A stretch of 64,000 bases of DNA, taken from assembly GCA_013298775.1 (NCBI GenBank), contig JAAFIV010000007.1:1-64000 (forward strand), in the 5' to 3' direction. The notes under the pieces are model-generated. The model was given only the letters and a program-made list of their open reading frames with translations, was not told where the DNA came from and searched no databases. The stretch is from Ignavibacteria bacterium. Its GTDB lineage: Bacteria > Bacteroidota > Ignavibacteria > Kapaibacteriales > UBA4661. A program made the position numbers and the translations under genes. Of the stretch, positions 1 through 64,000 are shown piece after piece (position 1 is the stretch's first letter; each line of letters opens with the position of its first letter).

Positions 1-123
1 GAATTTTACGAAAACAGACCACCGAAAGACAGGCGGTCAAGGCGAAGATCCGGAGTTGTTTTGATAGCATAACTCCCTTCAACGTCCCACACCGCCTTTT
101 ATTGCAGACTTCTGCGTAACTTC
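1..123. other. left edge, no gene recognised
   Basis: No convincing reading frame, RNA or repeat was recognised before the first palindromic element. A gene ending just outside the window cannot be excluded. Confidence 0.4.
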
Positions 124-295
124 AGTCTATTATACAGATTAGCTGTTTTTGCTCTTCAAATAGTGGCTTGAGACTTCTTGTCTGTGAGCATTGGTGCGGG
201 GTTCAGGCGACAAACACAGACAAGAAGTCTCAAGCCACTGAAGCCAGTATTTACGCCATTCCCAGCCCTTCAGAGCTTAATCTGTCTAATGTCTA
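124..295. repeat. Palindromic element A1 (nested)
   Basis: The inner arms at 162-186 and 215-239 are perfect 25-bp inverted repeats beginning AGTGGCTTGAGACTTC. The 28-bp loop contains TGCGGGGTTCAGGCG. An outer, imperfect palindrome lies at 124-142 and 278-295 (TCTATTATACAGATTA against TAATCTGTCTAATGTC). The element at 24061-24231 is nearly identical over its whole length, including the outer arms, so the mobile or conserved unit is about 170 bp. A short open frame running through it is not credible as a gene. Confidence 0.9.
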
Positions 296-367
296 TTTGT
301 CCACCATTTCTCACGACCCCGACCAACGATAAAAATTACGCGGCTCGTGCTAATGTTACTACTGGCT

Positions 368-455
368 TTTTCTGAACAAGCCCAAACAACGGCACATATC
401 CATCAGCAAAGTTTTCGATATGAATGTTTGATTTTGGAATGTTCAAATCCTACGG
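368..455 (-). pseudogene. fragment of a second hydroxylase-reductase gene
   Basis: On the minus strand this stretch reads NIPKSNIHIENFADGYVPLF, nearly identical at DNA and protein level to residues 469-488 of the neighbouring hydroxylase-reductase gene (DNA about 890-975). The similarity stops abruptly on both sides. Upstream there is an in-frame stop. Downstream the frame ends after about a dozen unrelated residues instead of the C-terminal domain seen in the intact gene. It is best read as the 3-prime remnant of a duplicated or recombined copy. It has no start codon and should not make a product. Confidence 0.75.
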
Positions 456-479
456 CATGCAATTTTTACCCCTAATCAG

Positions 480-507
480 TATATCCTGTATGGTATATCC
501 TGTATGG
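480..507. repeat. tandem duplication, 14 bp x 2
   Basis: TATATCCTGTATGG occurs twice head to tail, ending five bases before the stop codon of the hydroxylase-reductase gene. It is one of several 14- or 15-bp unit arrays in the spacers of this window. Confidence 0.9.
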
Positions 508-511
508 TGAC

Positions 512-2368
512 TTACCGTTGAGGCAGCCTCTGAAATGTAAATTCCTTGGTAAAAATGAATTTTTTGACGCTAAAGGTGAACTCATCGCTACTGACCATCG
601 AAATCGTAATATCGAATGTCTCATTATCATCTGGATTTATCAACGTGCCTGTATATTGATTTTTCCCAATACTTTTCAGGTCTCTAAACACTATCTTTTC
701 TGTTTTATCCTTTCCTATAAAAACATGAGCCGAAGAAGTAATTGCGACAATTTTTTCAGGGTGATTTTTATCATGCCAATTTCCCGCTAACGTAGATTGA
801 GACTTGATCATTTGAGCGTGAGTAGTCTGTCCGAGAGAAAAAAGGGAAAAAAGTATAAGAAACGTTGCTGCCATCTTGCTTCCGACTTTTTTCTGAAAAA
901 GCCCAAACAGAGGCACATATCCATCAGCAAAATTTTCGATATGAATGTTTGATTTTGGAATGTTCAAATCCTTCAAATGCTTTGCCACTCCTTCTTTCAG
1001 CGCATCTGGTCCGCAAATGTAGTACGTGGCGTTTGGGGCAATCGTCGCACTCAACTCTTCTTTGCTGATGCGCTTTTTGCCAGAAATGTATTCCACATAG
1101 GTGAATTGAGGATACTGCTCTGCGAGGCGTTGAAGTTCTTCTTTGAAAATGGTAGTTGTTTCGGTTTTATTTGCGTACAGCAGCGTTACGCGGCTTTGTT
1201 CCTCACGTCGGAGTATTTGCTGAATCATGCTGAAGAGCGGCGTGATGCCACTTCCACCTGCCACCATAACATAATTTTTCGCTGAATGTGCATGAGGACG
1301 AAATGTAAAATCTCCAACCGGAAGCAGTGATTCTATGCTGTCTCCAGGCTTTGCATCATTGAAAAAATAATGCGAAACGTCGCCTTTCAATTTGACCGTT
1401 ATTCGCAAAAAGTCATCAATGTTTGGAGAGGAACTGAGTGAGAAACAGCGATTATAGGTTTTACCACCAATTTTGACCTTCAACGTGAGATACTGTCCCG
1501 CTTGGTAGTTGTAGAACGCCTTATCTGTTGGTCGAAAATACACCGAAACCGTGTTATTGTTTTCCTTCACGAGTTTATCAATGGTAAGTGTTCTGTATTT
1601 GGTGTTGTCAATAATGGTTTCGTCCGCTCGCCCATGAATTTCCGTAAAGGTGCTATTGGTGGAATTCAGCTCCGTGTCGCAGATAATATCCCAAAAGCGG
1701 AAAAACAGCCCATAGTTGCCGTTGTACTGCGTGTGATGCAAGCTGTGATTGGTAGCAGTTACCAGCATATTGAACGGAAAAAATTTGAAAAAGCCTGGAA
1801 ACAACTCATAGCCAAGATGCGATTTCAAATTATTCAACGTGCCGATAACCTGCATCACGCCAAGCGCAGTCATTGATATAGGCATGAGAAGTCCGAGTGG
1901 CAATACCCACACTGTCAGCATAACGGACTCAATCACGTGGAACGACGTAGAAGTGTAGGGATTGACGTCGAGGCTTTTGTGGTGCAAGGCGTGAACGTAC
2001 TTATACACCTTCGGATGGTGCATTGCACGGTGGCTCCAGTAAAACCACGTGTCGGAAATAAGCAACATGACGATGACCGTCATTACTTCGTAAAGCAAGC
2101 CGTATTTTCCAGCCTCAGCATGAAACTTGGTCAATCCATTATCTTTCAGGGTTAAAATACAAAACATGAACACCGTGCTACCGATGAACGAAAGCAGCGT
2201 TGTAACGATTTCTTCCCTGATTTGATGCGCCCCTGCACGCTTCGAGAGCTGAATTTTGCGGTTGCGTAAAGAAGTACCAAAAACAATCCAAAAAATGAGA
2301 TATGCGGTACTCATGATTGCGAGAGCCGCCACGACGCTTGTGAAATACTGCTGAATAAATGCAAGCAT
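512..2368 (-). CDS. membrane fatty-acid hydroxylase fused to ferredoxin reductase and C-terminal domain
   Basis: This 618-residue protein has three parts. Residues 1-235 are a membrane di-iron hydroxylase of the sterol desaturase/fatty acid hydroxylase superfamily, with the histidine boxes HRAMHH (113-118), HALHH (126-130) and HSLHH (208-212) and several hydrophobic segments. Residues 255-495 are a ferredoxin-NADP reductase-like module with FAD motif RCFSLSSSP (307-315), NAD motif GGSGITPLFSM (371-381) and CGPD (452-455). The usual [2Fe-2S] domain after such modules is missing. Residues 499-519 look like a signal peptide or membrane anchor (ATFLILFSLFSLG), followed by about 100 residues resembling small secreted DUF2147/lipocalin-like domains. 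Likely role: oxygen-dependent lipid hydroxylation with built-in electron supply. The TetR gene 53 bp upstream in the same direction is the probable regulator. Substrate unknown. Confidence 0.82.
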   Translation of the reverse strand: MLAFIQQYFTSVVAALAIMSTAYLIFWIVFGTSLRNRKIQLSKRAGAHQIREEIVTTLLSFIGSTVFMFCILTLKDNGLTKFHAEAGKYGLLYEVMTVIVMLLISDTWFYWSHRAMHHPKVYKYVHALHHKSLDVNPYTSTSFHVIESVMLTVWVLPLGLLMPISMTALGVMQVIGTLNNLKSHLGYELFPGFFKFFPFNMLVTATNHSLHHTQYNGNYGLFFRFWDIICDTELNSTNSTFTEIHGRADETIIDNTKYRTLTIDKLVKENNNTVSVYFRPTDKAFYNYQAGQYLTLKVKIGGKTYNRCFSLSSSPNIDDFLRITVKLKGDVSHYFFNDAKPGDSIESLLPVGDFTFRPHAHSAKNYVMVAGGSGITPLFSMIQQILRREEQSRVTLLYANKTETTTIFKEELQRLAEQYPQFTYVEYISGKKRISKEELSATIAPNATYYICGPDALKEGVAKHLKDLNIPKSNIHIENFADGYVPLFGLFQKKVGSKMAATFLILFSLFSLGQTTHAQMIKSQSTLAGNWHDKNHPEKIVAITSSAHVFIGKDKTEKIVFRDLKSIGKNQYTGTLINPDDNETFDITISMVSSDEFTFSVKKFIFTKEFTFQRLPQR

Positions 2369-2374
2369 AATTTT

Positions 2375-2410
2375 GAAAGAAAATGAAGAAAGAAAATGAA
2401 GAAAGAATAT
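2375..2410. repeat. tandem repeat, 13 bp x 2.7
   Basis: GAAAGAAAATGAA is repeated head to tail in the short gap between the TetR gene and the hydroxylase-reductase gene, directly upstream of the start codon of the latter. Copy-number change here would alter the leader of that gene. Confidence 0.85.
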
Positions 2411-2421
2411 TATGAATTGAC

Positions 2422-3081
2422 TTACTCTGCGCTGATTCCGCGTTTTACCAAGAGCGCAAGCTCCTGTGCGACCTTCAGCACTTTTTTCTCGCTCAGTTCC
2501 ACTATCGGTTTTCGCTCACGGATATTGGCGCGAATATCAATATCGAAGCGGTCTGCAAGGTAATCGTACATTCCCGATTGCAGTTGAAAAATGCTGTATG
2601 CCATAAGGCGCACGTCCACATCTTTGCGCACAATGCCGCGCCGTTGCTGCTCTTTGAGCATTCCCACCAAGACTGTGGTAATATGCCCTTTCAGTTCTTT
2701 TTGCGTTTCGCGCACGTCTTCGTGCTGCTCTTGCAATACCTTATACGCAAGTGCCGCAAACACGGGATGCTGCACATCGTAGCGCAATTTTTCCTGAAAG
2801 TTACGGACGAGCAATTCAAAAAAATCCTGCACAGGTTCGTGCAAAATTTTCCCTTCATGCTGTAAGCGTAGCTGCAATCCATGATTCAACACATACCGAT
2901 ACAAGGAAAGTTTGCTGTCGAAATACCGATAAAAGCTGCCCTTCGCGATACCAATGTTTTTGATGATTTCGGAGAGCGACGCGCTTTCGTAATCTTTCAA
3001 AGCAAATTCTTCCGCAGCAGCCACAAGCACAGCTTCTTTGCGGTCGTCGGGCAAGTTGGAGAAGGTTGAGAGAGCAATCAT
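2422..3081 (-). CDS. TetR/AcrR family transcriptional regulator
   Basis: This is a 219-residue protein. The N-terminal helix-turn-helix lies at about residues 25-60 (SLSEIIKNIGIAKGSFYRYF), the classical TetR DNA-binding fold. The remainder is an all-helical ligand-binding domain that cannot be assigned to a ligand. The start was placed at the internal methionine (MIALSTFSNL) because the family usually begins about ten residues before the first helix; an upstream methionine at 3144 is in frame but gives an unlikely extension. It lies 53 bp upstream of the hydroxylase-reductase gene and is probably cotranscribed with it, so it likely represses its own operon in response to a fatty acid or other lipophilic compound. 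That last point is inference. Confidence 0.88.
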   Translation of the reverse strand: MIALSTFSNLPDDRKEAVLVAAAEEFALKDYESASLSEIIKNIGIAKGSFYRYFDSKLSLYRYVLNHGLQLRLQHEGKILHEPVQDFFELLVRNFQEKLRYDVQHPVFAALAYKVLQEQHEDVRETQKELKGHITTVLVGMLKEQQRRGIVRKDVDVRLMAYSIFQLQSGMYDYLADRFDIDIRANIRERKPIVELSEKKVLKVAQELALLVKRGISAE

Positions 3082-3192
3082 AGTAGTAAAATTTAAGGGC
3101 GACTGATTGGTAGCGACTATATGTACGCGACTGGTCGGTCGCAATTTTCAAAAAAAAATTCAAACTGCCAAAATATTTTGTAAAAAAGCTAT

Positions 3193-3229
3193 AAAAAAGG
3201 CTCTCCATCTCGCAATGAAGAGCCTTTTT
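3193..3229 (-). terminator. Rho-independent terminator after fbaB
   Basis: The stem AAAAAGGCTCT pairs with AGAGCCTTTTT around a 14-base loop. It lies 25 bases past the stop of the aldolase gene. The A/T tracts on both sides mean it could work in both directions. Confidence 0.85.
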
Positions 3230-3253
3230 GCTGATTGCTTGATAATTACGAGC

Positions 3254-4324
3254 TTACGCAATCGTAACTTCTTTGCACAAATACACATCTTGGATGGATT
3301 GCAAGAGCTTCGCGCCTTCTGCCATCGGGCGTTGGAAGGCTTTGCGTCCTGAAATCAAGCCCATACCGCCAGCGCGTTTGTTCACAACGGCGGTAGTTGC
3401 TGCTTCGGCGAAATCATTCGAGCCAGACGCGCCGCCGCTATTGATAAGACCAATACGTCCCATGTAGCAATTTGCCACTTGATAACGGCAAAGGTCAATC
3501 GGGTGGTCGCTGGAAAGCTCGGTGTACATGCGCTCGTCGAGCTTGCCATAGCTGGAACTGCCCATATTGAGAGCCTTGTAGCCACCGTTGTTTTCGGGCA
3601 ATTTTTGTTTGATGATGTCCGCTTGAATAGTCACGCCCAAGTGGTTTGCTTGACCCGTCAAGTCCGCAGAAACATGGTAATCTTTGTCGGATTTGAACGC
3701 ATTGTTGCGCACATAGCACCACAGAATCGTTGCCATGCCGAATTCATGCGCGTAGGCAAATGCTTCTGCAATTTCCGTGATTTGACGTGCGCTATTGTCC
3801 GAGCCAAAGTAAATCGTCGCGCCAATAGCGGACGCGCCCATGTCGTAGCATTGCTGAATCGTGCCGTACAAGATTTGGTCAGCTTTGTTGGGATACGTCA
3901 AAAGCTCATTGTGATTGACTTTCACAATAAAGGGGATTTTGTGCGCATACTTCCGCGCCGTCATGCCAAGTACGCCGTAGGTAGAAGCCACGCCGTTGCA
4001 ACCGCCTTCAATCGCCAGTTTGACGATGTTTTCTGGGTCGAAATACGCTGGATTTTTTGCAAAGCTCGCGCCCGCCGAATGCTCAATACCTTGGTCCACA
4101 GGCAAAATCGAAGTGTAACCTGTTCCCGCCAAACGCCCTGTATTCAAGAGGCGATGAAGGTTTTGCAACACGCGGTTGTTACGGTCGGAATGCGAATACA
4201 CCGTGCTAACGACATCGTCGCTCGGCAAATGCAGTTGCTCTTTCGGAATGGTCTTGGAAACGTGGTTCAGATAAAAATCTGCTTTGTCGCCGAGAGCTTG
4301 TTGGATGCTATCAATTAACGCCAT
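3254..4324 (-). CDS. fbaB: class I fructose-bisphosphate aldolase
   Basis: This 356-residue protein matches the DhnA/FbaB class I aldolases along its full length. It has [20 protein letters not shown] near residue 65, the [16 protein letters not shown] strand and the [16 protein letters not shown] segment. The conserved stretch [17 protein letters not shown] probably holds the Schiff-base lysine. The C-terminus has INSGGASG and [16 protein letters not shown], the phosphate-binding part of the barrel. It cleaves fructose 1,6-bisphosphate to two triose phosphates, or makes it during gluconeogenesis, in the cytoplasm without a metal. A strong ribosome-binding site AAGGAG sits eight bases before the ATG. 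It is a single-gene unit with its own terminator, flanked upstream by palindromic element A3. Confidence 0.96.
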
Positions 4325-4387
4325 TGCGAATACTCCTTGAACATGTTGATTGAAAAAATAAACTGTTGAAGTTCATGTGTTGGTGTT

Positions 4388-4524
4388 TAAGTGATTTTAG
4401 CTGGAAAGAATCCTTAGCACATTTCGTGGCGCAGACATTCTTGTCTGTGTTTGTCGCCTGAAACCCGCGCCAGAACTCACAGACAAGAATGTCTGTGCCA
4501 CTACTGAAGAACAAAAATCACTTA
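4388..4524. repeat. Palindromic element A3
   Basis: The inner arms at 4426-4449 and 4478-4501 carry the CAGACATTCTTGTCTG core. Outer arms are TAAGTGATTTT (from 4388) and AAAAATCACTTA (4513-4524). Read on the minus strand, the right flank continues with the same tail (TAATC, GTAATAGACT) as elements A1 and A2, so it is the same family inserted in the opposite orientation. It fills the roughly 300-bp spacer between fbaB and the oligopeptidase gene. Confidence 0.88.
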
Positions 4525-4629
4525 ATCCGTGTAATAGACTTTATTCCGAATAGACTTTTTTACTAAACAAGGCAGCATGCTGCCTTGCTCCAAAACTCTA
4601 AAAACCTTATTCGAGATAAACTCTAATGA

Positions 4630-6810
4630 TTACTGCGTTATACCCAAAACCTTCAGCACAAACGCATACTCGAAGGCAATTTCTTTCAAGCGGTCAAAAC
4701 GCCCTGAAGAGCCGCCGTGTCCTACGCCCATATCAATTTTCATGACGAGCAAATTGGTGTCTGTTTTCATTGTGCGGAGCTTTGCGGCAAACTTTGCTGG
4801 CTCCCAATACGGTACTTGCGAATCGTTCAAGCCCGTTGTCATCAGAAGATGCGGATATGCTTTCTTTTCGATGTTGTCGTAGGGCGAATACGATTTCATG
4901 TAGTCGTAGTATTTTTTGTCGTTGGGATTGCCCCATTCCTCGTATTCGCCCGTTGTGAGCGGCAAGGAAGCGTCGAGCATGGTATTTATCACATCCACAA
5001 ACGGCACATTTGCTACCACGCCTTTCCACAAATCTGGACGCATATTCATCACCGCGCCCATGAGCAAACCACCCGCCGAGCCGCCTTGAATCACGAGTTT
5101 GTCCTTACTCGTGTATTTTTGAGCAATTAAATGTTCTGCGCACGCGATGAAATCTGTAAAGGTATTCTTTTTCTTCAAAAACTTTCCATTTTCATACCAT
5201 TCTTTGCCCATTTCGCCGCCGCCGCGAATATGCCCAATCGCATACACAAAGCCCCTATCCAAGAGGCTTACGCGGGTTTGGCTAAAGGTCGGGTCCATGG
5301 AAATTCCATACGAACCGTATCCGTAAAGCAGTGTCGGATTCGTTCCATTTTTCTCCGTGCCTTTTTTGTACATGAGCGTAAGAGGCACTTGCGCACCATC
5401 TTTTGTTTTGACGAATACACGCTCCACCGAGTAATTATCAGGGTTGTAGCCGCCTGGCACTTCCTGACGCTTCAAGAGCGTGGCTTCGCGCTTTGCCATG
5501 TCGTAGTCATACACCGAAGCAGGTGTAATGGGCGATTGATAGCCGTAGCGCAGCGTTGTGGTTGTGAAGTCGGGATTGGTAGCCGTGTACGAGGCGTATG
5601 CTTGCTCGGGAAATTTGATATTGTGCGATTGTTTTTTCGCAATATCGTACACTTGCAAGGTCGTCAAACCGGCTTCACGGCAGGAAAGAACATAGTATTT
5701 TTCAAAAACATCAATGTCATCAATTTTCACTTTCGGACGATGCGCAATCACTTCTTTCCAATTCTTCATACCGTAGGCATCAAGCGGGGTTTGCATGATG
5801 CGAAAGTTTTTTGCTTTGTCGTTGGTGAGAATGATAAACTTGTCGCTGTGGTGGTCCACCGAGTATTCATGCCCTTCTTTGCGTGGTTCGATGCAGCGCG
5901 GCGTTTCATTTGGCTTGTCGGCATTGATAAACCAGCACTCGCGAGTGAGCTTGCTTGCCGTAACAATGATTAAATACTGTTCGCTGCGGGTTTTGCCAAC
6001 GTAGCAATCAAATTTCTCATCTTTTTCATGGAAAACTTCAATGTCGGATTTCGGGTCGAATCCGAGCGTGTGGCGCATGATTTTGTATGAACGGAGTGCG
6101 GTATCGAAGATGTTGTAAAAGAGCGTTTTATTGTCATTGCCCCACACCAAGCCGCCACCAACTTCCGCAACTTGGTCTTTCAGCAATTCTCCTGTTTCCA
6201 AGTTTTTGACGAACATCGTGTAGCGACGCGAACCGTCGAAATCCAGACCGTAGGCGAGAAGTTTGTTGTTTTTGCTCACATTCCACGCGCCTAAGCGGAG
6301 GAATTTTTTTCCTTCAGCAAGTGCATTCATGTCAATCAGCACTTCTTCTTTACCGTCCATGCTGCCTTGTTTGCGGCAATACACGGGATATTGCTTGCCT
6401 TCCAGGGTTTTGGTATAGTAAAAATAATCATTGTCTTTGTAGGGAACCGAAACATCGCTTTCCTTCACACGCCCTTTCATCTCGGTAAAAAGTTTTTCCT
6501 GCAATGGCTTTGTATCCTGCATGATTACTTCGGTGTGGAGATTTTCTGCTTCCAAATGTTTTATCACATCGGGATTTTTTTTATCGCGCAACCAGAAGTA
6601 ATTATCCACGCGAATATCCTTATGCGTGGTATCGGTTTTGGGAATAATTTTCGCAACAGGCGGTTTGGGCGTATCGCCGAGAGGCGGGTTTGTATGCGGT
6701 TTGTGGCTCATGGAAAGAAGAAACGGTGTGCTGATGGAAAAGGACATGATGCAAATAATCGTTGCACCAATATACCAAGAAAATGTGCGCTGTGGTGTGT
6801 GTGATTTCAT
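4630..6810 (-). CDS. ptrB: oligopeptidase B / prolyl oligopeptidase family (S9)
   Basis: This 726-residue protein has an N-terminal hydrophobic segment (residues 10-32, ending before HKPHTNPP) that may be a signal peptide or anchor. A beta-propeller region follows (about 60-460), then an alpha/beta hydrolase domain. The catalytic triad is visible: Ser578 in GGSAGG, Asp663 in GLNDSQV and His698 in MGVGHGG. The motif GHIRGGGEMG is typical of oligopeptidase B. The enzyme hydrolyses short peptides, usually after basic residues in PtrB relatives. The N-terminal hydrophobic stretch suggests an envelope location, unlike cytoplasmic E. coli PtrB. Next upstream on the same strand is ispF, about 100 bp away with no obvious link. 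Family assignment is firm; the exact cleavage specificity is inferred. Confidence 0.93.
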   Translation of the reverse strand: MKSHTPQRTFSWYIGATIICIMSFSISTPFLLSMSHKPHTNPPLGDTPKPPVAKIIPKTDTTHKDIRVDNYFWLRDKKNPDVIKHLEAENLHTEVIMQDTKPLQEKLFTEMKGRVKESDVSVPYKDNDYFYYTKTLEGKQYPVYCRKQGSMDGKEEVLIDMNALAEGKKFLRLGAWNVSKNNKLLAYGLDFDGSRRYTMFVKNLETGELLKDQVAEVGGGLVWGNDNKTLFYNIFDTALRSYKIMRHTLGFDPKSDIEVFHEKDEKFDCYVGKTRSEQYLIIVTASKLTRECWFINADKPNETPRCIEPRKEGHEYSVDHHSDKFIILTNDKAKNFRIMQTPLDAYGMKNWKEVIAHRPKVKIDDIDVFEKYYVLSCREAGLTTLQVYDIAKKQSHNIKFPEQAYASYTATNPDFTTTTLRYGYQSPITPASVYDYDMAKREATLLKRQEVPGGYNPDNYSVERVFVKTKDGAQVPLTLMYKKGTEKNGTNPTLLYGYGSYGISMDPTFSQTRVSLLDRGFVYAIGHIRGGGEMGKEWYENGKFLKKKNTFTDFIACAEHLIAQKYTSKDKLVIQGGSAGGLLMGAVMNMRPDLWKGVVANVPFVDVINTMLDASLPLTTGEYEEWGNPNDKKYYDYMKSYSPYDNIEKKAYPHLLMTTGLNDSQVPYWEPAKFAAKLRTMKTDTNLLVMKIDMGVGHGGSSGRFDRLKEIAFEYAFVLKVLGITQ

Positions 6811-6905
6811 AGCGGCATTACAGCATGGGGAATGAAAAAAGAGTAGTTAGAATCAAGATTTTATGCGGTTTGTGATGAGTTCAACAAACCATATCCGTTG
6901 CGCTT

Positions 6906-7385
6906 TTATTGGCTCAATATTGGTTCAATTTGGCAAACAGCATACGCCTCAATGCCTTCGCCCTGCCCGACAAAACCGAGCTTTTCACTCGTGGTCGCCT
7001 TCAAAGACACGCGCTGAAGCGGCAGCGAACAGGCTTCTGCAATACGCTCGCGCATTTGTGGCTTGTAGGGAAGAATTTTTGGTTTCTCCAGAACCAGCGT
7101 ACAATCTATGTTGATAAGCTGATAGCCCTCTTTTTTCACAAGGGCAATAACGCGCCGAAGCAGTTCAATACTGGAAATCCCCTTGTACGCAGCATCAGTA
7201 TCGGGAAAATGCTCGCCGATGTCGCCCAGTCCGGCTGCGCCCAAGAGCGCGTCGCACAAGGCGTGCAGGAGAACGTCGCCGTCGCTGTGGGCAACAGTAC
7301 CAAATGATGAAACTATCTCAACACCGCCTAAAATCAGGCTTTCTCCCTCTGCCAACCGATGAATATCGTATCCAAAACCAACCAT
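6906..7385 (-). CDS. ispF: 2-C-methyl-D-erythritol 2,4-cyclodiphosphate synthase
   Basis: This 159-residue protein performs the fifth step of the MEP isoprenoid pathway, releasing CMP from CDP-ME 2-phosphate to make the cyclic diphosphate. The metal ligands appear as GYDIHRL (Asp7, His9) and AHSDGDVLLHA (His41). The family signatures GLGDIGEHFPDTD and the C-terminal KATTSEKLGFVGQGEGIEA are intact. The start was set at MVGFGYDIHRL because E. coli IspF begins the same distance from the first ligand; an upstream in-frame ATG at 7418 would add eleven residues. It is a homotrimeric cytoplasmic enzyme. The companion gene ispE is at 23076-23969, not in an operon with it. Confidence 0.97.
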   Translation of the reverse strand: MVGFGYDIHRLAEGESLILGGVEIVSSFGTVAHSDGDVLLHALCDALLGAAGLGDIGEHFPDTDAAYKGISSIELLRRVIALVKKEGYQLINIDCTLVLEKPKILPYKPQMRERIAEACSLPLQRVSLKATTSEKLGFVGQGEGIEAYAVCQIEPILSQ

Positions 7386-7690
7386 GTGCAACAGATAAAA
7401 ACGTGTAAAAAAGAGCAAATATGCCTGTACTCAAGCACATTTCGCGTCCAGCAAAAACGTGCATTTACAGAGTAGCAGTTTAAGAATATTTCGGCATTCC
7501 TGCAAATACTTCTCTTTGCTTTCCACGCTCCTCTGCTTCTGTTGCAAAAAACCTTCTTCATCTCAAAAAATTCTTGCAAATTAGGAGTTTGTCAAAAAAA
7601 ATCTACTCACCAAATCATACTTCGACGAGTATTCTCATAATGGCTTTCGCTCCATGCTTATTGCAGAGAACAAACAGAAGTGTTTGTTCT

Positions 7691-7833
7691 AATGTCATCA
7701 ACGTAAGCCCTCACCTCGCTCTGTGAGCGACCCTCTCCCAGAGGTAGAGGGTTTTGAGATGGCTCTATGTCTTGCCCTTCTCCTTCTGGGAGAAGGGTTG
7801 GGATGAGGGAAAAATCCTTACGTTGATGACATT
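7691..7833. repeat. Palindromic element B1 (CTCTCCC family)
   Basis: Perfect 17-bp terminal inverted repeats, AATGTCATCAACGTAAG at 7691-7707 and its complement at 7817-7833, enclose the B core. The core has CCCTCACC, a CTCTCCCAGAGG hairpin, then a CTTCTCCTTCTGGGAGAAGG hairpin and GGGATGAGGG. The element at 19071-19215 has the same organisation. It lies in the 635-bp gene-free stretch between ispF and the OmpA-domain gene. Confidence 0.92.
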
Positions 7834-7877
7834 GGTACATATTCTGCCAAAGGCGCATGAAATCTACTTCTCATGGT

Positions 7878-7903
7878 AGCGCAGACACTCCTGTCTGCGC
7901 CGC
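7878..7903. repeat. short palindrome, A-family core
   Basis: GCGCAGACACTCCTGTCTGC is a near-perfect hairpin, followed by CTTGCGAAAGTCCTA. The same core plus a similar right flank (TTGTGAAAGTCCTAACTCA) recurs at 22641-22695. This is a short version lacking the long loop of elements A1-A8. Confidence 0.75.
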
Positions 7904-8020
7904 TTGCGAAAGTCCTATCTCACTCAAGTATCATACTCAATTCTTTCACCAACCTGTATGCTTGTACATTTCCTCACAACGCTATTGATTTCAAAGCCGC
8001 ATCAAATCTCATTTCTCCGT

Positions 8021-10051
8021 ATGAAATGTTTACAACCTTTTCGTATTTCAAGAATGCTATTGTGCCTAATCTGTGCAATACTATTGCTCGCAGAAGCTCA
8101 TGTTTCCTTGCTTCTGGCGCAACCGAAGAAAAAACTTACTCCGAAAATGATTTCCATTCAAGGAATTTCCATTACAAAAATGGACGTGTTGAATTCGCCC
8201 CAGAAAGAAGCAAATATCAGCCTTACACCGAATGGACGCTTTCTGTATTTCATGTCCGAGCGTGGTGGGCAAGCGTGGTCGCAGTTCGATGATGCTGCAA
8301 ACCGCGCCGATGGCGATATTTACGTTTCGGAACGCATTCAAGGCGAATGGACAAAGCCGCAAGCACTGGATGAAAGCATCAACACTGGTAGCGGTGAGGA
8401 CGAGCCAAACATCACTTCCGACGGGCAAAATGTCTATTACCAAAGTTTTCGCACAGGTTGGGAATCGCTTGCTGGTCCGTATTTTATGGCGGAATTGCAT
8501 GGTAAAAAATGGGAATCACCCGTTGGTGTTGGCGGCACGGTTACGAGCTTTATCCGCGAGCAGTACAATGAATTTGGTGGCATGATTGCAACCGACGGCT
8601 CGTCGTGGTCACCGGCGGGGAATCTGTTCATGTTTACGCTTGGCAAAGACCGCAAGCAGCCAATGGATATTTATTACGCAAAACGTGCGATTGACGGCTC
8701 CTTTTCTGCCGTTGAGAAGCTCGATGTAAGTACACCGAAAAATGAGCGTTCTATTTTTATCGCTGCCGATGGAAAGACCATCTACTTTTCCTCCAATGGC
8801 TACGGCGGGCTTGGTGGCTTGGATATTTTCAAAGCAACGCTGAACGAGGATGGCACGGTCGGCGCACTCTACAATTTGGGTGATGCGTTCAATACCAAAG
8901 GTGATGAATATGGCTTCGTTATTAGCTCCGACGGCAAAGAAGCGTATTTTGTGCGTGATGGCGATATGTACAAAGCAGACCTTTCCGCAATAGAATCGCG
9001 TGAATTAAAGCCCTTGCCAATGATTGTTTTTTCTGGCAAAGTGCTGAGTAAAATCACCCAAACACCGCTTGAATCCTCGATTGACGTGAGCGAAGTTCCC
9101 GCCACTGGCAGCGACGACCCAAATGCAGCCCCAAACCCAGGCGCGTACTCACTTTCGGTGCGTAGCAACAGTGTTACGGGCGAATTTACGGCACTGTTGA
9201 AACCAAATAAAAAATACGTTCTTTCCGCATCCGCAAGCAAGCACAAGGGCGCGAACCGCGAATTTGCGCTCAATGCAAGCAATACTCCCGAAGGCGCGTA
9301 TATTCTCAATGTTGAACTCGACCCCGTACCGCCACGTCCACCGAAAGTAAAAACGGCAACAAATGCGACAATTGCAGGAAATATCGCAAAGCCCGTCATT
9401 CCTACGATTCAGCCCATTCTTTTTGATACCGACGACTTTACCATTGAAGAAAAATATTTGGATGAATTGGATAAAGTCTGGGATTTCCTGAAAGCAAACC
9501 CAAGCTACCAAGCAGAAATATCGGGCTTCGCCGACGATAGAGGTTCGTATGAATACAACTTACGCCTCTCGCAACGCCGCGTCAATGCTGTGCTGGATTA
9601 CTTATGGTCGGTGGGGTGCGAGCGCAAACGCCTCGCGCTGAAATTCTTTGGAGAAGAAGAACCAATTGCGCTGAATGCGTCGGAAAAAGGTCGCTCAAAA
9701 AATCGCCGTGTTGAAATTACGTTCTTCCGCAAACTCGAAGATGCGCCCGTCGCACCAGCAACGAAGGCACTTCCGCCGAAAACCAGCTCCAATACTGGCA
9801 CGCCACCGATGCCTACAAAGCAAGGAAACACGCCATCTTCAGCAATAACTCCTACGCCGGTAATGACAAAAACGACAAGCGCGACGGTCATTCAAAAAAA
9901 CGCTTCACCACAAAACGCTTCATCTCAAAACGTTTTACCTCTCAACGCAAGTAATAAAGCCGCTTCGACGACTGCAACGCTTGTTCCTGCCACAAAGAGT
10001 ACCCTGCCGAAAAGCAATGGTGCTGCATCTCCGAAACCGCCTCAGAACTAA
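8021..10051 (+). CDS. WD40-like (PD40) propeller protein with C-terminal OmpA domain
   Basis: This 676-residue protein has an N-terminal signal sequence (MLLCLICAILLLAEAHVSLL, residues 12-31). Repeats of the PD40/TolB type follow, with SLTPNGRFLYFMSERGG, PNITSDGQNVYYQSF, SIFIAADGKTIYFSSNG and GFVISSDGKEAYFV. A small beta-sandwich comes next, and an OmpA-like peptidoglycan-binding domain at about 460-575 (ILFDTDDFTIEEKYLDEL, GFADDRGSYEYNLRLSQRR, GRSKNRRVEI). The tail of about 90 residues is rich in Thr, Ala, Pro and Asn. It is probably an outer-membrane or periplasmic protein tethered to the wall, like PorE/MotB-type proteins. The start was chosen to give a signal peptide at the N-terminus; an earlier ATG at 7904 would bury it behind 39 residues and overlap a repeat. 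Confidence 0.87.
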   Translation: MKCLQPFRISRMLLCLICAILLLAEAHVSLLLAQPKKKLTPKMISIQGISITKMDVLNSPQKEANISLTPNGRFLYFMSERGGQAWSQFDDAANRADGDIYVSERIQGEWTKPQALDESINTGSGEDEPNITSDGQNVYYQSFRTGWESLAGPYFMAELHGKKWESPVGVGGTVTSFIREQYNEFGGMIATDGSSWSPAGNLFMFTLGKDRKQPMDIYYAKRAIDGSFSAVEKLDVSTPKNERSIFIAADGKTIYFSSNGYGGLGGLDIFKATLNEDGTVGALYNLGDAFNTKGDEYGFVISSDGKEAYFVRDGDMYKADLSAIESRELKPLPMIVFSGKVLSKITQTPLESSIDVSEVPATGSDDPNAAPNPGAYSLSVRSNSVTGEFTALLKPNKKYVLSASASKHKGANREFALNASNTPEGAYILNVELDPVPPRPPKVKTATNATIAGNIAKPVIPTIQPILFDTDDFTIEEKYLDELDKVWDFLKANPSYQAEISGFADDRGSYEYNLRLSQRRVNAVLDYLWSVGCERKRLALKFFGEEEPIALNASEKGRSKNRRVEITFFRKLEDAPVAPATKALPPKTSSNTGTPPMPTKQGNTPSSAITPTPVMTKTTSATVIQKNASPQNASSQNVLPLNASNKAASTTATLVPATKSTLPKSNGAASPKPPQN

Positions 10052-10080
10052 CTGCCACAGAACTAACTGCCTCAGAACGA
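10036..10080. repeat. tandem repeat at gene end, about 15 bp
   Basis: The phrase CAGAACTAACTGCC is repeated with small changes across the stop codon of the OmpA-domain gene and ends before the leader of the ABC ATPase gene. Confidence 0.7.
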
Positions 10081-10100
10081 AGTTTATATCGTCTTTTGCC

Positions 10101-10811
10101 ATGAATATTGAGCATCGCACTATTCTTTTCCCACCAGAAAGCCCGCCATTTCAAGGCTTTGAGCTACGCGCTACAAAAATCACACAAAAATTTAACAATC
10201 GCCTCGTTTGGCGAGACCTTTCGTTGTCAGTGAAAAATGGCGAGATTTTGGGAATTACAGGACAGAATGGTTCGGGGAAAACGACGCTTCTACGCGCTCT
10301 TGCGGGGCTTTTGCAGTGCGCAAGTGGCTCGGTGGAATGTTTTATGCAAGGCGAAAACACTACCATCCCAACGGTCATTCCACAGGAGGAAATTGTGCAT
10401 CACATCGGCTTTGTTGCACCGTACCTAACGTTATATGAAGAGTTTACTCCGCTGGAATTATTGAAACTTCTGACCGAAATGCGGGGCGAGATATTCTCTG
10501 CAAGCCCGATGATTGCTCGCTCAGAGGCACTCTTGCAACATTTTCAATTGTGGGAACGCAGGAATGATGAAATTCGCACGTTTTCTTCTGGCATGAAGCA
10601 ACGGTGCAAGGTTGTATGCGCTTTGCAGCACGCACCGCCATTGCTTGTGTTCGACGAACCGATGACCAATCTTGATGAAAAAGGTATTACCGCGATTGAA
10701 GAATATATTCATTTGCACAAAAGCAGGAACGGCGCGGCACTCATCGCAACAAACGATGCGCGAGATTTAGCACTTTGTTCGGCACACGTGAATGTTATGG
10801 ATTTTGCGTAA
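10101..10811 (+). CDS. ABC transporter ATP-binding protein
   Basis: This 236-residue ATPase has Walker A GQNGSGKTTLL (about residues 47-57), the signature FSSGMKQR, Walker B LLVFDEPMTNLD and a switch-histidine region replaced by ATND. Size and the short helical domain resemble CcmA-type haem-exporter ATPases and other stand-alone ABC subunits, but no permease gene lies beside it, so the substrate is unknown. The start MNIEHRTILF was preferred to an upstream ATG at 9981 that overlaps the previous gene by 71 bp. The gene follows the OmpA-domain gene by 49 bp in the same direction and converges with cobS, whose stop is 37 bp away. Confidence 0.85.
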   Translation: MNIEHRTILFPPESPPFQGFELRATKITQKFNNRLVWRDLSLSVKNGEILGITGQNGSGKTTLLRALAGLLQCASGSVECFMQGENTTIPTVIPQEEIVHHIGFVAPYLTLYEEFTPLELLKLLTEMRGEIFSASPMIARSEALLQHFQLWERRNDEIRTFSSGMKQRCKVVCALQHAPPLLVFDEPMTNLDEKGITAIEEYIHLHKSRNGAALIATNDARDLALCSAHVNVMDFA

Positions 10812-10832
10812 GCATTCAGTTCGCGCGGCAAT

Positions 10833-10866
10833 CATCATTTCCCAATCATCATTTCCCAATCATTTC
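10833..10866. repeat. tandem repeat, 14 bp x 2.4
   Basis: CATCATTTCCCAAT is repeated head to tail across the stop codon of cobS, between two convergent genes. The last codons of cobS lie inside the array. Confidence 0.85.
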
Positions 10867-11685
10867 CATTCCCTGTATCAAAAACTCCTGCACATTCTCC
10901 GACTTCATCACCAGAAACATGAGATAACACGCCACTTCTGCGACTTGCTGCGTCGCGCCTAAGCAGTCTCCTGTGTAGCCCTGAATCCAACGATGAAAGA
11001 AGCGTCCCAAGTACCATTTCACCACAAAAAGCGGTACAAGAAAAAGCAGTGTCGCTGCGCCAAAGCTCGGAAAAAGAAGCGCGAAAGGCAGCAAACCCGT
11101 TACGAGCGCGGTGGTAAATTCACCAGTTGTCATGCGGGTTGCGAGCGGTTTTGCTTTGCTTTCTCCTTCGAGGCGAGCGTATTCATGCGTCATCAGAAAT
11201 GATACCGCCGTGAAGCGGCTCGCGGCGTGCGCTGCCACAAGGAGAAAACACGCGCTCAGTATGGAATACGACTCCGCAATCACAAGCAAACACGCCACTT
11301 TTAGCGCGAGAATACCTATCAGCCCAATCGTACCAAATGTTCCCAAACGCGAATCCTGCATGATAGCGAGAATGCGCTCTTTCGTCCACCCGCCGCCAAA
11401 ACCATCGCACGCATCAGCAAAGCCATCTTCGTGGAATGCGCCCGTAAGTAGCACTGTTGCTATCACCGAAAGAATAACAGCGATAATTTTTGGAACAATA
11501 AATGTGCTAGAGAGAAGCATTGCTGCGCCCGCGCCGCCAACAATCCAGCCCATAAGTGGGAAATATCGCGACGAATGATGCAAGTATTCTTCCGAATGAT
11601 CCACCCACGAAGGACAGGGAATGCGCGTAAAGAACATGAGTGCTGTAAAAAAAAGCCGAACTTCGCGGCGGAGAGCGTGCATCAT
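10849..11685 (-). CDS. cobS: adenosylcobinamide-GDP ribazoletransferase
   Basis: This 278-residue inner-membrane enzyme (CobS/CobV family) joins adenosylcobinamide-GDP to alpha-ribazole in the last steps of cobamide synthesis. It shows the family motif GAFHEDGFADACDGFGGG near residues 82-99 and the following RILAIMQDSRLGTFGTIG. At least five further hydrophobic segments follow. Near the end the GYTGDCLGATQQV motif is typical. No other cobalamin gene is nearby, so the nucleotide-loop genes may be scattered or the cell may salvage cobinamide. The start has two adjacent ATG codons (11685 and 11682). The gene converges with the ABC ATPase gene. Confidence 0.95.
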   Translation of the reverse strand: MMHALRREVRLFFTALMFFTRIPCPSWVDHSEEYLHHSSRYFPLMGWIVGGAGAAMLLSSTFIVPKIIAVILSVIATVLLTGAFHEDGFADACDGFGGGWTKERILAIMQDSRLGTFGTIGLIGILALKVACLLVIAESYSILSACFLLVAAHAASRFTAVSFLMTHEYARLEGESKAKPLATRMTTGEFTTALVTGLLPFALLFPSFGAATLLFLVPLFVVKWYLGRFFHRWIQGYTGDCLGATQQVAEVACYLMFLVMKSENVQEFLIQGMEMIGK

Positions 11686-11876
11686 ACGTGGTGAGAAAGA
11701 TGTGATGAATACTGAAGAATATGGCGATAATTTACAAAAAATTTGTATCTTGAGACTTGACCAAATCGCTTTTCTTCGGGAAAATCTCGCTTATTGTCGC
11801 TTTGAACGACCGTCATTGTACACCGTCTCTTTTATCGCACCTCTTATGCACCAATAGCGTGCGCCCTCTTTCTATC

Positions 11877-13442
11877 ATGACGTATTCGGAAGAACATCTT
11901 CAGTTAGCAAAAAAACTCCGTTTCCCACCCGCTGTGGAATCAGAGTTTATTGCGACGCAAAATATTGGTACAATCAAGTCGTTGCGCCGTTTTGCATGGG
12001 CAACATCTGCAATGGTGATGAGTACAGGGCTTCTGGACGTTATCTTCTTTGCTCACTACCGTTGGGAATTTGCGGCAATTCGCTTTTCAATGGCGTTGGT
12101 TGCCTTTGTCGCGATGCGCTTTGTCTTGGTACGGAATATTTCCCCCCAGACGATGAGCGAGCGACGTGTGCATCTTGTGTGGGGATTTGTGCTTGTTGCG
12201 GCGGTGTTTAACGTGTTTCAATGCTTTATTCACCCAGAAGATGCGGCATACAGCAGCTACGGTCTCACCAATGCGGTGTTTATCACGCTGTGCTTTACCC
12301 TGTCGCGGGCATCGTTCCTACAAGCAAGTATTGGTGCGGTTCTCATTATTTGTTCCTATAATTCCTTTGCGATTCCGAACCAGCTTTTACCGCATCCTGA
12401 GGAGTATCGTTTAATTTTTGGCGGTACGAATGTGCGTTTGCTGTTTGTTTCTGCTATCATGGCGGTTGTTGGATTTCTGCTCGAAAGCGCACGGCGACAG
12501 GATTTTATTAAAACGGCACTGCTCGAACAGGAGCGGCGACGCGTGCAGCAGCAAAACAACGAGATTCTACACCAACAAGAAGTGCTGGAATCCAGCGCAC
12601 GGGATGTGGAATTAGCAAATGCAAGTCTTCAAAATGTGAACGATGAATTGCAACGCCTGAACATGGATTTGCGTCAAGCAAACGCTTTCAAAGTGCAGAT
12701 GCTTTCTGTGGTTTCGCATGATTTGAAAAATCCGCTTGTGGGAATTCTTGGCATTGCCGAAGCCTTGCAGCACGATATTTCTCTTTCCTCAATGAGCGAT
12801 GAACAGCGCGAGCAATTTCTGGCGCAAATTCAATCGTCCTCAACCCGAATGCTGAATTTTATCCAAGAATTGCTTGACTCCGCCTCGCTTGAATTAGGCG
12901 CAGTGCAACTCCGCAAAATCCCTTTCCAAGCGGATTCGTTGTGGAATGCTGTTCATCAAGAACTCATGCCGATTTTGAGCGAAAAAAATCAAGTCGTTTT
13001 GCCCAGCATTGAACACAACATCATCGTTATTGCGGATGCCGACCGCATTTATCAGGTGTTTCACAATCTTCTTTCCAATGCGAGCAAATATTCCCCAGAA
13101 GGCGCACAAATACTTGTTTCGCTGTCACGCTTTGGTGCAAATCTCCGTTTTGCTATTCAAGACGAAGGTCCAGGGTTTACTGAAGACGATAAAACTAAAC
13201 TTTTTGGAATGTTCCAACGGCTTTCGGCGCAGCCCACAGGGAGCGAAAGCTCGCATGGTGTGGGTTTGGCAGTTGTACGGCTTATTGTAGAGGCGCACGG
13301 TGGCACGATTCGCTTAGAGGATGTCTCTGCTTCGCCGTCTGCTTCACCGTCTGCTTCACAGCAAATAGCACCAAAGCGCGGTGCAACGTTTATCGTCGAA
13401 CTGCCTATTCACGGCGTAGATATTGAATCCACTGAAGCCTGA
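11877..13442 (+). CDS. membrane sensor histidine kinase (orphan)
   Basis: This 521-residue protein has about six N-terminal membrane segments (residues 35-205) with no periplasmic domain, suggesting sensing within the membrane. A coiled coil at 210-275 (QEVLESSARDVELANASLQN) joins it to the kinase core. The H-box is VVSHDLKNPLVGIL, and the ATPase domain has NLLSNASKYSPEG, DEGPGF and SSHGVGLAVV. The C-terminus PTGSESSHGVGL closely matches the two other HDLKNP kinases in this window. No receiver or regulator gene adjoins it. The start MTYSEEHLQL was preferred to an upstream ATG at 11757. A low-complexity SPSASPSAS stretch near the end comes from a small in-frame DNA repeat (13330-13365). Confidence 0.9.
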   Translation: MTYSEEHLQLAKKLRFPPAVESEFIATQNIGTIKSLRRFAWATSAMVMSTGLLDVIFFAHYRWEFAAIRFSMALVAFVAMRFVLVRNISPQTMSERRVHLVWGFVLVAAVFNVFQCFIHPEDAAYSSYGLTNAVFITLCFTLSRASFLQASIGAVLIICSYNSFAIPNQLLPHPEEYRLIFGGTNVRLLFVSAIMAVVGFLLESARRQDFIKTALLEQERRRVQQQNNEILHQQEVLESSARDVELANASLQNVNDELQRLNMDLRQANAFKVQMLSVVSHDLKNPLVGILGIAEALQHDISLSSMSDEQREQFLAQIQSSSTRMLNFIQELLDSASLELGAVQLRKIPFQADSLWNAVHQELMPILSEKNQVVLPSIEHNIIVIADADRIYQVFHNLLSNASKYSPEGAQILVSLSRFGANLRFAIQDEGPGFTEDDKTKLFGMFQRLSAQPTGSESSHGVGLAVVRLIVEAHGGTIRLEDVSASPSASPSASQQIAPKRGATFIVELPIHGVDIESTEA

Positions 13443-13477
13443 TTTTACGGGCTTTTTAAAGGTTTTATTGTGTAAAA

Positions 13478-13648
13478 TTGAAGTTTAGATAAAATTCTGA
13501 AAGCCGCATAAAACTATGACCTGCACGAAGCCCTCACCCAACCCTCTCCCAGGGGGAGAGGGCTTCAGAACCCTCATAGAATCTTGCCCTTCTCCCTCTG
13601 GGAGAAGGGTTGGGATGAGGGCGGCGCAAGAGTTTATCTAAACTTCAA
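13478..13648. repeat. Palindromic element B3
   Basis: Perfect 16-bp outer arms, TTGAAGTTTAGATAAA at 13478-13493 and its complement at 13633-13648, enclose a complete CTCTCCC core with two hairpins. The same outer arm sequence recurs at 48636 and 49013-49031 around a much longer, multiply nested content. This and the next element occupy most of the 500-bp gap between the two kinase genes. Confidence 0.92.
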
Positions 13649-13670
13649 GTAAAAGTTCAGGGGTACTACA

Positions 13671-13835
13671 TGATTTCAGTTGGAAAGAATCCCTAACTCA
13701 TGAGTGGCACAGACATTCTTGTCTGTGAGTGTTAGTGAGGGGTTCAGGCGGAAAACACAGACAAAAATGTCTGTGCCATTATCTGTCTTTTTACCTTTTC
13801 AACTCAATGCTGTGCCTAATTTTTAACTGAAATCA
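13671..13835. repeat. Palindromic element A4
   Basis: Outer arms TGATTTCAGTT (13671-13681) and AACTGAAATCA (13825-13835) are perfect. The inner arms at 13705-13727 and 13756-13778 carry CAGACATTCTTGTCTGTG with one mismatch. AGTTCAGG occurs as a direct repeat just outside both ends (from about 13654 and 13844). An isolated piece of module C (AAAGTCCTCACAATCCTGA) follows at about 13860. Confidence 0.87.
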
Positions 13836-13944
13836 TTTAGCACCAGTTCAGGATAGAAAAAGTCCTCACAATCCTGATGTTCTCAGTTTTACCCGTATTT
13901 TAATCAGCCTTATCTCAAGTACGTTTGCTTTTTGCATATTCCTA

Positions 13945-16251
13945 ATGCTTCATTACCATTCATATTTTCACTACGATTCTCGGCGCGAAAGAACTGCTCT
14001 TTCTTGCTGCAAGGATATTGTGCTGAAAAGCTCACTGAGACTGGCACTGGCATTGTGGGGCATCGTTTCCTTCATTCTGCAATGCGCCACGCCTGTGTCT
14101 TTGCCGGCTCAAATGACTGCCGCTACAACACTGCATTTGGATAGTGCGTATGCACAGCAACACGATTTTGCGCCCTTGCAAAAGTATCTCCGCGTTTTGG
14201 AAGAACAGCAAGGAATAATGAGCATTGAAGAGGTGATGGAAGCTGAACAGCAAGGAAAGTTTACTCCGCTCAGTCAGTACCCTTTACCCTTGAAAAGGAA
14301 TGTTGCGTATTGGCTTGTTCTTCATCTCGAAAACCATTGTGCCACACAACCCAGATGGTTGCTGCACTTCGGAGAAAATGATATTCGTGCAACAGGTCGA
14401 AACAGCTTTATTGATGCGATTGTCGTGGAGAATGGTAGCGTACAACAGCGTAAATATGCGGGCTACCACCGTCCGGCACGCGAGCGGGATATTGCCACCT
14501 TGCACAATGCTGTTGAAGTAGATATTCCATTACAACGTCCTCTGCACGTATTTGTGCGGCTTCAGAGGATGTATGATTTTCCCGCTAATCCAACAATGCG
14601 TATTCTTCCGCCACAGGAGTTTGAGCGTCCGTATTTTCGCGCTCGCATGCAGCACTTCAACATAGCGTTTCTCATGCTGGGCGGGTTTGCAATTATCACC
14701 GTTTTTTATTCTATCTATGGCTTTATCGTGCGGGACAGAGCATTTATTTTCTTTGTTGCCTACACGTTTGCTTCCTTGCTGATTTTCGGATATTTGTTCG
14801 GCGTTTTTCATCAGTTTTTGTTTGCGAATCTACCAACATTTGAAAACTATATCTTCTTTTTTTGTATCATTCTAGGAGCGGCAGAATCACTCTTTGTGCG
14901 GTCATTCCTGAATCTTCAACGGTTTTCGCCATTTTGGTCGAAGTTTCTTCTCTTTGTTGCTGTCTTTCATGCCATCGTGAGTAGTGCTATCTTTGCTCAC
15001 TGGCTTGTATGGCAGAGTTTTCCTATTGCGAATGGTATTTTGCTAGTGATGTTGCTATTGATTATCATTGGGCAACTTATCTTTTCTGCACGGTTGTTGT
15101 ATATCGGAACACCGCTTGTACGCTATGTTCTTGCGGGAAATGTGGTGCTATACGGCGCGAATTTGCTCTTCGTTTTGGTAACGCTCTTGCCACGCTATCT
15201 TGGCATTCCGTTTCCTGTGGATTTTAGCACGGGTTTGTATGTTGCTTGTTTCGGCTCGCTGGCGCGTATTTGCTTGTTCGCGCTTGGTTTTGGCTATCGA
15301 ACAAAAGTTATGGAGCAAGAACGAGCCTCGGCGCGAGAAGACCTGATTCGGCAATTGCAGCGCAACGAAGAATTGCAACAGAGTACCAATCAAATGCTTG
15401 AAGCAAAAGTATTGGAGCGCACACTGGAGCTTGAGCAGGCAAATGAAAATCTTGTGGGGGCAAATCAAGAAATTGAGCGGCAATTGTTTATTCTCGAAGA
15501 GCAAGCAATGGATATTGAAGTGCGCAACGCCTCAATGCACGAAATTAACGAGGAATTGCGCAGTGCAAATGAGTTTAAGTTGAAAATGCTTGGTATTGCT
15601 GCGCATGATTTGAAAAATCCGATTAGCAATGTCCTCTTGAGTGCGCAATTACTGGCACGGAAGGCTACTCCTGAGGCGGTGAAAGAATACTCCGAAAGCA
15701 TACGGGAATCCAGTGCGCAAATGCTCGCCATTATTGAAGATTTGCTGGAATCTGCGGCATTAGGCTTAGGTAAAGTGGCGTTGGAAATTCGTCCCTTCAA
15801 TCTCAGCACCGCAATACACCAAGCAGTGGCGCAATTTCACGGTATTGTGGAAGCAAAAAAACAGCAAATTGAGGTCTTCTGCCCCGACCAATGTTTAATG
15901 CAAGGCGACGAAGTACGCATCCGCCAAGTGTTGGACAATCTTCTTTCCAATGCAAGTAAATACTCGCCTTTGGGAGGACGCATCACGCTGACGGTCCGCA
16001 CTATCAATGATTATGTACAAATTTCTGTTCACGATTCTGGACCTGGACTCACGGAAGAAGATAAGTCCAAACTCTTCGGAATGTTCCAACGTCTTTCAGC
16101 AAAACCAACGGCAGGCGAGTCTTCAAGCGGTGTTGGGCTTGCCAGTGTGAAAAATATTGTGGAACTGCATGGCGGTAAAATTGAAGTATTCAGCGAATTC
16201 GGGCAAGGGAGTAATTTTGTGATAACCTTGCCGCTTCTTGCGGGAGGGTAA
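13945..16251 (+). CDS. 7TMR-DISM-type sensor histidine kinase
   Basis: This 768-residue protein begins with a leader containing a hydrophobic stretch (about 28-50). An extracytoplasmic beta-rich domain of the 7TMR-DISMED2 type follows (about 65-225; YWLVLHLENHCATQPRWLLH). Seven membrane helices come next (about 235-450), then a coiled coil (460-550). The kinase core has H-box IAAHDLKNPISNVL, NLLSNASKYSPLGG, DSGPGLT and SSGVGLASVKNIVELHGG. DISMED2 domains usually bind carbohydrate-like ligands, so an external sugar is a reasonable guess. It lies downstream of another orphan kinase of similar core, separated by two palindromic elements, and no response regulator adjoins either. The start is uncertain; a GTG near 14020 would place the hydrophobic stretch closer to the N-terminus. 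Confidence 0.9.
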   Translation: MLHYHSYFHYDSRRERTALSCCKDIVLKSSLRLALALWGIVSFILQCATPVSLPAQMTAATTLHLDSAYAQQHDFAPLQKYLRVLEEQQGIMSIEEVMEAEQQGKFTPLSQYPLPLKRNVAYWLVLHLENHCATQPRWLLHFGENDIRATGRNSFIDAIVVENGSVQQRKYAGYHRPARERDIATLHNAVEVDIPLQRPLHVFVRLQRMYDFPANPTMRILPPQEFERPYFRARMQHFNIAFLMLGGFAIITVFYSIYGFIVRDRAFIFFVAYTFASLLIFGYLFGVFHQFLFANLPTFENYIFFFCIILGAAESLFVRSFLNLQRFSPFWSKFLLFVAVFHAIVSSAIFAHWLVWQSFPIANGILLVMLLLIIIGQLIFSARLLYIGTPLVRYVLAGNVVLYGANLLFVLVTLLPRYLGIPFPVDFSTGLYVACFGSLARICLFALGFGYRTKVMEQERASAREDLIRQLQRNEELQQSTNQMLEAKVLERTLELEQANENLVGANQEIERQLFILEEQAMDIEVRNASMHEINEELRSANEFKLKMLGIAAHDLKNPISNVLLSAQLLARKATPEAVKEYSESIRESSAQMLAIIEDLLESAALGLGKVALEIRPFNLSTAIHQAVAQFHGIVEAKKQQIEVFCPDQCLMQGDEVRIRQVLDNLLSNASKYSPLGGRITLTVRTINDYVQISVHDSGPGLTEEDKSKLFGMFQRLSAKPTAGESSSGVGLASVKNIVELHGGKIEVFSEFGQGSNFVITLPLLAGG

Positions 16252-16408
16252 GAGAAAGAACGGGTAAAAAGTCTGCAAGCCCCATAAAAACAGCTTCGAT
16301 GAAGGACTGGCTTCTTTGCTCGGCTCTCGCTTTACACATCAGCAGATACATTCTCAGCAGATACATTCATTGCATCCTTCACTGAGCGAATCATTGCTCT
16401 CATACAAT

Positions 16409-17617
16409 ATGTCTAAGCCGCATCAATCCTCAGCATTCACTAGCCGCGAACTTATTGGAGCGGCTTTTCTCATGGCAAGTTCTGCCATCGGTCCGGGCTT
16501 CCTCACACAGACTGCAATCTTTACCGCCCGCATGGGTGCTGACTTTGCCGCCGCAATTCTCTTTTCCGCGCTCTTGGATATTGTTATCCAACTTAGTGTT
16601 TGGCGTGTGCTGCTTGTTGCGCAAAAACGCGCTCCAGAGCTTGCAAATGCTGTCTTCTCTGGTTCTGGTACGATATTGACACTGGCTATTGCAGCAGGTG
16701 GATTGGTTTTTAACATTGGCAATATCGCTGGCGCGGGCTTGGGTTTGGAAACAATGCTTGGCGTGGAGGTACGCATTGGTGCGACATGTTCGGCAATCCT
16801 TGTCTGCCTCATCTACCTCACGCGCCAAACCTTGCGGGCAATGGATATTGTCTCGCAAATATTGGGGAGTGCAATGATTCTTGCAACGCTGTTTGTTGCG
16901 TGGAAAAGCTCACCGCCGCTTGCACTCATGGCAGAACGTGCTATTGCACCCCAGAATATTGATATTGCCGCAACTCTGACGCTTGTAGGCGGAACGGTCG
17001 GTGGGTATATCACGTTTGCCGGCGGACACCGTTTGCTGGAAGCCGCCACAGCACAGGGCTGGACACAACAGGAAGCACTTCGTAAAGCAAATAATGGCGC
17101 ATTTCTTGGTGTTCTCCTTGCCACCATTATGCGCGTTCTTTTATTTTCTGCTGCGCTTGGCGTGGTGCTGCAAGGCGGAAATGTACAAACTCAAAATCCA
17201 GCCGCATCGGTGTTTACGCTGTCTTTGGGCAATATAGGAACAATCTTGTTCGGTGCAGTGATGTGGTTTGCCGCTACGACCTCAATTCTTGGTTCTGCTT
17301 ATACATCGGTTTCCTTTCTCACAAGTAGTTTTCCTGCGCTTCAGAACAGGCAAAACATCCTGATTCCCGCTTTTATTCTCCTTTCGGCATGTATTTTTCT
17401 TCTTATTGGGAAGCCTGTCCAGCTCTTGCTTACAGCAGGTCTGGTCAATTCTTTTATTCTGCCCTTCGCGCTCCTTATTGTTCTTCTAGGAGCAAGGAAA
17501 CATGAGCTTGTTGGGGCATATCGCCATCCGGTGTGGCTTACGGTTCTTGGCGGGATTGCGTGCGCACTTCTCTTGGGAATGAGTGTTTATGCGCTGCGTG
17601 AGGCACTTGCGTTGTAA
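16409..17617 (+). CDS. NRAMP-related membrane transporter (YcsG-like)
   Basis: This 402-residue protein has about eleven hydrophobic helices and an overall NRAMP/SLC11 layout. The first helix has SSAIGPGFLTQTA where metal-transporting NRAMPs have an Asp-Pro-Gly-Asn motif, so the metal-binding Asp and Asn are absent. Helix 6 has GGTVGGYITFAGGHRLLEAA in place of the usual Met-Pro-His. This points to the YcsG-like branch, whose substrate is probably not a divalent metal. The start MSKPHQSS was chosen over an upstream ATG at 16316 that lies in a small tandem repeat. The gene stands alone after the 7TMR kinase. Family placement is good; substrate unknown. Confidence 0.85.
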   Translation: MSKPHQSSAFTSRELIGAAFLMASSAIGPGFLTQTAIFTARMGADFAAAILFSALLDIVIQLSVWRVLLVAQKRAPELANAVFSGSGTILTLAIAAGGLVFNIGNIAGAGLGLETMLGVEVRIGATCSAILVCLIYLTRQTLRAMDIVSQILGSAMILATLFVAWKSSPPLALMAERAIAPQNIDIAATLTLVGGTVGGYITFAGGHRLLEAATAQGWTQQEALRKANNGAFLGVLLATIMRVLLFSAALGVVLQGGNVQTQNPAASVFTLSLGNIGTILFGAVMWFAATTSILGSAYTSVSFLTSSFPALQNRQNILIPAFILLSACIFLLIGKPVQLLLTAGLVNSFILPFALLIVLLGARKHELVGAYRHPVWLTVLGGIACALLLGMSVYALREALAL

Positions 17618-17651
17618 TTGTGCAATGGTGCTACCCTTACGCTTAGTAACT

Positions 17652-17940
17652 GATTCTTAAATGATGCAGTAACTGGTCAGGTCTTCTCGTCGGGCGGCTG
17701 TTATCACAAGTGCAGTAGCCGTCCGGCGAGTGGTGCGCAAGCGACGCACCCGCCGTAAGGCAGCGTTTACGCACTCTTCAGCCGCCCGACGGGAAGATAC
17801 CTGACGAGTTACATTATGCAGTGATAAGGAACGCAGATTTGAGGACTCAAGAACATGTGGAGGACGGAGAAAAGTCCTCAACATCCTGAGAGTCTGGGAC
17901 TTCATCTGCGTTCCAATAATCGTTGCTTATTTTAAGAATC
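17652..17940. repeat. composite palindromic element (modules E and C)
   Basis: The outermost arms are GATTCTTAAA (17652-17661) and TTTAAGAATC (17931-17940). Inside lie two palindromes side by side. Module E runs from about 17669 to 17813, with arms GTAACTGGTCAGGTCTTCT and its imperfect complement, plus an inner CGTCGGGCGGCTG hairpin. Module C runs from 17828 to 17914, with perfect 11-bp arms GGAACGCAGAT. The unit ends seven bases before the stop codon of trxB. Confidence 0.85.
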
Positions 17941-17946
17941 ATGTAC

Positions 17947-18912
17947 CTAGTGTTGCTGTTCCAGCCAGCGTTCTGCATCAATTGCCGCCATACAACCGCT
18001 TGCTGCGGCGGTAATTGCTTGGCGATAGACGGTATCTTGCAAATCGCCACAGGCAAATACGCCCGCGACGTTGGTATAGCTGGATTTTCCTTCGGTTAGC
18101 ACGTATTCGCCGTCATCCATTGCCACAATGCCTTTTACGAGTTTACTATTGGGTTGGTGTCCGATTGCCACAAACGCGCCATCGGTGGTGTGTTCGGTGA
18201 TTGCGCCTGTTTGGGTATTGCGCAGAATGGCGGTGGTCATTTTCTTCAAGCCGCTTTCCAGCGTGATTCCTTGAAATTCATCCACCGTTGTATTGAGCAA
18301 AAATTTGATTTTCGGATTGCTGTGTGCGCGGTCAATCATAATTTTCGATGCACGGAATTCCTCGCGGCGATGCACAATCGTTACCGATGAGCAAAAGCGT
18401 GTGAGGTAGTTTGCTTCTTCCATTGCGGTATCGCCGCCGCCAATGACGAGGACATCCTGATTGCGAAAGAAAAAGCCATCGCAGGTTGCACAGGCAGAAA
18501 TGCCGTAGCCCATGTATTCCTGCTCGCCTTTGGCACCCAGCAACTTCGCCGACGCGCCCATTGCCAAAATAACCGCATCCACGCTTTGGGTTTTGCCGCT
18601 TTCGGTGGTGAGCGTGAAAGGACGCTTGCTAGTGTCGAGCGCGGTAACGGTTTCATACACAGAAATCGCACCAAAGCGGTGAATTTGCTTGCGCATCACG
18701 TCCATCAGTTCGGGACCTTGTATGCCATGCTCAAAGCCTGGATAATTCTCAACTTCAGTAGTAATGGTGAGCTGTCCGCCTGGCTGCATTCCTTCGTAAA
18801 TAGTTACGTCCATTGCCGCACGAGCCGCGTACAATGCCGCCGTAAAGCCCGCAGGACCTGAGCCGATAACAGCAACCGAGTGTTTATGCGTGGTATGTGA
18901 TAATTCAGTCAT
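17947..18912 (-). CDS. trxB: thioredoxin reductase
   Basis: This 321-residue flavoprotein reduces thioredoxin with NADPH. The N-terminal FAD fold has VIGSGPAGFTAALYAARA. The redox-active pair is in the CATC motif (about residues 142-145). The NADPH fold has VIGGGDTAMEEANYL followed by HRREEFRASKI. The C-terminal FAD motif is GVFACGDLQDTVYRQAITAA. Length and order are normal for the low-molecular-weight bacterial type. It acts in the cytoplasm and supplies electrons for ribonucleotide reductase and peroxide defence. No thioredoxin gene is beside it. Both flanks are palindromic elements. Confidence 0.97.
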   Translation of the reverse strand: MTELSHTTHKHSVAVIGSGPAGFTAALYAARAAMDVTIYEGMQPGGQLTITTEVENYPGFEHGIQGPELMDVMRKQIHRFGAISVYETVTALDTSKRPFTLTTESGKTQSVDAVILAMGASAKLLGAKGEQEYMGYGISACATCDGFFFRNQDVLVIGGGDTAMEEANYLTRFCSSVTIVHRREEFRASKIMIDRAHSNPKIKFLLNTTVDEFQGITLESGLKKMTTAILRNTQTGAITEHTTDGAFVAIGHQPNSKLVKGIVAMDDGEYVLTEGKSSYTNVAGVFACGDLQDTVYRQAITAAASGCMAAIDAERWLEQQH

Positions 18913-18996
18913 GGTGCAAAAAAATTAAATTGGTGATGAATGTGAGGAAAGAGTCTTGAATTCAAGAGTTTCAAAGAATTTCCGTACAAAAGCAGT

Positions 18997-19054
18997 AAAA
19001 TCAGGCTTCTCGGTAACAAGGGCATTTCTGCCATTGCTTGGGAAGCCTGATTTT
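18997..19054. repeat. short palindrome upstream of trxB
   Basis: AAAATCAGGCTTC (18997-19009) pairs with GAAGCCTGATTTT (19042-19054). The loop itself holds a smaller inverted repeat (CAAGGGCA and TGCCATTGCTTG). This is another small case of one hairpin within another. Confidence 0.7.
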
Positions 19055-19070
19055 ATGCGTAGTTGAAGGT

Positions 19071-19215
19071 CAATGTCATTACGTTAAGCCCTCACCCCGC
19101 TCTGCGAGCGACCCTCTCCCAGAGGGCGAGGGTGAAGAAACTGGCTCTAAATCTTGCCCCTCTACCTCTGGAAGAGGGGTTGGGGTGAGGGAAAACGCTT
19201 AACGTAATGACATTG
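19071..19215. repeat. Palindromic element B2 (CTCTCCC family)
   Basis: Perfect 18-bp terminal inverted repeats, CAATGTCATTACGTTAAG at 19071-19088 and its complement at 19198-19215, enclose the B core. The arms are related to those of B1 but differ at several bases; each difference is present in both arms of the same element. Confidence 0.92.
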
Positions 19216-19250
19216 TGGTTGAAGGTATATTTCTTCAAAAAACTGTGAGA

Positions 19251-20132
19251 TTATTTGCTTGATTTCCATGTTGCAAGCATTTTCTCATTATCAGCAAGGT
19301 CGAAAGGAGCGGTTTTTGCTGCTTTGCCAAGCGTGATGGCCTTTTCAAGGAATTTCACTGCGTCAGCTTTTTTGCCCATTTTCTCTAACAAACGAGCTTT
19401 CAAAACGTGATTACGATAGCTTTCTTGCACTGCAATCGAAGCATCAACCATTTTCATTGCTTCTTCAAGGTTGCTGTTTGTTTGCAATGCATAGTTTGCA
19501 AAGCCGATATTTGCTGCTTGTCCAGCAGCAACAGCGTTACGAGCTTTGCTGAAGGAAAGTTCGCTTGTTGCAATTTCAATTTTCATTGGAATACGCAATT
19601 TTTCCCATGTCAAGGCAAGTGTTGCTGAAGAATCGGTGAAATCGTTAATCGTGTATTCAAGCCATTCGGTAGAAGTTGCTTGTACGACGGGCTTTACTTT
19701 CGCGCGGAATACATCGTCTTCCTGCTTGTAGCCGTTTGTACCACCTAAATTCACTGCTTTGTTCACAACCAGTGTCCAATCGCCTTGCTGCGCTGGAATA
19801 AGGAAAATACTGTACTTGCCAGCAGGAACTTTTTGTCCTTCAATTTTCACGTCGTCCGAAACTTCAAGCATGGTAGAGAGGTTTGCACCTGCACGCCAAA
19901 GCTCGTTGTACGCAACAACTTTACCCCAAATGTCGCGTCCTTTCACGCCCGGACGGCTATAGACAACAGAAATATCCGTTACACCAACGGTTTGTTTCAA
20001 GCTGGCTCCCGGACTTACTGCGGGAAAACGAACACCTTGCGCAAGCGCATCAATACTTGTTGCTCCGACAAAAATTGCAGCGCAAACAAGGGCAAAAACC
20101 TGTACACGCTTGATAAATGCTAGTGATTTCAT
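19251..20132 (-). CDS. DUF2911 domain-containing secreted protein
   Basis: This 293-residue protein has a signal peptide (residues 1-31, VFALVCAAIFVGATSIDALA). The DUF2911 domain follows at about 33-180, with the family markers SVVYSRPGVKGRDIWG, LWRAGANLSTMLEVSDDV and GKYSIFLIPAQ. The C-terminal hundred residues form helical repeats resembling TPR (RNHVLKARLLEKMGKKADAV). DUF2911 proteins are common in Bacteroidota and have no established function; the domain probably folds as a beta-sandwich in the periplasm. The start MKSLAFIKR was chosen because it begins the signal peptide directly. It is a stand-alone gene between two palindromic elements. Confidence 0.9.
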   Translation of the reverse strand: MKSLAFIKRVQVFALVCAAIFVGATSIDALAQGVRFPAVSPGASLKQTVGVTDISVVYSRPGVKGRDIWGKVVAYNELWRAGANLSTMLEVSDDVKIEGQKVPAGKYSIFLIPAQQGDWTLVVNKAVNLGGTNGYKQEDDVFRAKVKPVVQATSTEWLEYTINDFTDSSATLALTWEKLRIPMKIEIATSELSFSKARNAVAAGQAANIGFANYALQTNSNLEEAMKMVDASIAVQESYRNHVLKARLLEKMGKKADAVKFLEKAITLGKAAKTAPFDLADNEKMLATWKSSK

Positions 20133-20269
20133 GTAATCACAACTCCAGAGTAATGAAAAAAAATGGATGAGAAATAGTAACGAATAAGCGTTTTGATGTG
20201 CATGGAATAGCTTTCCATGTACGATAAAATCTTGTGTTTGTTTCAATTGCTTCGTAAATACCTAATTCT

Positions 20270-20410
20270 TAAATTATGCAGTGATAACGAACGTTGTGAG
20301 TAAAGAACGCAGATTTGAGGACTTAGAGGATGGAGAAACGTCCTCAACATCCTGAGAGTCTGGGACCTCATCAGCGTTCCAATAATCGTTGCTTATTTCA
20401 AGAGTCATGT
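20270..20410. repeat. Palindromic element with module C (C2)
   Basis: Arms GAACGCAGA (20305-20313) and TCAGCGTTC (20371-20379) enclose GTCCTCAACATCCTGAGAGTC. The left flank TTCTTAAATTATGCAGTGATAA and right flank AATAATCGTTGCTTATTTCA match those around the composite at 17652-17940. Confidence 0.82.
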
Positions 20411-20433
20411 AGCAAATGAGTGCGCGAAAAAAC

Positions 20434-20907
20434 TCAATTATTTCGCGCACCTTGATTCACCCATGCCGTGATTTTATCAATCTCGCACTGGCTGAGGCGA
20501 CCGCCCGGAGGCATTTGCGAAGCTCCGCCAGAGCTTGTCAAAACACGAGGGAAAACACGATTGCGACTGACGACACGTGAGATATTATCTGCGCTAGAGA
20601 GGTTTACTCCAGCAGTAGCCGCGCTCCCCGAATGGCAGCCGACGCAATTATTGTCCAAAATTGGCTTCACAACTGATGCGTAGGAGACGTTTGCTGTATC
20701 GCATGATGCCGTCATCATACCGCCACCTGTCGTTCCACCGCCCGTTGTGCCACCACCTGTTGTTCCGCCACCAGTATTGGTGGGTGTTGTACCAGGTTTT
20801 GGACCGTTAAAATTTTCACATGAACCAATCAAAATACTGACAGCTATAAACAAAATTATGAGCGGAAGCAAGAAACGATGACGCTTTGACGGTGATGAAG
20901 TACGCAT
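20434..20907 (-). CDS. c-type cytochrome lipoprotein
   Basis: This 157-residue protein has a hydrophobic leader ending in a lipobox (LIGSC, Cys about residue 30). A low-complexity linker of four GGGTT-like repeats (about 44-63) comes next, then a small haem domain. The haem site is CVGCH; the distal methionine is probably in SQMPPGG near the C-terminus. The pattern YASVVKPILDNNCVGCHSG resembles the Planctomycete cytochrome C domains that sit on outer-membrane or periplasmic lipoproteins. It probably carries electrons at the envelope. The next gene upstream on the same strand, 370 bp away, encodes a haem-bearing barrel, which makes a shared role likely. The linker DNA is a short in-frame tandem repeat and may vary in length. 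Confidence 0.87.
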   Translation of the reverse strand: MRTSSPSKRHRFLLPLIILFIAVSILIGSCENFNGPKPGTTPTNTGGGTTGGGTTGGGTTGGGMMTASCDTANVSYASVVKPILDNNCVGCHSGSAATAGVNLSSADNISRVVSRNRVFPRVLTSSGGASQMPPGGRLSQCEIDKITAWVNQGARNN

Positions 20908-21005
20908 AATGAGGGGAGAATAAGAGATGAAAATTGTGGTGATAAGATTCTGACGAACATCTGTAAGGAAGGCTCAAAAATTAAGTGGATAAACTTCAAA
21001 ATATT

Positions 21006-21083
21006 AGTGGCACAGACATTCTTGTCTGTGAGTGTTAGTGAGGGTTTCAAGCGACAAACACAGACAAGAAGTCTCAAGCCACT
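21006..21083. repeat. Palindromic element A5 (mismatched, chimeric arms)
   Basis: The left arm (21006-21030) is of the CAGACATTCTTGTCTG subtype, as in A7 and A8. The right arm (21059-21083) is the AAGTCTCAAGCCACT subtype, as in A1 and A2. The outer halves of the stem therefore do not pair as well as in the other copies. It looks like recombination between two copies of different subtype. Confidence 0.85.
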
Positions 21084-21133
21084 ATGAACTTTCATCACTT
21101 ATTTTTCTCCCATTCCTAATAAAAAATTTCGTA

Positions 21134-21270
21134 ACTGGTCGGGTCTTACTATGGGAACGCAGATGTGAGGACGTGAGAGGATGTTGAGGATAGAAAAACG
21201 AGACAAAAAGTCCTCAGAATCCTGAAAGTCTGGGCTTCATCCGCGTTCCTTGACGAATGCCCTGACCAGT
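21134..21270. repeat. nested palindrome, module C inside module E arms (C3)
   Basis: Outer arms ACTGGTCGGGTC (21134-21145) and GCCCTGACCAGT (21259-21270) enclose inner arms GGAACGCAGATG (21154-21165) and CATCCGCGTTCC (21238-21249). At 17669 the same outer arm encloses a different palindrome. Confidence 0.87.
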
Positions 21271-21279
21271 GACAAAATT

Positions 21280-22533
21280 TCAATAAAAAATATGAATTTG
21301 AGCAGCGAAGCGTGTTCCAGAGTAGCCTTCGGTCTCAACATAGCGTACTTCGGGGCGCAATTCAATATACGGCAACACAAACCATTGCACGCCGCCGACA
21401 ATCTGCCGCGTGTAGTAATCGCCAATGCCCATTGGTGTTGCTTGGCGCGTTGTGCCGTATTCGTAGCGAACAAAGGGATAGAGCCATGAGAAAGGACGAT
21501 AGGTTAATTCCACCGAGTAATTGCGCGTCTGCCGACCGTCTTTGATGCCGGAAAGCGCGTATTCACCCATAAGTGAGAGTGCATCGGTCAAGCCCGCGCC
21601 CGCAAAGGCATTCACAAGAGTAAATGCGCCATTGTTCAACACCGACGCGCCAACATGCCCGTTTAGCACGTGGTCTTCGGTACGCCACCACACGAGGGCG
21701 CGTCCAAGCAGTGTTGGCGAGGCAAATTGCTGTTGCAAGGTCGGATTTTCGGGCAGTTTGGGAATGATGGAAGTGAATTCGCCGCGTTCATCAATGGTGA
21801 GGGATTGCGCCAGATTATTCGGCAGAAACGCTCCTGCCGTGAGCGAAAGCCATTTTAAGCCGTCGTAGTTGATTTCCGCGCCCCAATCGGCATAATACGG
21901 CGCAATGAGCGGCTGACCATTGGGAAATGAGCTTCCCGCCACTTGCCGAATAAGCATTGTGTGGTCGTCGTAGCGCATGCCGATAGATGGCTGAAAATGT
22001 CCCACACGAAGTTGTGGCAAGGTATAGTCTGGCTGGAGAATGACGGAAGCCGCCCACGTGGGCTGTCCGGGATAGCGTCGCCACAGCGCAGCCGCATTAA
22101 ACGTGCCTTCGACGGTGAGCCACTGTACGGGAGTAAAGGCAGCATGGAGGGAAAGCTGCATGGGGAAAAAGCGTCCGGGCGCAGTCGTGGAGCGGGCGGA
22201 CTGTGTGTATTGTCCGCGCAAGTCCAGTCCAAAGGTCAGCGTATTGTCAAGAAATGAATTTGACTCGCCATCCAATGCGTACAATTCTTTCAAGAGCGGA
22301 ATATCTTTCGGCTTTAGCATGCCCACATCTTTGCTGGCATACCAGCCTAATTCACCACGAATACCGCCGCCCTGTGTGGTGATATGGCAGGTCAAACAGC
22401 GATTGCCCGTCATGAGGGAAAATTGTGGCAAAGCCTGGACGGGCGCAGTGTGCAGAAGCCATACACTAAGCCAGATAACGCTCACAATAAGCATTCGTGC
22501 GGTGTGTAGCGTTGGTTGCTTGTTAGCGTTCAT
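21280..22533 (-). CDS. outer-membrane beta-barrel with N-terminal c-haem site
   Basis: This 417-residue protein has a signal peptide (about residues 14-35, MLIVSVIWLSVWLLHTAP then QALPQF). A single haem-binding motif CLTCH lies about ten residues into the mature chain (MTGNRCLTCHITTQGGG). The remaining 350 residues alternate short amphipathic strands rich in aromatic residues and end in IHIFY, the terminal-Phe/aromatic pattern of outer-membrane barrels. The reading is a porin-like barrel carrying one covalent haem at its periplasmic entrance. Together with the cytochrome lipoprotein gene just downstream, this suggests electron transfer across or along the outer membrane. The start is uncertain; ATG codons at 22614, 22572 and 22494 are in frame. 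The role is inferred. Confidence 0.75.
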   Translation of the reverse strand: MNANKQPTLHTARMLIVSVIWLSVWLLHTAPVQALPQFSLMTGNRCLTCHITTQGGGIRGELGWYASKDVGMLKPKDIPLLKELYALDGESNSFLDNTLTFGLDLRGQYTQSARSTTAPGRFFPMQLSLHAAFTPVQWLTVEGTFNAAALWRRYPGQPTWAASVILQPDYTLPQLRVGHFQPSIGMRYDDHTMLIRQVAGSSFPNGQPLIAPYYADWGAEINYDGLKWLSLTAGAFLPNNLAQSLTIDERGEFTSIIPKLPENPTLQQQFASPTLLGRALVWWRTEDHVLNGHVGASVLNNGAFTLVNAFAGAGLTDALSLMGEYALSGIKDGRQTRNYSVELTYRPFSWLYPFVRYEYGTTRQATPMGIGDYYTRQIVGGVQWFVLPYIELRPEVRYVETEGYSGTRFAAQIHIFY

Positions 22534-22640
22534 CAGGATTCTACTGTAAAAATTGGTTACTCTATTCTTCATACCTATCCCTTTAAAATCGTACATCAAT
22601 GAGGAAATACTCAATTACGGCTATAATACTCAATAGGATG

Positions 22641-22695
22641 TTCACAAAATGGTACCTTTTACGGAGCAGACACTCTTGTCTGCTCCATTTGTGAA
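22641..22695. repeat. short nested palindrome, A-family core
   Basis: Arms TTCACAAAATGG (22641-22652) and CCATTTGTGAA (22685-22695) enclose GGAGCAGACACTCTTGTCTG and its completing bases at 22663-22686. It is the relative of the short element at 7878-7903. Confidence 0.8.
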
Positions 22696-22741
22696 AGTCC
22701 TAACTCAACAAAAATACATTGCGCGAGGTAGCACGACATTA

Positions 22742-23032
22742 TTAGCCAAGCACTTTCGGTACTTTGAAAAATACGCCATTGTGTTTTGGCGCATTCGACA
22801 ATGCTTCGGCAGTGGTAACGGCATCGCGCAGCGCATCTTCGCGGAAGGCATTTTCGCCTGTATCGGCAATGCTTTTAAGCGGCTCTATGCCTTCAACATC
22901 GAACTTTTCGAGTTGATTAAAATATTCGATAATGTTCTCAAATTGCGTGATGAATGCTGCTTTTTCTTCTTCGGGGAATTCCAAGCGCGAAAGCTGCGCA
23001 ATGGTGTCAATCGTTTCTTTGGAGATGTGCAT
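22742..23032 (-). CDS. gatC: Asp/Glu-tRNA amidotransferase subunit C
   Basis: This 96-residue protein shows the GatC pattern ISKETIDTIAQLSRLEFPEE, FENIIEYFNQLEKFDVEGIE and a C-terminal NAPKHNGVFFKVPKVL. GatC stabilises the GatA/GatB complex that converts Glu-tRNA(Gln) and Asp-tRNA(Asn) to the amidated forms. GatA and GatB are not in the window. The start MHISKETIDT was chosen because the family begins there; an upstream ATG would overlap ispE. It lies 43 bp downstream of ispE and is likely cotranscribed. Confidence 0.95.
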   Translation of the reverse strand: MHISKETIDTIAQLSRLEFPEEEKAAFITQFENIIEYFNQLEKFDVEGIEPLKSIADTGENAFREDALRDAVTTAEALSNAPKHNGVFFKVPKVLG

Positions 23033-23075
23033 AAATACTTGTCTGGATGATATTTGGAGATGTTTTTTTGCTACA

Positions 23076-23969
23076 TTACAACGGTTTACAAACAAATACT
23101 GCATTTGTTTCAAAGCGAGATTTGACGGTCTCTGCCACCTTATTCGCTTCGGTTTCGCTTTTGAATAGACCAAACACCGACGAACCGCTTCCGCTCATCA
23201 GCGCGAAGAGTGCGCCTTGCTCGTAGAGTTGTGCCTTGATACCAGCAAGCATCGGGTGTTCAGCGAAAACAACTTCTTCAAAATCGTTGGTAAAATGCTG
23301 ACGCAACACATTAGGCGATTCTAAGGCATCGGGTAGCAATGCCGCGTAATCAGTGGCTTTGCGCTTTTCTGCCGATTTTTCGCCGCGCTGCAAAGCATTG
23401 TACGCCCATGCCGTCAAAATGCGGATATTTGGCGAAACAATCACTACATAATACGGCAAACGCACTTCCACTGGTTTTAAGATTTCACCGCGCCCAGAAC
23501 CAAAAGCGCAATCCATATTTTCCATAAAAAAAGGAACATCGCTGCCAATTTCAGCAGCAACTGTACGAATTTGTTCGATGGGCAAATGCTGCTCGCCCCA
23601 AAGCGACCGCAACGCACGTAAAATCGCGCCTGCGTTGGAACTGCCTCCGCCCAAACCACCGCCATAGGGGATTTGCTTCCGTAGGGAAATTGCGAGCGAA
23701 GGAAGTGTGGATGCGCCATTGGCGAGTGCAAGGTTTTGTGCTTTTTTTGCAGCTTTGAACGCAAGATTTTCCTCATCGGAAATGCCTAAATCTGGCTGGC
23801 AATCAAGATGGATTTCGTTTGTCGAACCATTGGTGCCAAGCAGCAAGGTATCTGCAAGCGAAACCCGCACAAATACGGTGTTGATTTCGTGAAAGCCATC
23901 AGGACGCTTGTAGAGGACTTCCAAGCCCAAATTGATTTTTGCATGAGCAACCGTGCCAACTGAATTCAT
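23076..23969 (-). CDS. ispE: 4-diphosphocytidyl-2-C-methyl-D-erythritol kinase
   Basis: This 297-residue GHMP-family kinase performs the fourth MEP-pathway step, phosphorylating CDP-methylerythritol. The N-terminus has AHAKINLGLEVLYKRPDGFH. The ATP-binding glycine-rich loop is IPYGGGLGGGSSNAGAIL at about residue 106, followed by GSDVPFFMEN. The C-terminal motif is LMSGSGSSVFGLF. All family landmarks are present. The start MNSVGTVAHAKINLG was chosen over an in-frame ATG at 24029 that would add a hydrophobic leader not seen in this cytoplasmic enzyme. gatC follows. Confidence 0.96.
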   Translation of the reverse strand: MNSVGTVAHAKINLGLEVLYKRPDGFHEINTVFVRVSLADTLLLGTNGSTNEIHLDCQPDLGISDEENLAFKAAKKAQNLALANGASTLPSLAISLRKQIPYGGGLGGGSSNAGAILRALRSLWGEQHLPIEQIRTVAAEIGSDVPFFMENMDCAFGSGRGEILKPVEVRLPYYVVIVSPNIRILTAWAYNALQRGEKSAEKRKATDYAALLPDALESPNVLRQHFTNDFEEVVFAEHPMLAGIKAQLYEQGALFALMSGSGSSVFGLFKSETEANKVAETVKSRFETNAVFVCKPL

Positions 23970-24060
23970 AGCGACTGGTGAAAAGCGAATGGTAAAAGTA
24001 GTGGAAAAGAAAAATGAATAAAAGTTCATTTCTCGTTGTATTTTGCTATTCGTTGTGTAT

Positions 24061-24231
24061 TAGACATTATACATATTAGTGATTTTTGCTCTTCAATAGT
24101 GGCTTGAGACTTCTTGTCTGTGAGTGTTGGTGCGGGTTTCAGGCGGCAAACACAGACAAGAAGTCTCAAGCCACTGAAGCCAGTATTTACGCCATTTCTG
24201 GACTTTCAGAGCTTAATCTGTATAATGTCTA
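24061..24231. repeat. Palindromic element A2 (nested)
   Basis: This is a near-copy of A1. The inner 25-bp arms at 24098-24122 and 24151-24175 are perfect. The outer arms TAGACATTATACATATTA (24061-24078) and TAATCTGTATAATGTCTA (24214-24231) pair at 17 of 18 positions. The copy fills the space between ispE and the lipid-kinase gene, which diverge from it. Confidence 0.92.
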
Positions 24232-24321
24232 TTGAATACCAAATTGTGTTTTGCGAAATATTCTTTCAAAACAGCTACAAAGATGCAAAAAAATCAGCAA
24301 ATCCGACAGGACGAAATATCA

Positions 24322-25062
24322 ATGAAACAAACCAGCCCCAATGCGGCATCATTACAAGCAGAGAGTAACGAAGCACACCAAGAGAAAGGCGACCGCACGA
24401 AAAATATTAGCTACACACAAGAAATTTTGCGAAAAATGATTCACTTGTGTTCGCTGTCTATTCCGATTATTTATTCGTACATTGACCGTACAACCGCTTT
24501 AATACTCCTTTCCTGTATTTTTATTCCGTTTTTTGGCGGTGATATTGCGCGGCGATTTATTCCTGCGCTGAATCGCCTCGTTCATAGATTTTTTGGCGGC
24601 ATGATGCGTCCGCACGAACTCGATGAAAAACGATTTTTATTAAATGGTGCAACCTACGTGCTGCTTTCCGCCTTGCTTTGTGTGATAGTATTCCCCAAAG
24701 TCATTGCCATTACTGCCTTTTCAATTTTAATCGTTTCCGATATTTCCTCTGCGCTTATTGGTCGTAAGTTCGGAAAAACACCGTTTTTCGACAAAAGTTT
24801 GCAAGGCACAATGGCGTTTTGGATTACGGCGTGGGGCGTTGTTGGTGTGATTGCTTCTCTCGCCCACGCACCGCTTGAATACGTGCTTATTGGCTCGGTA
24901 GCAGCATTTTTTGGCGGGATTGTGGAAGCTGCTTCTACTCGCCTCAAGATGGATGATAATTTTTCGATTCCTCTCAGCGTCGGCTGCCTCATGTGGCTGC
25001 TCGTTTTCGGCATAGATGCTGGTGTGCGCGAGCAGATTTTGAGTTTATTTGTCAATGGTTAG
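24322..25062 (+). CDS. dolichol/diacylglycerol kinase-like membrane protein
   Basis: This 246-residue protein has a polar N-terminus of about 35 residues, then six or seven hydrophobic segments. Motifs match the CTP-dependent polyprenol/diacylglycerol kinase family (DGK1, SEC59, VTE5): EILRKMIHLCSLSIPI, RPHELDEKRFLLNGATYVLL, IVSDISSALIGRKFGKTP and KSLQGTMAFW. These enzymes phosphorylate a lipid alcohol using CTP. The bacterial members are little studied and are often annotated as phosphatidate cytidylyltransferase relatives. The start at MKQTSPNAAS has AGGA upstream; an in-frame ATG at 24283 would add 13 residues. Neighbouring ispE could supply isoprenoid context, but the genes are divergent. 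Confidence 0.8.
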   Translation: MKQTSPNAASLQAESNEAHQEKGDRTKNISYTQEILRKMIHLCSLSIPIIYSYIDRTTALILLSCIFIPFFGGDIARRFIPALNRLVHRFFGGMMRPHELDEKRFLLNGATYVLLSALLCVIVFPKVIAITAFSILIVSDISSALIGRKFGKTPFFDKSLQGTMAFWITAWGVVGVIASLAHAPLEYVLIGSVAAFFGGIVEAASTRLKMDDNFSIPLSVGCLMWLLVFGIDAGVREQILSLFVNG

Positions 25063-25138
25063 GTCTTATCGTTCATCGGCTGGAGAATTCATGAACACTG
25101 GCGTTTAGAGACGAAGAGCTTGTCAAATAAACCTTGCC

Positions 25139-25207
25139 CTATTCCTCTTCGAGAAGCTCTTCGGGAAGCTCAAGGTGATGTCCATTTTCATTACGGAACT
25201 GTTCCAT
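25139..25207 (-). CDS. possible 22-residue acidic peptide
   Basis: A short frame begins MEQFRNENGHHLELPE and ends in a run of glutamates. It is preceded by AGGAG six bases before the ATG, the best ribosome-binding site in this spacer. No family is recognised. It could be a small protein, a leader peptide or chance. It lies antisense to the long leader of the SusC gene. Confidence 0.3.
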   Translation of the reverse strand: MEQFRNENGHHLELPEELLEEE

Positions 25208-25243
25208 ATCCGACTCCTACCGAATATTTCACAAAAAGATACC

Positions 25244-25272
25244 TTGCATAGTGAGACTTTTTTTGTATTTTG
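25244..25272 (+). promoter_or_regulatory. putative promoter for the SusC/SusD pair
   Basis: TTG (25244-25246), a 19-bp spacer and TATTTTG (25266-25272) fit the Bacteroidota promoter TTTG-N19-21-TAnnTTTG. It would give a leader of about 320 bases before the SusC start. The rest of the 540-bp gap (25063-25600) holds a small inverted repeat around GAAGAGCTT/AAGCTCTTC and no long gene. Confidence 0.4.
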
Positions 25273-25600
25273 AGACTCTGTAATCTTATTCAGAGAAAAG
25301 GGACAAAAAATAAGGTAAAAAGAGGATAAATAATGCAGATAGAAGAAATACAAAAGATACTTCCCAAAAGATTCACACGTTCCTGTCCCTTCGGTTACAA
25401 TTTCTCTGTTTTCGGATTTGCCCTGTGCAATGTTCATTCATGTCGTGCATGAATGCTTTGTTCTTGAGCATACTCACTCTCACTTGAGCATATTCAACTA
25501 CCGCAATACACTCAATAAAAAACTGACAAATCCTCGTACTTTGCCGCTTATTTTTGGCAACGTGCGTATTCTTTCCATTCATTATTCTTTGAGGTTCATA

Positions 25601-28600
25601 ATGAATAAATGGCGACTCTCTACCGCCGTTTCAGCAATGTTCTTGTGCTTCATGGGCGCGTTTACGTCTGCCTTTGCACAAGAAGTTGTTGTTTCGGGTT
25701 CTGTTGTGGACGACCGTGGCAAAGCTGTTGCGGGCGTAGGAATTAAAGCCAAAGGCGTTGCTGCTGGCGGTTTTTCGGATAGCAAAGGTTTGTGGCGCGT
25801 CCGCATCCCGAATGCTAATGGTGCAACCCTTGTTTTCAGCTATATTGGTTTCAAACCATTTGAGTTGAAAGCAACCGAAAGCAAAGCAGACATTCTTGTA
25901 AAATTGCAAGAAGACGTGCTGAAAACATCGGAAATCGTTGTTACAGGCGTTGCTTCCAGCATCAAAAAAGCAAACTCGCCGACTTCGATTGGTACAATTT
26001 CTGAGAAAGAGCTTCTTCCAGCTCCGGCTCAGACAGTGGACCAAGCCTTTGCTGCGAAGTTTGCAGGCGTTTCTATTCGCCAAAATACTGGTGCGCCAGG
26101 CGGTGGTAATAGCATCACGCTTCGTGGTGCGACCACGCTTATCGGCGGCTCTCAGCCCTTGTACATTATTGACGGCGTTATCGTAAACAACGGCACATTC
26201 TCTGGTGGTCAGAACACCGTAACGGCAGCTGGCGCAGGCGGGGCAACTGGCGGTGCAACACAAGAGCAAAGCGCAAATCGTATTGCCGACATCAACCCGA
26301 ATGACATCGAAGACGTACAGGTTTTGAAAGGTCCTTCGGCTGCTGCTGCCTACGGCGCGAAAGCTGCTTCTGGTGTAATTATCATCAAAACCAAACAAGG
26401 TCGGGCTGGTAAAACAAATATTACCGTTAATCAGCAAATTGGCTACAACGAGCTTCAGCGTAAACTTGGCTTGCGCCGCTTCAATGATACTTCTGAAGTT
26501 GCAGCATGGAATTCTGACCTTGTTCCCGTATTCAGAGCTGCTCAAGCGGCAGGCAATACCTTCATTGACCACGAGCAAGAACTCTATGGTCAGCGTGGCT
26601 TTGTTAATGAAACAGACGTAAATGTTCGTGGCGGTTCGGAATCAACACAGTACAGCCTTGGCGGAACATTCCGTAGCGACCAAGGTATTGTAAAAAACAC
26701 TGGTTTTGAGCGTCTTGCAGGACGTTTGAATGTGAATCAAATCTTTAGCGATCGCTTTACCGCTCGTATTGGTTTGAATTACATGCGCACACGCTCTGAC
26801 CGTGGCTTTACAGGAAACTCCAACGGTGATAACGTTTCTATCCCGTACATCATCAGCGTTATGCCGACCTTCTTCGATGCTCGTCCGAAAAACGGTGTGT
26901 ATCCTGATATGTTGGGCTTGAACCCCGCAAACCCTTACGAGGTTGTTGATAAGATACGCAATACCGAGTATGTAAACCGTACAATCATTTCAGCAAACGT
27001 GAACTGGGACATCGTAAAAACGGAAGAACAATCGTTGAGTTTTGTATTCCAAGGTGGTGCAGATTTTATTGCGCAGCGCAATATCATCGCTGACCCGCTT
27101 ACAACCTTGCATCAGCGCGTAAAGCCTTTCCCGGGCTTGCTTGGTGTGAGCGATGCGAATAACATCAACTCGAATATGTTCCTTACGCTTGTACACCGCT
27201 TGGATGCTGGTAATGGCTTGAACTTTACCACACAAGCAGGTGCGCAATTTGAAAATCAACAATCAAATTCTATCGTAAACGTTGCAAACGGCGTTACTTC
27301 TACGTTGGACAACGTTACAGGTGCAGCGTTGCAACAAAGCGTTCAAACGATTGTCAATCGCTACGACCGTGGCTTTTACGCCCAAGAGGACATTGATATT
27401 TCTGGTAAATTTTTCATTACCGCAAGTATTCGTGGCGACCAAAGTAGCGTTAACGGCGACGTAAACCGCTTCTTCCTTTTCCCGAAAGCAGCTGCCTCTG
27501 TGCAGTTTGCAAACTTTGATTTCTGGGAAGGTTTGAGAGGCATTTTGCCACAAGCAAAACTCCGTGCTGCATGGGGTCAAGCGGGTACGCCTGTAAATAA
27601 TGCGGCTGCAAAATTTAACCTTCTCAGCAACCTTAATAACAATCTTGGTGGCTTAGGTGCAGGCTTGGCAGTGAATCCGCGTTTGGGTAATCCCGACATT
27701 CGCCCCGAAACAGCAACAGAGTTTGAAGTTGGTATTGATGCTACGTTAGGCGAAGGTATTGCTACTGTAGAATTGACCTATTATCAAAAACGTGTAACCG
27801 ACCTTATTTTGCCGCGTGTACTGCCAACATCTTCAGGCTATGCAAACATATTTGAAAATGCGGCAACAATGTCAAATAATGGCTTTGAGGCTTCTGTGAA
27901 CATCAACGCAGTTCGTACTGAAGGTTTCTCATGGACACCACGTATTAATTTCTTTACCAACGTTACAAGAATTGATTCGCTCAGTGTACCAGCGTATAAT
28001 TCTGGTGGTTTTGGTGTAGGTTATGGTGCAAATCGTATTCAGCAAGGCGTATCGGCAACAGCTATTTTCGGTCGCTCGAATTTGGGACGCTTGAGTGCGA
28101 CAGATACCGTCAACCGTGCTGGCGTATGGAACAGAACGACACCAGAAGGCGATTCCAACCCGCTCTTCCAAGTTGGCTTTGCGAATACCTTGAAATTCGG
28201 CAATCTTGAGTTCTACTTCTTGATTGACTGGCGACAAGGCGGCTCGGTTGTGAATTTGACACAAGCACTATATGTTGAAAATGGACCTGATGCAGAGAAC
28301 AATATGTGGGGCGATCGGGCTGAAGGCAAACGGATAACAGATATTGCGAACACAAGCGTAATTGATGGCGGCAAAACCCCGTATATTCAAGACGCATCGT
28401 TTGTAAAATTCCGCGAAGCAAGCCTCAATTATACCTTTACAAAAGATATTCTTGCAGGTGGCTTTCTTGACGCGCTTGAGTTTATTCGTCTTGGTGTGAG
28501 TGGTCGTAATTTGTTTATGATTACCCCGTACAAAGGCTATGACCCAGAAGTGAGCAACTTTGGTAATATTGTTTCTTCTGCAGGACAAGACGTTGCGCCA

Positions 28601-28648
28601 TTCCCGTCGTCGCGTTCGTTGTTTGTCAATCTGTCCTTTGGTTTCTAA
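25601..28648 (+). CDS. SusC/RagA family TonB-dependent outer-membrane transporter
   Basis: This 1015-residue protein has a signal peptide (1-26, ending SAFAQ). A carboxypeptidase-like regulatory domain follows (VVVSGSVVDDRGKAVAGVGI, about 27-110), the plug (SIKKANSPTSIGTISEKEL, PLYIIDGVIVNNG, DIEDVQVLKGPSAAAAYGAK) and a large barrel ending in FVNLSFGF. This order is diagnostic of SusC proteins, which import oligosaccharides, peptides or other large substrates with a SusD lid. The energy comes from TonB-ExbBD, not encoded here. SusD follows 38 bp downstream; there is no linked hydrolase, sigma factor or sensor, so the substrate is open. The start was placed at the ATG giving the signal peptide; the frame extends upstream without one. 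Confidence 0.96.
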   Translation: MNKWRLSTAVSAMFLCFMGAFTSAFAQEVVVSGSVVDDRGKAVAGVGIKAKGVAAGGFSDSKGLWRVRIPNANGATLVFSYIGFKPFELKATESKADILVKLQEDVLKTSEIVVTGVASSIKKANSPTSIGTISEKELLPAPAQTVDQAFAAKFAGVSIRQNTGAPGGGNSITLRGATTLIGGSQPLYIIDGVIVNNGTFSGGQNTVTAAGAGGATGGATQEQSANRIADINPNDIEDVQVLKGPSAAAAYGAKAASGVIIIKTKQGRAGKTNITVNQQIGYNELQRKLGLRRFNDTSEVAAWNSDLVPVFRAAQAAGNTFIDHEQELYGQRGFVNETDVNVRGGSESTQYSLGGTFRSDQGIVKNTGFERLAGRLNVNQIFSDRFTARIGLNYMRTRSDRGFTGNSNGDNVSIPYIISVMPTFFDARPKNGVYPDMLGLNPANPYEVVDKIRNTEYVNRTIISANVNWDIVKTEEQSLSFVFQGGADFIAQRNIIADPLTTLHQRVKPFPGLLGVSDANNINSNMFLTLVHRLDAGNGLNFTTQAGAQFENQQSNSIVNVANGVTSTLDNVTGAALQQSVQTIVNRYDRGFYAQEDIDISGKFFITASIRGDQSSVNGDVNRFFLFPKAAASVQFANFDFWEGLRGILPQAKLRAAWGQAGTPVNNAAAKFNLLSNLNNNLGGLGAGLAVNPRLGNPDIRPETATEFEVGIDATLGEGIATVELTYYQKRVTDLILPRVLPTSSGYANIFENAATMSNNGFEASVNINAVRTEGFSWTPRINFFTNVTRIDSLSVPAYNSGGFGVGYGANRIQQGVSATAIFGRSNLGRLSATDTVNRAGVWNRTTPEGDSNPLFQVGFANTLKFGNLEFYFLIDWRQGGSVVNLTQALYVENGPDAENNMWGDRAEGKRITDIANTSVIDGGKTPYIQDASFVKFREASLNYTFTKDILAGGFLDALEFIRLGVSGRNLFMITPYKGYDPEVSNFGNIVSSAGQDVAPFPSSRSLFVNLSFGF

Positions 28649-28686
28649 ATTTCTTTTTGCTCAATACTTTCTAAGGATTTTATACT

Positions 28687-30069
28687 ATGAAAACTAATGT
28701 TGTAGCTCGTATGCGCCGTGTTGCGCAAGCATCGTTGGGGCTGAGTGCTGCCGCGATACTTGGCGTAATGACGTTTACTGCGTGCGACCAAAACTTCTCC
28801 GCACCCGACCCAAACGCACCAACAACGGACGCGCTCATTCCCATTCAGCCGCTCATTACCGGAACGCTGTCAAACTTTCGTTATACCGAAATCAACGAGT
28901 TCTTGGGAATTATGGGACGCGAAAGCTATACTTCGGCTGGTGATGACCCACGTATTTTACGACAACCGATACGTAATACACTTGATGCCACAGCGTTTAT
29001 CGTTAATCGCCCATGGAACTCTATGTATTACAGCATCAAAAATGCACGAAATCTTATTGAGTTTGCGAGCAAGCTCTCCGGCACAGAAAAAGCAGGCTTG
29101 GAAGGCTTTGCAAAAACTATCTGGGCGCATGAACTCGCGCGTTTATCGGGCGTGTATTACAATGAAGGTATCAAAATTGAGTATCGCAACGACCGTAATG
29201 CTCCGTTTGTAAATCGCGCAGCGTCTCTTGCAGAAGCGGCACGTCTTCTTGACGAAGCAGCAACAAACCTTCGCGCAGCAGGCACCAGCTTTACGTTTAG
29301 CTTGGGTAACGGCTTTGCAGGCTATAACAATCCTCAAGGTCTCTTGCGTGTCAATCGCGCACTTCGCGCTCGCGTGGCTGCGTATCAAGGAGATTATGCT
29401 GCTTGTCAAACTGCACTTGCTGCATCATTCCTTACTGAAGGCAATACATCTGCGGCAATGAATATAGGCGTATTCCATGTCTATTCAACGTCTGCTGGCG
29501 ACGTTCCTCCAGGTTCTGGTCGCGGTTCAGGTGGAAATCCCTTCTTCCAAAATCTTGCAGCACCTTCTCTTCGCTGGTGGGCGCATAAGGACTATGCTTC
29601 GGATAATACTGATAATACGGTTGATACTCGAGTAACACGAAAAGCTGTTACTCCTGTAAATATTCCCGTTCCTTTTACAATGACTGGTGATGCGGTAACG
29701 TCTTCTCTCGCTATCAATATCTTCCCAGATCCATTCTCTCCGACAGCGATTATTCGTAACGAAGAATTGCTTCTGCTTCGTGCTGAAGCGCGTATGTTTG
29801 GTGCTACTCCAGACCTTGCAGGTGCGTTGGCAGACATCAATCGCGTTCGCGCTGCGGCGAATGCTCCAGCACTCACAACCGTTGGTGCTGACCGTAATGC
29901 TCAGATTTCACGCTTGCTCTACGAGCGTCGTTACTCCTTGTTCTTTGAAGGATTTCGCTGGGTAGATTTACGCCGCTTTGACCGCTTGGGTGAAATTAGA
30001 GCAGAATTGGCAAATCATCGCGTGAATACAACAGGTTTCCCAAAACCCGTGAACGAAATTCCGCAATAA
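28687..30069 (+). CDS. SusD/RagB family outer-membrane lipoprotein
   Basis: This 460-residue protein has a lipoprotein signal (lipobox FTAC, Cys at about 33). It has the SusD helical fold with TPR-like pairs: PWNSMYYSIKNARNLIEF, RVNRALRARVAAYQGDY, and the C-terminal pattern RNEELLLLRAEARMFGA, ADINRVRAAANAPAL, LLYERRYSLFFEGFRWVDLR. The last segment is the most conserved part of the family. SusD sits on top of SusC as a lid and binds the substrate at the cell surface. The sequence is most like the members without known glycan binding. It forms an operon with the SusC gene and is closed by a strong terminator. Confidence 0.95.
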   Translation: MKTNVVARMRRVAQASLGLSAAAILGVMTFTACDQNFSAPDPNAPTTDALIPIQPLITGTLSNFRYTEINEFLGIMGRESYTSAGDDPRILRQPIRNTLDATAFIVNRPWNSMYYSIKNARNLIEFASKLSGTEKAGLEGFAKTIWAHELARLSGVYYNEGIKIEYRNDRNAPFVNRAASLAEAARLLDEAATNLRAAGTSFTFSLGNGFAGYNNPQGLLRVNRALRARVAAYQGDYAACQTALAASFLTEGNTSAAMNIGVFHVYSTSAGDVPPGSGRGSGGNPFFQNLAAPSLRWWAHKDYASDNTDNTVDTRVTRKAVTPVNIPVPFTMTGDAVTSSLAINIFPDPFSPTAIIRNEELLLLRAEARMFGATPDLAGALADINRVRAAANAPALTTVGADRNAQISRLLYERRYSLFFEGFRWVDLRRFDRLGEIRAELANHRVNTTGFPKPVNEIPQ

Positions 30070-30101
30070 TCTTCCCAAAAGATTTCGCAAAATTTCTTCT
30101 C

Positions 30102-30138
30102 AACGCCGCTTCATTCCACAATGAAGCGGCGTTTTTTT
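30102..30138 (+). terminator. strong Rho-independent terminator after SusD
   Basis: AACGCCGCTTCATT pairs perfectly with AATGAAGCGGCGTT around a four-base loop, followed by a run of T. It lies 33 bases after the SusD stop. Confidence 0.93.
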
Positions 30139-30218
30139 GTTTCCAGAACGCAGGAAAATATCGTATATTCTTCCCGTGATTCTTTATTCGCAATCCAACC
30201 AAGCAAGGAGACCATACC

Positions 30219-31091
30219 ATGCGATACAGTGAAGTGTTTGCGGGCTACGAGCCTGATATTAGCCACATCATTACGGAGGACGACGAGCCAGTGGATAATC
30301 TTTTTTCCGAACATCAGCAACGCCTCTTGGGCGACGGCATTCACAACTATTGGCATTCCCCAGACGGACAGCCGTTTATTGCTGTCAGTAATGTGGGCTT
30401 ATTTTATGCCGTTCAGCAGCCACCGATTGTGCCAGATTTTATGCTGAGTTTGGGTGTGAAATATCCCGAAAATTATTGGGAGAAACGGCATAGAACCTAC
30501 TTTACATGGGAATTTGGGAAATCACCAGAATTGGCGGTGGAGGTCGTTTCTAACCTTATCGGTAACGAACTTGACAGGAAATTTGACCTCTACGCACAAG
30601 CAGGAATTTCGTACTACGTCGTCTATGACCCATCCGAGCAATACGGTACGGACATACTACGAGCATTTGTACGCACGGGCGATGAATTTGTGCGATTGGA
30701 GAAGCCATATTTTGCGATGCTGCAACTTGGCTGTACGCTCTGGGAAGGCGATTATGCGGGAATGTACGGTACATGGCTTCGCTGGACGAATCCTGATGGT
30801 AGCTTGATTCCAACAGGCGCAGAGGCAACAGATGAAGCCCGCACGGATGCAGAGAAAGCCCGCACGGATGCAGATGAAGCCCGCACGGATGCAGAGAAAG
30901 CCCGCACGGATGCAGATGAAGCCCGCACGGATGCAGAGAAAGCCCGTACAGATGCAGAGAAAGCCCGTACAGATGCAGAGAAAGCCCGCACAGATGCTCA
31001 GGAAGCTCGCGATAAGGAGTATCAAGCCAATCTCCGTGCTGAAAAATTAGCCGCTCAACTGCGAGCATTAGGAATGAAGCCCGAGGAATAA
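30219..31091 (+). CDS. Uma2-family (DUF820) PD-(D/E)XK protein with heptad-repeat tail
   Basis: This 290-residue protein has a Uma2 domain at residues 1-190 with the nuclease-like residues VPDFMLSLGV, PELAVEVVSN and the following Glu and Lys of ELDRKFDLYAQAGISYYVVY. A tail follows made of nine seven-residue units (ARTDAEK and ARTDADE alternating, about 205-268) and then a charged helix (LRAEKLAAQLRALG). The tail should form a coiled coil, perhaps for oligomerisation. Uma2 proteins are multicopy in some lineages and have no settled function. AAGGAG eight bases before the ATG supports the start. The repeat DNA is so regular that unit number probably changes by slippage. Confidence 0.87.
   Translation: MRYSEVFAGYEPDISHIITEDDEPVDNLFSEHQQRLLGDGIHNYWHSPDGQPFIAVSNVGLFYAVQQPPIVPDFMLSLGVKYPENYWEKRHRTYFTWEFGKSPELAVEVVSNLIGNELDRKFDLYAQAGISYYVVYDPSEQYGTDILRAFVRTGDEFVRLEKPYFAMLQLGCTLWEGDYAGMYGTWLRWTNPDGSLIPTGAEATDEARTDAEKARTDADEARTDAEKARTDADEARTDAEKARTDAEKARTDAEKARTDAQEARDKEYQANLRAEKLAAQLRALGMKPEE
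30832..31005 (+). repeat. in-gene tandem repeat, 21-bp unit
   Basis: The codons for Ala-Arg-Thr-Asp-Ala-Glu-Lys are repeated about eight or nine times, with a 42-bp super-period (GATGCAGAGAAAGC alternating with GATGCAGATGAAGC). The unit length keeps the frame. Because of this periodicity, several unrelated long frames are open on both strands here; none is credible. Confidence 0.93.
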
Positions 31092-31143
31092 ATTCCGAAA
31101 AATCAAAGCATTCCGATAGTTTTGGTGCGTTCCTCAAGGAACA

Positions 31144-31719
31144 TTAAAACTCAAGATTGTCCTGCTGTTTGCTTTTCCGAAGCAAGGTACTGCGCCGTAC
31201 CGAGCCTATTTGCATGTTTACAAGATTTGTTTGGTCCTCGTATAATTCCATCAGAACGCTGTTTTGTATCTGGAGTTGTTTTGGCGCATTGCCCAGAACA
31301 TTTGCGGTTGATATTTCGATGTAGCACCACACCGCCTCCCCTTCCATCTCTTTTCCTACGAATTTCCACGTTACAAGCGGCTTTCCATCAGCACGGAGGA
31401 TGATATTCTTACGAAAATATTGCTCAAGAAGTTCATTGATGTTTTTTACTTCTTTTGCCGAACCAAGCATCGTCTGAGTCCCGCTTGATTGCTTGAGAAC
31501 AGTTTCTAAATCGTCAGCAAAAATTTTGCACGCCAGTTCAAACGATTTTGTTGATACGTTGTAGTCCAACGAGGTAACGCTTGCGTGAAGCGGGTGAGCC
31601 TTGTGCTGCTGGCGATGAGTCGCAAAACGCGGAATTGCGAAAAGTGGGGCTGTAAACAGTTGAATTGCAAAGCAACATACCGTCAAAATGAGGGAGGTAC
31701 AAGTAGGTGAACAACGCAT
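31144..31719 (-). CDS. DUF6702 family secreted protein
   Basis: This 191-residue protein has a signal peptide (about 1-30, LILTVCCFAIQLFTAPLFA). A compact domain follows with the DUF6702 layout: HPLHASVTSLDYNVSTKSFE, LACKIFADDLETVLKQ, INELLEQYFRKNIILRADGK and EGEAVWCYIEI, ending in NSVLMELYEDQTNLVNMQIG. The family is widespread in Bacteroidota, often near metalloproteases, and has no established function. No peptidase is linked here. It is transcribed towards the Uma2 gene. Confidence 0.82.
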   Translation of the reverse strand: MRCSPTCTSLILTVCCFAIQLFTAPLFAIPRFATHRQQHKAHPLHASVTSLDYNVSTKSFELACKIFADDLETVLKQSSGTQTMLGSAKEVKNINELLEQYFRKNIILRADGKPLVTWKFVGKEMEGEAVWCYIEISTANVLGNAPKQLQIQNSVLMELYEDQTNLVNMQIGSVRRSTLLRKSKQQDNLEF

Positions 31720-31840
31720 AAAAAATGAAAGAATGATAAAGTCCGTATTTGCTCATGCTGTGTATAGTCATACATGGCATACCAAAATACGACTTTTATG
31801 AGAATCAAAGACCAGAAACGTTCATTTGGACACATTCAAT

Positions 31841-31878
31841 AAAAAAGGCTGCTCATCGTTGATGAACAGCCTTTGTCT
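31841..31878 (-). terminator. Rho-independent terminator
   Basis: AAAAAAGGCTGCTCATC pairs with GATGAACAGCCTTTG with one mismatch. It lies about 30 bases past the stop of the large membrane protein gene, with a T tract on the minus strand. Confidence 0.85.
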
Positions 31879-31908
31879 TTTACAAGAAGTATTCTGCTGA
31901 GTGGATTC

Positions 31909-33585
31909 TTATGAATTTTGTCCCGAAGCAGCAAGAATCGCATCAATATCAATCTCGTTTGACTCTGGCTCAGGTTGGTTGCGTGAGCCGCCGCCAGTAC
32001 CATTGCGAAGAGCATTGATGATAACATCTGGCAATGCTTCTTTTACTGCGCTCTTAATGTCGTCTTCGTTCGCAAGATGACGCTCAACAGCTTCTTCCAC
32101 GCGAGAGCGGATTGCATCTGCCATCATGTCGTCGGCAAGGGTTTTTGCAATTTTACCCATGTCCACCGACATATTTTTCATTGCTTCGCCCAAACCTTCT
32201 TCGCCTAAGCCAGCCGCTACTTTGGTCATGTCTTCTGCCATGCCTTTGAGAGAGGAAAGTTGGCTCTTGCCAGAATCTTCCATTTTCTTGAGCATCTTGT
32301 CCATACGTTCTTCTTCTTCGGTGTAGAAGAGCGAAATAGCCATAAGTGCAAGAAGAGTAAACTCAAGCAAAATAGCCATAAGCATCACCGAAGGGCGGTT
32401 CGCGGGAATGAATTTCAAACCGCGAATACCTACCACGATGATAAGAATAGCCGCGCCACCGTATGCAAATCCCGTTACGTTATTTGCATAGCGTTCGGTG
32501 AAGTGGTGTGCCATGTAGAGGCGAAGAGCAGGCATAATTTTGAAGCGCAATTTTTGCCAATCTTGTGCCGCTTTCAAGTTCTCAATCTCGGTCATTACTG
32601 CTTCCGAGTACGATTCCTGAATACGACCGTAGAGCGTTTCGTTGCGGAATGCCAAAATACCGCCCACTTGAACCTCTGCATCAAACGCATTGCGGAAAGC
32701 CGCCATGACGTTTGCCATAGAAGAACCTTGTTGCTTCACAGCAGCAATTTCGTGGTCAGGCTGAGTACGCGCCCACACTTTAGCGAAGATTTGCTTGATA
32801 AAGTTTGGATTTTCATTGTAGAATGCTTCAAATTCGCTATCGCGGAGTGCGATAATTTCAACGGTTTCTTTGTTGAAGCCAGTATTCAAGCGAATTTTCG
32901 TCTTGGTGTTTGCCATTTCACGCTCGAATTTCTGCGAGATGTAGCCAATACTCGGCGGAAGCATCATCGTTACAAGCATAGCGAGAATCATTCCCACGTC
33001 GAATGCCAAGATAAAGAAGCCCCAGCTTTCGAGCATGATAGCTTCTTCACCCAATTTTGGACATTTTACATACCATTCGCCGCTTTTCTTACCGTAGCCG
33101 TCTTTTTCAACCTGCACAAGCTCTGGCTTACCATTTTCCATGAGAACAGGCTGCTTCGTAACGGGGTCAGTTTTTGGAATGGTGAGTTTTTCCTCACGAA
33201 CTGTACTCGTGTTAAAGTCGAAAACAAATTCCTTATTGATGAGGTCGCCAGTAACGGGAACCGACGCATAATACAAATACTCACCTTTTGTATGGCGAAG
33301 CGGAACACGCTTTTTCTCTTTTTGTCCGCCAACTTCAATGTTTTCTTCCATAAAGCGTTCGCCCGTACCCTTGTCTTCTTGCGCTTTAGCAGTTGCAATT
33401 ACGCCATCGCTAAATTTTACAAGCGTTTCTTTTTCACCTTCGGGGTGAAACTGGGAAAGAACGAAGCCTTGAATCAGGGAAGGCGTTGCAAAGTAGTGAA
33501 AACCGACACTAATGGCTACAAACAAGAAGAAAAACAACCCGTAATGTACCACCGTTGGTTTGTATTGTGAACCATGGGAACTCAT
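31909..33585 (-). CDS. unrecognised four-helix membrane protein with coiled-coil tail
   Basis: I do not recognise this 558-residue protein. One membrane helix lies at about 14-33. An extracytoplasmic charged domain spans about 36-185 (VKFSDGVIATAKAQ, GEYLYYASVPVTGD). A second helix is at about 190-212 (FFILAFDVGMILAMLVTMM). A cytoplasmic domain follows at about 215-370, with EIIALRDSEFEAFYNENPNF. Two more helices lie at about 378-432, then a 125-residue tail with regular charged and methionine-rich helices (MLKKMEDSGKSQLSSLKGMA, VAAGLGEEGLGEAMKNMSVD) ending in a glycine/proline hinge and DIDAILAASG. The lone-gene context, a good promoter, a strong terminator and a clean codon pattern suggest substantial expression. 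A scaffold or sensor role is possible but unsupported. Confidence 0.85.
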   Translation of the reverse strand: MSSHGSQYKPTVVHYGLFFFLFVAISVGFHYFATPSLIQGFVLSQFHPEGEKETLVKFSDGVIATAKAQEDKGTGERFMEENIEVGGQKEKKRVPLRHTKGEYLYYASVPVTGDLINKEFVFDFNTSTVREEKLTIPKTDPVTKQPVLMENGKPELVQVEKDGYGKKSGEWYVKCPKLGEEAIMLESWGFFILAFDVGMILAMLVTMMLPPSIGYISQKFEREMANTKTKIRLNTGFNKETVEIIALRDSEFEAFYNENPNFIKQIFAKVWARTQPDHEIAAVKQQGSSMANVMAAFRNAFDAEVQVGGILAFRNETLYGRIQESYSEAVMTEIENLKAAQDWQKLRFKIMPALRLYMAHHFTERYANNVTGFAYGGAAILIIVVGIRGLKFIPANRPSVMLMAILLEFTLLALMAISLFYTEEEERMDKMLKKMEDSGKSQLSSLKGMAEDMTKVAAGLGEEGLGEAMKNMSVDMGKIAKTLADDMMADAIRSRVEEAVERHLANEDDIKSAVKEALPDVIINALRNGTGGGSRNQPEPESNEIDIDAILAASGQNS

Positions 33586-33844
33586 TGTACAAACTCCTAA
33601 AAAATGAAGAAAAATTTAGTATGCTGATGTTTGTTTAAAATGCTGACTGTACGTTGTTGATACCTGAACGTTAGTTGATGTGTATGTGGTGGAAAAGCGC
33701 AGAGAGCAAAAGGATTCGTGCTGCACTTCCAGCCTACAAGCAGCGTAATTACAGAGGAGGAAAGAGAAAATGGTCTGTACGATATACGTACAATCGTTCC
33801 GTAAGCCACAGGATTCCCCGCCGTTTTTCCAGCAATGTACACGT

Positions 33845-33874
33845 AAATATAACGGCACGAAGCCTCTTTTGCAA
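33845..33874 (-). promoter_or_regulatory. putative promoter for the large membrane protein gene
   Basis: On the minus strand TTG (33872-33874), a 20-bp spacer and TATATTTA (-7 box at 33845-33851) fit the promoter pattern seen upstream of secG. It implies a leader of about 250 bases. Confidence 0.35.
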
Positions 33875-34142
33875 GAAAATTGGCTGTGGTTGTGCGGCGA
33901 TGTACTACATTTTTCGTCTTTATTACCTCTTTATGAAGCTGCTAAAACTCAAGCTACATGATTCTTATGTTATTTCCAAATAGTCCGCAAGGCAGAATTA
34001 AGAAAAAAGAGAAAAAAATCAGGAGAGAATACAACAAATGAGAACCGATATTGAAAAAATCCTTTTCCGTAAACGGATAAACATCGCATCTGTACACGCG
34101 TTGAGCGAGGGACAATTGAGGGGCATAATTCAGAGAAACACC

Positions 34143-34172
34143 TTGCAAACACGAAAAAAATCCGTATTTTAC
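34143..34172 (+). promoter_or_regulatory. putative promoter for the ABC exporter gene
   Basis: TTG (34143-34145), a 19-bp spacer and TATTTTAC (34165-34172) lie about 40 bases before the start codon. Confidence 0.4.
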
Positions 34173-34209
34173 GCCACTTCACGGTTTATTTATCTACGCT
34201 GGTCAATCT

Positions 34210-36156
34210 ATGAATACCAATGGTGCGCAGGCACAGTCGCAACAACAGAATGCTTCTGCTGCCAAGAGCGCGAATGGCGCAAATACTGATTCTTCAACAA
34301 ATGGGAACACTCACACGAAGAATCACGATACATCCCCACAGCAATCTTCCGCAACAACTTCTGCATCTTCAAAAACCGCAAAACCGCAGTCGCAACAAGA
34401 CGACGATAACGCCAAGGGCATAGACGGGAAGCTGCTACGCCGCCTTTTGGAGTTCTTGCAGCCGCATAAACAAAAGGTCGTGGGCGTTCTCGCCCTTACC
34501 GTGCTTGTGTCTGCGATTGGTCCATTGCGTCCAAAACTCAGTCAGTATGCGGTGGATAACTACATCGCGACGGGCAACCGCGACGGCTTGATGGGCATGA
34601 TTTTGATAATTTTCTCGCTCCTTCTCGCACAAGGTTTTCTGCAATATTTCCTCACCAAACTCATGCAATGGGTCGGACAAACCACGATTCTGAGCGTGCG
34701 GATGCGTCTTTTCCGACGTTTGCAAGAATTATCCTTGCGCTACTACGACACCACGCCGATAGGTCGCTTGGTGACTCGCGTTACGAATGATGTGGAAGTG
34801 CTCAACGAGGTCTTTTCATCGGGCTTAGTGATGATGGTGGCGAATATCTTCATGATTTTTTGGATTATCGTGATGATGTTCTACACCAACTGGCAGCTTG
34901 CCATCGCAACAATAGTCGTGGTGCCGATTCTGCTTTTTGGAACGAACATTTTCCGTAAGGCTGTCCGCCGCGAATATCGCCAAATCCGCCAGCAGGTCGC
35001 CCGCATGAATGCGTTCTTGAACGAATACATTCAAGGCATGAATATTATTCAGCTTTTCTCGCAAGAAGAGCGTGAACGCAAGGAATTCGACGACATCAAC
35101 ACCGCACACACAGGAGCGCATATTCGCTCGGTCTTCCACTACGCCGTCTTTTTTCCGTTTGTGGAGATGATGAGTACCGTGTCGCTGGCAATCACAATTT
35201 GGTACGCCGCAGGACACATCATGCAAGGAACGATGACCGTTGGCGAGGTGATTGCCTTCTCCATGTTTGGTGAAATGTTTTTCCGCCCAATCCGCGAACT
35301 TTCTGACAAATACAACACGCTCCAAAGCGCGATGGCTTCGTCCGAGCGTATTTTCCAGTTATTGGAGGAAGATGCGTTTGTGAAAGATAACCCAAATGCC
35401 TCACCAATGCTGCCCTTGAGCGAAGGCGTGAAGTTTGATAATGTGTGCTTCAGCTACGATGGCACAAAGAACATTCTTTGCGACGTGTCCTTCGAGGTAA
35501 AAAAGGGTCAAACCGTCGCTATCGTTGGTGCGACGGGCGCGGGCAAATCCTCGCTGATGAACCTGCTCACGCGCTTTTACGAGTTCCAAGAAGGTGATAT
35601 TGTCATTGATGGAAAGAGCATACGCGACATTCAGCAGCTTTCGCTCCGAAGCCGCATGGCTATTGTCTTGCAGGATGTGTTCTTGTTCTCGCGCTCCATT
35701 GCAGAAAACATTTCGCTGGGCAATCAAAATATCTCTCGCGCACAGATTCAAGCGGCGGCGGAGGCAGTCGGCGCGGCGGAATTTATTGAAAAACTGCCCG
35801 ATACCTACGACACGCAAGTAATGGAGCGCGGTGCAACGCTTTCGGTTGGACAAAAACAGCTTATTTCCTTTGCCCGCGCACTGGCGGCAAATCCTGATAT
35901 TTTGATTCTTGACGAAGCCACATCCAGCGTGGACACTGCCACCGAACAGCAGATAGAACGCGCTATCCAGACCTTGCTCGCAGGGCGCACTAGTATTGTG
36001 ATTGCGCACCGCCTCTCGACCATCCAGAAGGCAGATTCTATCGTGGTTCTGCACAATGGCAGAGTGTATGAGCAGGGCAATCATCAAGAGCTTTTGGCGC
36101 GGAATGGCTTGTATGCGAAGTTGTATCGTTTGCAGTATAAAGAGCAGTTGGTGTGA
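34210..36156 (+). CDS. ABC exporter, fused membrane and ATPase domains (MsbA/MdlB-like)
   Basis: This 648-residue half-transporter begins with an unusual 70-residue tail rich in Gln, Ser, Asn and Thr. The membrane domain with six helices follows (about 85-390; TPIGRLVTRVTNDVEVLNE is the typical coupling region). The ATPase has Walker A VGATGAGKSSLM, Q-loop IVLQDVFLFSRSIAENI, signature LSVGQKQL (Gly to Val in the second position relative to LSGGQ), Walker B ILILDEATSSVD and switch AHRLSTI. Homodimers or pairs of such proteins export lipids, peptides or drugs. The Val variant is common in the YheI/YheH and MdlA/MdlB branch. No second half-transporter adjoins, so it is probably a homodimer. The disordered N-terminus is the odd feature. 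Confidence 0.93.
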   Translation: MNTNGAQAQSQQQNASAAKSANGANTDSSTNGNTHTKNHDTSPQQSSATTSASSKTAKPQSQQDDDNAKGIDGKLLRRLLEFLQPHKQKVVGVLALTVLVSAIGPLRPKLSQYAVDNYIATGNRDGLMGMILIIFSLLLAQGFLQYFLTKLMQWVGQTTILSVRMRLFRRLQELSLRYYDTTPIGRLVTRVTNDVEVLNEVFSSGLVMMVANIFMIFWIIVMMFYTNWQLAIATIVVVPILLFGTNIFRKAVRREYRQIRQQVARMNAFLNEYIQGMNIIQLFSQEERERKEFDDINTAHTGAHIRSVFHYAVFFPFVEMMSTVSLAITIWYAAGHIMQGTMTVGEVIAFSMFGEMFFRPIRELSDKYNTLQSAMASSERIFQLLEEDAFVKDNPNASPMLPLSEGVKFDNVCFSYDGTKNILCDVSFEVKKGQTVAIVGATGAGKSSLMNLLTRFYEFQEGDIVIDGKSIRDIQQLSLRSRMAIVLQDVFLFSRSIAENISLGNQNISRAQIQAAAEAVGAAEFIEKLPDTYDTQVMERGATLSVGQKQLISFARALAANPDILILDEATSSVDTATEQQIERAIQTLLAGRTSIVIAHRLSTIQKADSIVVLHNGRVYEQGNHQELLARNGLYAKLYRLQYKEQLV

Positions 36157-36196
36157 GTCCGTTCCATACTTGAAAATTTTTCCATCTCATTACACC

Positions 36197-36820
36197 ATGA
36201 AAACACTCAAGAAACCGCGTAGCTACTCAGATTACACGCTGGAGCATTTGGAAGAACTTTGTGGTATTCCCAACACTCTTGCCGCGCTTCGATTCAACGC
36301 GCCAGATGTGGAGCCATCTTCAGCATTGCTTGCCTCACTTGAGAAAGGTAAATTGTTCGTCTTTAATTCAGAGAAAGCGAAGTCGGAATTTATCATTGCA
36401 CCAATTCTGGTCGAACTTGGGTGGCGCAATGCAGGACGTTTTGGGTGCTTCTCAGGCAATACGCTGGATGTTGATAAAGAACGCTCTTTGCGCGGACGTT
36501 GTGATTTCGTCCTTTCCAAGAATATGTCCGCACATATCTCCGCCCCGATTATCGCCATTTTCGAGGCAAAAGATGACAACATTGATAACGAAAAATGGTT
36601 CGGGCAATGCGGCGCGGAAATGTTCGCTGCTCGCATTTTCAACGAAGACCGCAACGAGCCAATTCACATTATTCACGGAGCCGTTACCAACGGCAATGCG
36701 TGGCGGTTTCTGCGTTTGGATGGTGCGTTACTAACGATTGATACTGATGTGTACACAACTGGCAACCTCGCACAATTACTGGGCGCGTTGCAGTATTTGA
36801 TTGATTTTTATTACCAATAA
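36197..36820 (+). CDS. hypothetical protein, PD-(D/E)XK nuclease-like
   Basis: This 207-residue protein is not recognised as a named family. The central region has the spacing of the restriction-nuclease fold: a Glu in KSEFIIAPILVELGW, Asp in GRCDFVLSK, and Glu-Ala-Lys in APIIAIFEAKDDNIDNEKWF followed by GQCGAEMFAARIFNE. This resembles the nuclease part of type I restriction subunits and related stand-alone proteins. The C-terminal third has IIHGAVTNGNAWRFLRLDG, as in type I R subunits that recognise nothing by themselves. A DNA-related role is plausible. Its stop codon is the first three bases of palindromic element A6. It follows the ABC exporter by 40 bp. Confidence 0.7.
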   Translation: MKTLKKPRSYSDYTLEHLEELCGIPNTLAALRFNAPDVEPSSALLASLEKGKLFVFNSEKAKSEFIIAPILVELGWRNAGRFGCFSGNTLDVDKERSLRGRCDFVLSKNMSAHISAPIIAIFEAKDDNIDNEKWFGQCGAEMFAARIFNEDRNEPIHIIHGAVTNGNAWRFLRLDGALLTIDTDVYTTGNLAQLLGALQYLIDFYYQ

Positions 36821-36948
36821 GGTTGTGGACATAATAAATTGGCATCTCGTGGCGCAGACAAGAGTGTCTGCGCTACCGACAAACACTGGCTTCGGTAGGG
36901 CAGACACTCTTGTCTGCCCAATGTAACGTAGTTATGTCCACAACCTTA
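36818..36948. repeat. Palindromic element A6 (perfect arms, supplies a stop codon)
   Basis: The outer arms TAAGGTTGTGGACATA (36818-36833) and TATGTCCACAACCTTA (36933-36948) are perfect 16-bp inverted repeats. Inside are two short self-complementary hairpins, GCAGACAAGAGTGTCTGC and GGCAGACACTCTTGTCTGCC. The first TAA is the stop codon of the nuclease-like gene. Confidence 0.93.
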
Positions 36949-36991
36949 GAATATTTCCCCTTCACAAACCTCACACTTTTTCCGTGCCGCT

Positions 36992-38938
36992 ATGGGACAG
37001 AATCATACTTCTCACAATAAACTCAGCCTTGCAGGGCTACTTATCACGGTTGGCATTATTTATGGCGATATTGGTACATCGCCCTTGTACGTGATGAAAG
37101 CTATCATCGGGACACGTCCTATCACGGAAGACCTGATTTTAGGCGCGTTATCGTGCGTTATTTGGACGCTGACGTTACTGACGACCGTCAAGTACGTTCT
37201 TATCACGCTTCGTGCCGATAACAACGGCGAAGGCGGTATTTTCTCGCTCTTTACGCTTGTGCGCAGGCGAGCGAAATGGCTCGTCGCTCCGGCAATGCTC
37301 GGCGGTGCGTCGCTTATTGCCGATGGCATTATTACGCCGCCAATGTCGGTCGCTTCTGCGGTCGAGGGTTTATTGATTATTGACCCAAATCTGCCGACGG
37401 TTGGTATTGCAATGGCAATTATTACGGTGTTGTTTGTGATGCAGCAGTTCGGTACAGCGAGGATTGGTCAGGCGTTTGGACCAATCATGGTGCTGTGGTT
37501 CGGGATGCTGGCAACGCTTGGTGTGGTGAATATCGGCACGTATCCTGCGGTGTTTAAGGCACTGAACCCGTATTATGCGTATCACCTGCTCACCGCATTC
37601 CCACAAGGGTTCTGGATTCTCGGTGCGGTATTCCTCTGTACAACAGGTGCAGAAGCGTTATACTCGGACTTGGGACACTGCGGTCGCCCGAATATTCAGG
37701 CTTCGTGGGTGTTTGTGAAAACCTCGCTTATTCTCTACTATTTGGGACAAGGCGCGTGGTTGCTCACAAGTGGTTTAACCGTCTTGGGCGATGTAAACCC
37801 ATTCTATGCCGTCATGCCGAAATGGTTCTTGCCGTTTGGTATCGGCATTGCGACGGCGGCGGCAATTATTGCCAGTCAAGCCTTGATAACAGGCTCATTC
37901 ACGCTGTTTAGCGAAGCAATCAAGCTCCATCTCTGGCCCCGCCTTGCGATTCGCTATCCGTCGGAATCACGCGGGCAAATGTACATCCCAACGGCAAACT
38001 GGCTTTTGTGGGCGGGCTGTATGTTCGTGATGTGGCATTTCCAAAAATCAAGCAATATGGAGGGTGCATACGGCATCGCTATTACGCTGGCGATGCTTTC
38101 TACAACGATTTTGCTTGCGCAATATCTTCGCCGTATGGACTACCACATTGCAGCAATCATCGGTATTGTCGGGGTGTTTATGGCAATTGAGCTAGGCTTT
38201 TTCGTAGCAAACATGGCAAAACTCCACGAGGGCGGCTGGATAACGCTTGGAATCTCGTTTGTGCTGGCGATGGTGATGGTCACGTGGCATAATGCCCGCC
38301 TCATTCTTGCGCGTTTTGCCCATAGCGTCCGTATTGAAGATTATCTCAGCACATTGCGCGAACTCTCTCAAGACACGGAAATTCCCAAGTATTCAACCCA
38401 TTTAGTGTATTTGAATAAAGTGCCATATCCAACGCAAGTAGATAGAAGTATTATTTATTCGATTATCGAAAAACAACCCAAGAGAGCTGATATTTACTGG
38501 TTTCTGCACATCGAAACTACCGATAGTCCGTACACAATGGAATACGAGGTGGAATCGCTGATGGACAACGATGTTATCCGCGTGACGCTGCATTTAGGCT
38601 TCCGTGTGCCGCTTCACATCAATGCTTTCTTCCGTCAAATCGTCTGCGACCTTGAGAAAAACGAGGAAGTAGATACCTCCAGCCGTTACACCTCGCTTCG
38701 GAACAATCAAATCACGGGCGACTTCCGTTTTATCGTTTTTGAAGAATACCTTTCCGACGAATACGACCGCCTCAGCGTGCTTCAACGCTTGGTTGTAGAA
38801 GCATATTTCTTTATGAAACGCTTCACCATTTCGATTGTGGATGAATTTGAATTAGATTTAAGTTCGGTAACGGTGGAGAAAGTACCGATTTCTACACACT
38901 CGCACCAATACTTGAAGTTGAAGCGCGTGGAAGCGTAG
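36992..38938 (+). CDS. kup: KUP-type potassium transporter
   Basis: This 648-residue protein has the family opening LLITVGIIYGDIGTSPLYVM and about twelve hydrophobic helices to residue 440. Landmarks are NNGEGGIFSLFTLVRRRAKW, GGASLIADGIITPPMSVASA, and AEALYSDLGHCGRPNI. A hydrophilic C-terminal domain of about 200 residues follows (SVRIEDYLSTLRELSQDTEI; TVEKVPISTHSHQYLKLKRV). Kup proteins import potassium with protons, mainly at low pH or low external potassium. Length matches the family. It is a single gene between elements A6 and A7. No kinase such as KdpD is nearby. Confidence 0.96.
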   Translation: MGQNHTSHNKLSLAGLLITVGIIYGDIGTSPLYVMKAIIGTRPITEDLILGALSCVIWTLTLLTTVKYVLITLRADNNGEGGIFSLFTLVRRRAKWLVAPAMLGGASLIADGIITPPMSVASAVEGLLIIDPNLPTVGIAMAIITVLFVMQQFGTARIGQAFGPIMVLWFGMLATLGVVNIGTYPAVFKALNPYYAYHLLTAFPQGFWILGAVFLCTTGAEALYSDLGHCGRPNIQASWVFVKTSLILYYLGQGAWLLTSGLTVLGDVNPFYAVMPKWFLPFGIGIATAAAIIASQALITGSFTLFSEAIKLHLWPRLAIRYPSESRGQMYIPTANWLLWAGCMFVMWHFQKSSNMEGAYGIAITLAMLSTTILLAQYLRRMDYHIAAIIGIVGVFMAIELGFFVANMAKLHEGGWITLGISFVLAMVMVTWHNARLILARFAHSVRIEDYLSTLRELSQDTEIPKYSTHLVYLNKVPYPTQVDRSIIYSIIEKQPKRADIYWFLHIETTDSPYTMEYEVESLMDNDVIRVTLHLGFRVPLHINAFFRQIVCDLEKNEEVDTSSRYTSLRNNQITGDFRFIVFEEYLSDEYDRLSVLQRLVVEAYFFMKRFTISIVDEFELDLSSVTVEKVPISTHSHQYLKLKRVEA

Positions 38939-39002
38939 TGAACGAAGGACATCAGGTACAACTCGACTTGAACTATTGCTTTGGTACTTGTTGGATGTAA
39001 TG

Positions 39003-39092
39003 AGAAGAACTAAGATTAGAAGAACTAAGATTAGAAGAACTAAGATTAGAAGAACTAAGATTAGAAGAACTAAGATTAGAAGAACTAAGATG
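39003..39092. repeat. tandem array, 15 bp x 6
   Basis: AGAAGAACTAAGATT is repeated six times without interruption, the last copy ending in TG. It is followed after 14 bases by element A7. It is intergenic; the unit is a multiple of three, so it produces an artificial Arg-Arg-Thr-Lys-Ile repeat frame. Spacers of unique sequence are absent, so it is not a CRISPR array. Confidence 0.95.
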
Positions 39093-39106
39093 GTACTCCA
39101 GCAAAT

Positions 39107-39184
39107 AGTGGCACAGACATTTTTGTCTGTGAGTGTTAGTGCGGGATTCAGGTGGAGAACACAGACAAGAATGTCTGTGCCACT
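39107..39184. repeat. Palindromic element A7
   Basis: The arms at 39107-39131 and 39160-39184 pair over 25 bp with one mismatch; the core is CAGACATTTTTGTCTG against CAGACAAGAATGTCTG. The loop has TGCGGGATTCAGGTGG, as in the other A copies. Confidence 0.92.
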
Positions 39185-39237
39185 ACTGTTTTTTACCTAC
39201 ATCCAACAAAAACCTACTACTTTTTGTTCATTCGCCC

Positions 39238-42200
39238 ATGAATCTTCATTTGTATAGGAAATGGCTCTCGCGTTCAAGACCGCATAACGCCTCGCTTCTG
39301 AGGTGCTTTCTGCGGTTTTGTGCTTTCCGATTTTGTGCTTTCCGGTTTTGCTCTTTGCTGAGTTTTGCCCTCTGTTCTCTTCTGGTAAATGCTGCAAACG
39401 CAGAACAGATGCGCTTTCGGAAGATTTCCTTAGAGCAAGGGCTATCCCAAAGTTCGGTGCATGCTATTGTGCAAGATAAACAGGGCTTTTTGTGGTTTGG
39501 TACGCAAGATGGGCTGAATCGTTTCGATGGCTACACGCTCACTGTTTTTCGACAACAGCAAAGCAATATCGCCAATTCTCTGCCGAATAACTGCATCCAA
39601 TCCTTGTATGAAGACCGTTCCGGCACATTGTGGATTGGCACGCGTGGTGGCGGTGCTGTGCGGCGGAATCCCTTTACGGGCGCGTTTGCTCCTGCTTTTG
39701 CACAGCAGAAAAGCATGTTAAGCAGCCTTGAAGAGCAAGATGTGTACGCCTTTGCCGAAGATAATGCTGCGCGGATATGGATTGGAACAGGCGCAGGTTT
39801 GCTTCGCATCAATCCTAGTAATGGTGCGGTTGAGGAAGTGTTTTCGCCTAAAAACTCTCCGCTCAAACAGGGCATGATTCGTGCGCTACTCGCGGATGCT
39901 TCTGGTGTATTGTGGATTGGCACGCCGCGTGGTTTGTTTTCGTACAATCCTGCAAGCAAGCAATGGCGGGACTTTCAAGCCTCTTCTTCATTGCCCGATG
40001 CCGATATTCGCGCAATGATTTTCCCCGTGCGAGCAAGTGGAATTTCAAGTGAAGAGCTTCTCCTTGCAAGCGCGAGCGGTATTTCTCGCCTTAACACAAG
40101 CACTGGTGCGCTCATTGCAACTATTCCGCACCAAACCCGCTCTGCTTCGAGCGTAAACGCTCTGTGCGCCACACAAAACGGTGTATTCTGGGCTGGTTAC
40201 GGCGGCGACGGTATTCACGAATGTTTGGCGGTGTTATCAGAAAAGCCAAGTATTCAGGAACGACGCGCCCTGCGGCACTCTCTGGCGCATACCCAGGAAT
40301 ACACCCATGCCAATAGCCTCAGCAATGACGTGATTTTATCGCTCTATTTCGACCGTACAGGCGGCTTGTGGGTTGGCACCGATGGCGGCGGCGTGAGTTA
40401 TGCGCACCCAGACGAGTACCGCTTTGAAACCTTCACCAATGATGCTTCCAGCGCAGGTGGCAATATCGTGATGGCATTTTCAGAGGAAAGAAAAAATTCG
40501 TCAAGAGCTGGTGAAATCTGGCTTGGAACGCATTCGGGCGGAATTACTCGCTTTAATCCAACAACGAGTTCTTTTACCAGTTATGTGAACAGTCCAGCAA
40601 ATAAGCGGAGTTTGCCGAACAATATCGTGAGTGCCTTGCTCACCGACCGCGCAGGAACGCTGTGGGTAGGAACGCAGAGTGGATTAAGTAAATTTAATGC
40701 AGCTACTAACGATTTTATCAATTATTTTGCCGATGCGAATACTGCGACTGCCTTGCCAGACAACAGTGTTTACGGACTTTTGGAAGATACGCATGGAAAT
40801 TTTTGGGTCGGAACAAATAACGGTCTGGCTCGCATGAACCGTGAAAACGGCACGTTTACGACCTTTCGGAGCAATACGCCGTCTTCAAATCTTACAAACA
40901 GCATGTCGCAAAGCATCAGCTCTAATGCGGTGCGCAAGATTTATGAAGACCGCTCTGGCGTATTGTGGATTGGCACACGCGGCGGTGGCTTGAACAGATT
41001 CGACCCACAAAGCGCGTCATTCCTTCACTTTCGGCATAATCCCTCGAATCCGACCAGTATTAGCAGCGATTTCGTGTTGTCCATTCACGAAGACCGCACA
41101 GGGACGCTCTGGGTAGGAACGGCGGGCGGTTTGAATAAATTTGACCGCACAAACGGCACATTTACTGCCTTCCGCGAGAGCGATGGCTTACCGAACAACT
41201 ATATCTGCGGTATGCTGGAAGATGAAAGCGGCAATCTCTGGCTAGGGACAGTGCGCGGCATTTGCAAATTCGACCCGCGCACAGGCAAATTCACCACGTT
41301 TGAGGAATTGTACAACCGCGCTGGAAGTGAATTTAACCAAGATGCGTGTCTGAAAGCCACCAATGGCATGTTTTATTTTGGTGGCATCAACGGTTTGGTG
41401 CGCTTTCATCCCGATAGCATTCACACAAATTTTAGCGTTCCGAGTGTCGTGCTGACGAGCTTCAAAAAGTTCAACAAGCCAGTAGATATGAACCTTCTGG
41501 GCGATAGTCTTATGCCCGCAAAACGTGAATTACACCTTTCTGTGGACGATACGTTTATTAGTTTTGAGTTTGCGGCGTTGTCTTTCACCCTACCGCATAA
41601 AATCTCGTATTCATGCAAATTGGAAGGATTCGATGAAAATTGGATTGACGTAGGAAACAAGCGCGAAGCCACGTACACCAATCTTGATGCGGGTGAGTAC
41701 ACATTCCGCGTCCGTGCAACAAACTACGATGGTGTTTGGAATGACGAAGGAACACGTTTGCGCGTGATTATTCATCCGCATTGGTGGCAAACGTGGTGGG
41801 CGAAAAGTCTTGCACTTTTGCTCTCTGGTTTGGTCGTGTTTATTGGCTACAAGTGGCGTATTCGCTCAATAGAATCGCGGAGCGAAGCATTGGAGCAGAC
41901 CGTCGGCGAGCGAACAGCAGCGTTGTCCTTCAGCAATCGTGAAATTACGCGGCAGAACGATTCGCTTATGCAATTAAACCAAGAAAAGAACGAGTTTCTG
42001 GGAATTGCCGCACACGACTTGAAAAATCCGCTTACGGCGATTATGATGAGTTCGTCTATTGTGAAGCAATATCAAAACAAAATGACGGCGGATGAGGTTG
42101 TCGAGCAGATGGAGCATATTCTCATCACGGCGAAACGCATGAAAGAAACGATTCTGAATTTGCTGGATATTAACTCGATTGAAAGCGGAAAATTTAAGTT

Positions 42201-42762
42201 TAATAGTATTGCTATGAACATCGTGGAAGTGGTGAACGATGTCGTGGAAGGCTACTATTTGCGAGCAAAAGACAAAGAAATCACCTTGCTGCTGAACACC
42301 GAAACCGACGAAATGATGACCTTTGCCGACCGTAATGCGTTTATGCAGGTCATGGAAAATCTTATTTCCAATGCTATCAAATATTCGCCGCTTGGCAAAA
42401 ATGTGTACGTCAATATCATCAGCTCCAGCACCGACGAAATGTCGGCACTCTTTACCCGCGAGCAAGCAGCACTGGAGCGCGTTCCCATGCAGCAAGCGCA
42501 TGTGCGTATTGAAATTCAAGATGAAGGACCTGGCTTATCCTCAGAAGACAAACAAAAACTCTTTGGGAAATTTGCCAAACTTTCGGCAAAACCCACTGGT
42601 GGCGAGCATTCGACGGGATTAGGTCTGTCTATTGTCAAGAAAATTGTCGAGGCAATGCAAGGGCGCGTTTGGTGTGAAACCGAACTCGGCGCAGGCGCAA
42701 CCTTCATTGTAGAGCTTCCGCTCGTGGAAATTCCGCCCGAAGCGGCATTGCAGGAAGACTAA
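39238..42762 (+). CDS. two-component-regulator-propeller sensor histidine kinase
   Basis: This 1174-residue protein begins with a leader whose DNA carries a 15-bp repeat (39316-39360), giving the odd FCAFRFCAFRFC. About a dozen propeller repeats follow (residues about 55-760; LYEDRSGTLWIGTRGGG, LLTDRAGTLWVGTQSGLS, IHEDRTGTLWVGTAGGL), enough for two seven-bladed propellers. A Y_Y_Y domain is next (about 765-860; YSCKLEGFDENWIDVG), one membrane helix (WWAKSLALLLSGLVVFIGY), a coiled coil, H-box IAAHDLKNPLTAIM, NLISNAIKYSPLGK, DEGPGLS and STGLGLSIVKK. In hybrid systems of this type the periplasmic propellers bind glycans. Here there is no receiver or AraC output domain, so signal must pass to a separate regulator. 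Confidence 0.93.
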   Translation: MNLHLYRKWLSRSRPHNASLLRCFLRFCAFRFCAFRFCSLLSFALCSLLVNAANAEQMRFRKISLEQGLSQSSVHAIVQDKQGFLWFGTQDGLNRFDGYTLTVFRQQQSNIANSLPNNCIQSLYEDRSGTLWIGTRGGGAVRRNPFTGAFAPAFAQQKSMLSSLEEQDVYAFAEDNAARIWIGTGAGLLRINPSNGAVEEVFSPKNSPLKQGMIRALLADASGVLWIGTPRGLFSYNPASKQWRDFQASSSLPDADIRAMIFPVRASGISSEELLLASASGISRLNTSTGALIATIPHQTRSASSVNALCATQNGVFWAGYGGDGIHECLAVLSEKPSIQERRALRHSLAHTQEYTHANSLSNDVILSLYFDRTGGLWVGTDGGGVSYAHPDEYRFETFTNDASSAGGNIVMAFSEERKNSSRAGEIWLGTHSGGITRFNPTTSSFTSYVNSPANKRSLPNNIVSALLTDRAGTLWVGTQSGLSKFNAATNDFINYFADANTATALPDNSVYGLLEDTHGNFWVGTNNGLARMNRENGTFTTFRSNTPSSNLTNSMSQSISSNAVRKIYEDRSGVLWIGTRGGGLNRFDPQSASFLHFRHNPSNPTSISSDFVLSIHEDRTGTLWVGTAGGLNKFDRTNGTFTAFRESDGLPNNYICGMLEDESGNLWLGTVRGICKFDPRTGKFTTFEELYNRAGSEFNQDACLKATNGMFYFGGINGLVRFHPDSIHTNFSVPSVVLTSFKKFNKPVDMNLLGDSLMPAKRELHLSVDDTFISFEFAALSFTLPHKISYSCKLEGFDENWIDVGNKREATYTNLDAGEYTFRVRATNYDGVWNDEGTRLRVIIHPHWWQTWWAKSLALLLSGLVVFIGYKWRIRSIESRSEALEQTVGERTAALSFSNREITRQNDSLMQLNQEKNEFLGIAAHDLKNPLTAIMMSSSIVKQYQNKMTADEVVEQMEHILITAKRMKETILNLLDINSIESGKFKFNSIAMNIVEVVNDVVEGYYLRAKDKEITLLLNTETDEMMTFADRNAFMQVMENLISNAIKYSPLGKNVYVNIISSSTDEMSALFTREQAALERVPMQQAHVRIEIQDEGPGLSSEDKQKLFGKFAKLSAKPTGGEHSTGLGLSIVKKIVEAMQGRVWCETELGAGATFIVELPLVEIPPEAALQED

Positions 42763-43062
42763 GAAAGTGTCTGAACATTACGCTGCCCTCATCCCAACCC
42801 TTCTCCCAAAGGGAGAAGGGCAAGACATAAAGCCACATCTGGAACCCTCTCCCTTTGGGAGAAGCAGGGCTGTTAAGTTCTGTTCCCGTGAAGCCCTCAC
42901 CCAACCCTCTCCCAGAAGGAGAGGGCTTCAGAAACGGCTCTGTGTCTTGCCCTTCTCCTTCTGGGAGAAGGGTTGGGATGAGGGCAAACACGAGAACTTA
43001 ACAGCCCTGCTTTGGGAGAGGGCAGGGTGAGGGGATTACAGGTAAATTTTCAGACACTTTCT
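42762..43062. repeat. Palindromic element B4, one element inserted in another
   Basis: The outer arms AGAAAGTGTCTGA (42762-42774) and its complement (43050-43062) enclose a CTCTCCC element. This element is split at its second hairpin by another complete palindrome with perfect 17-bp arms, GCAGGGCTGTTAAGTTC (42864-42880) and its complement (42994-43010). CTTTGGGAGA is present on both sides of the insert (42853-42862 and 43010-43019). The first base lies in the stop codon of the propeller kinase gene. Confidence 0.93.
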
Positions 43063-43103
43063 AAGAAAGGCAAAAGGACTGAGCGCAATGCTCAATGGAA
43101 GAC

Positions 43104-43206
43104 AAAAAAGTGATGCTCTCACTTCCTCGTAAGGGTCGCACTCTCGGCAATGATGGAAGATGGAAGCATAATGAGAGCCTTGAGTAAGAGTTGAGACCCT
43201 CATAAA
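43104..43206. repeat. degenerate D-family palindrome
   Basis: GTGATGCTCTCACTTCC at the left and GAGAGCC...GAGTTGAGACCCTC at the right resemble the GTGAGAGCCTCAC modules at 48796-48865 and 59009-59107, with more mismatches. It lies just before ppk1. Confidence 0.5.
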
Positions 43207-43245
43207 ACATGAAAAACATTTATCACGCAATACCTTCTATATCGC

Positions 43246-45639
43246 ATGGCTACTCGCACAACGAAAATACCAAGCAAAATCGAACCCGCACTTTCCAAAG
43301 CAGAAAAAGCGCGGCTTGCCAAAGAACGTCGTGAGCAAGAGTTCATCGGGACGGCAGTCGAAGAACTCGGCACGGTGCCGCCTTCGGCAACGATTGACCT
43401 AAAAAGTCCGTCGTTATACATCAACCGAGAATTGAGTTGGATAGAATTTAACTCGCGTGTGCTGGAAGAGGCTGAAGACCGCACCAATCCTCTCTTGGAG
43501 CGATTAAAATTTCTCGCAATATTTAGCTCGAATCTGGATGAATTTTTCATGGTACGCGTTGCAGGTTTGATGGAGCAGTTGGACGCTGGCGCGGTGAGCC
43601 TTGCGCTGGATGCTATTTCGGTGCAAGAGCAGTTACATTCTATTCGGGAACGCTTGCTGCCGCTTATCGAAAAGCAAGCTGCATTGCTGCACGATGTTTT
43701 GGAGGATTTAGCAAAGCACGACGTGGTGATTCACGAATACGATAAGCTCCAAGCTCGCGATAAATCCTACTTGGAAGATTATTTCGCCCAAGCCGTGTTT
43801 CCGCTTCTTACGCCGCTTGCGATTGATTCTGGGCATCCTTTTCCGCAAGTGCTGAACCGTAGTTTGAACCTTCTGTTCCTCATCAGCAACGACGACGACC
43901 CCGATGAACGCCGAGCAGCAGTATTGCAGCTCCCGCAAGTATTGTCGCGCTTTGTACCGCTTCCGCGTAAGTCAGGTTTTCATTACGTGTTGATGGAAGA
44001 AGTTATTCAAGCGCATTCTGGCGCACTTTTCCCGGGATTGCGCGTGCTAGAATCCTACACGTTCCGCGTTTCCCGCGATGCTGATATTGAAATTGCCGAA
44101 GATGAAGCGAGCGACCTCCTGACGGAAATGGAAGAGCAAGTTCGCCGCCGCAGATGGGGCGCAGCCGTGCGTTTGGAGATAGACGAGCGTGCGCCAGAGC
44201 CAATCCGCGAGTTTTTGACAACACTGCTCGACCTCACGAAAGATGAAGTCTATGCCGTGCGCGGACCGCGTAATATCACGGACTTTATGCAACTCACCAG
44301 CTTGGATATTCGGCAGTTACGCTATTCTTCCTACAATACGCGTGTTCTGCCCAGATTTAGTGCGGAAATTACGAATCCGAACGCCCTTTTTGCTGCTATT
44401 CGGCAACAGGATATTTTGGTGCATCACCCGTTTGATTCCTTTTCAAATCACGTCGTGAAATTTGCCGCCGCCGCCGCGAATGACCCTGCGGTTTTGGCGA
44501 TAAAAATCACGTTGTACCGCGCAGGGCGCAAATCACCAGTGGTGGACGCGCTCGTGCGAGCGGCTCAAAACGGTAAGCAAGTAACAGCATTTGTGGAATT
44601 AAAAGCCCGCTTCGATGAGGAAAACAATATCCTTTGGGCGCGTGAGCTGGAAAAAGCTGGTGTCCACGTGGTGTATGGCTTGGTTGGCTTGAAAACGCAT
44701 GCAAAAATAATGATGGTTGTGCGCCGCGATGAGGATAAAATCCGCACCTACGCGCACCTTTCGACGGGCAATTACAACCAAGTAACGGCGCGAATTTACA
44801 CTGATATTGGCTATTTTACTGCCCGCGAGGACTTTTGCAATGATGCAATTAATCTTTTCAACTTCCTGACAGGATATTCGCAGTGCAAAAACTGGAAGCA
44901 ATTTGCTATCGCGCCACTGACCTTGCAAGGGCGACTTCTGGAATTGATTGAGCGAGAAATTTCGCTCCATACACCCGAAAACCCAGGTGAAATCATCGTC
45001 AAGTTGAACGCATTGGTGGATGAAAAAATTATACGCGCCCTGTACCGCGCTTCGCAAAAAGGTGTTGTTGTGAAAATGCTTGTTCGCGGAATGTGCTGTC
45101 TGCGTCCGGGTGTGCGGGGTGTGAGCGAGAATATTGAGGTGCGTAGTATTGTCGGGCGATTTCTCGAACACAGCCGCATTGTGTATTTTCGCAATGGCGG
45201 TGAGGAAGAAATTTTCCTCTCCAGTGCAGACTGGATGCCGCGTAATCTCTATCGCCGCGTCGAGATAATGTTTCCGGTGGCAGAAGCATCGGCAAAGACG
45301 CAAATAAAGCACTTTCTGAATGTGTATTGGAGCGATACCGCCAAGGCGCGTGTTCTCCAAAGTGACGGCTCGTACAGGCGTTTAAGCGAGATTTTAAGCG
45401 ATACACACGCAGAAGATTCTTCTTCGAGAAATGGTAATGGTAGCGGTAATGGTAGCGGTAATGGAAAAGATTCAGCCGCACGTGCAGGCAGTAAGCCATT
45501 TTCAGCGCAGCAGCACTTTTTGAATGAAATGAAACTTGCCTCGAAGGGCGCAGCTACGGGCGGCGCGACGATTGACGACATTCAAGCACTCATTTTTTCA
45601 ACCAATCTCTTTGTGAACGACCATGCCGCACATTCTTAA
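43246..45639 (+). CDS. ppk1: polyphosphate kinase 1
   Basis: This 797-residue enzyme makes long-chain polyphosphate from ATP, reversibly. After a charged 50-residue N-terminal extension comes the PPK1 N domain (YINRELSWIEFNSRVLEEA, SNLDEFFMVRVAGL), the head domain and the two catalytic domains. LYRAGRKSPVVDALVRAAQN, VELKARFDEENNILWARELE and VYGLVGLKTHAKIMMVVRR contain the phosphorylated-histidine site; the FLEHSRIVYF segment holds the second conserved His. A Gly-Asn-Ser repeat (GNGSGNGSGNG) near the C-terminus is unusual and comes from a 12-bp DNA repeat. The last 17 bp overlap the start of the gamma carbonic anhydrase gene, so translation is likely coupled. Confidence 0.96.
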   Translation: MATRTTKIPSKIEPALSKAEKARLAKERREQEFIGTAVEELGTVPPSATIDLKSPSLYINRELSWIEFNSRVLEEAEDRTNPLLERLKFLAIFSSNLDEFFMVRVAGLMEQLDAGAVSLALDAISVQEQLHSIRERLLPLIEKQAALLHDVLEDLAKHDVVIHEYDKLQARDKSYLEDYFAQAVFPLLTPLAIDSGHPFPQVLNRSLNLLFLISNDDDPDERRAAVLQLPQVLSRFVPLPRKSGFHYVLMEEVIQAHSGALFPGLRVLESYTFRVSRDADIEIAEDEASDLLTEMEEQVRRRRWGAAVRLEIDERAPEPIREFLTTLLDLTKDEVYAVRGPRNITDFMQLTSLDIRQLRYSSYNTRVLPRFSAEITNPNALFAAIRQQDILVHHPFDSFSNHVVKFAAAAANDPAVLAIKITLYRAGRKSPVVDALVRAAQNGKQVTAFVELKARFDEENNILWARELEKAGVHVVYGLVGLKTHAKIMMVVRRDEDKIRTYAHLSTGNYNQVTARIYTDIGYFTAREDFCNDAINLFNFLTGYSQCKNWKQFAIAPLTLQGRLLELIEREISLHTPENPGEIIVKLNALVDEKIIRALYRASQKGVVVKMLVRGMCCLRPGVRGVSENIEVRSIVGRFLEHSRIVYFRNGGEEEIFLSSADWMPRNLYRRVEIMFPVAEASAKTQIKHFLNVYWSDTAKARVLQSDGSYRRLSEILSDTHAEDSSSRNGNGSGNGSGNGKDSAARAGSKPFSAQQHFLNEMKLASKGAATGGATIDDIQALIFSTNLFVNDHAAHS

Positions 45640-46165
45640 TCCCGCACTTGTAACGCTCTTGCCCTACAAAGGCATCGCACCGCGTATTCACGACAGCGTA
45701 ACGCTTTTTGATGGTGTCCGCATCACAGGCGATGTGGAAATTGGTGAAGAGTGTACGGTGTGGTTCAATACGGTTATTCGCGGCGATGTGAATGCAATTC
45801 GGATTGGCAAGCGCACCAATATTCAGGATTTGTCCATGCTCCACGTTACGCATGAACGCTATGCTTTGACGATAGGCAATGATGTAACGCTTGGGCATGC
45901 GGTCATGGTGCATGGTTGTACGATTCACGATTTCGCGCTTATCGGCATGGGCGCACGGGTACTGGATGGAGCAGTGGTTAATAGCAATTCAATCGTGGCA
46001 GCAGGAGCAGTGGTGCGTGAACGCTTTATTGTGCCAGAGGGAACGCTGGTGGCAGGAACACCCGCAAAAATTATCCGCGATCTCAGCGAAAGCGATTTAG
46101 CAATGATACAAGCAATTCCTCCGCGTTATGTGGACGTTGCGGCGGAATATCGAAAGAAAGGATGA
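45623..46165 (+). CDS. gamma-class carbonic anhydrase family protein
   Basis: This 180-residue left-handed beta-helix protein has hexapeptide repeats: VRITGDVEIGEECTVWFN, VIRGDVNAIRIGKRTNIQDL, MLHVTH, IGNDVTLGHAVMVHGCTI and GMGARVLDGAVV. The three histidines in MLHVTH and GHAVMVHGC match the zinc ligands of the family. Some members hydrate carbon dioxide; many (PaaY, YrdA, CaiE-like) have other or unknown activities, so catalysis is not proved. It starts inside the end of ppk1. Its stop TGA lies in the left arm of the palindrome that separates it from the convergent gene. Confidence 0.9.
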   Translation: MPHILNPALVTLLPYKGIAPRIHDSVTLFDGVRITGDVEIGEECTVWFNTVIRGDVNAIRIGKRTNIQDLSMLHVTHERYALTIGNDVTLGHAVMVHGCTIHDFALIGMGARVLDGAVVNSNSIVAAGAVVRERFIVPEGTLVAGTPAKIIRDLSESDLAMIQAIPPRYVDVAAEYRKKG

Positions 46166-46284
46166 AATCTGAAGGTTGAGGGATGAAATCTCAGGGATGA
46201 AATCTCAGGGATGAGATGTCGGGGATGAAATGCGAGGTTTGAAGAGCTTCCGCCCTCAGCCCTCATATTTCATCCTTTTCTTTA
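46152..46284. repeat. Palindrome G1 between convergent stop codons, with 14-bp tandem units
   Basis: AAAGGATGAAAT at the left pairs with ATTTCATCCTTTT at the right, and CCTCAGCCCTCAT completes the stem. Between them GGATGAAATCTCAG and variants are tandemly repeated (46176-46216). The arms contain the stop of the carbonic anhydrase gene and touch that of the convergent gene, so the structure could serve as a two-way terminator. A relative (G2) lies at 61936-62041. Confidence 0.8.
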
Positions 46285-46698
46285 GTTGAGCCAGAACATC
46301 GCATCAACGCTTACGCCGTCGGTCATCCAGCAATCGCGGTAGCGAGCTTCGCGTTGAAGGGAAAGCGTGAAGGTATAGATAACCGTTTGGCTTTCTTCGC
46401 CAATCACCATAACGCGCTGTTGGGCAACGGTGCCAGCAAGTATCACGGGTTCGTACAATGCGCTTTTGTGATTCAGCATCACACCATAAATGGGATTGCG
46501 AACAATTTGCTTAAAGCGCGAGAGCGGACCTGTATAAACCTTGTTCCCAGGGGAAGCAAAGTTAAACGCCGTTGCGATGCCTTCGTCGTTTGATTTGTTA
46601 TTATCACGCAACGCATCAAGCTGGATGCGGATAACTTCATCAGGGGCGAGTTCTGGACGCGGTTGCGGGAGCGTATTGTGTTCTTGATGAGAGTGCAT
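46282..46698 (-). CDS. DUF4864-like protein
   Basis: This 138-residue protein has no signal peptide. The pattern IRIQLDALRDNNKSNDEGIA, then TAFNFASPGNKVYTGPLSRF and a QIVRNPIYGVMLNHKSALYE segment resembles DUF4864 proteins, small alpha+beta domains of the NTF2-like type. Function unknown. It converges with the carbonic anhydrase gene and is followed upstream by a 14-bp tandem array. No other family fits as well, but the match was judged by eye. Confidence 0.65.
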   Translation of the reverse strand: MHSHQEHNTLPQPRPELAPDEVIRIQLDALRDNNKSNDEGIATAFNFASPGNKVYTGPLSRFKQIVRNPIYGVMLNHKSALYEPVILAGTVAQQRVMVIGEESQTVIYTFTLSLQREARYRDCWMTDGVSVDAMFWLN

Positions 46699-46812
46699 AG
46701 AAGTACGATAAATGCTGGGGTTTGAAGGAATTACAATACAATAAAGAGGGCTTTACATGAATAGCACACAAACTTAGGGAATTTTTTTGATATAGAAAAC
46801 AACGACATGCTG

Positions 46813-46910
46813 TTCTTGGTGAAAAGTTCTTGATGAAAAGTTCTTGATGAACAGTTCTTGATGAACAGTTCTTGATGAAAAGTTTTTGATGAAAAGTTTT
46901 TGACGTAAAA
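46813..46910. repeat. tandem array, 14 bp x 7
   Basis: TTCTTGATGAAAAG and close variants are repeated seven times in the gap between the DUF4864-like gene and the hybrid kinase gene. The unit is not a multiple of three, so the frames through it are artefacts. Confidence 0.95.
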
Positions 46911-46930
46911 ATCAACCCACACTGCACTTC

Positions 46931-48379
46931 TCAATTATTCACAGTTGTTTTCTTTCCTGTTTTCTTTTCGCCCGCTTGTTCGCTGTATGCAAGGGGCAAC
47001 AGCACGCTAATACTCGTGCCTTTTGCCGGCTCGCTCTGAATCGTGAGTTGTCCTTTGAACAAATCAACGATGCGAGCAATGATGGAGAAGCCAAGCCCAA
47101 CGCCCTGTTGCTCATATAAATCACGGTCGAACTGCGTAAATGCTCCGATAGCGCGTATTTGCGAGGGACTCATGCCACGCCCTTCATCGCGCACCGTGAT
47201 TTTACACATTCCTTGTTCACCCTGCGCCACACCAACGGTAATCGGCGTGCCAGATTCCGAAAACTTCATGGAATTATCCATAAGCTCGGTAATAAGATTT
47301 GTCAGGTACGAAGCCGTAATCGCGACGTTGATGTTCTCGCGTGAGATGTTCAGTTCGATATCTTTCATGCGCATCTGTTTTTGTGCGGCATCCAGCACCA
47401 TATCCGCAATCATATCGCCAACATTCTCGACCGATTTTTTTCCTAATTGTTCGAGCGATTCTTCATCATCGGCAAGGGTTTCGAGTTTAGCAAAAAGCAG
47501 AATTTTTTCCAGTAACCGATTCAAATTATTCGTTGAACCATGCACCATTTTGAGCAATTCCAGAATTTCTGGTTTGCTTAATTGCTCAAAAGAATCAATG
47601 ATATATTTTGTGCCGCCGATAATGGTTGAAAGCGGCGTGCGGAATTCATGCGGCAAAACCCGCACAAAACCTGAGCGAATTTTTTGCAACACTGAATCCA
47701 TCTGGCGTTGCACGAGTGCGCTTTTGTGCAAACGAGCATTGACGGCGTGCATGAGTTCTTTAATTTGAATGGGCTTCGTTAAATAGTCGTCCGCACCAAG
47801 ATTCATGCCGTGTCGTACCTCGCTCATATCGCTTTTCGAGGAAATAAACAGCAAGGGAATATGCGTGGTGTGGAGGTCGGCGCGAATCTCCCGTAATACA
47901 TCATAACCACTCAGTCCGGGCATAACGATATCAGAAACAATGAGGTCTGGAACATGTTCTTTCGCCATTGACAAGCCCTCTGTGCCATCTCCTGCGCCTA
48001 GCACAATGTAGCCTTCTTTGCGCAAATGTCGCTCAATAAGCTGACGCATTTGCGAGTGGTCTTCGATAATCAAAATTTTCTTTTGTGGAATAGCTTCTAC
48101 GCCGCGTTCTTCCGTGCGTTCCTTGATTTCCGCTTTGGGCGGGGTGAACTGCTCGTCGTCTTCGGGCGCGTAGCGGTCGCCTTCGCCCGTGATGATATAG
48201 TGATAATTAAAACCATAACATTTTTCAAACAACAAGCGGTAATCAACCGTATTGCGGTATTTCCAATTCGACAGTGCAGACGGTGTAATGCCAAAGAACT
48301 CAGATAATTCCGCGTCGGTGGCAATATCGTACAAGTCTTTCACTCGTTGAAGTATTTCGCGGGCTGGGGAATGTTTCAT
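46931..48379 (-). CDS. hybrid: CI-like HTH, receiver, histidine kinase
   Basis: This 482-residue soluble protein has three parts. Residues 5-70 are a phage CI-repressor-like helix-turn-helix (ILQRVKDLYDIATDAELSEF, GITPSALSNWKYRNTVDYRL, FNYHYIITGEG). Residues 100-220 are a receiver domain with KKILIIEDHSQMRQLIERHL, the phosphoacceptor Asp in LIVSDIVMPGLSGYD and the Lys in DDYLTKPIQ. Residues 240-470 are a kinase core with H-box LPHEFRTPLSTIIGG, ELMDNSMKFSESG, DEGRGMS and QGVGLGFSIIARIV. Receiver-kinase fusions are common; a DNA-binding head on one is not. The start MKHSPAREIL was chosen because it directly precedes the helix-turn-helix; the open frame extends upstream without homology. A good promoter lies 150 bp upstream. 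Confidence 0.9.
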   Translation of the reverse strand: MKHSPAREILQRVKDLYDIATDAELSEFFGITPSALSNWKYRNTVDYRLLFEKCYGFNYHYIITGEGDRYAPEDDEQFTPPKAEIKERTEERGVEAIPQKKILIIEDHSQMRQLIERHLRKEGYIVLGAGDGTEGLSMAKEHVPDLIVSDIVMPGLSGYDVLREIRADLHTTHIPLLFISSKSDMSEVRHGMNLGADDYLTKPIQIKELMHAVNARLHKSALVQRQMDSVLQKIRSGFVRVLPHEFRTPLSTIIGGTKYIIDSFEQLSKPEILELLKMVHGSTNNLNRLLEKILLFAKLETLADDEESLEQLGKKSVENVGDMIADMVLDAAQKQMRMKDIELNISRENINVAITASYLTNLITELMDNSMKFSESGTPITVGVAQGEQGMCKITVRDEGRGMSPSQIRAIGAFTQFDRDLYEQQGVGLGFSIIARIVDLFKGQLTIQSEPAKGTSISVLLPLAYSEQAGEKKTGKKTTVNN

Positions 48380-48529
48380 GGCAAAAGCAAAAAAGGGAAA
48401 AGAAAGCGTGTACAAAAAGGAACGTAGAGCGTAGTAAAGTAGGGCGGTGTGATGAGGTGAATGGTGAAATCTACCGTACAAGTACAAGGCGAGCCAGATA
48501 TAGTGGTTATCGTGGTGGCTCTTACGGCA

Positions 48530-48560
48530 CAAAAATACTGTTCTTTTTGGCTTCTTGCAA
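48530..48560 (-). promoter_or_regulatory. putative promoter for the hybrid kinase gene
   Basis: On the minus strand TTG (48558-48560), a 20-bp spacer and TATTTTTG (48530-48537), an exact TAnnTTTG box. The leader would be about 145 bases. Confidence 0.5.
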
Positions 48561-48635
48561 GGTTTTTCGCATGAAAATTGCACAAAATGTGAAGTTCTTT
48601 TCGATATGTGAAGATTACTTTGAGGATGAACCTTG

Positions 48636-49031
48636 TTGAAGTTTAGATAAAATTGCCCGTTCTCGCCCTCATCCCCCGCCTTCTCCCAGAGGGAGAAGGA
48701 GCTAAGACAAAGGAAATCAAACGCTTCTGAAGCCCTCTCCCTCTGGGAGCTAATAAGGGTAGGTATTCCAGAAGGCGCGTAAAAACTGATGTTCTGTGTG
48801 AGGGTCTCAATTCTTATTGAGGCTCTCACTTTCTTCACAGAGAAGAAGAAGTGAGAGCCTCACACCTGGTGTAAAATCTTAGTCGTGTATTTTCGATGTG
48901 TTGTCATAAACACGAGATTTTATGAGCCTTCCAGCAATGCCTACCCTTATCAGCCCTCTGGGAGAGGTTGGGTGAGGGCAAACGCAGAAGCAAGATTTTA
49001 TGCGGTTTGCAGAATTTTATCTCAACTTCAA
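48636..49031. repeat. Palindromic element B5, triple nested
   Basis: Outer arms TTGAAGTTTAGATAAAATT (48636-48654) and its near-complement (49013-49031) enclose CTCTCCC repeats. The second hairpin is split by a palindrome with arms TAAGGGTAGGTATTCCAGAA (from 48754) and its near-complement (48926-48949). CCCTCTGGGAG is found on both sides of that insert (48739-48749 and 48954-48964). Within the insert lies a third, D-family palindrome at 48796-48865 (GTGTGAGGGTCTCAA ... GTGAGAGCCTCACAC). Confidence 0.92.
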
Positions 49032-49051
49032 ACCTTGAGGATGATATACTT

Positions 49052-49190
49052 ATTCCCTTTCGGGTGAAAGATTGGAATGCCTCGCCCAAGCGGTTTCTTG
49101 ACCGTCCGGTGAGTGATAACCGCAAGAGTCTGCCGGACGGTCAAGAAACCGCTTGGGCGAAAGCAACGGTTGTATCTCCCGAAAGGGAAT
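49052..49190. repeat. Palindromic element F (perfect 28-bp inner arms)
   Basis: Outer arms ATTCCCTTTCGGG (49052-49064) and its perfect complement (49178-49190). Inner arms 49082-49109 and 49133-49160 are perfect over 28 bp (TCGCCCAAGCGGTTTC at the left end). The small loop has AGTGATAACCGCAAGAG. It begins about twenty bases after element B5. Confidence 0.93.
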
Positions 49191-49323
49191 AAAATTTCAT
49201 TGGCATTCTTTATTTTTTATGTTGCCAGTGCTTTATTGGCGTTGTAAGTTTGCGCTGTTCATTTGTGCTGTTCAATACAGTATTTTTTGATGATAATTTC
49301 ACCATTTTTGACGTTCTACGCTC

Positions 49324-51072
49324 ATGCAAGAATTTTTCATGGGATTTATTCCCGCCCAACTCCGCACCGACCCCGACACGCTTCGCCGCGCCCGTACTAT
49401 CGTGGCGACGTGCTTTTTTTCGTCCTTGAATGGGTTTGCGTATATGTGCCAGTATATCTTTATTATCCAGAACCCTCTCGGTGCATTCACTCTTTTTCTT
49501 GCAACGGCGTTATTACTTGCCTTGCCATTTATTCTGCGCTCCACAGGCAAATTAGATTTTGTCGCGCACTGTCTTGTTGCGAGCTATCTTTTTACAACAA
49601 CGGTGCTCGTGTACTTCGAGGGCGGACACGACACGCTGACCCGTGCGTGGATTGCGATTGTACCACTGCTCGCAACCATGTTTACAGGGCTGCGCGGTGG
49701 TACAAAATGGCTTTTTGCGACGCTTGGCATCTTGACGATATTTTTTGTCCTCAAACTTGCAGGAATTGAACTACCTAAAATACAAATGTCGCAGCAACAG
49801 CAAAACATTCAAGGCTTTATAGGTATGGCGGGTATTGCTATTTTGGTAAATGTATTGGCACAAATCTATGAGCGCGGTAAGGATTCTGCATTGCAGGAAT
49901 TGGACACGGTACAAAAAGAGTCAGAACACCGCGCTGAAGAGGATTACCACCGTTTGGAATTGCTCAAATCTGAAAACGAACACCGCGCCGCAGAAAACCT
50001 TGCCAAAACCGAGCAACAAAAACAATATCTCGCCACCAACGTCGAAACCGCGCTCCACGCCATTGACCGCATTGCCGAGGGAGACTTGCGCGTGCGCTTA
50101 CATTCCGACAACAACGACGATATTGCGCGGCTGTTTCACGGCTTAACCCAAAGCGTTCAAAATATCAGCGCAATGATTTCACAAGTCGTCTATGCCGTGA
50201 ATAGCACTGCTGACGCGGTTTCCCAGATTTCTGGTGCGACCGAAGAACTCTCGTCTGGCGCACGCGAACAAAATGGACAAGTAATGCAACTCGCAGGAGC
50301 CGTCGAAGAAATGTCGCGCTCCATTGCCGACAACACGCAGCAAATCTCGGTTGCAGCCTATGAAGCCTCGCAAGCAAACGACGACGCGTACCAAAGCGAA
50401 CAAGTCATGCGTGGCATGATTTCCAACGTACAAAATCTTGGCGGCGTGGTACTTTCAACAGCAGAGAAAATCACGCGTTTGGGGCTGTCGAGCGAGAAAA
50501 TTGGGGAAATTGTTTCGGTGATTGATGAAATTGCCGACCAAACAAACCTCCTCGCCCTGAACGCCGCTATTGAAGCCGCTCGCGCAGGTGAGTCGGGACG
50601 TGGTTTTGCCGTCGTTGCCGATGAAGTGCGTAAACTCGCCGAGCGCACACAAAAAGCGACGAAAGAAATTTCGCAAATGATTAAAACCATTCAAAACGAG
50701 ATGACCGAAGCTGTGCGCGGCATGAACGAAGGCACAACGCTCGTGCAGCAAGGAGAAAAGCTCGTCGGGCAGACCACGCAAGCTCTGGAGCAAATTATCA
50801 ATCGCACAAGCAAGGTTTCGGATTTGATGTCGCAAGTAGCTTCGGCAAGCGATATGCAAGCCACCACCAGCAACGACATGGCGCAAAACATGGAAACGAT
50901 GTCCGCAGTCGTAGAGCAAGCCACGCAGGGCGTTCAGAACATTGCCCAAAGCATCGAACAGCTCTTGCGCCAAACCGATGACCTTCGCACTACCGCAAAT
51001 CAATTTGTATTGAGCGATGATGCCCAGCAAACATCATTGCCCGGGGCTGGTCGCAAGCAATTACGACGCTAA
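49324..51072 (+). CDS. methyl-accepting chemotaxis protein
   Basis: This 582-residue chemoreceptor has about six N-terminal membrane helices (25-185) with almost no periplasmic loop, so it should sense inside or through the membrane. A coiled coil with [20 protein letters not shown] follows, then a HAMP-like stretch ([20 protein letters not shown]) and the signalling domain. The hairpin tip is [20 protein letters not shown] followed by [20 protein letters not shown], as in all MCPs. It must relay to CheA/CheW, not encoded here. The membrane part resembles that of the orphan kinase at 11877, hinting at a shared sensor type. A chemoreceptor implies some form of directed motility. Confidence 0.95.
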
Positions 51073-51100
51073 AAATAAAGGATGAAACGCGAGAGATACG

Positions 51101-51156
51101 GTGTGAGAAATAAAGTGTAAGAAATAAAGTGTAAGAAATAAAGTGTGAGAGATGAG
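51101..51156. repeat. tandem array, 14 bp x 4
   Basis: GTGTAAGAAATAAA and variants occur four times in the convergent gap between the chemoreceptor and OmpA-family genes. Confidence 0.92.
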
Positions 51157-51203
51157 GACTAAAATTCGGTGTGCCAGCACTATTTGCGAACGCCAATTGG
51201 TGG

Positions 51204-53363
51204 TCATCGCTCCTGCGGCGTTTCAATCAAAACCCGCACCGTGCGAGAATAGAAGCGACCTTCTGGTAAATCGTTGTTGTACAATTCAATACTTGCACCG
51301 TAACCGCGCACATTTGTTTTGAGCTGCTCTGCCGTGAAACCCAGCATTTGTGCGACGTTGGAAGCGCGTTGCAAGGAAAGTTGTTCGTTAAATTCTGCCA
51401 AGCCTGTGCGGTCGGTGAAGCCATCCACGCGCACCGTTGAGCGAGGTTTGATGCGGCTTTGAATGAGTTTTAGCATAGGTGATTGCTCTTGCGTAATGGT
51501 ACTTTTTGCAAAATCAAACAAAATCAAATTAAAGCGTTCCAACAATTTTCCTGCAACAAATGATGCCGTGCGATGTTCAGCAGCTTCGCGCTCTTCTTGT
51601 ACGCGCTCGAAAGCGAGTTCCTGCACGGAAGAACGATGCACAATTCCTGCGCTATCGGTACACAAAAGCTCGTATTCAAGAGGCTTTAGGGCTTTTTCTT
51701 CTGAAATGCCAGCATTCATGCTGAGTTTATTGCGTTCTTCTTCGTCCATCGTCCATTCGACGCGCTCTGGCGGCTGTCCTTTTCCCTGAAACTCCCTCAC
51801 CAAACTTCCTTGCTGGCGCACCGCAATTTTCCACGACACGCAAGTAAAAAGATTCTGCAAGCGTGGTACAAAGCGGACGTTAGGAACAATGAGCGCACGA
51901 GCGGTGTCAATCAAGGTAATGTTTTCCAGCACGGCGGGCGTATCAGAGCGGAGTTCTACGCGGCGATTTTCGGCTTGTTTTTCTGCTTCACTGAGCGGCA
52001 ACGACGGCGTAGTGGGACTTGTGGGCGATTCTTGCAATTTTAAACGTGATTCGGGGATGCTCCAAATCTCCCGCAAATACCGTTGTATCAAGCGTCCGCG
52101 CACTTTCGCAACGTCCGCGCGAGATTTTTCCGCCGTGAAATTATCCGTGCAGCCATGAATGGTGAGTGTGGCAGCAGGATACCGCAGAAGCCGCTCCGCA
52201 ACAACGTTCAGCACGTGATAATACGAATGCTCTTTCGGAACAAGTTCAACAACAGGCGAAAGTTTTGTCTCGCGGAAAGCGCGTGTTTGCTCGCTTGTGA
52301 GCGTGGCGTAGCGGTCGGGTAGCGTTGTGGAATTGATGCCATCGAAAAAAATGTACGGCAAAAGCGGCAGTACGCTCCGTGAGATGTTTTGCTGAACGCG
52401 AAGCAAAATTGCGTCCGTTTCGCGTACCGCATTTGTTTCTTCTACAAGACTGAATGCTTGCACAGCAAGTATTGGTGCTGGCTTTGCGGTGTCAATTGGC
52501 GGCGGTGGTGCTGGTTTCGGTGTTTCGGGTAAAGGAACACTCGCCGAAATGCCCGCACGAATTTGATGCAGAAACCACGTATTTGCGGCACTTGCAGAGG
52601 GCGGCAAAAGCGCACTCGAAAAAGCATTCGTGAGTGCGAAAGTGTAGGAAATTTCTGGCGTAATACGCAGCTTTTCCCCCAGCAAAAAATCATAGCCAAT
52701 TCCGCCCAGCGCGTGGAGTTGCAAAGGCTGGACGTAGCGTAATGGCGTGTTTTCTTGGAGAATAATTCGCCTGTCGAATTGTGGTGTAAGCCCGCCTGTA
52801 CCGCCCATTGGTGATACAATCTCAAGTGCGCGAGAATACGTCGGCGCAAGCAAATAGGCGGCACGCACACCCGCCCGCAGCGAAAATCCCACCCCGAAAG
52901 GATGCCATTCTGCCAGCAATTCCGCACCAATACTGGGCAACGAGACATTCACCTCTTGTAAAAAATAGCTCGTTGTATCAACCGTATTATCTCGTAGAAT
53001 CCGCATGGGAGCTAGTTCGCGCGTCGTGAGCCGTGCATTGTGCTGAGAAAATACGCCGCGCACCTGCAAGGAAACTGCATCATTTGGAAAAAGTGTCAGT
53101 CCAACGCCAGCAAATATGCCACTTCCAAGACCTTCTTGAAAGTTTGGTGGCAGTATTCCGCCATCGTTGCGAAAATCGTACAGTTGTATAGCATCAAACT
53201 CAAGGAAATCTGCGCTGTGGCGGTTATTCGCGTAGCCCGCCGTTATGCCGATACGCGGCGCATTGTTCGTGGTTTGGGCGAAAAGTAGTTGTGCCGCAAA
53301 TGCAAGGAATAGTGCGGCGGAGAGGAGTGTTTTGGTGCAGTTATTTTGAAAGGAATTGCGCAT
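51204..53363 (-). CDS. OmpA-family outer-membrane protein with two OmpA-like regions
   Basis: This 719-residue protein has a signal peptide (1-29, ending LLFAQ) and an N-terminal beta-barrel-like region (about 35-280). A proline-rich linker (PETPKPAPPPPIDTAKPAP) follows. A first, weak OmpA-like stretch lies at about 335-475 (LLPYIFFDGINST, TLTIHGCTDNFTAEKSRADV, AENRRVEL). The clear C-terminal OmpA domain is at about 605-715 (LILFDFAKSTITQEQSPMLK, VRVDGFTDRTGLAEFNEQLS, YSRTVRVLIET). It should connect the outer membrane to peptidoglycan. Two OmpA modules in one chain are uncommon. It lies in the same direction as the giant secreted protein upstream and is separated from it by element A8. Confidence 0.88.
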   Translation of the reverse strand: MRNSFQNNCTKTLLSAALFLAFAAQLLFAQTTNNAPRIGITAGYANNRHSADFLEFDAIQLYDFRNDGGILPPNFQEGLGSGIFAGVGLTLFPNDAVSLQVRGVFSQHNARLTTRELAPMRILRDNTVDTTSYFLQEVNVSLPSIGAELLAEWHPFGVGFSLRAGVRAAYLLAPTYSRALEIVSPMGGTGGLTPQFDRRIILQENTPLRYVQPLQLHALGGIGYDFLLGEKLRITPEISYTFALTNAFSSALLPPSASAANTWFLHQIRAGISASVPLPETPKPAPPPPIDTAKPAPILAVQAFSLVEETNAVRETDAILLRVQQNISRSVLPLLPYIFFDGINSTTLPDRYATLTSEQTRAFRETKLSPVVELVPKEHSYYHVLNVVAERLLRYPAATLTIHGCTDNFTAEKSRADVAKVRGRLIQRYLREIWSIPESRLKLQESPTSPTTPSLPLSEAEKQAENRRVELRSDTPAVLENITLIDTARALIVPNVRFVPRLQNLFTCVSWKIAVRQQGSLVREFQGKGQPPERVEWTMDEEERNKLSMNAGISEEKALKPLEYELLCTDSAGIVHRSSVQELAFERVQEEREAAEHRTASFVAGKLLERFNLILFDFAKSTITQEQSPMLKLIQSRIKPRSTVRVDGFTDRTGLAEFNEQLSLQRASNVAQMLGFTAEQLKTNVRGYGASIELYNNDLPEGRFYSRTVRVLIETPQER

Positions 53364-53395
53364 AAAAAGTTAAAAATTACTTTCCATTCTTTAAT

Positions 53396-53474
53396 AGTGG
53401 CACAGACATTCCTGTCTGTGAGTATTGGTGCGGGATTCAGGCGGCAAAACACAGACAAGAATGTCTGTGCCACT
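53396..53474. repeat. Palindromic element A8
   Basis: Arms 53396-53420 and 53450-53474 pair over 25 bp with one mismatch; CTTTA and TAAAG extend the stem. The loop has the family consensus TGCGGGATTCAGGCGG. Confidence 0.92.
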
Positions 53475-53501
53475 AAAGGCAAGCCTCTACAACATAATTC
53501 T

Positions 53502-56500
53502 TTACCGCACAAGCGAAAGCGTTGTCGAATACACTTCCGCGCCAGAGCGAATCTGAAGAAAATATATTCCAGAAGCAAGATTTGATGCGGGAATGCGAAG
53601 CGTCGTGCTACCAGCAGCTTGTATGCCTTCATGCACAACAAGCGTTGTACCAAGCATTGTCGTGGCTGAAACCGTGATGAATGCTGCTTCGCGTAAGTTC
53701 AAACTCATGCGGATTTCGTCTTGCGCGGGCTGCGGCGCAATCGAAACGGCTGTGAGGTTTGGCGCGAACACAAGGCGTGGTGAGCCTCCTGCGTAGTTAA
53801 TGCCTCGTGTGCGCAAAATCGCAGGTACGCCCGTTTGAACCTGAACACCGCTTACAAAGGCGCGTTCAAGCTGCACAGTGGAAATGGTTGCATTGCCAAT
53901 AAGCCCACGTGCGCGAAGACGTACAAATGGCTCTCCTGCTTGCGTTGAGGCAATCGTGGTGCGGAATTCCAGTAATTGGCTGAGAGTACCTCCTTTATTC
54001 TCAAACGAGCTTTTCTGCGGCGTGGGAGCGATAATATCCAGCATACCTGCATTTTGTACGCGAAGGCTGAACGCTGCATCCATTCCCGCTTCCACGCCTT
54101 GTGCATTGCGCAAAAAAAGCGGGATTTCTCGAATTTCTCCCACACCATGCGCAATCGTATCGGGTAATGCCACCAAACCCGCAATAATTCGTGCTTGCAG
54201 GGGAATTGCCATCCCGCGTCCGCAGGAATCGAAGAGGCGCACGGTGTCGCGCATCATCCCGCCCGCACTGCCTTGAAAGCGCACCCACGCTTCTGTTTGC
54301 CGTCCGGGAGGAAGCGGGTTCATTCCCAACGAATCCAGCAGGAATGCGCCCACGCGGACTGGCAGCGAAAAACCTTGCGCAAGCGTTCCCGTGTTGCGAA
54401 TAGTAATGATGCGGGTTGAAGGGGTGTTTACGGCGAGTGGCGAGAAATCTAGTCCGGGCGAAAGTGCCTGAATGCCTGATGAATCCTTGCGAATCGTGAG
54501 CAAAATAGTGGCATTCGTCAAATTTACCGCATTCGTCCGAAAGCGCAGCATTGCGGTAAACGTGCCGAGTTGCGGCGTTTCAGCGAGAATGGTAATGCGC
54601 CCTTGTCCCGTGCGAGCAGGAATGGTGCGGTCTGCGTGGACAATGCGAAAGGTTGCCGTTGGCGGATGTTCCAGTGAAAGCTCGTCAATGCGCAGTTCGT
54701 CCGTGCCAATACTTTGAAGCGCGATGCTGATACTCGTAGAATACTCGCAAAGAAGCCGCGTGGAGACGTTTTGCAGCGCGGCAATACGCGCTTCCTTACG
54801 CACCTCCGCACTGAGCGTTATGTTTGTGGAGCGAATGCAGTTTGGCGCAAGTAATGATGCGGCTTGCAGGGGAATTGCTCGCATAGCTGAAAAACCTGCA
54901 CGGTTGCCCAGAAAGCGCACAACAAGGCGTGATTGCTCGCTTGGCGGCGTAACGGCGGGTTCGACGCGCTCCAGCACAAAGCTCGAATCTATGCGGAGAT
55001 TGGCAATATTTTGGAAAGAATTATTTGTCGCAGCTTGCCAGAGAAGCGGCACGGTGCCTGTGTTTGTGAGGAGAACGGTATCGCGCAGTTCGCTTGATTC
55101 TTGCACGGTTGAAAACTGCACCGAGCCTGTATTTGTGCGCATTCCGACGGAATCTTTATTGCCGACAATCGTTACACGCACCTCGCCTGAGGCATCGCGC
55201 GAAACGTCGTTGGTTTGGAAAATGAGCGTTGCGGTATGTTGTCCAGTGGTACGCGGTTCGTAGCGGAAGCGGAGTGTTGATGCGGCTTGGGGGGCAAGCG
55301 TTGTTGTGCTGATTTGGAACGTAGAGCGCGGAAAGTGCGTAGAATCAAGAACGGTGGATGGTGGGAATTCTAAACGAAACCCCGAAATCCGCAATTCCGC
55401 TTCACCTTCATTCACAAAGCGGATGACGGCTTCGGTGCTTGCTTCACAGAAAAGGCGTGGAAGGCGCACGGTGTCTTGCACGGCGAGGCGCGGTTCGGGC
55501 GCGAGAACGCTGGCGGCAAATTGCAAGCGCGTTACGGTTTTGCACGTGTCTTGCATGGGAATTTCAAGGCTTGTAAAAATGCTGCCTTCGCTGCGCTGCC
55601 CTGTGAAGCGCATGGTTACTGTTGCAGTAGAATTTGGCTGAAGCGTTTCTGGCTGCATGGATTCCCACACGAACACATCGTTCAAGCGGCGTGGAAACTG
55701 GGGAGCGAGGAATGGTGCGCCGCCTGTGTTTTTGAGTTCCAGTGTGCGCGTTGCGGCTTGCCCAAAGCCAACGCGCCCGAAATTGACGGTTTCTGTACTC
55801 CATTCGTAGCGGTAGAGCGTCGTATTGCCGCGAAGCCTGATGATACGTTGCTGCGGGCGCGGGTCGTCGGAATCAACAATGATGAGGTTTTGCACTGTGC
55901 CGCTTTGAAAGGGCGTGTAGCGAGCGGTAAAGCGCACGGTATCAAGCGGCTGAATCACAAATGGGAGCGCGGACGACACTGCACGGAAATGAGGATTGTC
56001 GCCAAAAATCATTGCATTGATGCGAAGCGGCTTTCCGCCTTGATTGGTAAGACGTACCGTCGCTTCGCTGCTTGCTTGGCAAAGAAGCGTCCCGAAATTC
56101 ATCAGCGTATCCATTTCCAAGCGCGGCTCGTCTGGCAAGATGCGTCCTTCCACGACGAGCAGATGCCGTGCGGCGGCGCATTCCAAAAGCTGGATGGAAT
56201 CCCGCACCACGCCTGTATTTTCCGTGCCAAGAACCGTAAAATGCAAACGCGCCGTGCCACCTGCGGGAACAATGCGCGGTGAAATACTATCCAGCCAAAA
56301 CCTTCCCGCCATGCTGCGAAATTGCTGTGCGCCGCTATTCATGCCGCCTCCAAGACTGCCGCCGCTACCAGACTGCGTTTGAATACTTTGCGCCGTGTCC
56401 GCCGTCAGCCCCGTGCGCCCAAGCACGAGCGGGCGTGTGCTGGCATTACGAAAAAGAACGCTTGCTGTCGTGCTGCGGGATTGGAGAAGAATGCCGAGAT

Positions 56501-58925
56501 TTTGCCGAATGTTGCCAGTGCCATCGCTGCTTGGCGGCATGGTCGCTGCTTGTACCGCAAGTGTATCATTGCGCCCTGAAAGCAGGATAGTTCCTTGCAA
56601 CGTACCGCTTGTGTCAATGAGTGCCATCGTCGCAGAACGCGCTCCGAAGCTGCCAGTACTGCGTGGTGAGAAGCGTATGGTGAAGGTTGCCCGCCCGCCG
56701 CGTTCAGGAAGAGTGAATGCTTCGCTGCTTCCGTTTGTCGTTGTGATAAACTGAATGCCGCGTGGCGCAGTGTTTGCGTTTGTTATGAGCGTGAAATCGT
56801 CTGCGTGGGTGCCGGAAATGCGTGGGAGAAAAAGCGTTATCGCTCTACTGGCAAGATTTCCCACCGAAACCCTGATAGTTTCTGTTGTTGTGCCGCATTG
56901 CAAGGTGGAAAAATTCGCATTTTCAATGGTCAATGCGCCGCGTGGGAGAATGGTCCAAAAATCGTTGGAAACGTCCTGCTGGCAAGGAACATCGTCAATG
57001 TTTACGCTCAGAATAATTGCCGTTCCATCCTGCGCAGTTCCACGATAGGGGAGCAGACCGCTCACAAGGGTTCGGTTGGTTGATTTTACTGAACTATAGA
57101 GCAGAAGTCGCTTGCCATCAGGACTCCATTGGATAGGCATTCCTTGAAAAGTGCGTCGCTCAAGGGCATTGGTATCATCGGGAAAGGGAAGCTGGATGGT
57201 TTGCACGAGGCAGCCTGTGATGCTATTCCAGATGCCGATGGTACTCGTGTACGTATCTTGCCAGTCGTTTCTCGGAGTTGTCGGCGGCTTGTAGAGAAAT
57301 GAAGCTATGAAGCGGTTATCGGGACTCCAGACCACATTGGAGGCTTGCTGTCCAGAGTGTAGCCCGTTATTGCTCGAATGATTCCCCCAGACACCGTTCC
57401 AAAACGCTCGACTAAAGGTATTTGGAAGTTGCGTGAAAATAACACCTGGTTCTATATTCAGAATGAACATTTGTGGAGAAAGATCGCCTATTTGCGACGA
57501 TACACCTTCCAGTAAATACCACTTGCTGTCAGAACTCCATCTATTTCCACCCCAGTCATTACTGTTTCGTATATAGGGCGGAGAAACGAATTTTGTTACA
57601 AGATTGCCCGTGTGAGAATTGTAGAAGAAATAGGTAAGACCTTGAACGTTAAAATTGGGAGAACCTTCAGTAAACATGAGCAGAGAATCATTCGGCGACC
57701 ATATCCGCCCGCCCCAACCGTTCAAAATACCATTGTTGGGTGCGCCGTTGATAGTCTGAAGAATAGCACCAGTGCGGGTACTGCGCACGGTATATCCGCG
57801 AAAAGAGCAACCCGCAGCCGAATCAAATTCCATGCGAAGCATTCGCTCCCCGTCATTGCTAATGGTGGAGTAAGTGTAAGCACTCCCCCAATACTGCGAG
57901 TTGCACCAACTCAAATTTGCTCCCCCAAAAATGACATCGTTATACTGCGTCGGTGTACCAGAGAGAGCATTACTCATAGCGTTCAGACGAAGAAGCACTG
58001 TGCGGAGGGTATCGCCGAAGCCGTCGGTGCGGGAGCTAAAAAAACGATGTTGCTCCATTATCAGCACTTCCGAACCGCCGCCCGTCCATTGCATGGATAC
58101 GATTTGGCTGGAGTTGCCTTGTCTGGGAATACTGAGCGTACGACGAAGCATTCCTGTTTCTGCCGCAAATATGCCTATCGTCGTATCGTTCAGAAGTGAA
58201 AGAAGGCTAGTATTGTCAGGACTCCAGAGTTGTTGTGATTGCCTATTCCCATTTCCATTCCAATAATACCCAAGCGCGCCCAATCCAAACCATCTGTCAT
58301 TGAAACGAAGGGAAGGTATATTGGTGCTGTACGTCGGAAGTTTGTAGAGCAAAGCTCCTGTTTTGCCGTCGCGGACTTCGGTGTATTGCTCTGACCATCC
58401 GTAATATACACCTCCATTGGGGTAGTACAGAGGTTTGCCAAAAGTGGTAACAAGAATTTTTGTGCCGTCAGGGCTGAAATTAACGGTTTCGTTGCTCAAT
58501 GGAGTTGTACTGGTAGAGATATGCTGCTCGGTTGGCTTGATACTAAACTGCACCAAACGCCGCCCCACAGGGAGCGTGGAGTCGCCAGGCAAGCCAAGAA
58601 CGCGGAAGAGGCAGGAATCGCTGGGCGTGTCGGGAACATTGCGCCAAAGGTATTCCCCGCCGCGAGCGGTATCGGTGAGGAATATCCACGTCCGCCCAGC
58701 ATTGATGCTATATTCCAAGCGAACACGCTGCGTGGTGTCGGTGCCAGACCAGCGTAGGGTGTAGTCCCGCCCTGATTGTATCAGTTCGCCGCCATTTGGC
58801 TGGATGACTTGGAAAGAAGGCATTGTTTGAGCGCGGAGGTTTATCGTCCACAAGGCGCAGAACATCAGGGCGCAGAGGGAATGATAGTTCTTCGCACGAA
58901 GCGAGCATTTCAGAAACAATTTCAT
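53502..58925 (-). CDS. giant secreted protein: propeller, ASH repeats, type IX sorting domain
   Basis: This 1807-residue protein has a leader (1-33). An Ig-like domain follows (IQPNGGELIQSGRDYTLRWS), then a WD40-like region up to about residue 640 (LWSPDNTSLLSLLNDTT, IQWSPDGKRLLLYSS). Several ASH/HYDIN-type choice-of-anchor D modules come next, each opening with a Cys motif (LLCQASSEATVRLTNQGGKP, FCEASTEAVIRFVNEGEAEL, LLCEYSTSISIALQSIGTDE). The final 85 residues resemble a type A type IX sorting domain (VSIAPQPAQDEIRMSLNLRE, NLASGIYFLQIRSG). It is likely exported through PorV/SprA-type T9SS and attached or released at the cell surface. Similar proteins are abundant in this phylum; the biological role is unknown. 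It is the longest gene in the window. Confidence 0.92.
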   Translation of the reverse strand: MKLFLKCSLRAKNYHSLCALMFCALWTINLRAQTMPSFQVIQPNGGELIQSGRDYTLRWSGTDTTQRVRLEYSINAGRTWIFLTDTARGGEYLWRNVPDTPSDSCLFRVLGLPGDSTLPVGRRLVQFSIKPTEQHISTSTTPLSNETVNFSPDGTKILVTTFGKPLYYPNGGVYYGWSEQYTEVRDGKTGALLYKLPTYSTNIPSLRFNDRWFGLGALGYYWNGNGNRQSQQLWSPDNTSLLSLLNDTTIGIFAAETGMLRRTLSIPRQGNSSQIVSMQWTGGGSEVLIMEQHRFFSSRTDGFGDTLRTVLLRLNAMSNALSGTPTQYNDVIFGGANLSWCNSQYWGSAYTYSTISNDGERMLRMEFDSAAGCSFRGYTVRSTRTGAILQTINGAPNNGILNGWGGRIWSPNDSLLMFTEGSPNFNVQGLTYFFYNSHTGNLVTKFVSPPYIRNSNDWGGNRWSSDSKWYLLEGVSSQIGDLSPQMFILNIEPGVIFTQLPNTFSRAFWNGVWGNHSSNNGLHSGQQASNVVWSPDNRFIASFLYKPPTTPRNDWQDTYTSTIGIWNSITGCLVQTIQLPFPDDTNALERRTFQGMPIQWSPDGKRLLLYSSVKSTNRTLVSGLLPYRGTAQDGTAIILSVNIDDVPCQQDVSNDFWTILPRGALTIENANFSTLQCGTTTETIRVSVGNLASRAITLFLPRISGTHADDFTLITNANTAPRGIQFITTTNGSSEAFTLPERGGRATFTIRFSPRSTGSFGARSATMALIDTSGTLQGTILLSGRNDTLAVQAATMPPSSDGTGNIRQNLGILLQSRSTTASVLFRNASTRPLVLGRTGLTADTAQSIQTQSGSGGSLGGGMNSGAQQFRSMAGRFWLDSISPRIVPAGGTARLHFTVLGTENTGVVRDSIQLLECAAARHLLVVEGRILPDEPRLEMDTLMNFGTLLCQASSEATVRLTNQGGKPLRINAMIFGDNPHFRAVSSALPFVIQPLDTVRFTARYTPFQSGTVQNLIIVDSDDPRPQQRIIRLRGNTTLYRYEWSTETVNFGRVGFGQAATRTLELKNTGGAPFLAPQFPRRLNDVFVWESMQPETLQPNSTATVTMRFTGQRSEGSIFTSLEIPMQDTCKTVTRLQFAASVLAPEPRLAVQDTVRLPRLFCEASTEAVIRFVNEGEAELRISGFRLEFPPSTVLDSTHFPRSTFQISTTTLAPQAASTLRFRYEPRTTGQHTATLIFQTNDVSRDASGEVRVTIVGNKDSVGMRTNTGSVQFSTVQESSELRDTVLLTNTGTVPLLWQAATNNSFQNIANLRIDSSFVLERVEPAVTPPSEQSRLVVRFLGNRAGFSAMRAIPLQAASLLAPNCIRSTNITLSAEVRKEARIAALQNVSTRLLCEYSTSISIALQSIGTDELRIDELSLEHPPTATFRIVHADRTIPARTGQGRITILAETPQLGTFTAMLRFRTNAVNLTNATILLTIRKDSSGIQALSPGLDFSPLAVNTPSTRIITIRNTGTLAQGFSLPVRVGAFLLDSLGMNPLPPGRQTEAWVRFQGSAGGMMRDTVRLFDSCGRGMAIPLQARIIAGLVALPDTIAHGVGEIREIPLFLRNAQGVEAGMDAAFSLRVQNAGMLDIIAPTPQKSSFENKGGTLSQLLEFRTTIASTQAGEPFVRLRARGLIGNATISTVQLERAFVSGVQVQTGVPAILRTRGINYAGGSPRLVFAPNLTAVSIAPQPAQDEIRMSLNLREAAFITVSATTMLGTTLVVHEGIQAAGSTTLRIPASNLASGIYFLQIRSGAEVYSTTLSLVR

Positions 58926-59008
58926 ACGACAATGAGGAAAATTGCAGAAGGTCAGGGATACCGGAGAAGCGCGTAGAATCTTGGGTTTCAGGTCGTCAGA
59001 TAGTCAGG

Positions 59009-59107
59009 CGTGAGGCTCTCAATTCTTATTGAGGGTCTCACTATCGGTACATATTTGCTTTTCGTGGCGTAAAGTGAGACCCTCACTAGGAAGTGAGAGC
59101 CTCACAC
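59009..59107. repeat. Palindromic element D
   Basis: GTGAGGCTCTCAA and TTGAGGGTCTCAC at the left are mirrored by GTGAGACCCTCAC and GTGAGAGCCTCAC at the right around a 45-base centre. The same module lies nested inside B5. Confidence 0.88.
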
Positions 59108-59132
59108 TTTGCCAATGTTTCGTCGTCGTCAA

Positions 59133-60614
59133 TTAGTAATTATCAATCTGCGCACGTTGCAATTTGCTGGAGAAATCCACGTACACCGATTTCCATTCGG
59201 TGAAGATTTCAAACGCTGTCCAGCCGCCTTCGCGGTGTCCATTGCCCGTGCCTTTTACGCCGCCAAAGGGCATATGCGCTTCTGCGCCAATCGTCGGCGC
59301 GTTGATATAGGTGATGCCCGCTTCGATGTCGCGGATGGCGCGGAAAGCGCGGTTTACGTCGCTGGTGAACATACTCGATGACAAACCGTAGGCGCAATCA
59401 TTGATAAGCTCAATCGCGTGTTCAAAAGATTCCGCTTTAGAAACCGACAATACGGGACCGAAAATTTCCTCGCGGAAAATACGCATATTCGGCGTAACAT
59501 CAAGGAAAATAGTCGGTTTTACGAAGCAGCCTGCGCTCAGTTTACCGTTGTCGTCGCGTCCGCCGCCCAAAGCCAAGTTCGCGCCTTCGTTGCGACCGAT
59601 TTCGATGTATTTCTCAATCTTCGCTAACTGACGCTCGTTAATCACGGGACCAACTTCGGTATCTTTCTCCAAGCCAGGTCCCAAGCGGAGTTTGGAAGCG
59701 CGGGTGATGAGTTTATTCGTGAAATCATCGTAAATATCTTTGTGAACAATAAGGCGCGAAGTTGCCGTACAACGCTGTCCCGTCGTGCCGAATGCGCCCC
59801 AAAGTACGCCTTCCAGCGCGAGGTCTTGGTCAGCGTCTTCCATGACGGCAAGCGCGTTTTTGCCACCCATTTCAAGCGAGCATTTTTTGTTCATTTCGCC
59901 GCATTTTGCCGCGATTTTCTTCCCTGTTTCGGTCGAGCCAGTAAAGCCAATCAAACGCACGTCGGGATGCTCCACAAGTGCGCTTCCAGCCTCGCCCGCA
60001 CCGTGAACAACATTGAACACGCCTGTTGGCAAGCCCGCTTCTTCCAAAATTTCTGCAAAGATATTCGCTGAGTGCGGGGAATCGTCCGACGGCTTGAACA
60101 CAACGGTATTGCCGCACACGAGCGCGGGGATGATTTTCCATGACGGCACGGCTATCGGGAAGTTCCACGCAGTAATGATGCCGCATACGCCAATCGGCAT
60201 ACGGAACGACATATTCATTTTATTTTCCATTTCGCTCGGCGCATTGTAGCCAAACAAACGACGACCTTCGGTAGCCGCATAGTAACAGGTATCAATGGCT
60301 TCCTGCACGTCGCCGGCGGTCTCGAAAGTTGGCTTGCCCATTTCGCGGGTCATGATGCGGGAAAGCTCTTCTTTGCGACGAGCAAAAATATCGCCCGCTT
60401 TGCGCAAAATATCGCCGCGCTTTGGCGCAGGCATGAGCATCCATGCGCGTTCTGCGGCTTTGGCGGCGCGTACCGCAGCATCCACATCTGCCGCATCCGA
60501 TGCGGGAAATGTGCCGATAACTTCACGCTGGTCGGCGGGATTGAGATTTTCAAATGTTTTTCCGGATGCCGCAGCAACCCATTTTCCGTTGATGTAATTT
60601 TTGAACTGTTCCAT
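59133..60614 (-). CDS. NAD(P)-dependent aldehyde dehydrogenase
   Basis: This 493-residue enzyme oxidises an aldehyde to an acid. Landmarks are the N-terminal [20 protein letters not shown], substrate/coenzyme region [34 protein letters not shown], the general base Glu in [16 protein letters not shown] and the nucleophile Cys in [16 protein letters not shown]. The C-terminal [10 protein letters not shown] and [16 protein letters not shown] are intact. It resembles class 7 and semialdehyde-type members, but the substrate cannot be fixed by eye. It starts at the MEQFKNYIN methionine. It stands alone between elements D and B6. Confidence 0.92.
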
Positions 60615-60651
60615 GATGCGAAAAATTCCTTTGTGGTTTTGTGAGATTTAA

Positions 60652-60830
60652 TGAGGAGTTCACCTTACACACTGCACGCACTTCCCTCACCCCTCGTCCC
60701 GAAGACGGTACGAGACCCTCTCCCAAAGGGCGAGGGTTAGAAGGCAGAAGATTCTGAAGCCCTCTCCCTCTGGGAGAGGGTTGGGTGAGGGCGGTATTGC
60801 TTGGCTTGTGTAAAGTGACTGAGGAGTTCA
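60652..60830. repeat. CTCTCCC element B6 flanked by 11-bp direct repeats
   Basis: TGAGGAGTTCA occurs at 60652-60662 and 60820-60830. The enclosed 157 bp begin with a TTACACA motif and end with TGTGTAA, then hold the CTCTCCC core. The direct repeats look like a target-site duplication. Confidence 0.85.
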
Positions 60831-60872
60831 GGGGAAACACACGAATGCTACGACGCATCCACACACAAATAT

Positions 60873-60918
60873 AAAACGCGCTTTGCAGGCTACAAAGCGA
60901 AGCTACAAAGCGCGTTTT
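60873..60918 (-). terminator. terminator after the small ribosomal protein gene
   Basis: AAAACGCGCTTTG (60873-60885) and its perfect complement (60906-60918) form a stem around a 20-base loop. It begins ten bases after the stop codon at 60929. Confidence 0.8.
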
Positions 60919-60928
60919 TTTCATTTAC

Positions 60929-61024
60929 TTAGCGTTTTTTCTTTTTATGACGATTCTTGCGTAAGCGTTTTTTCCGCTTGTGCGTCGCCATTTTATGGCG
61001 TTTGCGTTTTTTTCCGCATGGCAT
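60929..61024 (-). CDS. small ribosomal protein, AURKAIP1/COX24 (mS38-like) type
   Basis: This 31-residue, extremely basic protein begins MPCGKKRKRHKMATHKRKKR and continues with LRKNRHKKKKR. It matches the AURKAIP1/COX24 domain proteins of Bacteroidota, related to mitoribosomal protein mS38 and found near the decoding region of the small subunit. AAGGA eight bases before the ATG supports the start. It lies 66 bp downstream of the TPR gene and has its own terminator. It is too short for most gene finders, yet the family match is strong. Confidence 0.9.
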   Translation of the reverse strand: MPCGKKRKRHKMATHKRKKRLRKNRHKKKKR

Positions 61025-61090
61025 AGCGCAGTTCCTTAAAAATGTGGGGTAAATTGTTGATTATTTAATCGTTGTTTGCTTTTGAATTAT

Positions 61091-61921
61091 CTACGAGCCT
61101 TTTTGCTGCTCGCCGATAGATTTGAGAATATCTTCCGCACTTTTCGCTACTTCGGTTCCAGGCGCGATTTTAATACATTTTTCAAACCAGACTTTCGATT
61201 CCGTCCAGTTTTTCTGACCGTAATAAATCACACCAAGATTGAAGAGAGCTTCCACGCGGTTTGGTTCGTATTCGAGAGCTTTTTTTGTTTCGGCAATCGC
61301 TTCATCGTGACGGTTTTGCCGAAGCAGAGTGTAGGCGTAATCCACGCGAGCGGCAACATTTTTCTTGTCGAATTCCTGCAAGTACCGTGCATAGTGCTGT
61401 TCGGCTTGAAAGAATGCGCCAATGTCGTACCACGTATTAGCCAGCGCGAGAAGTACATCGCCATTTTTTGGAAAACGTTGCAAAGAATCTTGGAGAACCG
61501 CGAGACGTTGCTGCATTTCTGGCGTTACCTTGCTCATGGGATTGCCACTTGCACTTGCCTCACCGCCAGACTGCTGACCGCCAGACGGTTGAGCATTTTT
61601 ATCCGACCCGCTATTTTGTGCGCTATTGCGCGTTCCGCCCGCTTCCGCGCTGGATTGTGGCTTGTCAATAAAGAGGCGAGAAATACCAAAAGAAGCACTA
61701 CCAAGAGCAACAACCAAAGCGGCTGCCAAACCGAAACGCACTCCAAACGACGACGCGCCTTTCTGCGCTGCGCCGTGCAGAGAACTCTGCAGAGAACTCT
61801 GCGGAGAACTAAACTGAGCCGCGCCACACTGCGTGCAGTATTGAAGCGGCTTTGCTGCTGCGTTTGGAGCAAGTTTTGCTGCGCCACAATCAGCACAGAA
61901 ACGCTCTTGGGATGCTTTCAT
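61091..61921 (-). CDS. zinc-ribbon and TPR membrane protein
   Basis: This 276-residue protein opens with a double CxxC zinc ribbon (FCADCGAAK and YCTQCGAAQ, residues 8-35). A linker with the repeated phrase SSLQSSLHG follows, then one membrane helix (about 62-82, FGLAAALVVALGSASFGI). A disordered Ser/Gly/Gln stretch runs to about 130, and TPR helices to the end (GDVLLALANTWYDIGAFFQA, NRVEALFNLGVIYYGQKNWT). The ribbon faces the cytoplasm and the TPR part probably the periplasm. Relatives are involved in cell-envelope processes, but no precise role is known. The gene lies between HU and the small ribosomal protein in the same direction. Confidence 0.82.
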   Translation of the reverse strand: MKASQERFCADCGAAKLAPNAAAKPLQYCTQCGAAQFSSPQSSLQSSLHGAAQKGASSFGVRFGLAAALVVALGSASFGISRLFIDKPQSSAEAGGTRNSAQNSGSDKNAQPSGGQQSGGEASASGNPMSKVTPEMQQRLAVLQDSLQRFPKNGDVLLALANTWYDIGAFFQAEQHYARYLQEFDKKNVAARVDYAYTLLRQNRHDEAIAETKKALEYEPNRVEALFNLGVIYYGQKNWTESKVWFEKCIKIAPGTEVAKSAEDILKSIGEQQKGS

Positions 61922-61935
61922 AAATTATCGAAGAT

Positions 61936-62041
61936 GAAGGATGAAATTTGAAATATGAGGGCTAAAAGTTTGTAGAAGTAAGGAATGAAGGAGCTTTGCA
62001 GCTCTTTTAGCTTTATCCCTCAGCCCTCATATTTCATCCTT
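61936..62041. repeat. Palindrome G2 after the HU gene
   Basis: AGGATGAAAT and AAATATGAGGGCT at the left pair with AGCCCTCATATTTCATCCT at the right. Between them is a smaller hairpin GGAGCTTTGCAGCTC. The right arm ends just before the HU stop codon. It could end HU transcription. Confidence 0.8.
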
Positions 62042-62043
62042 GC

Positions 62044-62406
62044 TTACACGAGTTCCACTTCTTCTTTTGCTTTGCGGACGGTTTTTACAAGACCGTTATT
62101 TTTGCCTTTACCAGACTTCAAGCGAGCATCTACGCGGGCGCGGAGCTTGCGCGATACTTTGAAGGTGGGAACATAGCGTTCTTCGAGTTCCACAGGCTCG
62201 CCCGTGCGTGGGTTGCGAGCAGCGCGAGGGCGACGCTTTTTCACGGCAAATACGCCGAAATCACGGAGTTCAATGCGCTCACCATCGGCAAGAGCTTCCC
62301 CAACTGTTTTCAAGAAACCGTCCACAACAGCGTCGGTTTCTACCTTCGTCATGCCGGTTGCGCTGGATATTCTATCCACGATGTCGGCTTTAGTCATGCT
62401 TTTCAT
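62044..62406 (-). CDS. HU/IHF family DNA-binding protein
   Basis: This 120-residue histone-like protein bends and packs DNA. It shows TKADIVDRISSATGMTKVET, the dimer helix region VVDGFLKTVGEALADGERIE, the core LRDFGVFAVKKRRPRAARNP and the conserved TGEPVELEE before the DNA-binding arms. After the standard 90 residues it carries an additional basic tail (ARLKSGKGKNNGLVKTVRKA), seen in several members of the phylum. The start is at MKSMTKADIV, with a second ATG three codons later. It is the first gene of a probable HU-TPR-ribosomal protein run. Confidence 0.94.
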   Translation of the reverse strand: MKSMTKADIVDRISSATGMTKVETDAVVDGFLKTVGEALADGERIELRDFGVFAVKKRRPRAARNPRTGEPVELEERYVPTFKVSRKLRARVDARLKSGKGKNNGLVKTVRKAKEEVELV

Positions 62407-62786
62407 ATTGAATGAGAGATTGCTTGAAAGAAAGGACGCAAATACGCGGAGATGCTGCATTTATCGCGTATTGCGGTGTATTCGTTTGGGTAGAATATTC
62501 TGCAAAAAAACTAATGTGCAATGAAGCACACAAAGTGGTGCAGAAACCAGAATCTACGCGCTTTGTAAGGCAAATTACGAAAAGAATATTTTCGAGAATT
62601 GTGCAAGGACAAAAGAACGCGATAAAACGATACAGACAACAAAGATACGAAAAATACAGGGAAAAGTGCAAGCGTTGAAAAAAAAATGTTTGGTTGATTT
62701 TAAAAAGCATCGTAAGTTTGTTGTTCTGTAACAGAAATTCAGGATTCAAAAAATTTTCGCATTAACTTCTTATTCAGCATAAAGTT
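62407..62786. other. divergent spacer between HU and secG
   Basis: This 380-bp gap holds the secG promoter (listed separately) and AT-rich sequence. A small basic open frame at 62412-62678 was judged random. Confidence 0.5.
62689..62720 (+). promoter_or_regulatory. putative secG promoter, full Bacteroidota consensus
   Basis: TTTG (62689-62692), a 20-bp spacer and TAAGTTTG (62713-62720) match the known TTTG-N19-21-TAnnTTTG promoter exactly. The start codon follows about 65 bases downstream. It is the best example in the window and supports the phylum assignment. Confidence 0.6.
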
Positions 62787-63179
62787 ATGTTTATTCTTCT
62801 TTGTGTAATCATGGTTTTGGCAGGTATATTACTTGTTGCGGCGGTATTGCTTCAGCCGGGCAAAGGCGCGGGATTAAGCGGCTTTGGTGGCGCAACAGGT
62901 CAAATTTCCAACATGTTTGGCGCACGCCGCACCAGCGATTTTCTTCAAAAATTTACCATTGGTTTAGCACTCGGAATTCTTCTTCTGGCTGTTATTACCA
63001 ATAAGTTTTTCCTCAGCACGCCGACAGCAGCAACTGGCACTGGCGATGACCGCACGCCAATCACACAAGGTGTAGCAAAGCCACCCGCACAGCCAGCACC
63101 GCAAATGCAGCAACAAGCGGCTCCAGCGCAACAGCAACAAGCTCCAGCGCAGCAGCAAGCAAAACCCGCAGGCAAGTAA
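62787..63179 (+). CDS. secG: preprotein translocase subunit SecG
   Basis: This 130-residue protein has two membrane helices (2-22 and 55-77) joined by the family loop LLQPGKGAGLSGFGGATGQI followed by FGARRTSDFLQKFT. The C-terminal 50 residues are a Pro/Gln/Ala-rich tail (PAQPAPQMQQQAAPAQQQQ) as often seen in Bacteroidota. SecG assists SecYE in protein export by easing SecA cycling. It is a single gene with its own promoter and terminator. Confidence 0.95.
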   Translation: MFILLCVIMVLAGILLVAAVLLQPGKGAGLSGFGGATGQISNMFGARRTSDFLQKFTIGLALGILLLAVITNKFFLSTPTAATGTGDDRTPITQGVAKPPAQPAPQMQQQAAPAQQQQAPAQQQAKPAGK

Positions 63180-63206
63180 TTATCGTGTGTTGATAATGTT
63201 CGCAAG

Positions 63207-63246
63207 AAGCGGAATATGAGCAAATCTCGTATTCCGCTTTTTGTTT
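63207..63246 (+). terminator. Rho-independent terminator after secG
   Basis: AAGCGGAATA (63207-63216) pairs with TATTCCGCTT (63230-63239), followed by a T-rich run. It begins 27 bases after the stop codon. Confidence 0.85.
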
Positions 63247-63271
63247 TTTGGAGAGAAGCACCCTACTTCTC

Positions 63272-63327
63272 GTACAAAATCTGCACAAAAATCTGCACAA
63301 AAAACCTGTACAAAAAACTGTACAATA
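63272..63327. repeat. short degenerate tandem repeat, about 13 bp
   Basis: CTGCACAAAAAT and CTGTACAAAAAAC variants occur four times before the propeller kinase gene; the last two also form a TGTACA inverted pair. Confidence 0.6.
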
Positions 63328-63474
63328 CACGGGAATTTTGTATCTTCGTGAGTTCTGTTTTCATTCGCTCACGCTCGTCAAATTCGCCCCACCGAACACC
63401 CGATTTACCTCGTATTCATGCAGCTTTCACGCACTACATATCAATATTTTTTTCAAGAATGTTTCTTCCCGAAA

Positions 63475-64000
63475 ATGATGTTCTTGTTGAAAAAACGAAA
63501 TATTTCCTGTGTGTTTCTGTTCTTTGTGTCGGTGCTTGGTGCAATTGCTCAAAAAAACTCCTCCCAACTCCCGTTACCACTGCGTTCGCCTTCCCAAGTG
63601 CAGTTTCGCGTGTATTCTCTGGAACAAGGATTGTCGCAAAGCAGCGTTATGGGGATTTTGCAAGACAAGCGGGGTTTCGTGTGGCTCGCAACCGAAGAGG
63701 GCGTAAACCGCTTCGATGCGTACTCTTTCCGCATTTTTCGGAATGAATCTGGCGACTCTAGTTCACTTTCCGATTCCTACACCACTGCGCTGTGCTTAGA
63801 TGCGCGAGGCACTGTGTGGGTAGGGACGCTTGCAGGAGGCATTTGCGCCTACGAGCCACATTCGGAGCGGTTTGTAAGCTATCGGTATCAGCCAAACAAT
63901 CCACGCGCCATCAGCTCGAATAACATTAAAGCAATTCTTCAATCCCGCATGAATACGAAAGTGTGGATTGCTACTGGTGATGGTGGTATTAATGCTTTTA
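63475..64000 (+). CDS. two-component-regulator-propeller protein, N-terminal part
   Basis: The frame opens with MMFLLKKRNISCVFLFFVSV and a signal peptide ending GAIAQ, then runs to the window edge without a stop (175 residues). Propeller repeats are clear: EQGLSQSSVMGILQDKRGFV followed by WLATEEGVNRFDAYSF, and CLDARGTVWVGTLAGGICAY. The N-terminal QGLSQSSV phrase is the same as in the propeller kinase at 39238, so the full protein is probably another histidine kinase of that type, or a relative with a guanylate-cyclase or adaptor output. Start at 63475 or 63478 (two adjacent ATG). Confidence 0.88.
   Translation, partial: MMFLLKKRNISCVFLFFVSVLGAIAQKNSSQLPLPLRSPSQVQFRVYSLEQGLSQSSVMGILQDKRGFVWLATEEGVNRFDAYSFRIFRNESGDSSSLSDSYTTALCLDARGTVWVGTLAGGICAYEPHSERFVSYRYQPNNPRAISSNNIKAILQSRMNTKVWIATGDGGINAF

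Follow-up and report, generated by a model that had tools for sequence, protein, structure and literature searches.

Two MITEs are nested in the 64,000-nucleotide stretch of Ignavibacteria DNA analysed here (the window): a 145-bp inner MITE at 42865-43009 interrupts a second, outer MITE at 42762-43062. Since the inner element entered a BoxC/PIT hairpin of another MITE, the two elements now lie one inside the other and the apex of that hairpin is duplicated. The sequences show copies of the inner element elsewhere, an intact paralogue of the host, target-site duplications, a target consensus and, in a relative, an ISAs1-family IS with cognate ends. What moved the inner element? It is probably a non-autonomous element whose ends are of the ISAs1 family and which a DDE transposase supplied from elsewhere inserted into a duplex palindromic target. 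In the mechanism we propose, a DDE cut-and-paste transposase acting in trans would bind the 17-bp ends of the inner MITE and join them, with a stagger of 11-12 bp, to a short palindrome of the form CC-N9/10-GG in duplex DNA, which here would lie in the second hairpin of the BoxC/PIT core carried by the outer MITE.

The outer MITE, with ends AGAAAGTGTCTGAAMATT and its complement, has terminal inverted repeats at 42762-42779 (forward strand, where it overlaps the stop codon of the sensor kinase gene that lies upstream) and 43045-43062 (reverse strand), and includes the arms at 42762-42774 and 43050-43062 noticed in the initial annotation. The first BoxC/PIT unit of its core, the triplex motif of Holder et al. 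2015, occupies 42786-42820 on the forward strand; its second unit, on the same strand, is split into a left half of the hairpin, CCCTCTCCCTTTGGGAGAAG (42845-42864), and a right half ending in GGGAGAGGGCAGGGTGAGGGG (43010-43034). On its two sides the insert has the copies of a 12-bp duplication, which differ at one base, CTTTGGGAGAAG (42853-42864, forward) and CTTTGGGAGAGG (43010-43021, forward); the earlier reading had correctly placed the apex on both sides of the insert but had seen only the first 10 bases of this duplication. The inner MITE is short and gene-free, and its 17-bp terminal inverted repeats are perfect, with CAGGGCTGTTAAGTTCT at 42865-42881 on the forward strand and its complement at 42993-43009 on the reverse strand. 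The inner arms first described at 42864-42880 and 42994-43010 are real, with the true ends at 42865-42881 and 42993-43009; the extra paired bases of the palindrome beyond the 17-bp ends are supplied by the target copies. Between the ends lies a 91-bp double BoxC/PIT core (42894-42984, reverse strand), and the element folds much more strongly than shuffled sequences (z = -13). An Rfam search of the window gave no match. Further upstream, a tandem repeat coding RRTKI units (38976-39130) lies at the start of a short ORF preceding the sensor kinase gene.

Both palindromes contain the same core, as would be expected if they formed a single composite unit with the repeated apex as a part of its core, but each of them also occurs without the other. 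The inner element is found alone at more than 20 other places, and the outer MITE has an uninterrupted paralogue (L015) on contig C23 of the same genome, at about G000:C23:89682-89824. This paralogue contains the apex once, as CCCTCTCCCTCTGGGAGAGGG, so the second apex copy at 42762-43062 is not part of the core, and we regard the composite reading as practically refuted. When the two flanks of the host were joined in a script, with one duplicate omitted, the resulting 144-bp sequence aligned across the site with the paralogue at 127 of 144 identical columns. These comparisons and the duplications bear out the proposal of the initial annotation that one palindromic element had inserted into another with duplication of its target. 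A base-exact empty site was not found at orthologous loci, where no right flank is conserved enough: in the same-locus comparison, G005 has a ppk gene of 90% identity with a different gene upstream, and next to two further insertions the orthologous loci carry no MITE, with right flanks too diverged for a base-exact site.

The inner element belongs to a family with target-site duplications at many independent sites. Across the 5.19 Mb and 95 contigs of its own genome, six further sequences match it at 98-100% identity and several more at about 80-90%, and a search for its ends with up to 3 mismatches gave 60 matches, against 8 for the reversed pattern. Among 41 paired elements read from this genome and its relatives, 30 have clear duplications, of 11 bp (15 sites), 12 bp (11), 13 bp (3) or 14 bp (1). 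The same BoxC apex has been hit a second time independently, a kind of recurrence named as support when the insertion was first proposed: at the 3' end of contig C52 and the 5' start of C25, an 11-bp duplication, CTTTGGGAGAG, lies in a host element with different ends. Elements with the ends of the inner MITE (hereafter A-type) also sit inside copies of themselves, at an internal hairpin, in G009 (L120) and G002 (L130), and A-type ends enclose other cores as well, such as the TTTATCAAG hairpin.

The enzyme was expected to be encoded elsewhere, and this expectation held. G009, which represents a sister genus within the same family, contains a 1.2-kb IS (L116) with ends CAGGGCTGCTAAGTTCT that differ from those of the inner MITE at 1 of 17 bases, and this IS encodes an ISAs1 transposase, the two halves of its ORF matching NCBIfam NF033564 (ISAs1 family, DDE) with 100 and 139 bits at a cut-off of 70. 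The transposase gene is frameshifted and the flanks of the IS do not match each other, perhaps as a result of recombination; around it in G009 lie MITEs with the same ends. G001 holds a remnant of an ISAs1 gene with ends CAGGGTTGTTAAGTTC, and intact ISAs1 elements of the order (G018, G058) have CAGGGC ends, like the inner MITE, and 9-10 bp duplications. In the 95-contig assembly of its own genome we found no ISAs1 gene with matching ends, the sole match being a decayed copy with other ends. An IS4-family source was considered and rejected, as none of the three DDE_Tnp_1 loci in the genome has the ends of the inner MITE; the IS4 element L080 is bounded by different ends. Judging from these sequences, we infer that an ISAs1 transposase moved the inner MITE. 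The ISAs1 family, together with the H-repeats, thus offers the closest likeness in its ends and transposase, whereas the inner MITE has no transposase inside it, and its duplications of 11-14 bp, where those of the family are usually 8-10 bp, lead us to call it ISAs1-like rather than a plain member.

The initial annotation had looked instead to an enzyme like the IS200/IS605- and REP-associated TnpA proteins. On that reading a Y1 (HUH) enzyme would have moved the inner element in single-stranded form into the tip of a hairpin. The target is indeed a hairpin-forming repeat, and the recommended search for Y1-type genes did find two loci in the genome (on C1 and C8), but both are flanked by GTGAG..CTCAC or similar repeats rather than by CTCTCCC. 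IS200/IS605 and REP/RAYT elements are marked by subterminal hairpins, a Y1 gene nearby and no duplication; here most copies have long perfect ends and duplications of 11-14 bp, and the cognate ends are found on an ISAs1 IS. A Y1 enzyme is therefore a very improbable agent. The genome seems to have a REP/RAYT pair of its own, as repeats of the GTGAGGCTCTCAC type surround a Y1 (RAYT-like) gene in open frame at G000:C8:8052 (L065) and a similar repeat surrounds a broken Y1 copy at C1:198447 (L064); a degenerate repeat of this type occupies 43105-43190, just downstream of the nested element.

A DDE transposase might still prefer extruded cruciforms, favouring hairpin tips beyond what the CC-N-GG sequence explains. 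About 14 of the 30 insertion sites lie in a single hairpin repeat, CCCCCTTTATCAAGGGGG, with others in BoxC apices, and the mean hairpin energy of the target sites is below random. After similar targets were merged, however, 17 distinct ones remained, and these fold into hairpins no more strongly than CC-N9-12-GG sites elsewhere (p = 0.42); 7 of the 17 form little or no hairpin (weaker than -2 kcal/mol), several of them lacking one. What the targets share is a palindromic CC-N9/10-GG: the two left border positions are C in 14 and 15 of the 17 and the two right border positions G in 16 and 15, with weak complementarity outside the borders. A symmetric motif trained on 11 targets, with both hairpin repeats left out, was used to score 1.2 million genome positions; the BoxC apex came out among the best 0.0002-0.01% of these and the TTTATCAAG apex (CTTTATCAAGG) among the best 0.02%. 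The motif is loose, 2 of the 11 training sites scoring poorly when left out. In the predicted fold of the intact host strand, moreover, the two hairpins pair with each other, so the insertion site need not be a tip at all. A preference for cruciforms strikes us as unlikely on this evidence. Folding of the target is not required for insertion, given the weak hairpins at 7 of 17 targets and the lack of any excess over comparable sites, and the earlier idea of an enzyme recognising folded single-stranded DNA is not supported; we infer a transposase that reads duplex rather than extruded hairpin DNA. The sequence motif largely accounts for the frequent use of hairpin repeats; selection for harmless sites may contribute, as may a degree of preference for cruciforms. 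The A-type MITE lands most often in the CCCCCTTTATCAAGGGGG repeat, which is present in about 30 copies per 1.2 Mb (for example L013, L034 and L058) and is also the core of some A-type MITEs.

We know of no CC-N9/10-GG palindromic target in the ISAs1 family. IS231, of the IS4 family, makes 10-12 bp duplications at the palindromic target GGGN5CCC, and so resembles the inner MITE in its working and duplication length but differs in transposase family and ends. A further parallel is provided by IS1397, ISPsy8 and ISRm22, which have transposases of several kinds and enter a repeated palindrome at its axis of symmetry (Tobes and Pareja 2006, PMC1525189); their targets are REP palindromes, whereas those described here are BoxC and TTTATCAAG hairpins together with non-repeat CC-N-GG sites.

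The CTCTCCC core itself is the known and widespread BoxC/PIT intrastrand triplex repeat: CCCTCAYCCCAACCC..GGGTTGGGTGAGGG consists of two TM units in inverted orientation, and the cores conform to CCCTCTCCC-loop-GGGAGAGGG-spacer-GGGTGAGGG when compared with Table 1 of Holder et al. 2015 (PMC4666352). The BoxC/PIT/TM repeats of E. coli are paired in a like manner, type A with type B (PMC4666352). Holder et al. 2015 never found transposase or integrase remnants around the BoxC/PIT motif in E. coli (PMC4666352), whereas here the cores are enclosed in MITE ends. At least five end types enclose them, namely A (the ISAs1-type ends), B TTGAAGTTTAGATAAA, C AGAGAGTGTCTGAAAATT, D AATGTCATTACGTTAAG and E ACTCACCTTACGCA, and the five sequences are not alike when compared. 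The nested pair combines an inner MITE in frame A with an outer one in frame C, and the window also holds double cores in frame B (13531-13621), frame D (7708-7809 and 19089-19191) and frame E (60691-60791).

Among 59 double cores in 1.264 Mb of the genome, 39 lie between both ends of one type (A 12, B 11, C 1, D 5, E 10), 3 have one end and 17 have none of the five types, at least 2 of these 17 having other inverted ends; random flanks matched both ends in 3 of 4000 trials. The list of five types was derived from this same sample, so a test that leaves the list unused is fairer: inverted repeats scoring at least 10 flank 34 of the 59 cores, against 1.4% of random pairs. Between frames A, B and C the cores agree at 78-83 of their 91 positions, and in G005, G007 and G009, too, cores lie within frames B and D. 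Loci of other bacteria amounting to about 1 Mb contained a single double core, from one cyanobacterium, which is not enough for a test of the frames. Bare double cores with no recognisable terminal repeats or duplications also occur (L308, L310, L311, L315, L317 and L334), and one of them, L311, is present at the same place in G005 (L360).

The occurrence of BoxC/PIT inside at least five types of mini-transposon hints at how the repeat spreads. We tentatively suggest, as a possibility somewhat short of probable, that BoxC/PIT spreads as cargo of several unrelated MITE families and that its apex, as a preferred landing site of A-type elements, lets the cargo recruit further insertions and build nests. 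In the open-access papers searched we found no prior report of BoxC as MITE cargo, and the novelty lies in this modular interchange of BoxC/PIT cores and MITE ends.

In conclusion, the new single-strand mobile system that had been suggested for this locus gives way to one MITE inserted in another, with a candidate for the enzyme. With one cargo shared among five unrelated end types, it becomes of interest how MITEs capture or exchange their cores, and carriage by MITEs offers a testable route for the previously unexplained spread of BoxC/PIT.

Follow-up and report, generated by a model that had tools for sequence, protein, structure and literature searches.

A nest of short MITE-like elements in a Kapaibacterium-like genome, with one element lying in the hairpin apex of another

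The closest described systems are insertion sequences that target palindromic REPs. All copies of ISPsy8, ISPa11, ISPpu9/10 and ISRm22 enter the REP at exactly the same point, which for ISPsy8 is the symmetry axis of the hairpin, and ISRm22, an IS4-family element, has 10 of 10 copies in REPs (PMC1525189). IS4-family duplications are close to one helix turn in length (subgroup IS4, 10-13 bp; IS231, 10-12 bp), and some members of the family show a strong target preference (PMC2266710). Among bacterial MITEs, QMITE2 of Coxiella serves as a target of IS1111 (reviewed in PMC10969869).

The locus described here, at positions 48636-49031 of a 64,000-nucleotide stretch of DNA (the window), is a nest of short transposase-less MITE-like elements in a Kapaibacterium-like MAG. 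Its second element, L2, shares with the REP-targeting insertion sequences a fixed insertion point in a palindromic repeat. Those sequences, however, code for a transposase, lie in REPs of 21-65 bp and either make no duplication or one of 3 or 6 bp, whereas L2 is non-coding, 204 bp long and flanked by an 11-bp duplication, and its hairpin is carried by another mobile element, L1. The hairpins are of CCCTC type and lie inside larger elements; REPs are short GTAG/CGTC-tagged palindromes with a RAYT transposase. L2 is like the IS4 family in duplication length, but it has no transposase, its ends are unlike the IS4/IS231 signature, and no full-length partner was found. L1 and L2 are short, non-coding and intergenic, with inverted ends and target duplications, as are bacterial MITEs in general (PMC10969869), and L1, like QMITE2, is a MITE whose hairpin is a target for another element. 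In contrast to QMITE2/IS1111, the newcomer here is a palindromic MITE as well, and in a single genome two or more different families are seen to enter hairpin apices. Insertion sequences at a fixed point of REP hairpins are thus known, and the nested MITE version is new; no published description of nested bacterial MITEs in palindromes was found in the literature searched, which left most subscription papers outside its scope, and a search on the CCCTC hairpin sequence gave no relevant paper.

The outer element and its setting

Three palindromes nested inside each other had been described at this locus, and all of the described features were found. DNA folding of the region gave z = -10.9, with none of 100 shuffles folding as well. 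The nest is flanked on the left by a response-regulator/histidine-kinase reading frame on the minus strand, named from its own sequence rather than by a family search, and on the right by a methyl-accepting chemotaxis gene. The outer element, L1, is 182 bp long when empty and has 19-bp inverted ends; in the window its outer arms (48636-48654 and 49013-49031) are 19 nt long and 95% complementary. The original prediction had overlooked the 6-bp duplication, ACCTTG, that flanks L1. Positions of all features are given in Table 1.

Table 1. Positions in the window of the parts of the nest and of the comparison locus
Feature	Position	Strand	Basis
L4 duplication, 9-10 bp (TTTGGGAGA + A/G)	42854-42863 / 43011-43020	+	flank comparison
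L4, different element, ends GCAGGGCTGTTAAGTTCT, in CCCTTTGGGAG apex	42864-43010	+	end/copy comparison
Left target-site duplication of L1 (ACCTTG)	48630-48635	+	exact match to 49032-49037
L1 left part: inverted end TTGAAGTTTAGATAAAATT and CCCTC hairpins	48636-48749	+	solo 182-bp copies elsewhere in genome
Left CCCTC hairpin of L1, CCTTCTCCCAGAGGGAGAAGG	48679-48699	+	palindrome inspection
Left copy, 11-bp target duplication of L2 (CCCTCTGGGAG)	48739-48749	+	once per empty L1, twice in three nested copies
L2 element, 204 bp, in apex of right CCCTC hairpin of L1	48750-48953	+	seven own-genome pairs; alignment
L2 left inverted end CTAATAAGGGTAGGTATTCCAGAAGGCG	48750-48777	+	arm inspection, end search
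L3 hairpin cluster (GTGAGGGTCTCA / GTGAGAGCCTCAC), interior module of L2	~48796-48865	+	present in 7/7 own L2 copies
L2 right inverted end CTGATAAGGGTAGGCATTGCTGGAAGGC (reverse strand)	48926-48953	-	arm inspection, end search
Right copy, 11-bp target duplication of L2 (CCCTCTGGGAG, exact)	48954-48964	+	once per empty L1, twice in nested copies
L1 right part, terminating in AATTTTATCTCAACTTCAA	48965-49031	+	arms and copy alignment
Right target-site duplication of L1 (ACCTTG)	49032-49037	+	flank comparison

A search of the genome assembly (5.19 Mb in 95 contigs) with the region as query gave 76 matches. The full nest was present at two more places, on contigs C3 and C38, and at many places positions 1-114 of the query were joined directly to positions 319-396, the 11-mer being common to both parts. 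L1 copies were aligned with their flanks, and exact flanking duplications of 5-9 bp, mostly 6, were found in 14 of 19 (examples are ACCTTG in the window, ATCGTT, TTAGGA, AATAAA and TTCACTCAT); 2000 shuffles of the left and right flanks gave no duplication of 5 bp or more. L1 is a mobile element; congeneric species carry it too, as does another genus of the family. A 171-bp copy of an L1 subfamily with a 6-bp duplication, GTAAAA, lies at window positions 13478-13648, and more copies of about 170 bp occur elsewhere in the genome.

L1 and L2 both have terminal inverted repeats, as expected of a MITE, and both are flanked by target-site duplications (5-9 bp for L1; 11 bp for L2, or 13 bp in the copy on C10). 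Both occur as dispersed multiple copies of about 180-245 bp that lack a transposase gene. The locus is very probably a nest of non-autonomous DNA transposons (MITEs), in which L2 has entered a hairpin apex of L1.

Other palindromes were observed in the window. Adjoining the nest, at 49050-49192, is a palindrome with outer TTATTCCCTTTCGGG arms and an inner perfect pair of 28-nt arms (TCGCCCAAGCGGTTTCTTGACCGTCCGG), and CACAGACAAGAATGTCTGTG-type hairpins, whose arms are 28-29 nt apart, recur at 162-239, 4426-4501, 13705-13778, 24098-24175, 39106-39185 and 53395-53475.

The second element and its target

The ends of L2 (CTRAYAAGGGTAGGTATT) were used in an end search and formed exactly seven pairs in the genome. 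The unit that they delimit is discrete, measures about 204-245 bp and keeps the same ends from one host element to another. All seven pairs were placed in the apex of a CTCCCTCTGGGAG-type CCCTC hairpin, three in L1 and four in other host palindromes. Because only 532 apex-like sites (with up to three mismatches) exist in the 5.19-Mb genome, well below 1% of its length, this placement is not due to chance, and selection of the apex by L2 is shown statistically. Within the window, CCCTCTGGGAG occurs 14 times with at most one mismatch, against 0.34 occurrences expected.

The claim that L2 sits in a hairpin apex with an 11-bp repeat on each side was borne out by the 182-bp empty L1 copies, which hold a single CCCTCTGGGAG, whereas the three nested copies hold it twice. 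In the copy on C16 a local variant, CCCTTTGGGAG, is duplicated on both sides of L2, and in the relative G007 (contigs C7 and C116) TTCTTTGGGAG stands on both sides, as read across two contig ends that share end sequence. Since such host-specific variants are duplicated on both sides, the repeats are true target-site duplications. The copy on C10 is inserted in reverse, with a 13-bp duplication, CTCCCAGAGGGAG, on each side, and on contig C35 of G007 L2 sits in a different, unrelated palindrome with near-identical 10-bp flanks, CCTTGACAAG and CCTTGTCAAG. Two observations here, besides two on the mobiliser given below, count against the nested-MITE reading: some L2 targets (C4, C16) are imperfect hairpins only, and the flanking 11-mers differ by 1-2 bases in three copies (C38, C4 and C11).

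It is improbable that L2, with CCCTCTGGGAG flanks of its own, was instead swapped between CCCTC hairpins by homologous recombination, without transposition. Six of the seven L2 copies in the genome do share a similar CCCTC type of host and face the same way relative to the target, and more than 500 similar sites are available, but shuffling of this kind is contradicted by the duplicated local variants, by the reversed copy with its own 13-bp duplication and by the copy in an unrelated palindrome; homologous recombination would, moreover, have had a stretch of only 11 bp to use, which is very short. At most, it would explain those copies that have neither duplicated local variants nor unrelated hosts.

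Among contigs of other genomes, L2 ends were found only in G007, a Candidatus Kapaibacterium MAG of the same genus; Kapaibacterium belongs to Bacteroidota. One viral contig gave a match to the L2 ends, which lay within a coding gene without a second end and was rejected as chance. Among plasmids, a single match of 38 bp to the CCCTC core was obtained, in Acinetobacter.

With L2 removed, the nested L1 copies did not form a single group in a tree: the C38 copy grouped with a solo copy on C65 (support 0.965), and the window copy paired with a solo copy, C34a (support 0.876). The L2 sequences paired differently, C38 with C16 at 98.2% and the window with C4 at 96.5%, and both C16 and C4 carry L2 in another host. 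As the L1 and L2 trees disagree, L1 and L2 were not simply copied together as one block. In agreement with the independent insertions originally proposed, this indicates that L2 inserted at the same base pair at least twice, the sequences being short and the tree support moderate rather than decisive.

Copies lacking the inner layer, which had been suggested as a check, were found both as the 182-bp empty L1 copies of the same genome and in comparison with relatives (one genome per species), where G005, the closest relative, shows synteny to the left and right of the nested C3 copy with an empty site in between, the element being absent. Flanks of six L2 loci were searched in G005, and only the C3 copy was syntenic on both sides. 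At the window locus the left flank is conserved in G005 to about position 48612 and is followed by unrelated DNA; the right flank is on another contig, so there is no clean empty site there. What follows the conserved left flank in G005, beside the orthologous left gene, is a different palindrome (GGAGTGCGGAATTTAATTCCGC...GCGGAATGAACATTCCGCACTCC).

That the nest is instead a selected RNA or DNA structure, such as a bidirectional terminator between the two genes, kept for a host function, is very improbable. The fold is indeed very stable and a terminator-like stem is present at 48798-48829, but the number of terminator-like stems is near the shuffle level (2 against 1.2), the region has no Rfam match, and the element is absent beside the orthologous left gene in the closest relative. 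There is no need to assume any host function.

The third layer

The L3 hairpins, which fold as DNA with z = -5.7, were found by alignment at the same place in all L2 copies of the genome, varying in the number of units; the window L2 is without one hairpin unit that other copies have. Hairpins like L3 are found on their own at many places as well (window positions 59010-59105 are one example), and one L2 copy in G007 carries a CCCTC core in place of L3. Since seven of seven own-genome L2 copies contain L3, L3 joined L2 before L2 spread, and the two arrived together at this locus. The three successive insertions originally envisaged here were therefore not upheld. The nesting order had been taken to give the relative age of the three layers, and this stands for L1 before L2 with L3, but not for L3 as a separate and youngest insertion; judged from the copies compared, the order is L1 and then L2 with L3, and the nesting does not date L3 as the youngest.

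Slippage probably acts inside the L3 part. Although this variation in unit number agrees with growth in place, by which a single palindrome would have acquired its inner layers and its 11-bp repeat through slippage in replication or through template switching, mobile elements playing no part, such an origin is scarcely credible for a discrete unit of constant ends in different and unrelated hosts, with solo L1 copies entirely without L2.

Candidate mobilisers and hairpin apices as targets

Neither the genome nor the genus yielded a full-length element with the ends of L1 or L2, and none of the three DDE_Tnp_1 genes of the genome has L1 or L2 ends. An intact IS4-family element of 1179 bp is present on contig C14 (~80601-81779), encoding a 351-aa transposase that matches NF033591 with 203 bits and has a readable YREK motif; it is flanked by a 9-bp duplication, GGTACAGAC. 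This element was observed to be inserted within another palindromic MITE, of a family seen also at window positions 13662-13844. A 152-bp MITE on the same contig (C14:41331-41482) has ends that match the IS4-family element and a 9-bp duplication, GAGGTTCGC, and is nested within L1, in the right arm of one of its copies. The matching ends point to an IS4-family enzyme as the probable driver of at least one nested MITE family. In the L1 copy that hosts this MITE, the CT run at the apex is expanded.

For L2 the duplication of 11-13 bp agrees with the IS4-family value of about 10 bp, but its ends, CTRAYAAGGG, do not carry the signature of the IS4-family subgroups with duplications of 10-13 bp, -AATR in IS4 and CAT in IS231 (PMC2266710 Table 1). 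As length fits and signature does not, we can only infer the enzyme class for L2. The data show two steps: L1 inserted between the two genes, duplicating 6 bp of target, and L2, already with its L3 hairpins, then entered L1 at the dyad of its right CCCTC hairpin, duplicating 11 bp. As a proposed third element of this history, L2 may have been mobilised in trans by an IS4-family-type DDE transposase whose duplications span one helix turn, and this transposase may prefer the apex by reading either its sequence (CCCTCTGGGAG) or an extruded hairpin. Both the responsible enzyme and whether structure or sequence is read are what we infer here.

A second window locus, best read as about 42784-43050, had been thought to share the insertion point and duplication size of L2. 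It proved to hold a different family, L4, with a duplication of 9-10 bp and not 11. Fifteen paired copies of L4 were compared, with duplications of 9-11 bp where these were clear (GTCTGCAAA, GTAAGGAAT, ATGAAGAGG and CCTTGATAAAG). A stem of at least 5 was present at the duplicated bases in 9 of the 15 reconstructed targets, compared with 8% for sites taken at random from the window (binomial, 4e-7), a value to be read with many of the 15 sharing a CCCCCTTGATAAAGGGGG host and hence not all independent. The same stem test on L1 targets gave a weak trend only (4 of 14; 0.02). It is possible, though we hold this tentatively, that several unrelated MITE families (L2 with duplications of 11-13 bp, L4 with 9-11 bp) choose hairpin apices by structure and not by sequence, in which case each palindrome would become the next landing site and growth would proceed in the manner of nested dolls.

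The filled and empty versions of one target are both available in these copies, and the duplication is readable because the hosts differ at single bases; this set makes apex-directed insertion testable. The nesting explains how large imperfect palindromes are assembled in the spacers between genes. Should it be structure and not sequence that is read, these elements would open a way to transposases that are guided by the shape of DNA.
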